Origin: Acarospora socialis
Taxonomy: Eukaryota > Ascomycota > Lecanoromycetes > Acarosporales > Acarosporaceae
Direction of reading: 5' to 3'
Assembly: GCA_025617375.2 (NCBI GenBank)
Contig: JAMYGW020000013.1
Coordinates: 620,001 to 684,000 of the forward strand
DNA: 64,000 bases
A program made the translations under genes and the position numbers. Under the pieces are notes generated by a model. The model was not told the DNA's origin. It saw nothing but the letters and a program-made list of their open reading frames with translations, and ran no database searches. Positions within the stretch are counted from its first letter, which is position 1, and each line of letters opens with the position of its first letter. Below are positions 1-64,000 of the stretch, piece by piece.

Positions 1-412
1 AGGTAGATGAAGTTTCGGCTATCTGTTCTAACGCATGGAAGAGTTAGACAATTCGTAGATCAGGCTCGTGTTGTGCATGCTACCCTTTCTAGGTTCGAGA
101 AACATGGTCCAAGTCATCAGACCGTTACGTTTCAGCACAATTACATGCCCGTGAAGTGAATATAAACAACTCAAGCACCTGCAACATTTCAAACATTCAC
201 TGCGCACATGACGCACAAGACCAACGTCTACCTTTGTTTGATTTCTTCACTTATGACACTCAATTTCAACCCACAACGCTCCTACATCCTCTCATCTAGG
301 GTCCGCACCCTTCTCTATAACTTTCATATACCACCATTCCTTCTCACATAGCAAAATCATTTTATTTCACCCTGCCAGTTCATACAAGGACAAGACTATA
401 GCAGAAGCACAG
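1..412. other. Intergenic, promoter side of the CCCH gene
   Basis: No reading frame here looks like a protein. The stretch just upstream of position 413 is poor in G and rich in pyrimidine and A, as is common in fungal 5' leaders. I see no RNA gene or repeat. Confidence 0.5.
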
Positions 413-1809
413 ATGGCAAATCGCTATAACCCACCACAAAAGCGCCCGGCGAACATGACAGCAAACTACTTCACACCTGTAACTATCACCAGCGACGCCA
501 ACACCAACACCAATGCGAGCACCAGTGCCAGTGCCAGGCACATCCCCACATCACTATCATTTCCACAAGCACCAGCACCGGCATCGGCACCAGCATCAGC
601 ACCGGCACCAGGAACATACATTCACGCACTACGTACACATCCAAGCTCTCCACCTCCAACAACCACGCAACCACAAATGCAAGCTTCAGCCTCACCTTCC
701 TCAGCGTTGACCACACACTCCTCTTTCCATCTCCGCGGTGACTCAACCCCCTACACGCCAATCCAAGCCCCAAACCTAACCGCACCCTCAAGCACAACCT
801 CGGACCAACAGAATCCCACCTTGCCACATCAAACCTCACGCCCACAAACCACAGGACTCACCAACACATCAGCGCTACAACATTCCTGGCCAAATCCCTC
901 TCCGCGCTTCCAGAAACCGCTCCCATCTCACCCAACATCGTCATCCACCAATGTGCAGTTGTCAACGCAGAAGCAACCCAAGCCGTCTGTGAAGCATCTG
1001 ACGTGCTATTTCTGGTCCGAGTTTGGTCACTGTCAGTGGAGCAGCGCCGAGTGTTTGTATGCGCACTGGTACACGGGGAAGGTGGCGAGCGCGCCGGTGC
1101 AGGTTGAGATCGGAAGTGAGTACTCATACTTCATATGATCCCTTTCCCCTTCTCTTCTCTTCTCTTCTCTTTTCTTCTTTTCCTTTCTTTCCTTTCCGAT
1201 TGTTCCTCTTTCAAGACAGTCCACCTAGAGGTTTTCTTCATGTGGGTGCATACATGAATGAATGGGGAGGGAGTCACGTCACTAACACGCGACCAACAAA
1301 CAGAGCCCGCCGTCGCAGGCCGCAACGCCGAGTCCGCCAAACCCCGCTACGAAGACTGGCGCCCCAGCACGGAGAAAGCCAGCATCGCGGGAGACCCACC
1401 AATGCCGCCATCATCATCATCATCATCACACCACCACGCACCAGCACCCATCGCATTCCCTCCTCCTCCTCCCGACACCACGCACAAACCCACCGGAGGC
1501 GACCCCTCACCCCCCACCGCCCTCCTCATCGACGCCGTCAAGACGCTGTCCGCCGCCCTGTATGCGCAGCAGACGCGCGTCGTCAGCATGAAGGAGGCCC
1601 TGATCGAGCAGTGCCAGGCGATGCTGGACCTGGCGCACGCCATGGACGCGCGCGGGCTGCCGATCGAAGAGTTTGTGGAGCGGTCGATGGTGTTTGTGGA
1701 GAGCGTGGCGGAGCACGGGAGGGAGGCGGAGGAGTTGGGGGGACTATTGGGCAGGGTGAGGGCGCGGTTGGAGGGGGCGGGGCTGAGTGGGGTGGTGAGG
1801 GGGGAGTGA
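413..1809 (+). CDS. CCCH-type zinc finger protein, two exons
   Basis: Exons 413..1115 and 1304..1809 give 402 residues. The first intron starts GTGAGT, has CTAAC at 1282-1286 and ends CAG at 1303; phase 1 is kept. The N-terminal 190 residues are low-complexity Pro/Ala/Ser/Thr, with an Ala-Pro-Ala-Ser run near residues 50-65. One CCCH finger is visible as C198-x8-C207-x6-C214-x3-H218; the x6 spacing differs by one from the commonest x5. After the intron come a Ser/His run (a TCA/CAC microsatellite) and a helical C-terminus from about residue 270. Single CCCH fingers of this kind usually bind RNA or act as chromatin-linked regulators; the target is unknown. The intron (188 nt) is longer than its neighbours and holds a CTTTT-rich tract. 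Architecture resembles uncharacterised Pezizomycotina CCCH proteins, so family is fairly sure and function is not. It converges on vps17. Confidence 0.8.
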
Positions 1810-1980
1810 TTAGTCAGTTCAAATTGACAGTGACGTGAGCAGAAGGAACGGCAGCAAAGTAGTGGAACTCCGGGAGGGGAGGGGGCGCAGTCAGCATCGT
1901 TTCATTTCTTTTCGCGTATAGGGCGGGCCCCTCTAGGGTATAGTCAAGTTTATCAAGGTGGTGGTACAGCTTCCAATTAC

Positions 1981-3933
1981 TCAGAACGTGCTCGTCGCCA
2001 ACCTGCTCGCCGCGTTCCGCGCGTCCACCCTGTCTTCGTCCTCTTCTTCCTCCTTCACCCCTTTCAGACTACCACTGCTGACCGCTCTCGCCCTTCCGCC
2101 TTCGCTTTCGTCATCGTTCAGCCCTTGCTCCGGTTCCGGCGCGATAAAACTCCCGTTGATGCTCCGGTTCAAACCATCCTGTCGTCTCGGCACACCGCTC
2201 CAGGCGTCGCCTTTCGGACCTTGACTCGCTGCCATGCTTGCTCGTCGCGCGGCGGGGTGCGTCTCTCGGCCTAATCTGGACAAACCACCTGATGCATCGA
2301 TGGCACGGATGTCAGGCCGTACGCCTTCTAGCGTGGCCAACGTCCGTCTCTCAGCCTCGATTTCGCGAATCACGTACTCCCGGATACTGGTTCGGAGATC
2401 TGCCGCCGTGCGCGCGAACCACCGACGTTTCTCTTGAAGTAAGTTGGCCGTCACCCGTTGCGTCTTGTGAGTGAGGTACGATTCGTGACTTCTGGCTTCG
2501 TCAAGGGCGCTGATCGCCTCGTCTACTTTCTCTCTTCGGACGGAGCTGCTGACCTTCAGACGATCGGCGGCGGAGAGCTTGCTCCTTGTAGCTTGCTGCG
2601 CTTGGATCAGTTCGCGGAGCAGGATGTGTCGGTTCGTCAGTGTCTCTTTGACGATGAAGGCGTCCGAGGAGTGGTAGTTGAGAGGGTCTCCAAGCGTGGT
2701 GGCCTCTGCCGTGCCTTGGGCAGCGTGGTAGTCGCCCGTCATTTGGATGGTCTTGCCAAGCTTCCGGTAAGCGTTGGCGAGGCCCGGGTGAATTTCTTGA
2801 ACATGCATCGAACCCAGCTTCACACCAAGGTCGGATTCAGCAAGTGCAACCCCTACCAGAGATCCTCCATCAGTAAAAGTCGGTAGTATCGAGAAATGGC
2901 ATTACCTCGTCTAGCCTTGACCACTCGATCCATCTTCTGACCCGTTTCCATCGTACCCAAATAAAAGAGCTTGACAATTGGTCTCGCATCATGGAGCTCT
3001 GGTGTGTCATCAGGTGGAGGTGCAAACTGTTTGATAACCTTTCGCCGGACGCCCGTAGCTGGTTGCTTCATTCTCACCACGGGACTGTAACCGAAATCGC
3101 TCTCTACGAACAGAACCATCTCCTCATCGCGCATTAGTACATCGTTCCCACAGACATAGTCCAGCCATCGTTGCATGGACCTTTTGACGCGAGTTTCGTC
3201 TTCATCCGTGCCAGCTCCTGCGGCCGTCAAAGGCGGCGGTACTGCAGGGACGAAGGCTTCCGGGTTGGAAGATATTAGATGATCGGCAAGCTTGACGAAT
3301 TCTGAATGCATCCGACGGACATCGCGGAACTGAGTGGTACGGAATCTGGGTAGGTTGGTCTGTTGCCGCTCGTCAGCTCCAGCGCTGGTGATCGATACGC
3401 CTCTAATCTTGGATATGGTAGAGGGACCTTACATGTACATCAAACCTGAGAATCGGATCCTTTCTCCCCGTCCGCTCAAGGTTAGTTATCTTCGCCTGTA
3501 ATTTATATTGCGGTATATTATGCCGTTGCCCTCCTCTAGCCCCAGTATGATACCTCTGCGGACCGTCCGTTCTCTGTTGCGGTGCATATTGATGCTGTTG
3601 ATGGTACTCAGGCTGGTCTATAAAACCAGGCTCCCCTGGTTGCGGGCTTTGTAGGCGGGCGGAGAGATCAGGAGAGCTTCCATTCTCTTCTGGGGCCGAC
3701 CCTTCACCAGGAGTCTCAGGTCGGCTGTATCGATGCCTCCCTCCAGTCTGATCGTTGGAATACTCTTGAGCTGATTCGGACCCTGGCTCCGGTCGATAGG
3801 GAGAGTGCGTTGCTAACGGAGAGGGAGGCGCATCTGTACTGGTTCGTGACTGGAAGGTTGGTCTGTTGTTGTTCGGCTGCGGCGATGATGACCAAGGCGA
3901 TTCGGGGTCGTTCGGGAGAGATGAATAGTCCAT
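1981..3933 (-). CDS. vps17: Retromer sorting nexin Vps17
   Basis: Exons 3933..3433, 3359..2906 and 2852..1981 give 608 residues. Vps17 pairs with Vps5 as the membrane-bending sorting-nexin half of retromer, which returns cargo receptors from endosomes to the Golgi. A disordered Ser/Pro/Gln-rich head (about 1-140) is followed by a PX domain (about 147-255, with KITNLERTGRKDP and the MRDEEMVLFVESDFGY segment) and a C-terminal BAR-type helical region (about 330-530) rich in charged helices. The tail is acidic. The first intron joins FDVH to TNLPRFRTTQFRDVRR, as in other fungal Vps17. All splice sites are GT-AG. The ATG at 3933 begins MDYSSLPND, which I recall as the usual fungal Vps17 start. It lies head-to-head with mef2, 365 bp apart. 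Confidence 0.93.
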
Positions 3934-4298
3934 AGTAGCGGTGTAAGACCTAAGCGTCTGTGAATGCGAAGAGAAGACAGAGGTCCAATGGCTGTAAGTA
4001 GTCGGTCCTGAAGAGTGCAGCGCAAGCTATGTAGTTCTGGGTCGATTGTGTTGAGATCTTCTGGACTTTTCGCTAAGCATAGGGACTGAGCTTTAGCTTG
4101 TTTTGATGCTGCTCACGTCTTCCTGTATCAAGAACGTGTCGACTGCTCTCAGTATTCAAGAAGTCGAGAAGCGTAGTTGGTGAGCAAGACAGACAGATTA
4201 GTCAGCCAGACATACGAAGCTCCGTGCCGAGACCATCCAATCATGAACCCTCTTCGTTTGCGGTGATTGACTTTTCCCATTAGCCTCCTTGACAGGAG
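3934..4298. promoter_or_regulatory. Shared upstream region of vps17 and mef2
   Basis: This 365-bp space separates two divergent start codons and must hold both promoters. No convincing TATA box or known operator is visible. Both genes look constitutive. Confidence 0.5.
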
Positions 4299-7273
4299 AT
4301 GCAATCTGCTTCTTTGCTGGGCTGGATATGTCATATATGTCGTCGGAGATTGCAAAGTACCTCTAAACCTTTCAGAAGGTCTCTATCGTCGACAACATGT
4401 CGAAGAACAGAGAAACTTCCTGGCCCTTCAGGGGCAGATCTGTCCAAGACGAGAAATATAGGGATCATAGCGCATATCGATGCGGTGAGTTTCTATATCT
4501 GAACCATACGACGTCTGTTAAGCTGCTGAAGGGTGCTATAGGGCAAGACTACGACGACTGAGCGTATGCTCTATTACAGTGGTTATACTAGGAGAATCGG
4601 AGGTAAGTCGCGACATTGAATGTTCAACATCTATTTGCTCTCATATCGACTTTATTATTATGGTCTACCTGATTCAGTTCCTTAATCGCTCTGTTGAAGT
4701 TGTGGTTCTCGCGATCGATTTTACATCATCTTTCTTGATTAATCGAGTAACTGTATGGTCAAGATCTTCGTCCTGACACATAGGTAGATGTTGACGATGG
4801 CTCTACGGTTACTGATTTTCTCCCCGCTGAACGTGCGCGGGGGATCACCATTCAGTCCGCTGCCATTACGTTCTATTGGCCGCCTGGTGATCCCGAAGCT
4901 GTTCATGATTCGAAGAAACCGAATAGCACAGATACTCACCTCGTACCAAGACCATCTTCTACTCATACTATCAATTTAATCGATACACCTGGGCATGCGG
5001 ATTTCACCTTTGAAGTCGTGCGGTCATTGCGTATCTTGGATGGCGCAGTTTGCATTCTCGATGGCGTTGCGGGTGTGGAAGCGCAAACCGAGAAGGTTTG
5101 GAATCAAGCACGGAACTATCACATACCTTGTATCGTCTACGTCAACAAGCTGGACCGAGACGGCGCGGCTTTTGGTAAGACTGTCAAGGAGGTGGGATCG
5201 AAGCTTCATGGATGGCCAGTGGTCTGCCAGATCCCTTGGTGGGAAAATGGCAAGGGGCAGTTTATCGGCGTTGGAGATGTCATTGGGCTGAAAGCTATGA
5301 GGTGGGCAACTGGTGGCGACGGGAAGGATGTGAAAGTCTACGACCTCAGCCAACTTGAAACCGTTGACCAAACCATGAAATTGGAGCTTCAGAAAGCTAG
5401 AGTGGCCTTGATCGAGCTGCTCAGCGAATTTGATGACGCCTTGGTGGAGAAATTCTTCGAATATGGTGAGGACCATTTAGCGGTTCCTGCAGAAGACGTC
5501 ATAACGAGTCTACGGAGATGTCTACACAGAAACGCTGGACAAGTTATCCCCATCTTCGCCGGAGCAAGTTTCAAAAATATCGGTGTGCAGCCGATTCTCG
5601 ATGCAATTATCAATCTACTTCCAGCTCCAATGGAGGCTCCAGAAGCCGAAATCAGTACCGGATCTATTAAAGGCAGTCTAAAGAGTTTGGTCGACGGCAA
5701 GCTGATGATTGGGCCGGTTGGTCCAGGAGCTGGACGTAAAAGTAAGGCTGGCGCGTTATCTGCGCGCGCCAAAGCAATTCAAATGAACCGCAACCTTGAG
5801 GCATGCGCCCTGGCCTTCAAGGTCGTCAGTGATCCTCGACGAGGGGTACTTGTATATGTACGAGTTTACTCTGGGACAATCCAGCGTAACAATGTACTCT
5901 TCAATACCAATCTGGAAGTTTCGGAGAGAGTGCCTCGTCTCCTGAAAATGTATGCTTCGGACGCGGTCGAGGTTCAATCCATCTCGGCTGGGCAGATAGG
6001 CGTCATCACCGGCCTCAAGTATGCTCGAACGGGAGATACACTTGTGTCATATGCGGGGATCAATCCGAAAGTTGGACCTCCAGAACCCTGGAACAGGCTT
6101 CAACTACGCCCAATTGACGTGCCTCCACCGGTGTTCTTCGCAAGTGTCGAGCCGCATAGTCTGAGTGAAGAAAAGCATCTAGCTGAAGCGTTGGCGTTGC
6201 TTCTGAGAGAAGATCCGAGTCTGCAAGTGTCGGTTGATCCGGATTCTGGTCAGACTTTGCTCAGTGGCATGGGCGAGCTTCACCTTGAGATTGCCCGGGA
6301 TCGACTGACCAATGACTTCAAAGCCAAGGCTTCGATGGGTAAGATTGAGGTCGGCTATAGAGAGTCCATTGTGACATCTTCTTCGCCCGAGACTATCATC
6401 TTCGATCGAGAAACGGCCGGTAAGAAAGGGAAAGCGGGTTGCACGGCCTCGGTGGAGCCTCTATCCGCTAATCCAAACACTGCCGTATCTTCAACCATGT
6501 CTCCTTCGGAAGGCGCTTACTTCATCCTCCGTGACGGTAATCAAATCACCATCGAAAATCCTTCTGTGGAAATTCCGAACAATCCTATCAACTCAATGGA
6601 CCATTCCCTTCCATCTCATCTATCGATTGATGAAATCCGCACTTCTCTCACCAACGGCGCTCTTGCTGCCTTAGCTCGAGGTCCAAAGTATTCTTTCCCA
6701 CTCCATAGCACGCACGTCAAGCTGACCTTCGATCCCATCACGCACATATTTGGTACCGAGACTACCAACGCAGCCATATCCTCCGCTGCCCGGCTTGCCA
6801 CCCAAGCAGCGCTAAAGTCTGCTGCTGCTCTAGGTGGCACCGCCTTAGTAGAGCCTGTCATGAACGTCACCATCAGCGTCGACGAAGCGAGTCTAGGCGC
6901 TGTGGTGCATGACATCTCTTCTTCCCGTGGCGGTCATATCATCTCGCTCCATGACTCAGACGATCCATCGAGTGTGGCAGATGGATGTGGCGAGAAGGAG
7001 ACTCGGATCATAGACATCAGCAAGATTTACGCGCCTCCCGACCCTTTCGCCTCTGCCGACGTAGGCGGTGGAGGAGACATGCTAGCTAGTCCTAATCGAC
7101 AGCGTAGTATTGTCGCACGGGTGCCGTTGAAAGAGATGGTTGGGTATCTGAAGCACTTAAGGAGTTTGACGGGTGGCAGGGGGACGTTTGTGATGAGTGT
7201 TGATAGGTTTGAGAGAATGGGCGCGCAGAGAGAGAAGCTAGTATTGCAAGAGATGCGTGGGATTGGTGGTTAG
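4299..7273 (+). CDS. mef2: Mitochondrial ribosome-recycling GTPase, EF-G2/Mef2
   Basis: Exons 4299..4484, 4542..4602 and 4788..7273 give 910 residues. Mef2 (RRF2mt) is the EF-G paralogue that splits mitochondrial ribosomes after termination. The N-terminus is Arg/Ser-rich without acidic residues, as in a mitochondrial presequence. G1 is IAHIDAGKT, created across intron 1 (A62/G63). The switch region is [13 protein letters not shown]3 is DTPGH and G4 is NKLD. EF-G domains II-V follow, with GELHLEI and HDISSSRGG late in the protein. Length fits the family. Intron 2 (4603-4787, 185 nt) is about three times longer than its neighbours. The last exon is one unbroken frame. Confidence in family is high; the choice of Mef2 over Mef1 rests on the divergent middle and C-terminal regions. 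Confidence 0.93.
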
Positions 7274-7521
7274 TTGGAATTGCAGCATCATCTACTCAAC
7301 ATCATGCACCTTTGGGTGGTCATCAAGAAAATGGCATTCGAAGTTGGGACCTGCTTAATCCGAGTAACCAAGGAGGTTTCTATCCTACCTGAATCTCTCG
7401 TCAAGACATGTTGGCACTACATGTCTCCCGCCCTATGCTTTCGGAACACCTGAGCCTGACGCAGAAACATGGACTGAGCATGACCCATCATGTATGTCTG
7501 CGACACACCTCACTCTTGACC
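7274..7521. other. Convergent 3' spacer
   Basis: This is a 248-bp spacer between the ends of mef2 and the ankyrin-AAA pseudogene. No feature is visible. Confidence 0.4.
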
Positions 7522-9658
7522 TCAGACTCCCTCGCCCTTACCGAAGACGAACCTCTCCGGAGAAACAACCCGACTAGCCAACCTAACCAGCTCCGCCAAA
7601 GACGCCCTCCCCCTACTTACCACAACCTCACCAACTCCCTCATCAACAGCGTCCAGCCTCAGCACATACCTCTGCAACGGCCCCTTATTCATCCCCTCCG
7701 TAATCTCCTCACCCCCTTCCAGATACCTCTCCGCCACCCTCGTATGAACTAGCCGTTGCACAACCCTCTGTAACGACCTTGCTCCCAGCGCCTCTTCGTA
7801 CCCCACCTCCGCCAGATGCGTCTGCCATCTGCCCGTCGTTCTGCAGACTCAGATACATGTGCCCGATCAGCCTATTCGCCAGCAGGTCGATGGGCCGGCG
7901 CAACTTATCAGCGAAATCGAGGATGAACTTGTGCGCAACGACGGCCTGCTCCGGCATGCTGAAGGGGAAGAACGGCACGATCAGCGTGAAGCGGCCCGTC
8001 ATTGGCGCGCCCATCTCCTCCGCGAATTCGCGCTTTAGCATGCCGTCGAGGCGGGCCAGCGGCGCGGCGGCGCGCACAGAATCCGGCTGCTCCTTCATGT
8101 GCTGGGTGTGGAACTTGACGATTGTTTCGGAGCCGTGGTTCGTGGCCAGGACCCAGATGGTGCGAGGTGCAGTCGAGGAGCTTGCCGTTGCGGCGGTCGC
8201 GGTATTCGCCTGAAGGGGGTGGTTAGTTTCTCCTCTTGCGTTGTTTGTTGGGTGGATGGCACGGGACCGAGGGACCTACCGGAATCGAATACGAGCAGAA
8301 GAGCTTGACGGACATTGCCGGTGGTGTTCTCGAATTCGTCGGGGAAGACGACACTCCGGCCACCGTTCTGCTGCGCGAGGTAGTTGTTCAGAGGCGAACC
8401 TTCCGCCGATCCCTGGTACGGGTGCTTGGGGCCAAACGTATCGGTCTCGTAGCGCATTTCCGTGCAGTCGACGACTAGTGTGTCGAGGGACATGAGAGTG
8501 CCCAATCTGCTTGGCCAGCTCCGTCTTGCCGTGGCCGGATGGCCCAGCATAAAGTAGAATGAGCGGCGTGTCTGCACACAGGGCAACGTGGCCGAAGATG
8601 CGCGACAGCACCATGTCTGTAACCGGAGCCTGCCTTATCAGGTGGTAGGGTGCTTCGAGCAGGGTGGTGACTTTGTGGGCAGCAGCGACTTGCTTGGCTC
8701 GTTCACTAGGGCGCTTAAGAGTGGCAGTCTTGGCGAGGAAGTACCGTTGTTTGAGGTTCAGGGTTCTCGCCAGGGCAGCGTGATATTCCGGTACACACCA
8801 CTGAGGGTTCGAGCCCAGCTCTGGTGCGTGGTTGGCGTCCCGAACGGCTCTCGGTGCCTTTATATAATCGACCCACATGTCTTTTGGTATGTCATGTGGC
8901 GACGCGCCGAGTCCGAGTAGAGTTTTCACCACCTCTGTGGTGTTAAGGAGGTGATTTTCTACATGTAAGATAGCAAACGCCAGGACAGGTACGGAACGGG
9001 GCGCCATGCGAGCACTGGGGAGAGCGCCAAGCTCGAGTAGCAACCGGACGGTCTTGGAGCAGTTCTTTTCGACCGCGAAGAATAACACTGCTAGTGAGAT
9101 GTTGTCAGTCTCTATGTTGACGTTGAGCTTGCCGCGGACTTCTTCGGTCTTGTAGCTTTCGAGATATTTTTTGATCTGGTCGAAGGAAAAGGAGTGCTGC
9201 AAAGCCCATGCGAGAGTGTCTGGCGAAAATGGTAATGACTCGGCGTATTGCAGCGCGTACTCGTCCTCGACATAGTTGATCTCGAGCTGAATGCGTGGTA
9301 GTATAAGCGGTATTGGCGGGCTCTCCTGAACAAGCTTTTAGCTAGATCTTCTCCAACAAGGAGTGTGGAGTAAAGTACTGTTTTCATCGTGGTGACCGTT
9401 CCGTCTTGGGTGTCGTTGACTGCCGCGAAGGCCTCAGAGCAAGTCTTGTCTTCGAACTTCAGGCTGTGCTTGAAAGGTCTGATTGCTGGTTTGAAACCCA
9501 GAAAGCTGTCACGCTTCCCTCCAGACGCTGGACGGTTGTTAGTGTTCAGGTTAGATCGACATTGTTTGCGGAGACTTACTATCGCGATATGTCGTCCACT
9601 TCCCGGAGTCGTCGGCTTTGGAGGACTTCGGCGTTCCGAGCGAGTAGGAAGAGGTCAT
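7522..9658 (-). pseudogene. Ankyrin-repeat AAA+ (ClpB-like) ATPase, broken by frameshifts
   Basis: The homologous path runs from ATG at 9658 (MTSSYSLGTPKSSK) through an intron (9579-9528) to a stop at 7522. It resembles the fungal family with short ankyrin-like repeats (VKTLLGLGASPHDIP) followed by a Clp-type ATPase with Walker A GPSGHGKTE near 8540 and a Walker B region near 8350, then a C-terminal domain (YEEALGARSLQR). Reading must change frame at about 9326-9332, 8501-8509, 8163-8167 and 7814-7818, each by what looks like a one-base indel. Walker B reads VVFPDEFE where I expect VFLDEFD, so a key hydrophobic residue is Pro. One ordinary intron (about 8279-8211) is kept. Neighbouring genes are intact, which argues against general sequencing error. 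Decay looks fairly recent because the protein similarity is otherwise high. Confidence 0.8.
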
Positions 9659-10091
9659 GGTGCTTGATGGCAGAGCAATCGTCCCTGGTGTTTTCGTGCG
9701 AGAATATGAAAGTCTTTGAGCTCTGTGAACAAGGCTCACCTGGAGTCTTCCAGCACCAGCAAGTTCTGTATTTGCGTGTCGAATGATGTGGAGCTATGCA
9801 AGGACACATTTGGGCAGAGAGCAGAGTAAGTCCAAGAGAGTAGTTGTTGACACGAGTACCCAGAGAAGCAATGCTTGAATGTTAGATATCTTCCCACGTC
9901 AAGTCTGTTAACATTATGTCAGGAAGTGCAAATCGACCCACGAGCTCAACGAGAAGCATGTCACAGAGCATCGCATATAGTATGCTTAAGCAGTCTCATT
10001 TGATTGCACATTTTAACCGCGCACTTCAGCCATCCTCTGAGCCTGAAAGCGAGAATTCGTCCATATGCTTTAAAGACACGAATTACCAACC
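9659..10091. other. Intergenic
   Basis: This holds the 5' flank of the ankyrin-AAA relic and the 3' flank of the epimerase-like gene. The short frames here show no family features. Confidence 0.4.
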
Positions 10092-11301
10092 TCATCCAGC
10101 AACCTTCGCCGCATGCCCTTCCACAAGACCTGATCTACGCGCCTCGCTTGCCACCGCGTCCGGTATTTCATCCTCCAGGCTTCTCCCCTTCGGAGACCAA
10201 CCAAGCAGCTTCCTCGCTCTTATCGCCTTACACCTAGAGTTTGCTCCAAACATGAAGGTTGCATGAGGCGTCAACTTGTCAGCCTCAGCGTCTGGTACCG
10301 TGACCACTTCATCGGCTTGAAGGAAGCCTTGCTTGTGGGCTTCAGTGGCAACAAGTTTCGAAATATCTCCCCAAATAATCTCCCCATTTTCGGTGAAGTA
10401 GTAACCGCCCGGGCCCCATGTTGCTTTCCTCGCCCTCATCGCAGCATCTTCTACTAGTTTCAGGAAGCAGTCGCTAAGGTCGGAGACGTGCACGGTGGCC
10501 CAGTGTGTCTTGCCAGCGCCAATTTGAATGCCGCACCTTTGCTCAAGTGTTACTCTGGCCAGTTCGTAAAGTTGTACACTTCTCTGGTTGCCAGGGCCCC
10601 TGCCTTTCCCGTAGATGCAGGGCGGGCATACAATGGCCGTGTCGACACGCGCGGCAAGATCCGTGCCAGCAGCTTGTACGATCTTATCGACGGTACGGTG
10701 TGGGGCTTGATCAGGCAAGGAGAAGAGTTCGTCAATACCATCCCAATCATCATAGATCTTGCTGGCGGCCTCCCCAAAGAGCTGGAGCTGCAGGTCGGCG
10801 AAGCAAAGAATGCCGGTGCCTGAAGTGTGGATCCAAACGCCTGCATAGTCGCCAGAATGAGCGGCAACGCCTTTGGCTATGGCCTTTGCGGCAGCTTCGT
10901 GATCGGCGTTTGCGCAATCTTTGGACAGCAAGATTTATCAGTAACTGGAACAGCAGCGACAGCTATGTGGAACAACTAGACTTGGATGGAGATCCAGTCG
11001 TCAAATTGTCCATTGTACTCACGCAACACTATATCAGCCTTCTTAGCTTCTTCCTCGAGCAGCCCAGAAGCGTCAAGGTCGCCGTAGACAAGTCTCACTT
11101 TAGGGTACTGGCTAGCAACTTGGGCGCCTTTGTCGCTGTCGCGAACAAGGCACGTAATGTCAAACTCGGGATGGGCATTGGCGATTGCATAGAGGGCATC
11201 GCCGCCAATGTATCCTGTCGCGCCGGTGCTATAATACGAGGGTCAGTCGGACAAGTCAGGCATGAGGGACGGGCTTACAGGAAGATATTGGGTGCGGCCA
11301 T
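10092..11301 (-). CDS. NAD-dependent epimerase/dehydratase-like protein
   Basis: Exons 11301..11279, 11228..11023 and 10918..10092 give 351 residues. The first exon is only 23 nt (MAAPNIF plus two bases). Joining exon 1 to exon 2 restores an N-terminal Rossmann motif TGATGYIGG, diagnostic of extended/atypical short-chain dehydrogenases. IVLHCANADHEAA follows the fourth beta strand, and a CPPCIYGKGRG segment lies where the extended SDR active-site region ends. Proteins of this kind reduce or epimerise small substrates or sense NADPH; the substrate cannot be read from sequence. All introns are GT-AG. I see no pathway partners nearby. It is cytosolic by absence of a signal peptide. Confidence 0.85.
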
Positions 11302-12902
11302 AGATAGTCAAGAAATTTAAACGTCAAAAGGGAGGTTAAGCTGTCGAATTAGTGGGTGATGCTTGGTTCAAGAGGGGATGGTCTGTGTACATATATCATG
11401 ACGACGAGGGGCATTATTACCTTACCAAGCACGTTTAATCTCCGAGTAATCTCAAGATGTCGAAATGTGACTAATCCATACCTAATACATCCTACGCCGC
11501 TTGAATCTCCAATTCCTAGGCGGTGACATGAAGAAGAAAGACACAGTTGGGGTAGCATTTAAACCGAAAGCTTCCAATGTTCTCCTGCCCCAGTCTCACT
11601 CCGGCTTTTCTTCTCTTCTCTTCTCTTCGCTGGTCACCTCCCTCCCCGGAGCAGGTCCAGCTTGTGAGAGGGGTAAAAGCTGACTGTTGTCAACATGTGG
11701 ATGCACGTTTAAGCGGTATTGCGTATTGCACGTACGGTAATTCCTGGAAGGTGAACAAGCCTGCTATTGCACGGAGTAGATGTCGTTGTAAAGGGACGTC
11801 CTACCGTATTTCTTTATCAGTTTACCAACGCACACTAAGCCAACTAAAGGGCTCGAACCCGACAGGTATGAGATATGCCCAAATAGCAGTCACAGTCAGC
11901 TGCTTCTGTAGCATGAGCGAATCGAGTTCTTCCGATACCCCATCTTTTGGAGGTTTTGGATATTCCGCAATGCTACGCCTTCGTCGCCCTGATCTATCAC
12001 CATGCTCGCAGTCCTCCCGTCTGCTCTTCTCGCTCCGGCCGGCCGTATTGCTTGGACTCCCGAAAGATTCCAGCAGCTGAGTTGGCTGTCTCGATCTTCC
12101 CACGTTGCTGGTAGCTTAACTCACCCTATGGAAGGTGTGCCCCTTTCACGTACGGATCACCACATAATAATAATAGTCGATCTTACCTAAACATAAGCCT
12201 TCCGTTCCACATCCGTAACAATACCTGCCTACCTACCATCGACATTAACCTCCTTCCCACAGTACCTCCCAACCGGACACGCACATACGCCGTCCGGACC
12301 CCGAGATTAGCCCAGGCACCCGACCCACCGACCGAGTCGCTCGCTCATTTGGCGCTTCGAGGTCGCCGGCCCTCGATCCACGACCCTGGAAAAAACGTTT
12401 CGACTACGTTTTCTGCTGCACCTCGGTGTCACTGGGATCTCTCGACCACCGGCATCGAATCGGAAGGGTCTTTCCTTTCGCGTTCGATATTTTACCTTCG
12501 GGTTCCAGGTGAAGCCGAACTCAGCTCAGTGTGACGACCCGCAGGCGCACTCTTACCGGTGCGCATGCAGCGCGCCGCTGCATACATCGGTCCGCCTGTA
12601 CGGAGTACGAATATTTGTACACTCTAGCACAGCTTTTGACGACTTGAGATACACAGTACACGTATGCCCTGTACTCACATGCAGCTGTCATCCGAATGCG
12701 CCGTTTTTTCCCAATGGCGGGTCTTGATGGAGGGTTTATTCGGTATTTGAGGGCCCGAAGCGCGCAGAAGTCGGATTTTGATAAGTCTAATAGTAAGTCT
12801 ATAACTAGATGCGTATGTCCCATCATCATGAACTCCTACTGTAAACCACAAAGCCTCCTCCGCCCGCTTGAAAATGCGACGTCTGGAAAGAGAACGGACC
12901 TG
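11302..12902. other. 1.6-kb gene-poor spacer
   Basis: I find no convincing gene. A minus-strand frame at 11822-12103 (EYPKPPKDGVSEELD inside it) has plausible composition but no ATG and no family match. A CTTCT tract lies near 11605-11630. Around 12230-12530 the DNA is C-rich with short CCTACCTACC units and looks like a promoter or untranslated leader. GTACGGAGTACGA at 12598-12610 recurs at 14332-14344. Confidence 0.4.
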
Positions 12903-14205
12903 CTACGAGCGGAAAAGCATACCGGATCCGAAATGGCTGTCGTACATTGAAGCAGAAGTCCCGGCGCCAGCAACATCTTCGAACGACAGGTCGTTGACGA
13001 AACTCTCCCAGGTGCCCCACGCTGGGTCCAAGATCGTTTGGAGAACGCCGCCCATTTGTGACGTGGACTCTTGAGCTGCAAAGGCGTTGGGAGGATGCCA
13101 TGCTTGAGACGACGCTGTCGTAGTGGCTGGTGTTTCGGTCACCGCCATCGTGACATCGAGAGACGTGGGCAACTGTTGCGAGGGCATCGACATGGGCGTC
13201 ATCGATTCAACAGGAGTTGACGTCAAAGAAAGGCCAGAATCATGACCCAGCCGCGACGCGCCGCTGCTCGACGATGCCGACATAGGTCCGCCGCTCGGGG
13301 ACAAGAACCTGCTGACCCTGTTCCTCGTTTGTCTCATGAGCTTCTCCATGGGCCTCCAGAGCATGCCTTTGGTGTAGTCGGCGATGACGTTGCCGTGGTG
13401 CTCGAACGAGTCTTCGATCAACGGCCAAAGTCGTCTTACCAGCGCGGAATCGTTGCATACGTAGCACTCTGCGATAGCGATAGCAAGAGCGTGCCATTGG
13501 GCCACCTCGAACCATCTGAAGCCCTCGCCATGTGGATGGCTCCTGATCAGGTACGCCTTTTCCAGCACGCTCGCGGAAAGCTCGAGCAGGTGAGAGCTAC
13601 CAAGCACTCGCGGTGGTGCTCCGCTGCCAATACGGTGCAACGGGCGTAGAGCACATAGCTTCATCGTCGCCACAATCGACTGAGACCCGTTCAAGGTGAA
13701 CCATGCATAAGGACTGGCGCAAGGGTCACAATACTGTAGAAGCTTAACCGTCCGATGCTCAAACTGCTCGACGTGCCGCTGCCGAGCGTCCCAGTTGTAC
13801 ATGGCACCTGAGGCACCCTTGGCCATCTCACTGGTTGAGACGAAGTTCAGTAATTTACCGCTAGCTTGCGCGTTATAAGTCACGAGAGCAAATGTTATGT
13901 CCGTTAAGCCTTCTCTGTCCGGCAGATCGCCTATTGAACTGGGTTCGAATTCTGAGTCGTTCACATTTTTGGGCATGCTAGGCTGGGGTGAGTCCGGGGT
14001 GATGAGAGGCTCCGAAGCTCGGTCAAATGAGGCTTGCAGATCCAGCAAGCAGATGGTGTACCACAAGCGCTTCCGCATCTGCTGCTCGAAGAAGGACTCG
14101 GAGAGCCGATGATCGTCCACATGCAGAGAAAGCGCTCGTGCGATCCTCACAGCGACCGGGACCAATGTCCACACAACCCGGCTCTGGTCCTGCGCGTGGG
14201 TAGCA
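12903..14205 (-). pseudogene. 5'-truncated fungal transcription factor (Fungal_trans domain)
   Basis: An open frame of over 420 codons runs from about 14205 to the stop at 12903. AQDQSRVVWTLVPVAVRIARAL and RKRLWYTICLLDLQ are typical of the middle homology domain of Zn2Cys6 transcription factors, followed by a helical region and a Ser/Thr/Pro/Met-rich tail. There is no ATG at the homologous start (an in-frame stop lies just upstream near 14205, and the first ATG is inside the domain near 14078). No Zn2Cys6 cluster exists in the 360 bp before the neighbouring ER isomerase gene. The gene therefore seems to have lost its DNA-binding end and promoter. It could still be transcribed as a short protein, or have a far upstream exon I cannot see, but the next gene leaves little room. 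The rest of the frame is unbroken, so loss may be recent. Confidence 0.65.
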
Positions 14206-14565
14206 AGCTTGGTACATCAAACTGACTTAGGTAAGTTAGTGCTACTCATTGTCGCTAGACTATCCAAATTCGTCTTTGTGCTCGTGCACAAGTTCTTCCA
14301 CTCCCGCCCCTCGCTACCTATGGTTGGTTTTGTACGGAGTACGAGTACCTCAAGCTTATTAACAGCGGCAACGGCAGCGGCAACTGTGTCTTTTTGGCTA
14401 TTAATAATTTGAAGCATCAGATTTATCAGCCTTGTACTCGGGTGTTGTTGTGCACTTGCCACACAATAATCCAAATTACACTCAACAATCAAACAAGCAG
14501 TTTCGTCAACATCCAGCATCAGCAACCAAAGGAAGACAGCTTCCTGTCACCGTTCATCTGCAGAC
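14206..14565. promoter_or_regulatory. Upstream region of the ER disulfide isomerase gene
   Basis: This 360-bp region contains the second copy of GTACGGAGTACGA (14332-14344), a GCGGCAACG-type repeat near 14365-14390, and an A/C-rich leader before the ATG at 14566. I could not identify an unfolded-protein-response element by eye. Confidence 0.45.
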
Positions 14566-15714
14566 ATGGCTCGTCTGAGCTACGTTCTCCTCTCCTCTCT
14601 GGTGATACTAGGCGCACACTCAGCTTCCTTGGTTCTTGACCTGATACCGGACAACTTCGATAAAGTGGTCTTAAACTCCGGCAAACCCGCTCTCGTCGAA
14701 TTCTTCGCGCCATGGTGCGGTCACTGCAAGAACCTGGCCCCGGTCTACGAAGAGCTGGCGCAGCATTTCGCCTTCGCCGAAGATAAGGTGTCAATTGGTA
14801 AGGTGGACGCCGACGAACACAAGGAACTGGGCCGGAGGTTTGGCATTCAGGGGTTTCCGACGCTGAAGTGGTTCGATGGCAAGAGCGCCAAACCGGTGGA
14901 TTACACCGGCGGTCGGGATCTCGAAAGTCTCACCAAATGGGTAACCGAGAAGACGGGCTTGAAGCCCAAGAGTAAGAGGTCGACACCCAGCCGGGTGGAG
15001 ATGCTCAACGACAAGACATTCAAGCAGGAGATTGGAGGCGATAAAGACGTCCTCGTGGCGTTCACAGCTCCATGGTGTGGACGTAAGTCTTTGTGACCAG
15101 CCTTTCCGCAACTCCGTTTACTGAAATCCGATACAGACTGTAAGAGCCTGGCACCAACTTGGGAAACTCTTGCCAACGATTTTGCTGCCGAGCCAACGGT
15201 ACTGATTGCCAAAGTCGATGCCGAAGCTGAGAACGCAAAAGCAACTGCTCAGGAGCAAGGAGTCAAATCTTACCCCACCATCAAGTACTTTCCGAAGGGA
15301 TCGACAACTCCACAGGCATATGAAGGCGGCCGGACCGAGAAGGACTTGATTGATTTCCTGAATGAGAATGCTGGTACTCATCGCGCTGTGGGTGGCGGGC
15401 TGAATGCGAAGGCTGGCACGATAGAAGTGTTAGACTCCGTCGTTGCCAAGCTCACCGCCGGTGGCAGTCTCGCAACCATTTCCGAAGAGGCTCAGAAGGC
15501 TGCCCAGTCATTGAAAGACAAGTATGCCGAGTACTACGTCAAAGTCTTCAACAAGCTTAGCAACAGCGACGGTTACGTCGAGAAGGAGTTGGCCCGGTTG
15601 GATGGTCTGCTGAGGAAGGGGGGACTGGCGCCTGAAAAGGTGGACGACCTCACATCGCGCTCAAACATCTTGCGCAAGTTCACCGGCAATGGTAAGTTCA
15701 GGGATGAGTTATAG
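14566..15714 (+). CDS. ER protein disulfide isomerase with ERp29-type C-terminus (ERp38/TigA type)
   Basis: Exons 14566..15082 and 15137..15714 give 364 residues. It catalyses disulfide formation and exchange in the ER lumen. A signal peptide (MARLSYVLLSSLVILGAHSA) precedes two thioredoxin domains with active sites CGHC at 51-54 and 171-174. The second CGHC is split by the intron inside its His codon. The last about 95 residues form the all-helical ERp29-type D domain. The protein ends FRDEL, so RDEL can serve as the ER retrieval signal. A GTAAGT lies right before this end; if it were used as a donor the tail would differ, but I see no good acceptor. Two-thioredoxin plus D-domain order and length match Neurospora ERp38 and Aspergillus TigA. 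Confidence 0.92.
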
Positions 15715-15920
15715 ATCAAATATCCACTTGGTGGAGTGCAAGTATATAACATGGGATGGTAATTTGGCATCGAAACGTGGCGTTCAAACAATTGAGAACG
15801 ATAACGCTTCGATTTGGTTTTGCATCCATCCTCGAATGTGCCGATACAGTATTTACGTAGCATGCATTGAACCCAATAGTCCACCGATACGCCTCGCTAG
15901 CAACCGATTTGGGTATCTCG

Positions 15921-16280
15921 TCATTGCTTGGATTGATTCGAGTCGTCGCCTGCTAGGACCGTTGCTTCGAGATTATCCAATCTCCGCGACATGTCGTCCA
16001 CTGCAGGGAGTTCAGCATGTAGGCGGCCTTCCCGGGCTCGGCACTCACTTTTGGCAAAGATCTCTGCAGACACCGTGGAGAACTTGGTAGTAAGCCCGTC
16101 CAGGAGCTCATCCACCACAGCACTAAGCTCGCCTGGGGCATCTTCTGTCTGCTGTTCACGCCAATCGACATAATATACTTAGCCAGCACGATTGCGGTCT
16201 CAGAGACGGATTTGTAAACGTACCGAATCTGCCTGCAGGTGTCCGTCTTCCATGACAGAATCCTGCTTTGGTGAAGCCAT
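15921..16280 (-). CDS. Heat shock factor binding protein 1 (HSBP1) homologue
   Basis: Exons 16280..16224, 16151..16049 and 16000..15921 give only 79 residues, so the gene is easy to miss. The joined product contains AVVDELLDGLTTKFSTV, then AEIFAKMDDMSRRLDNLEA, the hallmark heptad coiled coil of HSBP1. The Met of FAKMDD is assembled across the last intron. HSBP1 is a small trimeric coiled-coil protein that binds heat shock factor and, in animals, helps assemble the WASH endosomal complex. The role in this fungus is inferred. The first acceptor is AACAGCAG (16156-16149), a NAGNAG tandem site that would add or drop one Gln. It starts head-to-head with EBP2, 320 bp apart. Confidence 0.88.
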
Positions 16281-16600
16281 CTGAGCGACGTTTGCCACCG
16301 AGAGTGGTGCCGGTTTGAGGCTCGACCGGTTCCGTGCAACTAACGTGGATCTGAAGAACCTCGAGGCACGCCTGGGCGTCGCAGGCTTAGGGGTGATCTC
16401 GCGTGTGATTGGCATATTGCCGCAGGCGGTGAAGATGCTTGGCGTCGGTGTGAAATGGATTAGCCCGATAGGGAAGGCTTGGAATTGTGCCGCTAGAACA
16501 AATCAGTGAATTTCAATGTCCAAATCCTGGCGCAAAAGTACAGTAATTCATGAGGGGCTTATAACGACGTGCAAGGGAAAGAAAAGCCCGAAAACTTACT
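16281..16600. promoter_or_regulatory. Shared upstream region of HSBP1 and EBP2
   Basis: This 320-bp space lies between two divergent starts. A minus-strand open frame continues upstream of the HSBP1 ATG to about 16415 (Arg-rich, ending in MASPKQD); I chose the internal ATG because HSBP1 proteins are short. No known ribosome-biogenesis motif could be recognised with confidence. Confidence 0.45.
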
Positions 16601-17886
16601 ATGGGAGAGAAACGTAAATTACTTACTGCCCTGGATGCCTACAAAGGTAGGGACGTGAAGGCGGAGCGGCAGAAGAAACTGCGCAAGCAGGCCGAGAAGA
16701 GAAAAAAGGCAAAGCAGGAAGACGATATCTCAGGCGAGAAGAGTGGGAATGATAGCGCTGATGACCGTGTTGAGATCAATCCGCTTGGGGAGGACGTCTC
16801 TGTGGACGGTGACGGATGGGAGACTGAAGAAAGTGAAAGAGCGCCGGCAGCTGTATGTGTTAACTGGTCAATTCACGAACGGGCCATGCTCACTGCTGAT
16901 ATCCTTACGCTAGCTTGACTTCTCACAATTAGATGAGAGCGATAGTGAGAGTGAACTGGACGTTGATGATCTTGCGAACGCCAACGGCGATATGGATGCA
17001 AGAGGCGGGGACGAGGCCGATACGGGAGATATTCCACTGTCCGACCTCGAAAGCCTCAATGAAGACGAGAAAGGCGACGTGGTACCACACCAGCGACTAA
17101 CGATTAACAATATCCCTGCTCTGATTCGAGCGCTCAAATCTATAGCCCTATCGACCTCAGATCTTCCGTTTTCCGAGCACCAATCAATAACATCTACAGA
17201 GCCTGTATCAATAGCAGACGTCGAAGACGATCTAAACCGAGAACTAGCTTTCTACAAACAGAGCCTTGAAGCCGTCAAGGACGCCCGCTCACGATTAAAG
17301 AAAGAAGGCGTTCCCTTCTCGCGACCGACGGATTACTTTGCGGAGATGGTCAAGAGCGATGAACACATGGGTAAAGTCAAACATAAGCTTACGGATGAGG
17401 CTGCCAACAAGAAAGCTGCGGCGGAGGCGAGGAAGCAGCGCGATTTGAAGAAGTTTGGGAAACAGGTGCAGGTTGCTAAATTGCAGGAGAGGGATAAGGC
17501 GAAGAGGGAGACGTTGGACAAGATCAACATCTTGAAGAGGAGTACGGAGCCCGGACAAATATCTTTGGTCTAATGTGCTGACCGGCCTATTTGCAGAACG
17601 GAGAGATGCCGACACGGGCAAGGCTGAAGAAGACGACCTATTCGACATCGCTTTAGAGGATGCAAGCAAGACGGACAAGTCGGCCAGGTCAAAACGGAAC
17701 GGCCCAGGCGGCAAGGCGAACAACAAGCGTCAGAAGCGGGACGAGAAGTTTGGATTCGGGGGGAAGAAGAGGTTCTCCAAGAGCGGAGACGCGGCGTCGA
17801 GTGCCGATATGAGAGGCTTCTCCGCCAAAAAGATGAAGGGGTCTCAGCGGCCAGGGAAAAGTCGAAGGGCGAAGCAGGGTCGATGA
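16601..17886 (+). CDS. EBP2: rRNA-processing protein Ebp2
   Basis: Exons 16601..16852, 16938..17541 and 17597..17886 give 381 residues. Ebp2 acts in the nucleolus in 27S pre-rRNA processing and 60S assembly. A Lys-rich start (LRKQAEKRKKAK) and acidic linkers lead to the conserved core: ELAFYKQSLEAVKDAR, VPFSRPTDYFAEMVKSDEHM, FGKQVQVAKLQERDKAKRE and KINILKRKRRDA, the last created by joining exons 2 and 3. The tail is basic with FGFGGKKRFSKSGDAAS, as in other Ebp2. Intron 1 has two in-phase solutions: donor 16853 with acceptor 16937, or donor 16857 with acceptor 16932. They differ only in a few linker residues. Confidence 0.92.
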
Positions 17887-18539
17887 CAGCGAGCAAGGTC
17901 CAATACCTAGCACGTATATAAAGGCTTAAAAACTTTGCGTTTCCTGACGTGCAGCGAATCGATTCATACCACCTAGGTCTTCCGCCCTCAACCAAAGCTA
18001 CTTTCTTTGCTGCTCTCCAGTCCGCGTGCCAACCATGTGGACCTGGCCGACTCTCTACAACGGAGCAACCTACTAGCATTACAGCCGCATGTAGCCTGCG
18101 GTGTGCACCCAACGATAAACATACATTTCCTTCCAAGGGTAGCTCGACCGTGGACACTCAGAGCCGCTCGGGGCATTGCCCATATGGACGGCCTCCCACC
18201 TCGCTACTCCAGGGCTTTCGTGCCTCATTTGATATCCTTTCAAGGGTAAACATTCTCCTGAAGACTGACTATGTACTGAGCTCCACAAGACTTTGCAGTG
18301 GCTACCAGTGCCGATTTCATAGATAACAGTCATGTAAACAACTAGCGTATCCGTGGCTATTTACGTTAAGTCATTAATAATTGCCCCTCTCGCCCGCAAA
18401 GCAACCATAACATACAGAGTATCGAGATTTGGCAGCCCAATGCCAATACTGGATAATCCGACACCCCATTCCCAACATCAGATGTTATACAGTTGTGTAT
18501 GAGTTCCGGCTCACCGTTATGCCGTCAACGCCGATGGTG
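17887..18539. other. Convergent 3' spacer
   Basis: This is 650 bp between the ends of EBP2 and the RFTS-domain gene. Several frames of 60-190 codons overlap here on both strands but none has family features or consistent codon bias. I see no RNA gene. Confidence 0.4.
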
Positions 18540-20206
18540 TCAATACCGTCGCTGAATTCGCTCAGGAAACGAGTCTTTTGGGATAGTGTCAGATAGAGAA
18601 TGAGTGCTCGCGATCTGATGTATCCGGCGGAGAAGGTTGCTGGAGAAAATCAGCAAAAGCTTTACAAAAGTAGGCTCATGCTCTGACCTGATGGGGAGGT
18701 GCGGTCTCTCCTCCTTAAGCACGAGATCGAGCTTATCTCGAGCGCCGAAGTTGTGGCCCTTGAGATGCTCATCGATCATCTGCTGCGAGTAAGCCTCCCT
18801 GGCTTGGTAGACCTTATAGTTGCACCCGTCGACTGCGCACGTCCAAGTGTCACCGGGTCCTTGAGGAGTAAAAGACGGTGGTGATTGCTCCAAGATCTCG
18901 AACGTTGGTATGTCATGTGTATTGGACGAAGATTCGGTATCAGAACGCATTGATTCTGTGTGAAATACATCGGTCGAGTCTGGCGCGGCGTTGGCCCGCT
19001 TGGTGGCTTTGGTGTCGCGTAGAGCTTTTTCCGTGCTATGTGACCCTAAATCTTCGGTTGCTGAATCCTCCTTGTCACTAACTTCGTCGAGGGATGTGAC
19101 AGATACACTGACACCCTTTCCAGCCCCTGTTCGTGTGAATTTCGAGGTTTTGGGGCGCAACACTGACTTCCTCTTATGAGATCGCTGATGGAGTTTAACC
19201 ACTCGATGATCAACAACCTCCTCTTCAGAACTGCCCTTTCTCGTCATGGCTCGATTAAGTTCCGGTTCCTGCCGGCGACTAGACCGATCCGCTTTGGTGA
19301 ACTGTATTGGGGATTGCGCGACTGACTGCAAGTTGGTCTGCGGTTGTTCATCACTCCTTGATTTTCTTTGGATTTGTTTGAATATGTCCTTTACGCGTGC
19401 AAAGTCTTCCTGTACACGAGTCACAGAAGTCCCAGAGCACTCATATCTGCAGACTCACAGGGAACCTCTGTCGTATGTGCCGGTAGAATGGTGAAATCGG
19501 CCAATTCACACGCTCCTTTCCACTCAACATCGTCAAAATGAGAAACTCCCTGTGCTTGTAGAAAGCCTCGGCGGCGTCGTCAATGTCTTCGTGGCGGTAG
19601 TTCGAGTACTCAATGTACTGTATATCGTTAGCATCTCATCCGAGGACTATTCCAGATCCCGCTCACCTTTTTGAACAGGCGTTGGCATTGTTCGTCCGTG
19701 CCCCTCGAGCCCCTATATCCTCCTCGCCTTGTTCCATGCTTTTTGGAGTTATCGGCCAAGAAGTACAACATCTCTATGGCTTCCACCATCTCAGCGAAGA
19801 TGCCCTGGTACTCCACTGCCGGCTCGACTAAGAACCAGCCTGCGTTACCCTCGGCCCATATCCCGACGCCGCCCTCTTCGAATTGACCGTAGGCATAACG
19901 TCTGACATTAGAAAGTTGAATGGGTTGCGCAAGAAGACTGCGATCCAACACTAGAGCTACATTAAATCTAGCTCTTGCGGAGCAGGTGCAAGATGACTTA
20001 CCCAATCGCTCCTTGTCGTCATCGATCTCATCCAAGACACCACGGACAACAAGACCAGATATGTTAGAGGCAGTAAGAAGGCTTGTCAGAGTAAAGCCAT
20101 CCGTCTCGCACACAGTAACATCTTTCAGCCGGAACTCTGGCCAATCATTGTCATTCTCAATTCTTGGGTCCAGCGGAGCAAGGACGGCTTCTTCACTGGC
20201 GGTCAT
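18540..20206 (-). CDS. RFTS-like (DNMT1 replication-foci domain) protein
   Basis: Exons 20206..20002, 19956..19667, 19617..19459 and 19409..18540 give about 507 residues; a further 48-nt in-phase intron (about GTCAGAG to CTCCAG, near 18690-18640) would shorten this by 16. The N-terminal 220 residues (DPRIENDNDWPEFRLKDV, YGQFEEGGVGIWAEGNAGW, DAAEAFYKHREFL) match the replication-foci-targeting domain of DNMT1-like methyltransferases as found in stand-alone fungal proteins. A Ser/Lys-rich linker follows, then a C2H2-like knuckle (WTCAVDGCNY ... DEHLKGH). No methyltransferase motifs (PCQ, ENV) are present, so it should bind chromatin without methylating. Role is inferred. It faces PUS4 across a short promoter region. 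Confidence 0.8.
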
Positions 20207-20646
20207 GTTTGATTATCGAAAATCAAGTACATTGTAGATTCAAAAGGGAAAAGAGTATACAAAGTCCTCGTACAATGGATCGCGTCTTCGCGTATCTCTG
20301 CGGGGCTTTGGTCCGTACCTGGCGGGTACGCTTTTCCTACCTTACCTTAGTCTACCTACCTTAGTAGGTAAGGTACACCATATGTATCTAGCGCTAGGCA
20401 CATGAACTTCCCGTAGTTACAGTACGAAGTCCCGCCTGACAACTTGCTCCGACCCTATGAGGCTCTGCTGATTGTGTGGAAATATTTCAAGGGAAGGTTT
20501 ATATCTCAACTGTTGCAACCAGCAAACATAAGGCTCTGACACCTAACTTGGGCGCGAGTCGACGGGGGACATCAAATAGCCGACGAAGAGGATTGTCAGT
20601 ACTGTATCCGGGACCTATGAGCGTCACTTTTTATTTTAGGTCGATA
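20207..20646. promoter_or_regulatory. Divergent promoter with TACCTTA/TAGGTA repeats
   Basis: This 440-bp region lies between the RFTS gene and PUS4. At 20331-20380 there is a dense run of TACCTTA and TAGGTA units on both strands forming imperfect inverted repeats. Similar runs occur in the promoters at 25.7 kb and 32.4 kb. Confidence 0.55.
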
Positions 20647-22020
20647 ATGCCGAAAACCAAATCTGTCGACGGCGTGTTTGGTGAGCGCTCATCTCACACT
20701 GTCAGTTTTTGGTTGTACAAGTAACAAGGGTACGTCCACTGAACTAAGGTGTTAGCCATAAACAAACCTTTAGGGATCAGCTCCGCTCAAGTGGTACGAG
20801 ACCTACAGAAAGCTTTCAATCCCTCGACGCTCTTCGCACCCTGGCTCGAAGCGGAAAGAGCGAAACGCAGCCGTGAGAATCACAATCAGCGCTTCAGGCG
20901 GAAAGACAAGCGTCAACAAGTGAAAATAGGACATGGCGGAACTCTGGATCCATTCGCGACGGGTGTGCTGGTCGTGGGCGTGGGGAAGGGCACGAAGCAG
21001 TTGCAGGGGTTCTTGGAATGTACCAAGGCTTACGAGGCGGTCGTGCTGTTCGGTGTCGCGACCGACACTTATGACAGGGAAGGGAAAGTGCTGGGAAGAG
21101 CACCGTATGCGCATGTGACGAGGGCGTCGGTCGAGAAAGCCTTGGAGAGTTTTAGAGGAAATATAATGCAGAAGCCGCCTCTCTTCTCGGCCTTACGGAT
21201 GCAAGGCAAAAGGCTATACGAATATGCCCGAAGCGGTGAGAACTTACCCGTACAAATCCAAGAAAGACCTGTGGAGGTTAAGCTGCTAGAAATCGTTGAA
21301 TGGCTGGATGGAGGGAGTCATCAATACAAGTGGCCCTCCGAGGAAGTAGAGACAGAGTCTGAGGTGGCTATTGCAAGATCGATTTTGCCCGTCGATACTG
21401 TAAAGGAGAATAGAGATGGTGAAGTGGATGTGGGCGATATCGTTCAGCAAGATGTTGGAAGCGGTACGAAGAGGAAGAGACCGAGTGGCCAGGAGGATGA
21501 CCTCGTGTATGACAAGAAGACGCGCAGAGACAATCCGGAGATCGCTATGTCTGGCGGATTGCAGTCACCGAGATGGGACAACGCGCTCGATCAGCCGAGC
21601 ACGTCCGAGCCTGCCGATCGGTCTGAACCAGGCGTCTCGCTGGCTCAGATCGAGAGGTCAGAGGCTTCAAGCTTGACACAGGGTCCGCCTGCGGTGAAGC
21701 TCCGTATGACAGTCACCTCTGGATTCTACGTGAGATCCTTGTGCCACGATCTCGGAAAGGCGGTGGGATCCCTGGCAATAATGAGTGACCTGGTCAGGAC
21801 GCGACAGGGCAACTTCGAACTTGGTGAAAACGTACTGGAGTACAAAGAGCTGAGCCAAGGCGAAGACATCTGGGGTCCGAAGATTGAGGGTTTCCTAGAT
21901 GCTTGGAATACGCAGAGAGACACCTCGCCTGCGGAGAAATCTGAAGATGACGAGTCAGGAATCAGCCTCCCAACGGTTGCTGGAAGCGAATCCAAAGTTA
22001 CGAAAGGCGATGATGGATAA
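20647..22020 (+). CDS. PUS4: tRNA pseudouridine-55 synthase (TruB/Pus4 family)
   Basis: Exons 20647..20680 and 20756..22020 give 432 residues. The enzyme converts U55 to pseudouridine in the T-loop of tRNAs, in nucleus and mitochondria in yeast. The start MPKTKSVDGVFAINKPLGIS is completed across the intron. The catalytic motif HGGTLDPFATGVLVVG has the active Asp at residue 76. KAYEAVVLFGVATDTYD, QKPPLFSALRMQGKRLYEYAR and SGFYVRSLCHDLG are further TruB signatures. A fungal-type insert of about 100 low-complexity residues (about 215-325) separates the last two. The acidic tail is not conserved. The 34-nt first exon is typical of these genes. Confidence 0.93.
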
Positions 22021-22293
22021 TATTCATGAGTGCATTTAATTCTATCACAAGTATATTCTACCGCACTTCCATGCCGTGCTTAGCAACGCCCCATATCCTA
22101 ATGTAGTCCAGCGGTCTAAGATGGTACACATTCACTGAGAAGACGACAAATCTAGACCAAGTTACCAGCTCATATCCCCTCCACCTAAACTCCTTACCAA
22201 GCCGCACTATAGACCAGTGCGTATGGCGGCCTCAGTAGCGGAGAGAGAACTTCACTCGAATCCTGCAAAGATATATAAACGGAAAAAGGGCTT
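22021..22293. other. Convergent 3' spacer
   Basis: This is 270 bp between PUS4 and the transporter gene. No feature is visible beyond A/T-rich 3' flanks. Confidence 0.4.
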
Positions 22294-23924
22294 CTATACT
22301 TTTGATAGCGCGTCCTCCTTACTCTCGTGGTTGATGAAGAGGAATGAAAGGAAGACGATCCCAGCGCCGATCCAGTAGGTGAAACTCGAATATTGTGCGT
22401 CAAGAACCATTTGACCAATTAAGGACAAAGGAATGGTAAGGCTGAGACCTACGGTCACCACGAGTGGGGATGTTAGTAACATGGCGTACGCCCAACAGAA
22501 GTCGGAGACGAATGAGGTGGCGGAATTCATCTGCATGAACATCTTAGCACTTGCTCCCGGCAACGAAAGACTTCGCCGTGGGGAGCTATACCAGCACTAT
22601 GGCCAAGATACGACGTGTCGGCGGTATTTCAAAGAGTTCCTCGCCCGTAAAGTGTAGGATTATGAAGCCCGGCCAAAGTGTCAAAACGTTGAACAACCCA
22701 ACCAGACCGAAGAACAGTGGCATATTGACTCTTCCTTCATCTCCGATGCGCTTTTTCATGAGGATTGTGTATAACCCGTACAGGGCCGCGCTCGCAAGAG
22801 CGAGTGCATCGCCGAGAGCTATCTGTTTCTGTGACTTATGGGGAAATGATCCGCGGCTCTTGTCATTGTCGCCAGACAGGTCCACAGTGGAGATCAGAAT
22901 GATGCCTGCCATCGAAGCCAGTACACCTACAAGCTTTCTGAGGGTGAACCTCTCAACCCTGGCCATAGGCAGAGCCCCCAGAAGAAGCGTCCAGATACCT
23001 GCATGGTTTCAGCCTAAGATATCTGATAAAGAGGGCGAAACGTACTGCTCGTCGCTGTTAGAATCGTAGAGCTCGCAACCGTAGTGTACTTGAGACAGGC
23101 CGCCGAGAAATAGTTGGCCTTAGCTTGCACGTAAGCTTTTCAGATCGTTACAGAGACAGCGAATTTGATGCGTACCGCGAACTATTATACACAAGTTAGA
23201 CAACACATTTCAGTCAGAGATGATAGCTACGCACCCATAATATACAGAATTCCAAGCTTAGCTTTGCGGTTTCCCACAGGTTCAGGGCTGTGTCCCTAGG
23301 AGTCTCTCCGCTGATGTCTAGAATTCGAGAGTTGCTCGGTGATTCGATTAATGGCAGATGACATGATAAGGACCTGGAGGGCCGCCGTAATGACTCATCC
23401 TGATTGTCTGGCTTTGGGATCAAGTCTGCGTCTTCTCCGGAAACGCGCAAATAGCTGCTGGATATCGACTTCCAAGACAGAATAGCTTGCAAGGAGAGAT
23501 CGGCCCGGCGCCGGTCATACAGCGCTTTGACGACGATGGGTATCAAAGAGATAGCGAAGAACGAGGTATTGATGTAAGTTACAAAATATGGCTTGGAGTA
23601 GGTATCATCGGCGAAGATGGTCTTGACAGCACCGCGATAATCAGCGCTTACGTTCCAAATAGAACCTAGGGTTTCTGCACGTACACTAGCTAGAAAACTG
23701 GATGCGGTCCACAGCACCACAGTGACGAGCAAGAGAATGATCCCAAGCGTCCGTCGTGCGAAACCCCCAAGCGTCGTCGCACTCCGTACATCTGGGCTGT
23801 CTGTGCTGCCTGACGAGCCCCAGGAAGACGAACGGACTCTTGGCAGACGCCTCGAGGTTGGGTCTTCAAATGGAACAGGTATGGTGAAGTCAGCAGCTGC
23901 GGCTGGAGGGCATGGAGGTTCCAT
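22294..23924 (-). CDS. EamA/SLC35F-like vacuolar membrane transporter
   Basis: Exons 23924..23235, 23181..23176, 23118..23046, 22998..22592 and 22530..22294 give 470 residues with about ten hydrophobic helices. It resembles the YML018C-type drug/metabolite transporter family of fungal vacuole membranes; substrate unknown. The conserved fourth helix, WFAANYFSAACLKYTTVASSTILTATSS read in pieces, forms only if a 6-nt exon (TTCGCG, Phe-Ala) is used. Its upstream intron has TCTAAC and ends TAG; its downstream intron starts GTACGC and ends AAG. The next junction gives SSIWTLLLGALPMARVE. The first 60 residues are hydrophilic, as expected of a cytosolic head, and a long hydrophilic loop (about 150-215) separates helices. 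Family confidence is high and the microexon fairly high. Confidence 0.85.
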
Positions 23925-24466
23925 GCCGCTCAGTGTGTTGCTTTGCGACTGGAGACCTTATGGATGATCAAGGTATAAGCCAGATATAAAGTATAGTAGA
24001 GTGACGTGGGTGTCTCTCCTTCATGTGTGAAAGTAGATGTTCAAGTTGTTGATCACTGGCTAAGATTGTTGAGCACTGGCTAAGATAGTCTCCATGGTGT
24101 TGTGACCTTTGTGTAACTCAGCCTTCTCCGTCGTTAAGTTACGGAGCACGTAGAGCGGTCTTTCTGCTGTGCCGTATATTTACATGGTAGCTAGTTCTAC
24201 AGAGGATTTAAAGAAAGCTTCGAAGATCATTACAGGGCCTCTGATACTGGTCACAGGCACTCCTTGTCTTATCTGCCGACTATGGACACGCTGCAAAAAA
24301 GTCGAATACGCCAGGCCCATGACCAAGACACCAAGAAGAAATCAGTACGCTACACTCCCCAGGTCTCCCAACACTTACCCAGTCAGCACGACGAACAACA
24401 TGGCCGGTTCACCGAACTATAAACACATCGTTGTCTATGTCGTCCATTCTACTCGCGGGTGGTGAT
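23925..24466. other. Intergenic
   Basis: This holds the promoter side of the transporter gene and the 3' flank of ypt7. A short direct repeat (GATCACTGGCTAAGAT / GAGCACTGGCTAAGAT) lies near 24050-24085. No gene is seen. Confidence 0.4.
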
Positions 24467-25412
<946 letters not shown>

Positions 25413-26095
25413 GGTAATTCTCCACTTCCTCCTCTACAACAGTGGCAGTGTATCAAGATCCAGCTCTGTCCCCGCTCTGGAGTTGACTGAATAGAAACGC
25501 CCAACTACAAACCCAGTTCAGTGAATGAGTCAGATGATCTGGCCGCGCCTCCTGTCGTGGTGTCGTAATGGGTCAGGACTAAGAACGCGGGTCAGAGTAG
25601 AAGTTGTTCCCTGGAGCAGTGATACTGGGGCTCGTTGAAGGCGAAGCGACTCAGTTCCGTGTTTGATTCATAAGGTACCTAACGCAAGGTACCCCAAGGT
25701 AGGTAAGCTAACGCTACTCGATAAGGCAGGCACGTTAATCTACTTTCGGTAAGTTAGATCTCTGCCAGATGTCTTGGCGTCATGCTATCAAGGTAAGGTG
25801 GGGTGGAAACCACGTGCGGTAACTGAGGTAAGTACTCGAGCTTGCACCACGCGGTCGCCTTCTTATGGTATTCAACATTCAGCATAGGTATGCAATAGTA
25901 CCTTCCGGCGTACACGGGAATGGAGTTCAGGGCCTCAACATCTTAATTCACAGCATCGGAACAATGGATTGAATTTGACACACCGTGTTCGCGTCGTCTA
26001 ACGGGAGAAGTATGCCCTCACATACGAGTACAACTTTCACACATTGATGGTCGCCTTACCGACCGGTCTTGCTCAGGAAAAGCCAAGGCTTTACA
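25413..26095. promoter_or_regulatory. Shared ypt7-atg16 promoter region
   Basis: This 683-bp region lies between two divergent genes of the same vacuole/autophagy route. A palindromic CACGTG lies at 25811-25816. A GGTACC/TAGGTA repeat run lies at about 25673-25710. Both could act on either gene. Confidence 0.55.
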
Positions 26096-26809
26096 ATGAA
26101 TACGTGGTATCGCGAGTATTCTGCGGCCCTCGAGAATCGTGACTTGCACGAGAAGGCACATGTTGACATCTTCAATGCCTGTAATCGCTCTCTCGCCAAT
26201 CCGGATAGAATCTTGGTACTGATGAAGGGGCATGGTTAGACACCAAGCTGGCTGATCGGACCAGTTTGCGTACAATCGGTCATTACGGCGATAGCATTCC
26301 AGATCCACATACGTCAGATATCAGCGCTGGCCGAGTAGAGAGGAGCCCCAGCCCGGCTTCGCCCGAACTGTTGGCCAAACTTAGGCAAGATCTTGTTGAG
26401 GCGCAACGTTCAAAGGGAGCACTACAGCTACAGTTGAAGATGGTCACCGATGAGATGCAGAAACTTAGGACCAAAAGCAAGACTGAGGGCAAGCGCATCA
26501 CTGAGCTTACCACCGAAAAAACCGTCTTGACGACCAAATTGAGAGACCGCGATGAAGAGCTAAGAGGCAAAGCCAAGTTATTAGAAGTATGTCAGCGTGG
26601 GGAGTTGCTGTCGAGAGATGGAAGCTGATTGTTGCACACATTAACTGCAGGACGTTCAGGATGAAATGGTCTCGCTGAACTTGCAGCTCAATATGGCAGA
26701 AGAGGCAACCAAAAAGCTGCAGAAAGAGAATAAGGATCTCGTTGATCGGTGGATGGCACGAATGGGTCAGGAGGCGGATGCGATGAACAACGCATCAAAG
26801 TACTCATGA
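26096..26809 (+). CDS. atg16: Autophagy protein Atg16
   Basis: Exons 26096..26180, 26240..26586 and 26651..26809 give 196 residues. Atg16 dimerises and binds Atg12-Atg5, placing the Atg8-lipidation complex on the growing autophagosome membrane. The N-terminal Atg5-binding helix is [13 protein letters not shown], then HVDIFNAYTKLADRT, completed across intron 1 (TAC codon). The rest is a long coiled coil ([56 protein letters not shown]) ending [15 protein letters not shown], the fungal signature. There is no WD40 domain, as is normal in fungi. The exon 2-3 join gives KLLEDVQDEM. Confidence 0.94.
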
Positions 26810-27069
26810 CAAAAGCACTCAGCAACTGATCAGGTATGGTCACACATCATTTAATTAAATCACATGAACACGTACTAAGACTAAGGCTCCCTTGCAAGCT
26901 AGACAAGCGCCACGCTGATGCAATTGGAATGGCCAGAGATCAAGCTCTATGGGTTGCGCTACGGTCTATTGAGTTTCAGTTGGGGCCGGGCTCCCGTACA
27001 TGGTGAACCAAGAACACATACACCGTAACAACAGTGGAGGAGCAGGACGTCCGCGAACTGGCAGCTCTA
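26810..27069. other. Convergent 3' spacer
   Basis: This is 260 bp between the ends of atg16 and dot1. No feature is visible. Confidence 0.4.
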
Positions 27070-28638
27070 CTATGCCATCTTTTCCGAGAACGACCTCAGC
27101 TTCGTGCTATCCTTTCTAGCCACAAAATAAGTGCCACCGGCATCGGTCCAACTGACGCTGTCTGACCAGTATTGCTTGTTCTCCACCTCTAGCAGATTTA
27201 CCGGGGAGTTGAGGTTCCGCGTGGTGATCTTATGGCCGTGAGGCACGAAGGACTTGAGAGAGACGATCTGACAGCCTTCCTTAAGATCCAGGAACAAGTT
27301 TATCAAGCCATTGTTCAACTCAGGAGTGAAAGCCTGATTGTTGACCAGCACAACGTCAGCCTTCTGGATGATTTTGCCGGTGTTCGTGTTCTTGAGAAAG
27401 TCGCCTCGTTCGAGGTGGATGCTGCCGGCCTGCAGTCCCCAGAGACGACATCTCGCTTTGAATTCCTTCTCTTGGAGCCCGGCCAGATCGCATGCGTTCT
27501 CCATCACCTCACAGCCCCAACTCTCGCAGCCGACCTCGAGCGCTGCTTGCAAAACCGTATTACCGACACCGGATCCAAGATCGACGAAGATCTGATCAGA
27601 TTTGAGCTTGGTGTCTTTGAAAATCTGTGACAGAAACCTCGGCAGTAGCTCGCCATAAACATTGTCCGTCCCGTTCTCGTACTGCCTCAAGGAACCGACC
27701 TTTGGAGACACCGTCCGCGAATATGTCTGAGTCAAGATACGCTCAACAAGTGGTAGGTCCAGATGGTGCATGGTATCAAGCTTGGTCGGAATCGTTCCGT
27801 CCATTCTGCGGCGGGTGATAAGATCATTGTACTCGTTGATGACATCTCTAAACTCTTGCTCTGACTGGCGACTTATGGCCCGCTTCAACCTCCGTAGGAT
27901 GCCGTGGTTGTCGTTTGAGAAAAGGTCGAGTTCAGCTCTCGGTAGATAGTTGCGGGAAACTAAATCAATCACTTGTATTATCTCGTCGAGCGGCTTGAAG
28001 TCATCATGCTCGCGTGGTATCACTAGCTGATATCTAAAATCGTTAGTTGCAACACCTCAGCTTCCAGACAGATTCCCGTACCGTTCTTGTTGTGATGCGC
28101 TAGGGTATTGAAGCAGCAGTATCCCAGCAGATTGGGAGGGACCATCAAAGCCGGGGGCGAATTTACTTGGCTTATCCAGCGATGCTATGTCCGCAGCGTG
28201 GACCATGGAAAAGTCTTGAATACCCTCTGCGAAGGCCTCCTGAGACCGCACATGCCTCGCCAGGTCTGGTTCGGTGCTTCTGACAGTCTCCGTTTGCCGC
28301 CTTGACCACTCCCGCGATGCGTCGCCATCGCTACTCTCACTGCTGGATCGCAAGCGCTGCGGCACTGGGGAATTCCGCTTGCGCGCTTTTTTGTTGCCAG
28401 GCCTTTGGGTTGTGGGCTCGTCTAGTGTACGCTTATGTGCAATGCCCGTGGTGCGAGAACTCCCGTTTGGTTGCTGGGCAGACTTAAGAGCCGGGCGTAT
28501 GCCGTTCGTTGATGGTACGAATTTTCTGTGGTAGGACGGCGCATTTGGCGCTGGTTTGATCACCTCCCGTCTGACTTGCGAACCTTGTGGCTTGATGACT
28601 GGGGCGCCTGGCTTGCGTAGATGATCAAAGAAGCTCAT
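27070..28638 (-). CDS. dot1: Histone H3 lysine-79 methyltransferase Dot1
   Basis: Exons 28638..28082 and 28033..27070 give 506 residues. Dot1 methylates H3K79 on nucleosomes, marking active chromatin and limiting silencing. The N-terminal half is basic, Ser/Arg-rich and disordered, fitting nucleosome contact. The catalytic half carries [12 protein letters not shown], motif I DLGSGVGN (about 338-345), [20 protein letters not shown] (the NN[F/Q]AF AdoMet loop) and a closing beta region with [15 protein letters not shown]. The single intron join gives [19 protein letters not shown] chose ATG 28638 ([14 protein letters not shown]) because upstream frame lacks family features. Confidence 0.95.
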
Positions 28639-29381
28639 ATTGACGTGCAAAGTATGGCCTTGATCTGACCTGCACAGATATGTAGCGGGTTGCAGTGCTT
28701 GATGTGGTAGTGAGGGTTTGGATTCGCGTGGACAAAGTACATGTGGAAGTGAATGCCTTCTCAGCTCCGTATAATAAGGCAATACCTTATGCGGTAAACA
28801 CCAGGTACTACATGCCCGTACCCGCCGCACCTCACACTGCGACCGAAAGGCTTCCTCCAGAGCCGCACACTAATGCAAGCCAACAGTGCCGTTAGGGTCT
28901 TAGATTACATGTACATCCGGTAAGAATATTATGCTCGGTACCTAAGATAGCCGCCTTGAAGCGCCTGAAAAGCCCTGTTAAGGACGACTAACCCTATAGG
29001 CCCAATATAGAACCAAAGTACTTAGGCAACAACAAGCACATCTAGAACCGTAAGTGATTGTACATGGAAGATCAGGAAGCATAATCTGACCGGCTGTACA
29101 TGGAGAATATTTACCGTGCGTGAATTGTCTACGGGCATATAAACAATGCTTCTTCCCTTACACTACCATAAGCCCGCCTTGCGAACAACTGGCCAAACGC
29201 TCTTGGCTATGACCGAAAGAGCAGGTGAATCAAATAATCCACCCAAGATTCCCAATCCATGTGTGTCGTTGCCCTCCGATCGCAATGACTCGAAAGGTCC
29301 TTCCGCAACCGCGAAACGCAGGTTGCGTAACATGTTGCCCAGACGGTCTCCTTGAACGCACCCTCGCGAAGTGTCTCGAAT
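28639..29381. other. Intergenic
   Basis: This includes the dot1 promoter and the 3' flank of the hydrolase gene. Two short TACCTAAG/TACTTAGG motifs lie near 28938 and 29017. No gene is seen; the frames present are short and lack family features. Confidence 0.4.
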
Positions 29382-32183
29382 TCAGAGCTTGGATCTTACC
29401 CCCTCCAGACGAAATTTGACATCTCTGAGGACTTTGCTTGATGGCTTCCAGTTATCAAATTGTCTGAGAAGTTCTTGGATCTCGTCGTGGAGCTGCGTCC
29501 GGACGTAATCCTCCTCAAGCAGTCCACGCATGGCGAATGGAAGAATATATGGGTTTGGCGCTGATGCTACTTCCGGCTTGCGGACTTGCAGCGGGACATT
29601 ACCTATGGAGGTTGTCTCAAGGGCGTACATAGCCGCAAGTCTAGAAAACAAAATTAGCAAGGCCCGACAAAGAAGGTGCCTTCCTGGTAGATCTCACTGA
29701 TATACCGAGGCGTCATCATAGATTCGAGAATGACCTTCTCCACCATATAGACTTCCAGCGAGCGGTGAACTCAACTCCTTGATAAGTCCATGATCGGAGA
29801 TCCCGATGTTGCGGAGTTTCAGGGCAAACCCTACGAGATGGGTAATACTGATAGGGTCAGCCACGTCGGGCACTACCAGATGTCCAACTCACAAATCTGG
29901 AGCGTGGACCCTCCCGTCCACGAAGACAGCCCGATAAATGTAAGGATGGGTAATGTTCCCAAACGTTGAGGACTCAAGTCAATCAAGGTTAGCCGACTTA
30001 CTCACTTACGGCACAAAGCGAATGACGCCCAACATACCTCGAGCGAAACTAATTGATCGTCTATGCTGCCAACATAAGCCACTCGCACGCCGTACCGCAA
30101 AGCTGTTTCCAGGGCAGTGATGTATTGTTTTGAGACTGAGCTCTCCGGTCTGGCGAAGTCGAACAATTCGCCAGCCGATCCCCCTATCCAACGCGACTTA
30201 TAATCTGCAAATGGTCCAAGGTTGATACCAGCCATCGCACATATACCAATACGCGCGGATTCTACGCAGCCAAGAGCGATCAATCTAGCAACAAGCATGA
30301 CCGTGACCGGCACTCCTTGACTGTGGCAGGCAAGCAGTATGAAGTCGGCTTTACGAATGACGTCGAGCCAATTGAGCAACAACTTCCAGAGTAACTCTAC
30401 CCTCTCGGAAATCTTCCCTTCTCCTTCGAGAGCAATTTTCTCAATCTCACAAGAGTAACCGTGCTTGGTGGTCCATTTGTCGATCGCGCTCGCTGCAGAA
30501 GCGGCGAAACGGATCGATGTGCCTGTTGGCTGACCAAGCACGGTCCGAATCAGCGGAGCTGGAAAGTATCCATGAACTCCTATTGCCAGAGCTTTCTTTA
30601 TTCGGGGTGGATCTCGAATTATCTGAACTTGCTGGGTATTTGGCGATTTGTCGTATCTCAGCAACTTCCCAAGCTGCTGTAGAAGGGTGGGGCTCTCTTG
30701 TGGACCGTAGGTACTCTCAAACAACGGCAGAACGAGGTTTGGCAACACACTCTGCAACTGCTTCGATGCAACCAGTTCAGTCAGCTTAGTCTTTGAGGTA
30801 GCCGAACCTAGTTTTGAATTCTTAACCTGCCCTGGTTCTGGACTGGTCGCAATTCTATCTGTTACCTCTAATGACTGCGGCCGTCCCCTTTTCCCAAGGC
30901 TTGTGACCTTCTCCGCCGTTGCTGACTTTGGCGAGTCCTGGGAAGGCGTGTCGGCCACAGCAAGTTCTCCAGTCTCTCCCCTTGAATCTTGAGATTTATC
31001 CCTTTGTTTGACGTTGTCCCTAGACCAGAATGCCCATCCCGGGCCCCGCGCAACAGCTTTGCTAGAAGTCGGAGGAGTTCGCGCTTCTACCGTAGAGCCT
31101 TCGGCCGAAGCCTGCGTCTGCTCAGACTCTCTCTCGGCGTCTGATACCGGCACAGGCGTGGGTGACTTTTGGGAGTCTAGCATAGTCACTGTGTGATCCT
31201 CGCTAACGGCTTCTGATCGTGGTGCTGCTGCAGTATTCCACAGGCTAAACCACGAATTTGGTTGAGTTGAAGCGGTTGCGGAATTTCCACTCGACAGCGT
31301 GTCTGCATTTGCATTTTTACTCTCAGACTCCTGCGGGGCTGTCTCATGGCTTTCCTGTGCCGAGCTTTCATTAGGAGACTTATCAGGAGGGAGCTGGGAA
31401 GAGTCCTCTGTAGGTTCCAGGGGTTGCGTCGAGCAATTTTCAGTTCTTGAGATTGTGTTCCTAGAAAGCCATCCAAGCCAGCTAGAAGACTCATTATCTG
31501 GTCTTTCCGGGCCTTCCACCAAGTCTGTTTTCGGAGGACATGCCTGCGATCCTGTAGCAACATCTTGTTTCTTTTGCTCAACATTGACCACTTCCTCACC
31601 GGTCTTCAAAAATTGACTTTCCTCACGACCGTGATCTGTGCCATCAGTGGTGTCGGTTCGTTCTAACTCAGGAGATGGTCCGTGCTCGTTAGAACATTGG
31701 GATCGTATTGTTGCATTCGAGGTGATATTCAGCTTCGTGATGGTTGCTGCAACCGGCAATGACCTGCTGGAACTTCCCACACTGCGAGAGAGATGAAGCG
31801 ACGGGGATCGGATTGGGCCCGACGGTGTCCGTTGCGATCGAGCTGAAGAGACCAGTCCAGTGGCAGCACTACTGGCGGCGGATATGCTTTCACGAGCTAC
31901 CTGGGTAACAGGCGCAGCTTTCGCTACTTGTGGCCACGTTCCTCCGTACCAGCTTCTTGTCCATCGTGGCTCCATAACAGTTAGTACATAGGCAGGGGGA
32001 GGGGGCATTCAGAACCCTTACACCGTTAGAGTCAGCTTTCTCCGGCTCCGCCGTGTTCGAGACTCCTATCTCGACAGCATCTGAATTTTCGAGCAGTCGT
32101 GAAGATTCTGGAGTAGTGGGAAGTGGGATTTCCGAGGGAGGCGTTTCTGGCGTGTTGGTCTTGATCCTCTTGCGTGGTCCCAT
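29382..32183 (-). CDS. YML020W-like alpha/beta-hydrolase-fold protein
   Basis: Exons 32183..32022, 31969..30038, 29972..29893, 29847..29698 and 29640..29382 give 860 residues. After a short head comes RSWYGGTWPQ, a fungal family signature, then about 350 residues of Ser/Thr/Glu-rich disorder. The conserved second half has IGVHGYFPAPLIRTVLGQPTGTS, a nucleophile-elbow-like LLACHSQGVPV (Ser in H-S-Q-G), HPYIYRAVFVDGR, SPLAGSLYGGEGHSRIY and a C-terminal helical tail. This is the arrangement of uncharacterised proteins related to yeast YML020W. The fold suggests a lipid or ester hydrolase, but no activity is established. All introns are GT-AG; the first has CTAAC. Confidence 0.85.
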
Positions 32184-32639
32184 GAGATTCTTTGATCTCC
32201 AGAATAGTACGAAGAGTCAGACGGCTTCAAGGTTGGGTTAGTATCGCAGTCAAGTGTCTTAATAGCTTTCGAGGGTGCTGGAATCCAGATGCTGCACGAA
32301 GGTTTGCATGAATAGACAATACGAGTAGATGCCGTAGCAGAGGACGGTAAGGTAAAGTAAGGTATGGTAGAGGTATAGGTACCTAAATGTCGAGATGTAC
32401 CTGAGGTAGGTAAACACCCCCCACGTGGATCGTCATAAGTCGACTTGTACCTTAAACGCCTTGCATTACGCTAATTGCTTCGGGTAAAGGTTGATCCCGG
32501 CTCACAGATAAGATTGTCGTGGGGCTCACTGGGCGAAAACAGCAGATGCAAATAATACCTTACTCAGCCGGGGACAATTACTGGGGCCGTCAACCTCCAT
32601 AAGTTCCGTACCCACTATAGTGTCTATAGCCGTATCGCA
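32184..32639. promoter_or_regulatory. Divergent promoter of the hydrolase gene and spb1
   Basis: This 456-bp region contains a run of GGTAAGGTA / GGTACC / TAGGTA units at about 32345-32415 and a CACGTG at 32422-32427. The same two elements together occur in the ypt7-atg16 promoter. Confidence 0.55.
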
Positions 32640-35360
32640 ATGGGTCTCCAAAAGAAGGCAAGAGACGGCTACCATGCCTCTTCGCCCTTAGCTAACTCAG
32701 TCTCCAGCATGGCAAAGGTCGTCTCGACAAGTGGTATAAGCTTGCCAAAGAAAAAGGCTATAGGGCGCGAGCCGCCTTCAAGCTTATCCAGTTGAACAAG
32801 AAGTACAACTTCCTGGAAAAGAGTAGAGTACTTCTGGATCTCTGCGCTGCGCCAGGGGTAAGCTGTACGGGCCCAGGAAGATTCTCCCAATCGCTAATGG
32901 AAACCAGTCATGGTGTCAAGTCGCAGCGGAAACCATGCCAGCAGGTAGCCTGATCATAGGAGTTGACCTAGCTCCTATCAAATCAATACCAAGGACGATC
33001 ACCTTTCAGAGCGACATCACTACTGACAAATGTCGAGCCACTATCAGGCAGCATCTCAAAACGTGGAAAGCCGACACAGTACTACACGACGGAGCTCCCA
33101 ACGTCGGCACCGCGTGGGTGCAGGATGCCTTTTCCCAGGCGGAACTCGTCCTCCAGGCGATGAAGCTGGCGACAGAATTCCTAGTGGAGGGTGGCACGTT
33201 TGTTACCAAAGTTTTCAGATCGAAGGACTATAATGCCTTGTTGTGGGTATTCAACCAGCTCTTCGCAAAGGTTGAAGCTACGAAACCGCCCTCGTCAAGG
33301 AATGTCTCGGCGGAGATATTTGTTGTGTGTCGTGGCTTCAAGGCTCCAAAACGCATAGACCCCAAGTTTCTAGACCCGAGGTCGGTTTTTGCAGAGCTCG
33401 CTGATCCTACGCCAAATAACGAAGCGAAAGTATTCAACCCGGAGAAGAAGAAGCGAAAGAGGGATGGATATGAGGAAGGCGACTACACTCAATACAAAGA
33501 GGCCCCTGCCAGCGACTTCATTCAAACCACGGATCCCATTGCAATGCTTGGGAGTTTAAACAGATTGGTCTTCGAGCAACCAAGCAACGGCGACATTGCT
33601 CTTTCCGCACTCAACCGATTACCAGAAACGACGACCGAGATACGAGATTGTTGCGCAGACCTCAAAGTACTCGGTCGAAAGGAGTTTCGACTTTTACTGA
33701 GGTGGCGTCTCAAAGTCCGAGACAAATTCGGCTTTGCGTCAAAGAAGAGGAGCATGCAAGATGCGGAGGCAGAAGAAATTGCAGAAATAGAGCCAATGGA
33801 CGAGGAACTCCGGATCCGCGAAGAAATGCAGAAACTCAATGAGAATGAGAGCACACGCAAGAAGCGAGAGAGGAGGCGAGAGAACGAGCGGAAACAGAAA
33901 GAGATAGTGCGTATGCAGATGCACATGACAACTCCGACAGATATTGGACTTGAACAGGCAGGTCCGAATGGAGAAGACGCCATGTTTGCATTGAGAACGG
34001 TTGATCACGCTGGAGCAATCGACCGGGTGGCAGATGGCAAAATAAGCTTGGTCGCTACCCGACCAGACGAAGATATGGAGGACAATACAAACACAAGTGG
34101 AGACGACGCAACGGACCTTGAAGAGGATTATCTGGAAAGGGAGCTTGATTCCCTTTATGGAACGTACCAAGAGCACAAGGCTACATCGGACGCCAAGTAC
34201 CGAGCGAAGAAGGTCCGGACGGAGTACAACGATGGGGACTGGGAAGGTTTCTCGGAGATTGAAGATAGTGGCAAAGAGGACCCCTTAGAAACCAGCAGCA
34301 CCGATTCCTCAGATGATGACAAAGACTCCCCGACCAAATCTTTAACAACAACATTAGTTACGGAAACCCCAGAAAATAATAGACTCAGCAGTCGTGCATC
34401 GATCTTCTTTGAACAAGATATTTTCAGCAACATTGGTGGGCTCGACCTGATGCAAGGCGACGACAGTGCAATCGAGCTTGACGACGAGCTGGTGAAAGAC
34501 GATGTTAGATTGTCTCTCGGGATTAGTCAGGACAACAATACGAAGGGTTATGCTGGTCAGACAGCAGGTAGGCGTCAAAAGCCTAGCATTATCGACAATG
34601 CTCAGTCTTTTCCCAAAGCTGGTGCGCAGATAGGAGAGTCTCCCGCGTCGCCTACGGGATCCGAAAATGAAGACAATGGATTCGAGCTCGTGAAGCGTGT
34701 CGAGGGCGACGAATGGGATGCTAGAGGTGAACGCCACATGGGCTTAGGTACGTTGAGTGAATTCACTGTAACCTTCACGTGCTTTTTAGCGGCTGACCTT
34801 CAGCAGATATAGATATTATCACAGCCGAAGCCATGACTCTAGCACAACAGATTGCCTCAGGAGCAAAGAGTAAATATGACCTGATGGATGAGGGGTTCAA
34901 CAAATATGCATTCCAGGACAGAGATGGACTACCGGAATGGTTCCTTGATGACGAAGGGCGACATAGCAAGCCGCACCGACCCATAACCGCAGCAGCCGCA
35001 GCCGCTGTAAAGGAGAAGTTGCGGGCATTGAATGCACGTCCCATCAAGAAAGTTCGTGAAGCCAAGGACAGAAAGAAATTCAAAGCTGCTCAGAGACTAG
35101 AAAAGCTCCGCAAGAAGTCCGCTCTAGTGGCGGACGACGAAGGCGCAACCGAGAAAGAAAAGGCACAGAATATTGCTAATATGATGAGTAAAGCTGCCAA
35201 GAAGAAGCCGAGACAGCAGGTGAAGCTGGTCGTTGCGAGAGGTGGCAACAGGGGCATCTCCGGTCGACCTAGGGGTGTGAAGGGCAAGTATAAGATTGTC
35301 GATGCGCGACTAAAGAAGGATGTACGAGCTGAGAAGAGACTGGCAAAGAAACGGAAATGA
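32640..35360 (+). CDS. spb1: 27S pre-rRNA (guanosine-2'-O)-methyltransferase Spb1
   Basis: Exons 32640..32657, 32708..32857, 32908..34747 and 34807..35360 give 853 residues. Spb1 methylates the 25S A-loop and acts in 60S assembly in the nucleolus. The 18-nt first exon MGLQKK joins to [21 protein letters not shown] through a GC-AG intron (AAG|GCAAGA, branch GCTAAC). The FtsJ domain (about 15-205) has [24 protein letters not shown] and [10 protein letters not shown] middle domain (about 235-390) and acidic linkers lead to the Spb1 C-terminal domain with [15 protein letters not shown] and [20 protein letters not shown]. The last acceptor is CAGCAG (34801-34806), a NAGNAG site that toggles one residue. 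Length matches the family. Confidence 0.95.
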
Positions 35361-35871
35361 GTTCCTGAGGTGACTACGTCCGCCAACCCATTGAATGCCA
35401 CCTAGGCATTTTTTTTGTAGAAGGCATACTACCTTATAACTTGAGCGTTCAAGTCATGTACTGATACTCTGACATACAGTCCTTGTGGCCTTGAGCTGTC
35501 CACTTCATGTTTATTCATATATCGATTTACATTACTGTTCAGTTACTTCGTATACTAGCATATTTGCCCACCCTCGACGCGAGGGTGGCTGTGCTATGCT
35601 TGAGGCAGAATTTGTTAGAGATTTAGTATGAAGATTTAGTCATATCTATGGATTACAGCAACTCTGAATCAATCTACTACTGCTCACAGCCAAATTTCTG
35701 GTCCTCTGCCTGCGACTGTGGTAGAGATGCGGCTGCTCGAAAGAACTTGGGAGAAAGAGGCTCAAAATCACGTGCTGTCCATCTCTCAGCCAATTGCTTC
35801 GTCGTCGCTAAGAACGAACGACAGTCATTTCAGAATTTCTTAGGTTTGACGCTACTTATCACAGTACAATA
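35361..35871. other. Spacer between spb1 and the retroelement block
   Basis: GC-balanced host DNA with no recognisable gene. A 78-codon frame at 35648-35884 runs into the element edge and has no family features. The last five bases (CAATA) are one copy of the target duplication of the outer element. Confidence 0.5.
35568..35588. repeat. Perfect 9-bp inverted repeat, 3-base loop
   Basis: CCACCCTCG and CGAGGGTGG flank ACG. It lies about 210 bp past the spb1 stop and could mark a 3' end or stall structure. Function is unknown. Confidence 0.6.
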
Positions 35872-35972
35872 TGTCGAAAGTTGATGTTGTTGTTATTAAA
35901 ATCTAATACACAAAAAATCATGTTATCTACTAAAACACTAAGGAAGCAAGCATCTAGGCTCAATTTCTGACA
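35872..35972 (-). repeat. Left LTR of the outer element
   Basis: 101 bp, TGTC...GACA, direct repeat of 55289-55389. The differences from the right copy are transitions, mostly at former CpG sites. Confidence 0.85.
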
Positions 35973-36456
35973 CACCCCCTGAGTCAGACAGTCATGACTG
36001 CTAAAAACAAAGAAAAAACAGCCTGAAAACAGACAACTGACTATGTTTTGTAGCAATACTCTGTGCATAACACTCTATGCATAACATTTCATGCATAACA
36101 CTTCATGTGATCTATGTCTACATCCTGTGAACAACATCTCATGAATAACATTTCATGAACAACATTCTGTATGCTTATTCTGCATGCTTTATAACAATAG
36201 AATATTCTCATTATATCTCTTGTTCTGACTCTTATTCTTAAATCTCTGTTCTGAGTACTTCTGTTAGCATCTCTTCTCTTTATGTTCTGCTTTTTCACAG
36301 TAACTGCACTTCATTCTCTTCTTTTCACTCAGTAAATTCTGTAAAACAAAGATCATAGTTCTTTTTTCTTTCTTCATTCATAGATTCTTCTTCAGCATCA
36401 TTTTCATCATCTTTTCTGTCATCATATCATTCATAACACTTCAAATTTGTATGAGA

Positions 36457-36667
36457 TGTTGAGAAGTGCAATGTTCTAGCTGCTTTCATAGTCTTAGTTG
36501 AAACTAACATCAGAAGTTGCTCATTATTCATATAGTCTGCATAACAGAGTATATAAATAGACAATCTCTACAATTCACATCAATCATGATCAGATTGACA
36601 GTGTACATTTCATTAAATAGACAGTTAGTCAGCAGTATAGCACAAGTATTTTTTTTATTTCTCAATA
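36457..36667 (+). repeat. 5' LTR of the copia element
   Basis: About 211 bp beginning TGTTGAGAAGTGC; direct repeat of 54447-54655. Confidence 0.8.
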
Positions 36668-36730
36668 AATTATAAGTTCAGATTAGCAAGAAGCTTCTTA
36701 AAGAAAGTGTATACTGTTTTAGTGTCTTAA

Positions 36731-36985
36731 CAGCTTGATATAAGAACTCAAAGATTGAGCAAAACAAGCATTACTGATCATTGATATAAAGCTTTAAAAT
36801 TGAGCAAAATGACACTCTCAGCAGCTTAATATGAAATCAAAATAAGCACTCTTGACTGTCAATATAAAACTCAAAGATTGAGCAAAATAACATTCTCAGC
36901 ACTTGATACAGAGCTCTAAGATTGAGTAAAATGAGATTTACTGACAACTTGATATGATGCTCAATGATTAAGCAAATAAGCACAC
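36731..36985. repeat. Degenerate tandem repeat in the copia leader
   Basis: About six units of 35-50 bp, each with a CTTGATATAA-like start, an AAGATTGAGCAAAA core and an AGCA or CTGA tail. It lies just inside the copia 5' LTR, in the untranslated leader where packaging signals usually sit. Confidence 0.65.
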
Positions 36986-38861
36986 ACACTTCTTCTTTCT
37001 CTTATTTACATTATCTTCTTCTGTACATCTTAATACTTCATTTTATTTATTTTTTATATTATGTGTCAACTGTCATCAAAAGCTACATTATGAATTTTGA
37101 CAACTCTTTCATAAAATGACAACTCATCTCAATTCTCAGTCACAAGAACTGCAATCAATGATTTATCTTCATGAAAAAATAGCTGATAAATGAAAATCTA
37201 TAATATATTATTGAGATCTTAATGATTGATACTTCTGTCAGCAACTTTTTCTTTTTACTCAGTAATTTTAATTTCAGTAGTTAGAAGTCTGACACAAAGA
37301 CTTTATACTGACTCATCATTTATATCAGTGTAAATGATCAAAAGTACATTACAGACAAAATTAATATGAAGAATACTTAAAATATCTTGAAATTCAAATA
37401 TAAGAAGAAGCTGCAGATCATTGAAAGACAATATTTGATGAAGTTTATTGAATATAAAATGTCAACAAATATATTCATTAATGAAACATAAACATATCTC
37501 AGCAAGCTGAACAGAAAAATTGCTGTGACTTAGTCTGATATAACTGATCTATTTAAGTTTGAGTAATGATTTCAGATACTTTTTTAAGCATTATTTAAGA
37601 ATTATACAGTGATCTGCAATGCAATTGATGTTTAAGACACTTTAAATATTGAAAGAAGTCTGCAGAAGTTTTAAGAGAAAAAAACATAATTAAAGATTGT
37701 TGAGACTGTTTTGTAAACAGATCAACACAAAGAGAAAAACTTGACACATTTATATCAATATAATGTGAAATATCATTATCAAAGATCATTAAGCTTCAGC
37801 AACAATCACTTTTTTTAGTATAAATCAGTTAAATATTTTTTCTGTTGTGATTCTCATCACATTTGAGATTGTAAATATCTTCTCACTGCTTATAAAAACA
37901 TTGAGTTAAGAAAATTATCTGTTTTAACTGCAGTCAAATTAGTCAGAAAGTCAGACAAGTTGTTTGCAAACAACTTATATCATAAAGACAAAATGAAATT
38001 TAAGTACAGAAACAGAAAGCATAAAGTTTTTGATGTTAAAACTAAGAAAAACAATAACTCATTCTTATTTGAGTCTGATGCAAAGAAAAATGATGAGATT
38101 GTTACTCTGTTTAAAAAAGCTGTCAGTAAGATATTCAGCTTTGAATAAATTGTGAATTTTGAATACTTCATGCACATAATTAATCAACATCAACTCTTCA
38201 ATGACTCTTTAATATGCATATGATGCTGAAGAATTAAAGTTGAAGAAAAACACTTATACTCTCACTACTGTAAAGTAACTGTGATGTAAAATGAATTCAG
38301 AAACTTTGTAAATCTAAGTTTAATACTTTATGTGTTTGAACTAGAAGTTAATCTTTTATTGAGAAAGCAAATATGCAAAATGAAATTGTAAAAAAGCTTT
38401 GATCAGCACAGTCTTTATATGTGAAATAAATATAATAATGTTATGATAAAAGTGTCTGAGCAGAGTGATGTCTATATAATTAAATACATTGTGAAAAACT
38501 GAATGAGTTTGCTCTGTTATTTATTATACACATGTTATTTAATTCAGAGATGACTCTTTCAGTTACAGTATTAAATGTGAACTTTCAGATGCAAACTGAT
38601 CTGTTAAGCTTTATTGATATTTTATTTTTTACTGATACTTCATTCTTAAGTGAAAAGATTAAAATCTACAAGTTGTAACATCAACAATTTGTTTATCTTA
38701 ACTCTGCAAAACTTCATGATCTTTATAAAGTTATAATTTTTAGTTATAATTTTTAAGAAGTCAATTTTCATTGCTGAAGACAAAAAGAATATATGTGAAG
38801 TTTGTGTCATCATTAAGTTTATCAATCAGCAAAATATTATAATCAAGTCAGAAAGAACTTA

Positions 38862-41800
38862 TGTAACATTCTAACCTGAGATTTCTTGAGTATGTAGAGC
38901 TAAGAGTTTATGCTTATTGATATAACAGCTGGTCTGAAACAGTTCTGAACTTTAACTCTTAGATAGTTATTTAAGTTGAATATGATTGTTTTCATAAGAA
39001 AAACAACTTTACTATATAGAATGTGCTTGACTTCTCTGTGTTGAGCACTCTTGATGTCTTGACATCTCAATGTTGAGAAATTGAGCTCTCAGCTCATCTG
39101 CTCATCATTAAGTTGTCACACTGTTACATGACTACTGTTCAGCAGTTTCTTCTGTACACATCTCAAGTGAACTTTTGATCACAGACTCATGAGTTTCTTT
39201 TCTTCTGAGTATGATTGTAACATCATTTTTTCTCTTCAGGTGCTAGTTCTCTAGAGTTTATTTAAGTAAGAGTATATAGCAATCTTCATTGTCAGCAACA
39301 ATGCTTTCTAAAAATTTCAATCATCTAAGAATTGCAAAGAAAATTCAACTCAGTGGTAGTCTTGTCATGTTTTCTTGTGAATTTTGTACTGCTTGTGATC
39401 TCAATTGCTTTGTCATGACTGGTGAAAGATCAAAATGTGATAAGTGTACTTGCTGCAGTCATTCATGCATTGCAGTTTCATGAGAGTCTCTCAACAGAAC
39501 TTGTCTTTCTCTTTAAAAGAAAATAAGTGATGCAAATGCAGTTCTTAATGCTCTTACTGTCAAGATAATGTGTCTTCAAAAGACTTTAAATCAAATGAAT
39601 TGTCATGTTGCACAGAAGATCAACTGTCTTGCTGTTGAACTTAATAGTGATAATGATGAAACTGAGAATGAAGATTCTCAAACAATGTCATAACTTGTTG
39701 ACTTGATGTTGTCATTCTTCTGAACTAATATTGACTTTTTTTCTTAAAATGTTGAAGCATTCTCACACAGTTCTTGAGATTCTCTCTGAATTTTCAGATA
39801 TTTTCTGAGATATTATAATCTTTTCACTTAATGAGATAGTAAACTTTTTCACTAATCATTCTCTTCTCTAAAATGTTCTTAACTTCATATTCTTTGTTGA
39901 GTTCAACAGATGTTTCAGTGATTTGAAGTGGTATGAACTGATTGCAGTGCTGTAGCATGAATGCATGAAATACTGAGTGTATTCTCATTTTCTTGAGTAA
40001 GTCTAGCTCATAGCTTAACTCTTTGATGTTTCATATGATCTTGAATGATTCAATGCTCTTGTTCTCTAGCTTCTTGCTCTTTTTCTTTATTTATATGTTG
40101 TTCATTCTTAGATATATCTTCTCTTCTTCTTCAAATGATTTTGTTTCTGTTATTCATTTTGTCTGCTGTCTGATCTGTTTTGTCAGATCTTGATGCAGTT
40201 TTTTCATCTGTGCAATATTTAGAATCACTTTTTGACTTTGTGATCTGTGTCTTTTGAGATCTTGTTATATCTCTGAGTTGTAGTCATAGTTCATATAGAA
40301 AGATGTTTCTCTCATGATCTTGTTCTTTGTGTTGTTGTATGCAAACTGTATCATTAATAGTAGTCATACTCAGTTGTTCTGACTCTTATTGACATAGTGT
40401 TTTAAGTATGTCTTCACTGTCTGATTCATTTGTTCACTTTGCTCATTCATTTGTGAGTGATATGTCATTAACATCTTGTGTTTTATCTCAAGTTCTGCTG
40501 TAAGCATTTTTCAAAACTTGCTTGTGAACAGCTTGTCTCTGTTGATGATAAACTCTTTTGATAGTTTGTGATTGCTAATCAATTCTCTTAGTATTGTATA
40601 TGTCAATATTGATGCTGTTGCAGTTTCTTTGAATGAAATGAACATCATGTACTTGGTCAATCTGTTCACTATGATCAATATACTGTCAAATCTTATTTTT
40701 CATGCTGAATTTCTTGATGATAATAACTTCATAATGAAGTTCATGATAACTGACTTTCATGATGCATTTAATGCATTTAGTCACATTACTTTGTCATACT
40801 GCTTGTCTCAGTTGATCTTATTTCTTCAGCATGAGTTGCACACAGCAATCATTTTGATGATTCAATTTCTAAAATTGCTAATGTTGCATCTTCTTCATAC
40901 TAAGTCTTTCATGTGTTTAACTTCTAGATGTTCTTCAGCTCTATTGTAGTGACATATTTTAATGAGTTCTTCATTCATCAAGAGAGCTTGCTTTATCTTG
41001 TATGTTGCTGCTAAGCTCTTCATGAGAATTTCATTGTTATCTTTGCTAAGAATTTCAGCATGTATCATTCATACACTCTCATGATCAGATCATCTGCTCA
41101 AAACATCTGCTTCATTATTCTTATTACTCTTCTTGTAATAAATCTGAAATTCATAATCTGTCAACTGCTCTGTTCAACAAATCTGTCATTGATTGAGTTG
41201 TTTTGTTGTTGCAAAGTTTCTCAGATTCTTGTGATCTGTATAGATCTGAATTGACTTGCTTGTCTCTGCAAAATAAGATCTTCAATCTTGCAGTGCTTTC
41301 ACTATTGCAAGAAGTTTCTTGTCATGAATCTCATATCTTTTCTTGAGTTCTGATAACTTTCTAGATCAATACACTATGAGTTTCTGCTGTTTTTTCTTGA
41401 TTTGATATAAGCATGCTTTTACTGTGAAATCTGAAGCATCAGTTTTCAGTGTTTTCTTGTATATTGAATTGAGTATTCTCAGATGTGTTATCTCACTAAG
41501 ACTTTTCTTTAATATGTGAAACACATTCTTCTGCTCTTTATCTCAATGCTATTTTTTGCTTTTGTGTGTCAAACACATTAGTGGTTTCACAATTCTTGCA
41601 TAGTTTGATACAAACTTTCAATAATAGTTCATCAATTCTAGAAAGATCTGTACTTTCTTGATTCTCTTTGATGTCAGTCAGTTTTTAACTGCTTTTATCT
41701 TTTTCAGATTCTTCTCAATCTGTTCAGATTGAATCACATAGTTTAGAAACTCAACTTTCTTGATCTCAAATCTGCTTTTTGACTTTTTCATGTACAGAGC

Positions 41801-44800
41801 TCTCTCATTGAGTCTTGTCAATATCTTGCACACATGTTCTCAGTGCTTCTCAAGATCTTCTGAATATATCAGAATATCATTAAGATATGTGATCACAAAA
41901 TCATCAAGGTATTCTCTCAATATGTCATTAATCAATCTCTGAAAGATGACTGAAACATTTTTTAGCTCAAATGACATAACAGTGTACTCATAATGTTCAT
42001 ATCTTGTTCTGAATGTCATCTTTCATTTTTTATCTTCTTTCATTCTAACTTGATAATAGACATTCTTAAGATCTAAACTCATAAATCACTTCATCTTTTC
42101 TAATCAGTCTTGCAGCTCTTCTATCAGCAGTAGAGAATAACTATCTTAATGAGTTATCTTGTTGAGCTGTCTGTAATTGACACATAGTTGCTTTCTGTTA
42201 TCTTTCTTTGATATAAACAGAATTGAATATTCTGCTGATGATTTTGATAATTTGATGAATTCTTTTTTCTGATTCTCATCAAGATAAGTTTTAACTTTCT
42301 TGAGTTGGTTCTTGCTCATTGAGTATAATAACATTCACTTAGGTTGCTTTCTGTTCAATAGTGATATCTTGTGATTTCATGACTTATGTTTCAATAAGCT
42401 CATTTTGAGTTGTTTGAAAATCTCATATGCATCTTTGACTGCACATATCTCTTTTGTGACTCAATCAATTTGTGAATTCTTTTTGCACAATCAAGACATC
42501 TCTAGCATTGCATCATATTCAATTGATTTCATAACATCAAACATGATCTCTTGTGAGTTTTCAAGAATTGAAACTTTCACACAGATTTTCTTGTTGATTC
42601 TTTCAATGACTTCATTTGTCATTTGTATGTGAAATGAACAGCACACTCATCATGTCTTTAATTTCAACATGTTGACTGTCTTTCAGCCCATGATATTACT
42701 GTTCACTTCAAAGTCTATTAATGTGTTGATTTGATGTTCATTGATTGTGATCTTGATTCATATTCAGTGATCATTGTCTTGTCTTTAAGATGTCACTAGC
42801 TTCTTGTTCTCTAGTCTTGTTGAGAAAGCTCTTTATTTTTTGACTCACTTAATCATTCAGCTCATCTTCAGAGTTCTTGAAATCATCTGAGTTTTTTTTC
42901 AATCATAAGATTCACATACTCTAGACTGTACTGCTCAATGTGTCTTTCTGAGTGTAGTCAGAGTTCATATTGATTGTACTTCATCTGCAACTGACTCTTC
43001 ATGATTTTTACTCTTTGCAGAAATTTGAGTGACATATATTTCTGCTGAAGATTCATCTGCCTTCATTCTGCATGGTATATTCTTCAGGTAAGCATATCTC
43101 AATCTTGTGACTCTTGATTTTTCACTCAAGAAATTTTGACATTGATTCTCTCATGACTGTTTGTATATCTCTCATTAGATCATCAAATTCTTTGCACATT
43201 TCTGCTTTCTGATTTCAAGTCTTTTTCTTCTGCATTGTATTATGATCTGATGTCATTTCTTTCTGAACACTTAGATCTTTTTTGATCTTTGCTTGATACT
43301 TTCTTGAGAACTCTGTCTCAGCATTGTTCAAACTTTCTTCTGTGAGTGTATCACTATCAGAAAATATTCATGATTCATCAATCTGAGATTCATGATCATC
43401 AGTCTCTTCAATGTCATCTTTGAGAATATTGTCTTCTTTCTCAGCATCAAGAACTCTTTTCTTAATAAGAATAGCTAATTCTTTCTTGTAGATTGATTGA
43501 CTCATTGCATTATATCTATTCTTCACATCTTTGCATGATTTCTGAAAGTATCATCTGACTTCATCTTTTGCATTCATATGTGCTCAGCACATATTGTCAT
43601 AACAGACTGTTCAACTCAGAGCATTATGCACTACACTTGATTTCTTCATCTTTGTTTTGATCATTACTGCTGCAATATTCTTTCTTTTCATCTGAGATCT
43701 GTTGCACTCTTGAACAAGATGTTCAAGTTTTTCACAGTTATAACACATTTACATCTTGTTTCATGATGTTGTCTAAGACTTAGTGAATCACTCTGTCTGA
43801 CATTCAGACTTTATTTATTTAGTCTTTTATGACTTCTGACAGCACTTCTCAATTATATTGAGATTCATAGAGTTTGTTTCTCTATATCTCATCAGTGAAA
43901 CATATTGCTTCACTCACAGTTAAAAGCTTTCTTCTTGATCTTCTATCATAGATGATATTCAATATTTCTTGTGTTTCATCTGTCATTCTCACTGATGACT
44001 GTCAATATTGATACTCAGATCAATCATTTTCTGAAGATTGTCTGATTGTTTTGCTCTGACTATCTTGTCTTTGATGAACTTTCTCAACTCATAATAATAC
44101 TGATAGATGAGTGCTTCATTGTCTCATCTAATGAGTGTCACTAATTGCTGAAACTCTGTGATGTATATCATCACTGATTCATTCTGTCACAAGATGTAAA
44201 CTCATTTCTTTGCTGCTCTTTTCTCATCAATCACTCTGAAGACTTTCTTGAGTTTTTTCTTGAACTTGTCAAAGTCATTGAACATGAACTCTATGTCAGC
44301 ATTGTGTTTGTTGTAACTTTCTTCTAAAAACTCATGTAGCTTGAAGTTAACTCAATCAAAGACTGTGTTCACTAGATAGATTGTTGCAAACAATGTTTTC
44401 TCTTGATTGATTTGAAACTTTAATTGATTGAGTTCAATATACAGATCAAGCTTAGTCACAAAGACTCACAGCTTTTCTCATTCTTCATCAAAGATATCAG
44501 GTACCTGAATCTTCAGTGCATTTGCAGATAGTTGTATTATCTGAATTGACATCACTGATTGTGTCATCATTCTATCTGAAGTAGATGATAAAGATGAGTT
44601 CACTTGAGCTTGTTTCAAGAACAAGATTGAGATGTTCTTCTGTGTGTCAGACATCATACTTATTATATTGTAAGAGTGTTCAAAGTGTAACATTCTAACC
44701 TAAGATTTCTCAGATATGTAGAACTAAGAATTTATGCTTGTTGATATAACAGCTGGTCTGAAACAGTTCTGAACTTTAATTCTTAAATAGTTACTTAAGT

Positions 44801-45046
44801 TGAACACAATTGTTTTCATAAGAGAAATAACTCTACTATATAGAACATGCTCAACTTTTCTGTGTTGAGCACTCTTGATGTTTTAATGTCTCAATGTTGA
44901 GAGATCAAGCTCTCAGCTCATCTGCTCACCATTGAGTCATTGCACTGTTACATAATTACTGCTCAGCAGTTTCTTCTGTATGCATCTTGAGTGAACTTTT
45001 AATCATAGACTCATGAGTTTCTTCTCTTCTGAGTATGATTGTAACA
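38862..45046 (-). mobile_element. Ty3/gypsy chromovirus copy 1 (fossil)
   Basis: 361-bp LTRs lie at 38862-39222 and 44686-45046 (TGTAACA...TGTAACA as read on +), with flanking ACTTA and GCTTA. On the minus strand the order is gag with CCHC knuckle (about 43.7-44.7 kb), reverse transcriptase (about 41.7-42.4 kb, KNQLKKVKTYLDEN and QLCVNYRQLNKIT visible), RNase H, integrase (about 40.0-41.2 kb) and a chromodomain-like end (about 39.8 kb). About 6.2 kb, full length but broken dozens of times. An extra reading frame lies on the opposite strand at 39301-39692. It matches copy 2 along its whole length in inverted orientation. Confidence 0.88.
39301..39692 (+). other. Antisense accessory frame of gypsy copy 1, Zn2Cys6-like
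   Basis: This frame is antisense to gag-pol, between integrase and the 3' LTR. From the ATG at 39301 it reads MLSKNFNHLRIAKKIQ, then a cysteine pattern C-x2-C-x6-C-x9-C-x2-C-x6-C (CEFCTACDLNC ... CDKCTCCSHSC), exactly the spacing of a Gal4-type binuclear zinc cluster. A helical, coiled-coil-like stretch (ANAVLNALTVKIMCLQKTL) and an acidic end follow. The matching region of copy 2 is 51911-52302 on the minus strand. It belongs to the fossil element and is not intact over its full length. Confidence 0.65.
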
Positions 45047-45062
45047 GCTTAGAACAAATTAA

Positions 45063-45376
45063 TGTATACACATGAAGAGTATATATCTAAAGAAAAGTTT
45101 AGACAGCAGTCATGTGATATCTTGACATGCTTAATAATGAGCTTGATGAGCAAGCTTGACAGATTGCATAAACAAGTCATCTTAATGAGCTTGACAACAA
45201 GATCAGCAAGCAAACTCACTATATAGTAGAATCATTTTTCTTATGAAAACAATCATGTTCAACTTAAATAACTATTTAAAAGTTAAAGACCAGAACTGTT
45301 TCAGACCAGTTATTATATTAATAAGCACAAACTCTTAGCTTTACATACTCAAGAATGCTCAGATTAGAATGTTATA
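45063..45376 (+). repeat. Diverged gypsy solo LTR (partial)
   Basis: The right part (about 45215-45376) clearly matches the last half of the 361-bp gypsy LTR in plus orientation; the left part is much more diverged. No internal region is attached and no target duplication is visible. It probably came from an older or related family inserted in the copia body. Confidence 0.6.
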
Positions 45377-46567
45377 CAAAAACACACTGTAAGTGAGCAG
45401 AAGATCAACATTTTTATTTTGATTTTCATTAATATATACAATTTTTTATTTCTGTCATTTACTGAACATCAGTACTTTCTGAAGATTGTGAACAATTATT
45501 TTTGAAAGATATAAACAATATTGTTAAAGTAATGTGATAATGTTTCACAGAAACTGCAAAAGTAATAATTAAAGATTGAGCTTCAGATCAGTGTGAGAAT
45601 GCTTGCTGTATAAAGTGATAATATCACAAAATTAAGATTAATTCTGAATGACTGATGCAAATTTTTTAACATTATATTGCAGTACACTGTGCTTTACATA
45701 TTTATTCAAAATAATATTGTTGAAAAAGTCATCTGTATCACTGAGAATTTAATATACATCATGATTAAGAAAACAAAACTTTCAATAAAGTTTTAAGTGA
45801 AGACAGCATGAACAAATGTTTATTTTTGCAACTGAACAACAACTGATTTTTTAATCAATAGTAAATAAATAACTTTGAAGAAGATCTTCACTGATGTGTA
45901 GCTGTTTATTGATTACATTTGTGTTTAAAATTGCAAATGTTACTTCTATATTGATCTCAAGTTGTTGCTGAAGAACAGACAGAATAAGTTCATAAATTAA
46001 GAATGAGTGAGAATTTTTGTAAACTATATGAATAAAATCACAAAACAGTATCTGCTTTAAATCTCAGATCTTAAGTGAATCATCAAAAGTTATGTTGTAA
46101 AGTTTGTTAAGAATGAGAAGAAAGACAGTGTTAATCTTAAACTACAAAGATAAATGTTGAATATTTTGTCTGAATAAAAGTTAGTTAAGTAATCATGAAA
46201 AAATGCAGTCATCATAAATTCTGCAGCATTTACAACTCTGTTTACTGTCTTTAAGCAGATTTACAAATTCAAACTCATGAGTTCAGATAACAAAGAAGAG
46301 TTTAAGTTGACTGTAAACAATTTTGATATATTTTCATCAGATATTTATATGATAAATAAATTAACTATAATTAACTCAAACAGATCACAGACAAATGAAT
46401 AGAATAAAATTAAGCAGTTTTTACATATTGAAGTTTCTGTCAGCAAAGTATTTAATATTTTAACTGAGAAAGTTAAGACATTCTTATGTGTTGAGATTTT
46501 GAAGAGAAAATGAAACAATAATAATGAAGATTTTAATAAGTTCATAATTAAGATATCATGAACTATG

Positions 46568-49500
46568 TGTTACAATCATACTGAAAAAAAAAGAAACTCA
46601 TGAGTCTGAGATCAGAAGTTCACTCAGAGTGTGTATGAGAAAAACTGCTAGACAGCAGTCACATAATGATGTAACAGCTCAACAGTGAGTAAATGAGTCA
46701 AGAACTCAATTTCTCAACATTAAGACATCAAAACATCAAGAGTGCTCAATGCAGAGACATTAAGCACATTCTATATAGTAGAGTTGTTTCTTTTATGAAA
46801 ACAATCATGTTTAACTTAAGTAATCATCTAAGAGTTAAAGTTCAGAATCATTTCAGATCAGCTGTTATATCAATAAGCACAAACTTTTAGTTCTACATAC
46901 TCAAGAAATCTCAGATTAGAATGTTACACTTTGAATATTCTTACAATATAATGAGTATGATATCTGACACACAGAAGAATGTCTCAATCTTATTTTTGAG
47001 ACAAGTTCAGATAAACTCATCTTTATCATTTACTCTGAGTAGAATAATAATACAATCAGTGATGTCAGCTCAGATAATACAGTTATCTATGAGTGCATTC
47101 AAGATTCAGATATTCAATATCTTTGATGAAGAATGAGAAAAGCTATGAGTCTTTGTGATTAAGTTCAATCTGTATATTGAATTCAATCAATTAAAGTTTC
47201 AAACTGATCAAGAGAAAACATTGTTTGCAACAATTTATCTAGTGAATGCAGTCTTTAATTGAGTTAATTTCAAGCTGCATGAGTTTTTAGAGAAGAAGTA
47301 TGAGAAGTGCAACATCAATATGAAGTTCATGTTCAATGACTTCAGCAAGTTCAAGAAGAAACTCAACAAGATCTTTGAAGTGATTGATGAAGAAAGAACA
47401 GCAGAGAAACAAGTTTATATCTTGTGACAGAATGAATCAGCAACAGTATACATCATAGAGTTTCAGTGATTAGCAGCACTTATCAGATGAAATAATAAAG
47501 CACTTATTTATCAGTACTATTGTGAACTGAGAAAGTTCATCAAAGACAAAATAGTTCAAGCAGAACAATCAGACAATCTTCAGAGAATGATTAATCTGAG
47601 CATCAACATTGACAGTCATCAATGAAAACAACAAATGAAACAAAAAAAATATCAAATGTCATCTATGATAGAAGGTCAAGAAGAAAGCTTTTAACTGTGA
47701 ATAAAGTGATATGTTTCATCAATAAAACATAGAAAGACAGACTCTATGAATCTCAATATGATCAAGAAGTGCTGTCAAAAGTCATGAAAAACTAGATGAA
47801 TAAAGTCTGAACATCAAACAGAGCAATTCACTAAGTCTCAGATAACACTGCAAAACAAGATGCAAATGTGTTATAACTGTAAAAAACTCAGACATCTTGT
47901 CTGAGAATGCAACAGATCTCAGATAAAAAAAAGAAATATTGCAACAGTAATGATCAAAACAAAGATGAAGAAATCAAGTGTAGTGCATGACACTCTGAGT
48001 TGAACAATCTATTATGACAATATGTGCTGAGCACATATGAGTGCAAAAGATAAAGTCAAATGATATTCTCAAAAACTGCACAAAGACATGAAGAATGAAT
48101 ATGACCTGATGAGTTGATCAATCTACAAAAAAAAATTAGCTACTCTTATCAAGAAAAGAGTTCTTGATGCTGAGAAAGAAGAAAATGTTCTTAAAGATAA
48201 TATTGAAGAGACTGATGATCATGAATCTCAGATTGACAAATCATGAATATTTTCTGATAGTGATACACTCACAGAAGAAAGTTCAGACAATATTGAGACA
48301 GAATTCTCAAAAAAGTATTAAACAAAGATTGAAGAAGATCTAAGTGCTCAGAGAAAAGAGACACAACACAAGAATGTGAAAACATAAAAGACATATGATC
48401 AGCTAGAAGAGCTGATGATAGTTGTTAAAGACAAATGTCTCAGCAGTGATGATGTGACATTGTTTAAATTTCTTGTTTAAAAAACAAAGAGTCACAAGAT
48501 TGAGATATACTTATCTGAAGAATATATCATGCAGAATAAAGATAGATGAATCTTCAGTGAAGAGTATATATCACTCAAATTTCTGCAAAGAGTAAAAGTC
48601 ATTGAGAGTCAGTTGCAGATGAAGTACAATCAGTATGAATCTCAACTACATTCAGAAAGATGCATTGAGCAGTACAGTTTAAAATATGTGAATTTTATGA
48701 TCAGAAGAAAACTTAAATGATTTTAAGAACTTTGAAGATGAGCTGAACAACTGAGTGAGTCAAAAAATGAAAAGCTTTCTCAACAAAACTAAAGAATAAG
48801 AAGCTAGCAGTGTCTCAGAAACAAGATAAGAGTCATTGAATATGAATTAAGATCACAATCAATGAACATCAGATTAGTACATTGGTGAATTCTGAAGCAA
48901 ATGATAACATTATAAGTTAAAGAGTGATTAATATGTTGAAGTTAGTGACACAGTGAGTGTGCTGTTCATTTCACATATAAATGATAAACAGAGTTATTGA
49001 AAGAATCAATGAGAAGATTTGTGTGAAAGTTTCAATTCTTGAAATCTCACAAGAGATAATGTTCAACATTATGAGATCAATTGAATATGATGCAATGTTA
49101 AAAATGTCTTGATTATTCAAAAAGAATTCAAGAATCAATTGAGTCACAAAGAAAATATGCACAATTAAAGACACATACAAGATTTTCAAACAATCAGAAA
49201 TGAGCTTATCAGAGTATAAGTCATGAGATCACAAGATACTGTTATTGAATGAAAAGCAATTTAAGTGAATGTCATTATACTCAATGAGCAAGAATCAACT
49301 CAAGAAAGTTAAAACTTATCTTGACAAGAATCTGAAGAGAGAATTCATAAAATCATTAAAATCATTGACAGAATATTCAATTCTGTTCATATCAAAAAAG
49401 AATGACAAAAAACAACTATGTGTTGATTACAGACAGCTCAACAAGATAACTCATTAAGATAGTTATTTCTTATCACTGATAAAAGAGCTGCAAGACTGAT

Positions 49501-52500
49501 TAGAAAAGATGAAGTGATTCATGAGCTTAGATCTTAAAGACATCTATTATTAAGTCAGAATGAAAAAAGATAAAGAATGAAAAACAGCATTCTGAACACA
49601 ATACAGACATTATAAGTACATTATTATGTCATTTAAGCTGAAAAATGCTTCAGTCATCTTTCAGAGATTGATTAACAACATGTTGAGAGAATATCTTGAT
49701 AATTTTGTAATCACATATCTCAATAACATTCTGATATATTCAGAAGATCTTGAAGAGCACTGTGAACATATACACAAAATATTGACAAGACTCAACAAGA
49801 GAGCTCTGTACATGAAAAAGTTAAAAAGTAAATTTGAGATCAAGAAAGTCAGATTTCTAAACTATGTGATTTGATCTGAACAGATCAAGAAAAATTCACA
49901 AAAAATAAAAGCAGTTAGAAACTGATCAACATCAAGACAGATCAAGAAAGTACAAGTTTTTCTAGAATTGATGAACTATTATTGAAAGTTTGTATCAAAC
50001 TATGCAAGAATTGTGAAATCACTGATGCATTTGACACACAAAAGCAAAAAATAACATTGAAATAAAGAGCAGAAGAATGCATTTCATGTATTAAAGAAAA
50101 GTTTTAGTGAAATGACACATCTGAGAATACTCAATTCAGTATGTGAGAAAACACTGAAAACTGATGCTTCAGATTTCACAGTAAAAGCATATTTATATTA
50201 AATTGAGAAGAAACAGCAGAGACTCATAGCATATTGATTTAGAAAACTATCAGAATTCAAGAAAAGATATGAGATTCATGACAAGAAACTTCTTGTGATA
50301 GTGAAGACACTACAAGATTGAAGACTCTATCTTACAAAAACAAGCAAGTCAATTCAGATCTACACAGATCACAAGAATCTGAGAAACTTCACAATGACAA
50401 AACAACTTAATCAATAACAGATTCATTGAGCAGAACAGTTGATAGATTATGAATTTCAAATTCATTACAAGAAAAATAATGAGAATGATGAAGCAGATAT
50501 CTTGAGTAGACAATCTGATCATGAAAGTGTACAGACAATACATGTTGAAATTTTCAGCAAAGATGACAATGAAATTCTCATGAAAAACTTAGCAGCAACA
50601 TACAAGATAGAACAAGCTTTCTTAATGAACAAAAAACTCATCAGAATATGTCATCACAACAGAATTGAAGAACATTTAGAAGTTAAATGTACTGAAGATC
50701 TAGTGTGAAGAAAACACAATGTTAACAATTTTAGAAATTGAGTCATCAGAATGATTGCTGTGTGCAATTCATGTTAAAGAAATAAGATCAATTAAAACAA
50801 ACAATATGATGAAGTAACAAGACTAGATGCATCAAATGCATCATAAAAGTCAGTTATCATGAACTTTATCATGAAGCTATCATCATTAAAGGATCTGACA
50901 TGAGAGATGAAATTCAATAATATATTGATTATAGTGAACAGATTGATCAAGTACACAATGTTCATTTTATTCAAAGAAATCACAACAGCATCAATATTGA
51001 CATACATGATACTAAGAGAATTAATTAGCAATCATGAACTATCAAAAGAATTTATCATTGACAGAGACAAGCTGTTTACAAGCAAGTTTTAAAAAACACT
51101 TACAGCAGAACTCAGAATAAAACATAAGATGTTAATGACATATTACTTACAGATAAATAAGCAAAGTAAATGAATGAATCAGACAGTAAAAACATACTTG
51201 AAACACTATGTCAATGAAAATCAGAACAACTGAGTACAGCTGTTATCAATGACACAGTTTGTGTACAACAACACAAGAAACAAAATCACAGAAGAGACAT
51301 CTTTCTATGTGAACTATGATTACAACTTAAAGATATGACAAGATTTCAAAGAACACAGATCACAGAGTCAAAGAGCAATTTTAAACATCACTCAGATGAA
51401 AAAACTGCATCAAGATCTGACAAAACAGATTAAACAGCAGACAGAACAAACAATAAAGACAAAATCATTCAGAAAAGAAAAAAGAGTATATTTGAGAACA
51501 AACAACATATAAACAAAGAAAAGAAGCAGAAAGCTAGAGAACAAAAGCATTGAATCATTCAAAATTATATGAAACATCAAAGAGTTAAGCTATGAGCTAG
51601 ACTTACTTAAGAAAATAAGAATACACTCAGTATTTCATGCATTCATGCTACAGCACTGCAATCAGTCTATATCACTTCAAATCACTGAAACATCTGTCAA
51701 ATTCAACAAAGAATATGAAGTCAAGAACATTCTAGAAAAGAGAATGATTAGTGAAAAAGCTCACTATCTCATCAAATGAAAAGATTATGATATCTTAAAG
51801 AATATCTGAGAACTCAAGAAGAATCTCAAGAACTGTGTGAGAACACTTCAATGTTTTGAGAAAGAAAGTCAATATTAGCTCAGAAGAATGACAACATTAA
51901 GTTAACAAGTTACAATATAGTTTGAGAATCTTCATTCTCAGTCTCATCATTATCACTATCAAGTTCAACAGCAAGACAATCAGTCTTCTGTGTGACATGA
52001 TGATCTGTTTAATTCAAAGTCTTTTGAAAACACATTATCTTGATGACAAGAGCATCAAGAATCACATTCACATCACTTATTTTCTTATGAAGAGAAAGAC
52101 AAGTTCTATTGAGAGACTTTCATAAGACTGCAATGCACAGACAATCATGATGAGTATACTTATTGTATTTCAGTCTTTCATCAATCATGACAAAGCAATT
52201 GAGACTGCAGACAGTACAGAATTCACAAGAAAACATGATGAGACTATCACTGAGTTGAATTTTCTTTGCAATTCTTAGACAATTGAAATTTTTAGAAAGC
52301 ATCATTGCTGACAATGAAATTGTTATATACTCTTACTTAAATAAACTCTAGAGAACTAGCACCTGAAGAAAAAGAATGATGTTATAATTATATCAAAAAA
52401 GAAAGAAACTCATGAGTCTGAGATCAGAAGTTTATCTGAAGTGTGTATGAAAAGAATTGCTAAACAGCAGTCACATAACAGCACAATGACTCAACAGTGA

Positions 52501-52740
52501 GCAGATGAGTCAAGAGCTCAATTTCTCAACATTGAGACATCAAAACATCAAGAATGCTCAATGCAGAGACATCAAGCACATTCTATATAGTAGAGTCATT
52601 TTTCTTATGAAAATGATCATGTTCAACTTAAATAATCATTTAAGAGTTAAAGTTCAGAACCATTTCAGACCAGTTATTATATCAATAAGCACAAACTCTT
52701 AGTTCTACATATCTGAGAAATCTCAGATTAAAACATTACA
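46568..52740 (+). mobile_element. Ty3/gypsy chromovirus copy 2 (fossil)
   Basis: 361-bp LTRs lie at 46568-46928 and 52380-52740, with a perfect 5-bp duplication CTATG on both sides. Order on the plus strand: gag with CCHC knuckle (near 47.87 kb), protease region, reverse transcriptase (about 49.27-49.87 kb; ILIYSEDLEEHCEH visible), RNase H, integrase with an HHCC-type finger (about 50.6-51.5 kb) and a chromodomain-like segment (about 51.70-51.84 kb), which places it among chromoviruses. It is full length and broken dozens of times. The antisense Zn2Cys6-like frame is at 51911-52302 on the minus strand, more decayed than in copy 1. Confidence 0.9.
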
Positions 52741-54446
52741 CTATGCTGATATTCATGATGTTTATTGTAGATGATGAGAAAGATACTAAGAATGTTAAAT
52801 TTAATATTTTCACATTTATTATCTATGCTAAAGTAGTGAGAGATTCAGTCTGAAAAAAGAAGTAAAAAAATGCTATTTATGCAGAATTAATGATTTTGAC
52901 AGTCAACAGAACATAAAAAGAAATTGTATCATCAAAGAATGTAAACATAATGATCAGCAAGTGAATATTTAAATTTAAGCTGAATATTAATGAATTTCTG
53001 AACAAGTTCAAGATAAGAATTATAATGAGAAATTTTTTACAAATGTATAACATTAATTATAAGAACATCTTTGCATCTACAGTTAAGTTCAACACTTTTT
53101 GAGTCTTTCTTGTCATTGTTGTTCTTGAGAATCTTGAATATTATTAAGTAAATATCAACAATATTTTCATAAAATTCTTTCTTAAAAAGATCATCTACAT
53201 GACAGTTTTTTCTGAAGTTCAAGTTGCATCTAACTGTGTACTGTGTATATTGTGTAGTCTTTATGATCTGAAGTAAATTGTGTAAAATTAACATAAATGA
53301 TGTATCACTAATCTGTGCAAACTAAACTTTCATTAAAACAATATTGACTTATATCTTCTCATCAACAGCATTAAAAGAATCATATTGCTTCTTTATGTAA
53401 ATAATATAATTGTAGTTTCAGCAAATCTGACACACATTTTCTGATTTAAGAAAGCTTTTGTGAAGATGTTCAAAGTTAAGAACTTAAAGAAGACACAGAA
53501 AATTCTTGACATACAAGTTATATATAATTGTAAGAAAAGAATTCTATGTCTAAATCAGACTCATTATGTGAATAAGATGCTGAAAAATCTTTATATGTAA
53601 TTTCACAAGCACAAGATCATGACAATTTCACTCAATGAATATAATGTTTTTTGTTTCACTGATTCAGCTGATCAAAAAATAGATTAAAAATAATATCAAT
53701 ATGTAATTGAAAGTCTGATGTATACAGTGATTCATATTTAATCAGACATTATCTTTGTTCTAAATTAACTAAGTCAGTATTTTAGTGATTCTGCAGAGCA
53801 TTATAAATATGTGTTTAAGAAACTGCTGCAATATGTGAGATTAATCATTAATTTTGACATTGTATATAAATTTAATGAAAGTCAAATCATACTTAAATAC
53901 TCTGACTTCAACTATGCATCAGACAAACAAAATTGAAAGTCAATTCTGAAACATATATACATACTTGAAGACAAATCAGTATTATGAATAAGTTAAAAAC
54001 AGAAGTCTGTTATTATCTTAATTATAGAAACTAAATACATAATTATATTAATATATGCAAAAACTGAGATCTGATTTACACAGATGCTGTAAAATATGAA
54101 TATAAACAAATATTTTAAAGATAATTCATACTGTGTGAACATCAAGAAAAATAAAGCTCATTGAGCAGTCTCATTTCTTCAACTCAAGAAAGACAATCAG
54201 ACTATTTTAATTCTGATTAAGAATGCATATGTGCATGAATAATCAAAATATATTAACATTATTTATCATCATATCTGTAATCTGCACAAGCAAAATCAGA
54301 TTGATGTGAATTTTGTATTTAATTAAGACATGATGACTGATGAACTAATTAAGTTCTTATTTAAATGAATCTTTAAGTGCTTTGTTGAATAACTGAAACT
54401 TACTGTTAATAAAAGTCAATAGATGCAGCATCACTGAGTGAAAATG

Positions 54447-54655
54447 TTAAGAAGTGCAGTGTTTTAGCTGCTTTCATAGTCTTAGTTGAGATTAACATCA
54501 GAAATTACTCATTATTCATATAGTCTGTATGACAGAGTATGTGAATAAACAATCTCTACAATTTATGTTAATTATGATCAGATTAACAGTGTATGTTTCA
54601 CTAGATAGACAGTTAGTCAGTAGTATAGCATGAGTATTCTTTTTATCTTTCAATA
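54447..54655 (+). repeat. 3' LTR of the copia element
   Basis: About 209 bp beginning TGTTAAGAAGTGC. It differs from the 5' LTR almost only by transitions. Confidence 0.8.
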
Positions 54656-55288
54656 TAAAAGAGCAATATCTCACTGACAGACTCATCAACAGACAAAGAA
54701 GAATTCATTTATTGTTGTTCATTTGAACATTTGTTGAATTGATGCATTCTTCAAGAACTTTCACACATGTGAGAAAATCAGACATAAACTCAAATTTGTG
54801 ATCATTATATCATAAACTGTAGTACTCACAATTGAGATACATTAACTGAGTGTTGTCACTGAATTGTAGAAGTTAACTCAACTTTGTGAGCATTTTGTAT
54901 TCATTGTTGAAATTTTTCTCTGTCAATTTTCTCTTGATTTTGACAGAGAAAATTGATGTCATGAGATTCACAGTCTTCTTTCATTTATTCTTGCTCTTAA
55001 TCTTCTTCAGCACATTCTTCTGAGTGTACTTTCATAGCTTGTTTTGATGTAAATGAGTTCTAGTATTGACTAGTCACTCTGTAAAATTGTGTTTTGTGAG
55101 TTTAGAAATTGTGAAGATGTTGATGTTGACATTCATCACTTTGTGTGTGAGTGATAGAACTAGAACTTGTGATAATGACAACAGCAAGATAAAAAATGAC
55201 TGTGAATGTAGAACTTCTTGTAGTCTACTAATGAAACAACAAACAAGCAGAATTGAGTGTGATTTGTATGCAATCTGGGCTCATAACC

Positions 55289-55389
55289 TGTCAAAAGTTG
55301 ATGTTGTTGTTATTAAAATCTAATACACGAAAAATCGTGTTATCTACTAAAACACTAAGGAAGCGAGCGTCTAGGCTCAATTTCTGACA
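55289..55389 (-). repeat. Right LTR of the outer element
   Basis: 101 bp, followed by CAATA, the second target-duplication copy. On the minus strand the sequence just inside the LTR starts GGTTATGAGCCCAG, where a primer-binding site would lie. Confidence 0.85.
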
Positions 55390-55678
55390 CAATATAGACT
55401 ACATAGAAATCAAATTTGATACAGCAAAACAATTAAACTCTTACAGTGCTATGCAAAAGTCGTGAGGTTCCGTCTCGAATAACCATTCAACAAACTTGAG
55501 CTTTCCATTCTACCCCACCTGATGTAGCTATGACGTCTTGGGGACGGATGAGTTCAAATAATTGCAGATACATATATATGTCGAATACACTGGACTATCA
55601 TCAATAGTCTTGATTGACGACTTGAGTATCATCAGGCTTATCACAGAACTCCCGGGCTACTCTTTTCACTCCATCGTC
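55390..55678. other. Host DNA right of the block
   Basis: Starts with the CAATA target duplication. Composition returns to GC-balanced, CpG-containing DNA within about 100 bp. No gene is seen before 55679. Confidence 0.5.
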
Positions 55679-56177
55679 ATGGGATACTCCGTTCCAAAGG
55701 ACCCTTCTTCTCGCCATGTCGTGGTTATCGGCACCGGCACACTGTCGCGTCGCGTTGGCCTTGTCTGGGCTTAAAGAGGGGGTGCTGTAAAGATGGTCGA
55801 CAGCAAGGCCGACTCCGTATATGAAGCACTCTCCTGGATCCAGAAAGAGTTTCCAGCTCGAGTCATAGCCATTAATGGCTCACAAGGAGAGGTCACGGCC
55901 GTGACAAACACCAAAGAAGCCGTAAACGGCGCTTGGATGGTTGTGGCATGCATCCCGAGATCAAAGACGCTAGAATCGAGCTCCTTGGTCAACTAGACAA
56001 GTACTGTAGAGACGACACCATCATCGCTACCATATCTTCGTCCTACAAAAGTCGCGACCTCATTGGCAATGTCAGCGAGCAAGGTAGAGCACGGGTGCTC
56101 AATACCCACTTTTCAGCCTCCTGAACTCCCACCTGTGGAAGCCATGTCCAGCGGATATACCCATCCCCCCATCATGT
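55679..56177 (+). pseudogene. 3-hydroxyacyl-CoA dehydrogenase family, N-terminal fragment
   Basis: From ATG 55679 the sequence shows a Rossmann start (HVVVIGTGTLSRRVGLVWA, with G-x-G-x-x-S in place of the usual third Gly) and continues RGGAVKMVDSKADSV, IKDARIELLGQLDKY, TIIATISSSYKSRDLIG and VEAMSSGYTHP, the NAD-binding domain of 3-hydroxyacyl-CoA dehydrogenases. An in-frame stop follows VWA (about 55772), a frame change lies near 55950 and another near 56110. The whole C-terminal catalytic domain is absent. It is a clear relic of a host gene, sitting 290 bp from the retroelement block. Confidence 0.75.
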
Positions 56178-56520
56178 AAGTGTGAGCGCTTAGCGACACC
56201 TGCAATTCACTGCGCCAAAAGACCACTATAAATGCGTTCAAATGGCGGAGTTATTGCTAAGATCTTATATATGTAGTACCAGCGCGACGCGTCGCAGCGC
56301 TAGGCCTTGCTCTACGGCATGCCCTTACACATAAATCAAGCAGTGTCTTCATTACTGAGATACTCTAACTACTCAGGCAGGCTTGCAAGGTTAAGTGTCT
56401 GCTGGATGTATTAAGCACCAAGAAACATCGACTCAAGGGTGCAGCATTGAGGAGAGCGCTCTAAGAGCCAAAATAAACAACAGAATCTCAGCCACCATGA
56501 ACTATTCATGAAGATCATAA
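56178..56520. other. Spacer between relics
   Basis: GC-balanced. A short Ala/Leu-rich frame (near 56279-56365) may be a further scrap of coding sequence but matches nothing I know. Confidence 0.35.
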
Positions 56521-58345
56521 TCACAGTGTACATCCACCCTCATGTCTCAAACACCATTCCATCTGCACCATCCCAGCAGCGACTCCAGCCGCGACCAACC
56601 TCTCCCTCATCTCCGCCAACCGTCGCGTTGTACTCTCTTCCACTAGTCGCCCTGTTCCACTCCACAACACCTCGGCGGCTGCCGCAGCCCGCGGCCACAA
56701 CATTCCATCCAAGGTCACGCTGTCAGTCAACTCGCCCCAGAGATGGACTTCCCCACCTACTACTAGATGCTTTTGCCTCTCCGGAATGTCCGCCAGAGGA
56801 TTGTGGGAGTACACATGCCGCCAGTTCTTGTATGGACCACAATAATCTGTGTAAGGGGATTTGATACGGCTATTTGGATTGGTGACGTTGGGATCCATGA
56901 ACTCGCCGTGCCCGCAGTCGAGGTACCAATGACTATTGGAGCCGAAGAGGGCTTTGTGGCCTCTTTCGAGGACGGCAGAAAGAGAAGTAGTGGATTGCCA
57001 GGTCTGGATGATGGTAGAGTGAGGGAGAGTTAGGTTCCATTCTAACAGCATCTCTTCCCAGACAAGTGGGGTCAGGGAGAACGAGTTTGTTATGGAAAGG
57101 ATGTGATCCATGAACGACTGAAGCAGAGGCTGAAGAACGGATGGGGAAGATGAATTGACGCCTGGATCGAGCGTGTAGGCTTGCTTGTTGAGCTCGTCCC
57201 CACCGATATGGAAGAGTGGGCTGTACTGAGAGCTGCGAGGCAGAAGATCGTTAAGTAAGGTTTCAAGAAAAGAGAAGACTTTAGATGAGTTCAACTTCAA
57301 CTGGCCGGAGGGTGGTTCCACTGCATTAGAAGGCCAATGCGATTCATGAGCAGCCGTGGTGAGATCGCGGTAAGCATGAGCAATTGAGGCAGTATGGCCA
57401 GGTAGGTCGATTTCGAGATAAACTTCGACGCCGTGGTAGAGCCCATGAATCTGAACATCTCGAAGGTCTGCAGCAGTCCAGATTTGAGATGTATGGTATG
57501 CATCGTCATGGGCCAACTGCGGTAGAGCAGGAATTTCAAGCGGCCAAGATTGCGCGTCTGACGCATGTATATGTAGTCGGTTAAATTTGTTTGAGCCCAT
57601 TGCTTCGATAGTCCGCATAACATCTTGTGAGTGAATCCAGTTCCGAGAGATGTCAAGGTTTAGGCCTCTGTGCTCGAAGGCAGGGCAGTCAATCATATGC
57701 ATGGAGCACAAGGCATATAAAGCGATGCATCGGTCTCGAAATGGGCATAAATGAGCTGTGAAAGCGTTTCAAGCGCGCGCAATCCGCCCTGCAGAGAAAC
57801 GATGCGGACTAATATATGGTCGTCCTCGAAAATGCTGAGCGAGTATCCCTCCTTCGATCTTGCATGGCATACTGGTTGAAGCTTGATCGTCTTCGTTTCC
57901 TCAATAGTAATAGCCTGAATATAATGCTGCGTGTCTGCCGCTTTGGGTTCGAAATTCACTCTTCTAGGATGGAACTTCCTAGGCACAAAAGAGTGATTGA
58001 ATAGACAGATTCTCATTCACTGAACAGCAGATTGTAACACAGCTTCTGAAGACACTGTAGGTTTTTCTGCTATGAAAAGTTGGACTGGCCTAGGCAGTAG
58101 AAACCTAGATCAGCCGATTGACTAACAGAAGACATGAGCAAACACACACAATAGCATCTGCTGCAGTCTGTCCCAGACCTGGACGAATCTCCCAGGGGAT
58201 TTTTCCACAGGCTTGTATATGAACTTGAAGTCTGGGAGCAGCCACAGCGTCGAAGAGCCATGATGATATACTGCGGTTGCGGCCAAATGGCGAGAACTGC
58301 ATTCGCGAAACAGTGACATAACAAGACCCGTTCGAGTGAAGGCAT
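56521..58345 (-). pseudogene. GH20 beta-N-acetylhexosaminidase, frame broken
   Basis: The homologous path starts at ATG 58345 (MPSLERVLLCHCFANAVLAIWPQPQ, a signal-like start) and ends at 56521. The N-terminal GH20b domain is seen in HHGSSTLWLLPDFKF and FHPRRVNFEP; the catalytic barrel in HRGLNLDISRNW, LPGHTASIAHAY, the acid/base pair HIGGDELN, TPLVWEEML and GGEVHLWGEL. The enzyme would trim terminal GlcNAc from chitin oligomers. The frame must change near 58265 (between QYI and HHG) and near 57700 (between CAP and HMID), each by about one base, and an intron is likely between about 58125 and 58020. Active-site residues are still present. If the two breaks are assembly errors the gene would be whole, but its neighbours are relics too. 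Confidence 0.75.
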
Positions 58346-58440
58346 GGTAGTTGTTTACACTCGAACGCCTCGTTTGACCTACGAGCCACTTCTTCCTTGG
58401 TCAAGTACGCCCGGGTTACACAGCACGGTTCTACAGATAG

Positions 58441-61400
58441 GAAGCTACTGGCAGAAGAAGCTCAACTTCTGTTGAAACTTCTACAGCGACTCCGCGATCG
58501 TGCTCGAGCACAGTAGATCGCGCCAAAAGATAGCTTACTGATCATAGCGATGTTGTGCGACAGTTTAAAGCAGCATATGATGATCTTGCACCGTCGCTGA
58601 AGGTGGATCGTGCAACAGGGAAAATGAAGGAAGAATGCCGATTCAAGCGTTTCGAACTGTTGCGAAATGGTCATTTACCAAGTTTCAAGTCTATTCCCTT
58701 CTCGAACGGGTCGCTCGTTTACAGCAATATGCAAACACCCTGCTCTCAGATGATCAACAGTGAGTACTAGCCACCATTCCAGTGACATGTCTCTGGCTCT
58801 GATGTCAGTCGCGTAGCTCACTCGTCGAACGCATGAATCAGAAGCAACAAGAAGGTAATATGGGGAGAGAAGCATTACGGATGGTCGCTTGCTGACACCG
58901 AGGTCCGAAGCCGTTGACCAGCAACTCAAGACATCAATCCTCAGCTGGCTCTCCCCGTTGCAAATGACCCAAGTCCACCAGACCATCTCAAATCGGGCAG
59001 ACAAAGGCTCCGGTGCATGGTTTATGACGTCTGATTCCTTCCTGCGCTGGCGAAAAGGCAAGCAGAAGCTTCTTTGGTGTTGGGGAATCCGTAAGTACCT
59101 TTACTGAATTAATAAAGCCACCGCTGAGATAGCAGAACAGCGGGAGCAGGGAAAACGGTTTTGGCGTGAGCTATTTTGCTTTTCACTTCACAAAGCCATG
59201 CACTAAGTTGTCTAAGGTCTCTCATCGTTAACCATCTACGTTGGGAACAAGCCGAGCATATGAAGAGCAGTATCGGTATTGCAGTCATAAATCTAAAGTA
59301 CAACGAACCGGAGCAGACTCTTGACAATCTCTTGGCAAGTCTTCTGAAGCAATCGGTTCAGGAGTACGACTCGATTCCTGCCAGCATGCTCGACGTCTAC
59401 GGGCAACATTGTGAAGGAAATACACCACCGTCTTGTGATGAGGTTTGTGCAGTACTGTCGTCAGTGATCTAAGCATATAAAGAAGTCTTCCTTGTCGTTG
59501 ATGCTCTTGATGAAGGCAGTGAGGAGCTTCAGTGGGGTCTTGTGGAACAGCTTCAAAAACTTCAACCGAAAGTCCATCTCCTGATAACATCACGTTATCT
59601 TGACAGCATTGACGAGGAACTAAACGACTTCGACCGGTGTGAAATCAAAGCTAACAAAGCAGATATTGAGATTTTCATCGATCATCAAATTCAGAAGAAC
59701 AGGAATCTAAGGAGAATCGTGGGGAAGAGCCCATCATTGAGACGAAACATCAAAGCCAGTTTTGTCAAGACGGCTGAAAAAAAGTATGAGTTCCATAACC
59801 CATGACTACCAAAGCATAGAGGGCGGCCTGAGACTTAACTCATACTGTCATGGGTTTTTGCTAGCCCAGCTTCATGTAGAATCCTTAGCCAGTGCAGCAG
59901 GCCTCTCCATCAAACATGTTCGCCAGAAGCTCCAGTCTCGACCTACAACAATGGACGCAACCTATGATGCTGCCATGCAGCGGATTGAGAATCAGGAGCA
60001 AGATCACAAACACATCGCTTTCAAAACCCTGGCTTGGTTTAGTTACACTTTTCGATCTTTATCTCTCAGAGAACTGCAGCATGCATTGGCCATTGAACCA
60101 GGAGACACTGAGCTGGATGATGATCTTTTGATGGATGGACAGAGTATTACAACGCTGTGTGCTGGTCTGGTTGCTGTCGACCACGGAACTGGTGTCGTGA
60201 CCTTGGTACACTATACGACAAAGATATACTTTGAGGAAATTCGCCACATCCATTTCCCTGACTTTCATGCAAGCATCACCTTGAGTTGTGCCACTTATCT
60301 GACTTTGGGGTCACTCAAGGACGCCACTATCTGGGAACTAGTTCAGCAATATCCACTTGCAGGATATGCTGCTCAGTACATGGGGGACCATGCAAGTCTA
60401 AGTCCGGAAGAGTCCTTGGAGCCTTCAATTCTAGAAGTGATATGCCAACTTTCTACGCATCCTGACAAAAGGAGACCGCTTCTTTCCCTGCTTGATGGTC
60501 TGGCTCCGATCCGAGCTGGATTTTACTCATCAGGTAAACCTGCATCACAAATAACAACTGAAGCGGAGAAGTACGATGCTGAAGGCGAGATGTGCTCACT
60601 ATTTGGAACAGCCTTTGAGCTATCAGAAAATGAAGTCCTATCTGAAGATACAGAAGAAGGGAATCGATCTGAAGATGCATCAAAGAGAGAAAGGTCCCTT
60701 TCCATAAGCACGACAATAGGCGAAAGCACGGAGTCAACAATGCAGTCGCAATACGAGAATTCTGAAGCCGAACTCTGGGAGACCAAACTCAGTGCAAGTC
60801 GGATTCCAGAGGTCACAGCTATGCATCTTGCCACTTCAATGGGACTTGCAAGGGTTGCGTCCATGTTACTTAGAGAAACACCAAATATCGATGCAGTAGA
60901 TGAGACTGGCAAGACGGCTTTAGCAGTGGCAATGGAAAGAGGTTTTGAGAAGACGGTTTGTTAAACAACGGCGCTTATGTTAATCTCCGTTACGATCATG
61001 GTCGAGCAGTCTTCCTACTTGTCGCCGAACGCAACTGGCATAACGCCGGTAAGATCATTGCAGAGAAGGCCCAGTCTGTACTTGACGGCGAAGGCTCTAT
61101 TGTCGCCAAAAATCAGTTACGCTTTCTTCTGACTACATTCCACAGCAACATCGATGAGATGCAGCGCTTGACAGAAAGCACTGATTTCGACTTGAAATTG
61201 CGAGACCGTGCCATCGGAGAGCTAGCATTATTTGTTGCAGTGGAGCGGGATGATCCAGAAGTAGTGCAGGCACTTTTGACAGCTGGCATAAACCCCAATT
61301 CGAGGGACAACGCAGGCCAAAGCTCATTGCATCGAGCGACTCGCCGTGGAAATGTCGCAATAGTCAAGCTACTCCTCAGGAATGGAGCAGAAATCAACTG

Positions 61401-61776
61401 CAAAGATGACGATGGACGTACACCGTGGAGCGCAAACATACGTTCCCGCAACAAACATATCCTAGGCGTCTTGCTTGAAGCCGGTGCTGATCCAAGCACT
61501 AGAGGGCTTCAGGGAGTGAGCGAGCTCTATAGAGCAGGAAAGAATGGTGGAATAGACTGTGTCAAGTTCATGCTAGAGAGTGGTACTGACCCCTCGATCA
61601 AGACCAATTACGACTGGACGCCATTGCACTGGGCCGCCTCCTTTGGGCACATTGAATGCGTGAGGCTTCTTCTTGATGCTGGTGCAGATGTTTCAGCCCT
61701 CTCTGATAAAATACGACGCCTCTAGACTTGGCGCTTCAGGCGAAGCAGACTATGATTGTTAACATGTTGACATGAG
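58441..61776 (+). pseudogene. NACHT-ankyrin (STAND/NLR-like) gene, frame broken
   Basis: The order is a helical N-terminal region (about 58441-58760), a NACHT NTPase and ankyrin repeats, as in fungal NLR-like proteins of nonself recognition. Walker A TAGAGKTVL is at about 59137-59160, split by an intron; Walker B VFLVVDALDE is near 59490. A winged-helix-like section (TLAWFSYTFRSLSLRELQHAL) and at least five ankyrin repeats (SSLHRATRRGNVAIVKLLLRNGA; PLHWAASFGHIECVRLLLDAGA read in part) follow. An in-frame stop separates SVI from AYKEVF (59470), the frame changes near 60955 and near 61710, after which TTPLDLAL finishes the last repeat at 61776. The N-terminal part is also disturbed. It is probably dead, although introns could explain some changes. 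Confidence 0.75.
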
Positions 61777-61811
61777 TAGGGGCAAAGGAAGGCAAAGACG
61801 TTGGAGAATGG

Positions 61812-62381
61812 ATGGGTGGATGGATAGATGTATGTCAAAGTGCGCAACAAGAGGAGAACAATTCCACCAATGTTGACACGAAGGTCACTCTGGTGTTTGA
61901 TAAACCATTGAGCCGCACTTTGCAACATGAGATGGCGGTCGGGCAGTTCATCTATCCTTTCAACTCCAAGACACCAGAGGGTCAGATTTACCAGATCTCT
62001 CATGTCATGTAAGCGCCAGTGGTGTCAATCAGCATCAGACGTGCCAAGTTTCGTGCTACCATGTTCGAATATCCACTAAAGCTGGACGACTTCGGATGGG
62101 AGGATGTGATCTACGACATTGTGCGTGTCTCAATCGACTATCAGGAATTTGAACTCTGCCCAAAAGGCACAGATCTTCTTCCCGGCACCATCAGGATGCA
62201 TCGAGATTGGACTGGTGGTTGGAAAGTCCATCACACCCACGAAGACGCAAAAACCTACCTCTTTCGCACCACGCCTGACTGGTCCAAGGTGAAGCAAGAA
62301 GATTGCCGTTGGATGACTGAAGATGGGATAGCTTCTTACGAGGACTGGATGGGAAGATGCAACACCCAACATGCGCTTTGA
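61812..62381 (+). pseudogene. Unrecognised conserved-looking protein, one in-frame stop
   Basis: One frame runs from 61812 to 62381 with a single stop at 62010-62012. It contains VTLVFDKPLSRTLQHEMAVG, then after the stop FEYPLKLDDFGWEDVIYD, MHRDWTGGWKVHH and YLFRTTPDWSKVKQEDCRW. Composition and codon use look like real coding DNA. It may be a C-terminal extension of the preceding NACHT-ankyrin gene (35 bp away) or a separate small gene. I do not recognise the domain. Frame and stop suggest a relic. Confidence 0.5.
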
Positions 62382-62698
62382 GCAATGTGTTGAGAGAGAC
62401 ATACAGGATGTTCTGGTTTCATGCTGGGTTGCTAAATTGTGGTCTGAAACAGTATCACAACAGAATATGGGATAACGTGGATGATTTGGACTATTGACGA
62501 GGAAAGACACCAATGACCCTTAACACTCTTTGATATTGCCATTGGCTCGTGGGGGTTGGCGATCCTGCTCTGCTTAGCACTCGATCTGTGTTTTTAAAGC
62601 GAGCTTATGAAGTCTAAGGAAACTATATATACGGGAATGTTTCTGAAAATGCTCATGGACTTAGGTGGCATTCGTGTTCATGGACTCACTTGAGTAAT
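62382..62698. other. Intergenic
   Basis: No feature is seen. The sequence is GC-balanced. Confidence 0.35.
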
Positions 62699-62977
62699 TC
62701 AAATTGTGTTGCTTGAGAGTTCCAAGTGATCCTTACCAAAGCCTCGAGCAGCCTCAAATTTCATTTCACTGCAGACTTCATCCGGAATCTCACGATAACA
62801 TACTGGACCCCGGGCCATTTTACACAGCTTGATCTCGCAGTCCTTCTTACCCATGGATAGTTGGACCTCCTCTTCAAGCAATCTACTCAAAGTCTCGCGG
62901 AGCTTGAAAGTAACGACGTCGGCCCCTTCTACAGTAGGTTTGGGCAGCTCATTATCCAGCTTCCGGACAACAAGATT
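62699..62977 (-). CDS. Candidate terminal exon of an unknown protein
   Basis: On the minus strand, a splice-acceptor-like GATATAG precedes a 92-codon frame ending at 62699: KLDNELPKPTVEG, VTFKLRETLSRLLEEEVQL and KMARGPVCYREIPDEVC are part of it. The charged, helix-like composition looks coding. The upstream exon would have to lie in 62978-63120 or be lost at the AT-rich block. No family is recognised. A plus-strand frame at 62861-63118 overlaps and is an alternative reading. Confidence 0.3.
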   Translation of the reverse strand, partial: NLVVRKLDNELPKPTVEGADVVTFKLRETLSRLLEEEVQLSMGKKDCEIKLCKMARGPVCYREIPDEVCSEMKFEAARGFGKDHLELSSNTI

Positions 62978-63139
62978 CTATATCACTGTGTTGACAGCAT
63001 CGCCAAATTCATCGTTTGCAACAGCAAGGCAAACTCTATTATGAGCGTAGTTATGTCAGAAATCCAGACCTTATCTGATAGAGATTCTCATAGAGTTTTA
63101 GGTCACATTCTCCAGTAGCCTATTTGGACTTAGTGATGC

Positions 63140-64000
63140 ACACCACATATCATGTAAATTAATTCTAGATACTCTAGATAATAATGACAATCAATATTAC
63201 TCACATGCTTTGATCTTCAAAAATGACAGATTATGAGCTCAGCTTGTGTGTAAAATGCTTAAATGATGAAAAAAGATCTTGTTGTTGCTGATATACAGAA
63301 TTATTGTCAATACTCTAAGAAAAAGTGTGAACTCAACATAAAGACAGACACTCAGCTGTTTGAAAGTGTTATGAATATCTGTGCAACATTCACACAGATA
63401 AGAATTAAAATAACAATTTTATGAATGTCAAAATCACATTCAAAATTGAAAGATTTGTCTGAAAACACAACAGTTTTCAATTTTGATAATATCATCATAC
63501 AAATTGAGCACAATGTCATCTACAGATCTGTTTTTTTCACAAATTGTAAAGCTGAAAGACTCAATAAACTATTCAGCATGAAAGATGTTAATCAAATACA
63601 TCTTAATAAACTTCAAACTATGAAATATAGTCAAGAAAACAGATCTAAAATCAGATCTAACAACAACAATCATAATATTGACAGTTTCATCATCAGACAG
63701 TACAATAACTACAGTGATGCAAATCACAGTTTTTAACTTAGTTCATGATGACTGAGTCAATAAAAACAACAAGATCATAATCATCATCATTCTCAATGTT
63801 ATCTTCAAAGTGACAGTCATTATAGATGACATAAGAACTGCAAAAGAAATATAAAAGTATCTGCATTTAGTTTATATTTCTCATGAGTTTAATCTTCAAT
63901 ATGTTTTTTTCATCAATCTTTATGATCTTTATCTGAATCAATTTGCATTGATCAATAACTATATTCTCAAATATAAGAAGCTTCTGATCAAAATTGTGAC
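63140..64000. mobile_element. Second AT-rich, CpG-free block (probable repeat fossil), runs off the window
   Basis: From about 63,140 the DNA changes to the same composition as 36-55 kb: AT-rich, no CpG, almost no CC/GG, plentiful TG and CA. A 103-codon plus-strand frame (63425-63736) is Asn/Ser/Lys-rich and matches nothing I know. No terminal repeat is visible, so element class is unknown. Confidence 0.55.

Follow-up and report, generated by a model that had tools for sequence, protein, structure and literature searches.

Antisense genes of LTR retrotransposons

LTR retrotransposons have long been known to carry antisense accessory genes, whose function has stayed unclear. A published fungal case is brtn of Boty-like elements from Botrytis cinerea and Sclerotinia (Zhao et al. 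2011; excerpts of PMC8365987, PMC7264820, PMC4227169 and PMC5987419). Among plant elements, a DNA-binding and regulatory role has been proposed for the antisense TRP28 ORFs of Retand (excerpt of PMC11963269) and a nuclear role for gene23 of Grande (excerpt of PMC7264820).

The family presented here was found in a 64-kb window of the Acarospora socialis genome, the window being the whole stretch of 64,000 nucleotides that was analyzed. As excerpted, Boty likewise is a fungal LTR element with a chromodomain in gag-pol, and its extra antisense gene sits in the interval from pol to the 3' LTR; both the Retand TRP28 ORFs and Grande gene23 are conserved antisense ORFs in that same interval. Retand and Grande are plant elements, however, and in its excerpted description Retand is a non-chromovirus with a TRP28 domain, no Cys cluster and a pol to 3' LTR region of 2.9–6.6 kb, whereas the gap from the pol stop to the LTR is about 0.5 kb in the present element. 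The original prediction had placed antisense extra genes in some plant gypsy lineages, where they are indeed known; this was too narrow, since fungal brtn has been on record since 2011.

An antisense gene at this site is therefore already published. The version with a zinc cluster is new as far as the surveyed literature goes: the excerpted descriptions of brtn and Boty, which were compared by description only, mention no zinc cluster (PMC7264820, PMC8365987, PMC4227169), and none was recognized in such an antisense gene among the matches listed from the open-licence literature, at the level of titles and abstract openings. The gene may nonetheless belong to the BRTN family of Boty-like elements, in which case it has already been described apart from its zinc cluster. 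The chance of this is put slightly below even; it concerns novelty and does not exclude the other readings considered below. The excerpted sources place brtn at the identical site and in the identical orientation (PMC7264820) and report that a single Monilinia transcript resembles both BRTN and Pol (PMC5987419).

With Gal4-type Zn2Cys6 factors (PF00172) the protein shares the spacing of six Cys, a linker, a coiled coil directly after the cluster and an acidic region. Unlike these factors, it has a non-basic first loop, falls under the Pfam cut-off, totals approximately 180 aa and is encoded by a retrotransposon antisense to pol. An analogy may also be drawn with HBZ of HTLV-1, a nuclear regulator encoded by an antisense gene with an antisense promoter in the 3' LTR (excerpts of PMC11963269 and PMC7264820). 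HBZ is, however, an unrelated protein of an animal retrovirus and is without a zinc cluster. Its dimerization is of the coil type (bZIP).

The reading preferred here, for which the chances are judged to be about even, is that the frame represents the RIP-type-killed remains of a chromovirus antisense accessory gene, most likely one for a dimeric DNA-binding regulator of the element's own LTR. If true, the architecture typical of fungal regulators also occurs on retrotransposons, and genes of this kind gain a concrete function that can be tested in the present family.

LTR retrotransposon copies in the window

The window contains two copies of the element (Table 1). They lie in opposite orientation, are 84% identical and are both degraded by mutation. 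From 39301 to 43000, copy 1 differs from copy 2 by 571 transitions and 20 transversions. When the C-to-T differences are sorted by context on both strands (CpG 193, CpT 168, CpA 130, CpC 80), the counts are not CpA-dominated; RIP is the putative cause of the transition excess. Together with AT-rich blocks and the type of element, RIP-type mutation points to a fungal origin of the DNA. A Pfam search of pieces of the copies identified RVT_1 (42.2 bits) and Chromo (26.5 bits), and the assignment to the chromoviruses in the original prediction is therefore correct. Reverse transcriptase, a C-terminal chromodomain, LTRs and target duplications are all present. The integrase piece had no integrase match in Pfam, so the Ty3/gypsy gene order rests on position. 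An Rfam search of the 64-kb window returned 0 matches.

Table 1. Coordinates of the two element copies and of the antisense gene within the window.
Feature	Position	Strand	Remark
LTR retrotransposon copy 1	38862..45046	gag-pol on minus	5-bp target duplication with one A/G difference
LTR retrotransposon copy 2	46568..52740	gag-pol on plus	perfect 5-bp target duplication
3' LTR of copy 1	38862..39222	-	antisense Met 79 nt inside
5' LTR of copy 1	44686..45046	-	
Inner side of copy 1 3' LTR	39012..39222	-	putative U3/promoter side; subfamily-variable along with zinc and coil region
Polypurine tract adjoining copy 1 3' LTR	39223..39240	-	putative, from sequence; conserved between subfamilies
Antisense accessory frame, copy 1	39301..39855	+	stop-broken; full-length homology to 183-aa relatives
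N-terminal part of antisense protein	39301..39375	+	5.6% transversions between subfamilies, below the cluster's value
Zn2Cys6-spaced cluster C-x2-C-x6-C-x9-C-x2-C-x6-C	39376..39468	+	begins CEFC, ends SHSC
Linker and coiled-coil region	39469..39636	+	exact-heptad length differences among relatives
Acidic and hydrophobic end	39637..39720	+	putative activation-type role
Tail of antisense frame opposite chromodomain end of pol	39721..39855	+	conservation explained by pol
Chromodomain and end of pol, copy 1	39725..39904	-	PF00385, 26.5 bits, cut-off 25.1
Antisense frame, copy 2	51748..52302	-	4/6 cluster Cys left; low end estimated from copy 1 length

The antisense gene occupies the site of aORF-3R genes, the antisense additional ORFs of LTR retrotransposons: it runs opposite to gag-pol in the interval from pol to the 3' LTR and is tail-to-tail with pol. 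Codons 1–140 are past the pol stop, and the last 45 or so are opposite the chromodomain and the end of pol. In copy 1, the frame has its Met at 39301 and a stop codon at 39691–39693, on the strand opposite gag-pol. The original prediction had a frame at this start, with C-x2-C-x6-C-x9-C-x2-C-x6-C spacing followed by a coil and an acidic end, and each of these elements was confirmed. It had ended the frame at 39692; two in-frame stops precede that point with a third falling there, the frame being broken by stops of the C-to-T (RIP) type, and the homologous frame continues to 39855. The same frame had also been proposed for copy 2. It is retained there (Met at 52302, minus strand), although Tyr has replaced Cys 4 and Cys 5. 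Across the six frames of the window, the pattern C-x2-C-x6-C-x5-12-C-x2-C-x6-C has a single match, that of copy 1, and it was absent from all 2000 shuffles made of the element with a first-order Markov model.

The antisense gene across the Acarospora socialis genome

The host genome (31.1 Mb, 38 contigs) was searched for the antisense gene using a protein-database relative, P0001, as the query, and 150 of 361 candidate places were scored. All 150 match P0001 with E values of at most 8.6e-38, and all 150 contain in-frame stops. Since this search targets the antisense gene itself, a second sampling was made by integrase: of 399 candidate integrase places 150 were scored, and one in four of these was taken, giving 38 copies. 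The antisense gene was found behind integrase and on the opposite strand in 38/38 (E at most 2.5e-32). The element is thus high-copy in this genome and the antisense gene is present in most copies. Six Cys are kept in 21 of the 38, with loops of 8, 9, 11 or 18 residues. Scores are lower in 13 of the 38 copies, and the majority of these belong to a more distant third group with an 18-residue loop; with loops of up to 20 residues allowed, eight of the 13 have six Cys, the 18-residue loop occurs in seven, and in two the N-terminal part is damaged or missing.

An aligned set of 82 copies was made from the 85 best of the 150 scored places, minus three. The codons of Cys 1 to 6 are kept in 82, 82, 81, 75, 58 and 71 of these copies, respectively, and all six in 48. 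Where a Cys codon has been lost, it reads Tyr in 42 of 43 cases and His in one. The start codon is ATG in 79 copies and ATA in three.

Evidence for a coding antisense gene

Because RIP-type mutation makes transitions, the coding tests were restricted to transversions. They were run on dead copies, since DNA of open relatives was confirmed for none of the 9 viral-contig stretches that matched a pattern, nor for any of 136 stretches of prokaryote genome contigs. At positions 3, 1 and 2 of the antisense codons, sites with transversions number 24, 14 and 7 of 140 each (p = 0.008), and stricter thresholds gave 21/11/7 (p = 0.02) and 19/9/7 (p = 0.03); given that variable sites and copy pairs are not independent owing to the subfamilies, p-values serve as guides. 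The coil and the acidic end contribute most of the signal (13/5/2, p = 0.008); phase in the zinc part alone (39301–39480) is not significant (11/9/5, p = 0.33). The LTR plus leader, counted in the same phases, gave 12/17/16 of 51/49/51. A comparison stretch of pol was flat at the main threshold (19/19/15, p = 0.74) and tilted toward pol third positions at the stricter ones, with 7 of 13 sites (p = 0.23) and 5 of 7 sites (p = 0.10).

A transversion-only dN/dS comparison between the subfamilies described below, with one copy that carries two inserts left out of subfamily B, gave 0.35 for the antisense frame. This was the lowest of the six frames, with the other five ranging from 0.74 to 3.07. 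A binomial check, in which averages of 8.84 of about 29 were rounded to 9 of 29, returned 0.010. In the pol control, the pol frame was the lowest (0.47 versus 0.87–1.21) with approximately 6.6 transversions per pair; the antisense gene, at 0.35, is conserved on a par with this other element gene. The indels in the 140-codon section are of two lengths: 3 nt, present in 39 copies, and 21 nt, present once in 38 copies and twice in one more. They are probably two or three events inherited by about 39 copies. The leader, by contrast, has indels of 1 and 2 nt. The combined tests support an antisense frame that behaves like a real gene, with selection on amino acids in this frame.

That the frame is a chance opening or a by-product of an overlapping sense gene is considered very improbable. 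The pattern is rare, and both the codon-phase test and the six-frame dN/dS comparison reject chance. For codons 1–140, a by-product of pol is rejected by their position past the pol stop and by the values for the three sense frames opposite them (2.17, 0.74 and 2.38 against 0.35). It is accepted for the last 45 codons or so, where variable sites have the pattern of pol (0/0/4, each at a third position of pol codons) and conservation is explained by pol. The claim that the frame belongs to the family and is not a chance ORF is therefore upheld by the 38/38 integrase-sampled copies, the 0/2000 shuffles and the dN/dS of 0.35.

The antisense RNA could instead be the active agent, acting as dsRNA against gag-pol, in silencing or in self-limitation, with the protein being of little importance. 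Roles of this type are discussed for the antisense RNA of such plant genes (excerpt of PMC7264820). The codon-phase and dN/dS tests, the indels in multiples of three only and the heptad steps disfavor this explanation, which is regarded as improbable.

Relatives of the antisense protein and the coiled coil

The protein database holds 129 relatives of the antisense protein, some of which are unbroken with 183–239 residues; their annotation reads 'hypothetical protein' at most. Being short, antisense and easily missed by annotation, the gene would be useful as a marker for finding such elements. Of 110 relatives, 35 were aligned and 29 of these cover the cluster, with the six Cys conserved in 25 of the 29. 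The Cys pattern appears in 37 of the 129 relatives, many of which are fragments, with a loop of 8 (32 relatives), 11 (one) or 14 residues (four). The two outcomes named as refuting the original prediction, namely an absence of antisense zinc-cluster frames from related chromoviruses and a lack of conservation of the six Cys among copies in other genomes, did not occur. Searches of NCBIfam and of PDB sequences with the antisense protein gave nothing, or weak matches that were mostly to coils.

In 35/35 relatives measured, the distance between the anchors of the coil is 28, 35 or 42 residues, and the 21-nt indel corresponds to one heptad. Hydrophobic residues recur with a period of 3.55, and 11 of 5000 permutations reach the period-3.5 signal. 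In two AlphaFold models, helices of 69 and 67 residues (67–135 and 60–126) were predicted with pLDDT mostly above 90. These data support a coiled coil after the linker, with dimerization being putative. The 20 residues that follow the coil carry a mean net charge of -5.4 (range -9 to 0; 107 of the 129 relatives measured), and this acidic stretch is followed by a hydrophobic segment.

The zinc cluster

The spacing of Zn2Cys6 domains falls within C-x2-C-x6-C-x5-12-C-x2-C-x6-8-C. Copy 1 agrees with this range exactly, while the 18-residue loop of the third group lies outside the 5–12 interval. Pfam analysis was less supportive of membership. The best Zn_clus (PF00172) score was 19.0 bits against a curated cut-off of 21, the window frame itself matched 0 families, Zn_clus was found below the cut-off in 8 of 35 members, and a scan of 10 relatives gave one weak match (13.5 bits). 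In some members, the unrelated families HrpB7 (5e-4) and TetR_C_19 (9e-4) had better E values. In Gal4-type proteins, the Lys/Arg that contact DNA are located between Cys 2 and Cys 3. This loop, which has 3–5 Lys/Arg in Gal4, Lac9, Hap1, Put3, Cep3 and Pho7 of solved structure, has 0 or 1 in 37/37 pattern-bearing relatives and 0 in the 21/21 six-Cys copies from the Acarospora socialis genome; part of this shortage may be decay since C-to-T mutation destroys Arg codons.

A tentative profile similarity came from an hhalign comparison of the family profile with six Zn2Cys6 sequences of solved structure, which covered these sequences alone and gave a probability of 73% and a score of 33.0; 200 column shuffles scored at most 16.4. 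AlphaFold gave the zinc region pLDDT block means of 47–60 in the two models. The second model, in which these means are 48–59, has a short helix after each Cys pair (27–32 and 48–51), as in Zn2Cys6 domains, and a Foldseek search with the first model matched no chain. Since the Pfam cut-off and the basic loop both fail and unrelated families score better in some members, the cluster is Zn2Cys6-like, not canonical and not filed as a PF00172 member. The 'exact layout' of a fungal zinc-cluster DNA-binding region, as it had been termed in the original prediction, is not supported in view of the loop and the Pfam score.

The same two observations favor another explanation, in which the antisense protein is real but its cluster has a structural role or binds proteins, as a zinc module acting for instance on integrase, chromatin or the RNP, with no sequence-specific DNA binding. 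The DNA-contact loop is non-basic in every pattern-bearing relative while the Cys and the coil are kept. Pho7 provides a counterexample. According to its excerpted description, it lacks the Gal4 Lys18 contact and yet binds DNA, with its cluster Cys and two conserved Arg being important in vivo (PMC5559640). The antisense protein may therefore bind DNA all the same, and the structural-module explanation is held to be rather unlikely, also in light of the covariation with one LTR side that is presented next.

Subfamilies and the LTR block

The 82 aligned copies separate into subfamily A (n = 43, no insert) and subfamily B (n = 39, whose coil is longer by 21 or 42 nt). For gag-pol, the two are very similar. 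In eight A and nine B copies, distances from copy 1 were taken for pieces spanning gag through RNase H, with up to 3 of the 17 being without a match over half a piece, and the mean was 0.6–2.6% transversions for both A and B; the C-terminal gag piece differed twofold (A 1.1%, B 2.2%). From RNase H through integrase to the chromodomain, transversions were 0.5–0.8% between subfamilies and 0.2–0.5% within them, in a comparison of six A entries, one of which is copy 1 again, and four B entries.

The LTR and antisense gene present a different picture. In 12 A and 10 B copies (20 of 80 copies plus the two of the window), transversions between A and B reach 25.5% on the inner LTR side, 17.3% in the leader, 12.4% in the zinc cluster and 11.2% in the coil. 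Values are low for the acidic end (39612–39720; 0.6%), the outer LTR side (2.8%) and the polypurine tract (0.2%), and within subfamilies all of these regions stay at or below 4.9%. Inheritance thus joins the zinc and coil half of the protein to the inner LTR side, the presumed promoter, as one block. This covariation is the second point against a purely structural zinc module. Since the inner LTR side and the antisense gene are contiguous, one recombination tract suffices and co-inheritance needs no function. Co-adaptation of a regulator and its target is the more interesting reading of the block, which plain adjacency may also explain.

With regard to the preferred reading of an own-LTR regulator, the frame begins 79 nt inward of the LTR, and its RNA must therefore originate within or close beside that LTR. 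A transcript arising in or beside the 3' LTR and running against gag-pol would encode a protein that pairs through its coiled coil. Its zinc cluster, with zinc bound, would then contact DNA on the promoter side of the element's own LTR and the protein would tune transcription of the element, either up or down. Taken with the block, the antisense gene suggests own-LTR regulation, the final step being conjectural. A broader proposal is more tentative and is thought less probable than not by a clear measure: a class of fungal LTR elements may encode its own sequence-specific zinc-cluster regulator, antisense from the 3' LTR, with the DNA-binding and dimerization half being swapped together with the promoter as a co-adapted cassette on a constant gag-pol. 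Elements would thus switch promoter and regulator together, and the protein would be a fungal counterpart of HBZ-type regulators.

The block can also be followed at the other end of the element. In 13 of 17 copies the 5' LTR and the antisense gene are of matching type; one copy is ambiguous, three are without a match and none is of the opposite type. Short conserved stretches occur inside the variable block, such as 39302–39341 with 0.5% transversions, and one of the 13 concordant copies carries an extra 52-nt match to the other LTR type.

Repeats surrounding the gypsy copies

The entire AT-rich block of the window is flanked by a 103-nt direct repeat pair. A search of the A. socialis genome located this repeat at 15 places, including two further close direct pairs with spacings of approximately 0.7 and 1.2 kb. 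From this distribution, a short TRIM-like element may have had the 103-nt sequence as its terminal repeat and been split by nested gypsy insertions. A 212-nt pair is nested within the 103-nt pair, an arrangement suggestive of layered insertions. Another LTR-like piece of the same family lies between the two chromovirus copies, with an identity of approximately 60% across 256 nt and up to 88% across 149 nt.

Repeat features and their positions in the window
Feature	Position	Remarks
103-nt direct repeat pair	35872-35974 and 55289-55391	95% identity between the two
212-nt direct repeat pair	36456-36667 and 54444-54655	87% identity between the two
LTR-like piece	45126-45381	same family as copies 1 and 2; between copy 1 and copy 2

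Variation in the antisense gene

The coiled coil encoded by the antisense gene changes in length by heptad steps even inside this one genome, since one of the 82 aligned copies (locus L013, which is the same copy as L006, G000:C18:72527-73099) contains 42 extra nt, or two additional heptads. Loci L130, L136, L141, L144, L146, L152, L154, L158 and L160 of the same genome carry more divergent versions of the gene that make up a third group, in which the zinc-cluster loop is approximately 18 residues long rather than 8-9. Among the protein database relatives, the antisense frame of P0009, P0010, P0012 and P0030 stays open 5' of the usual methionine, perhaps extending into the LTR.
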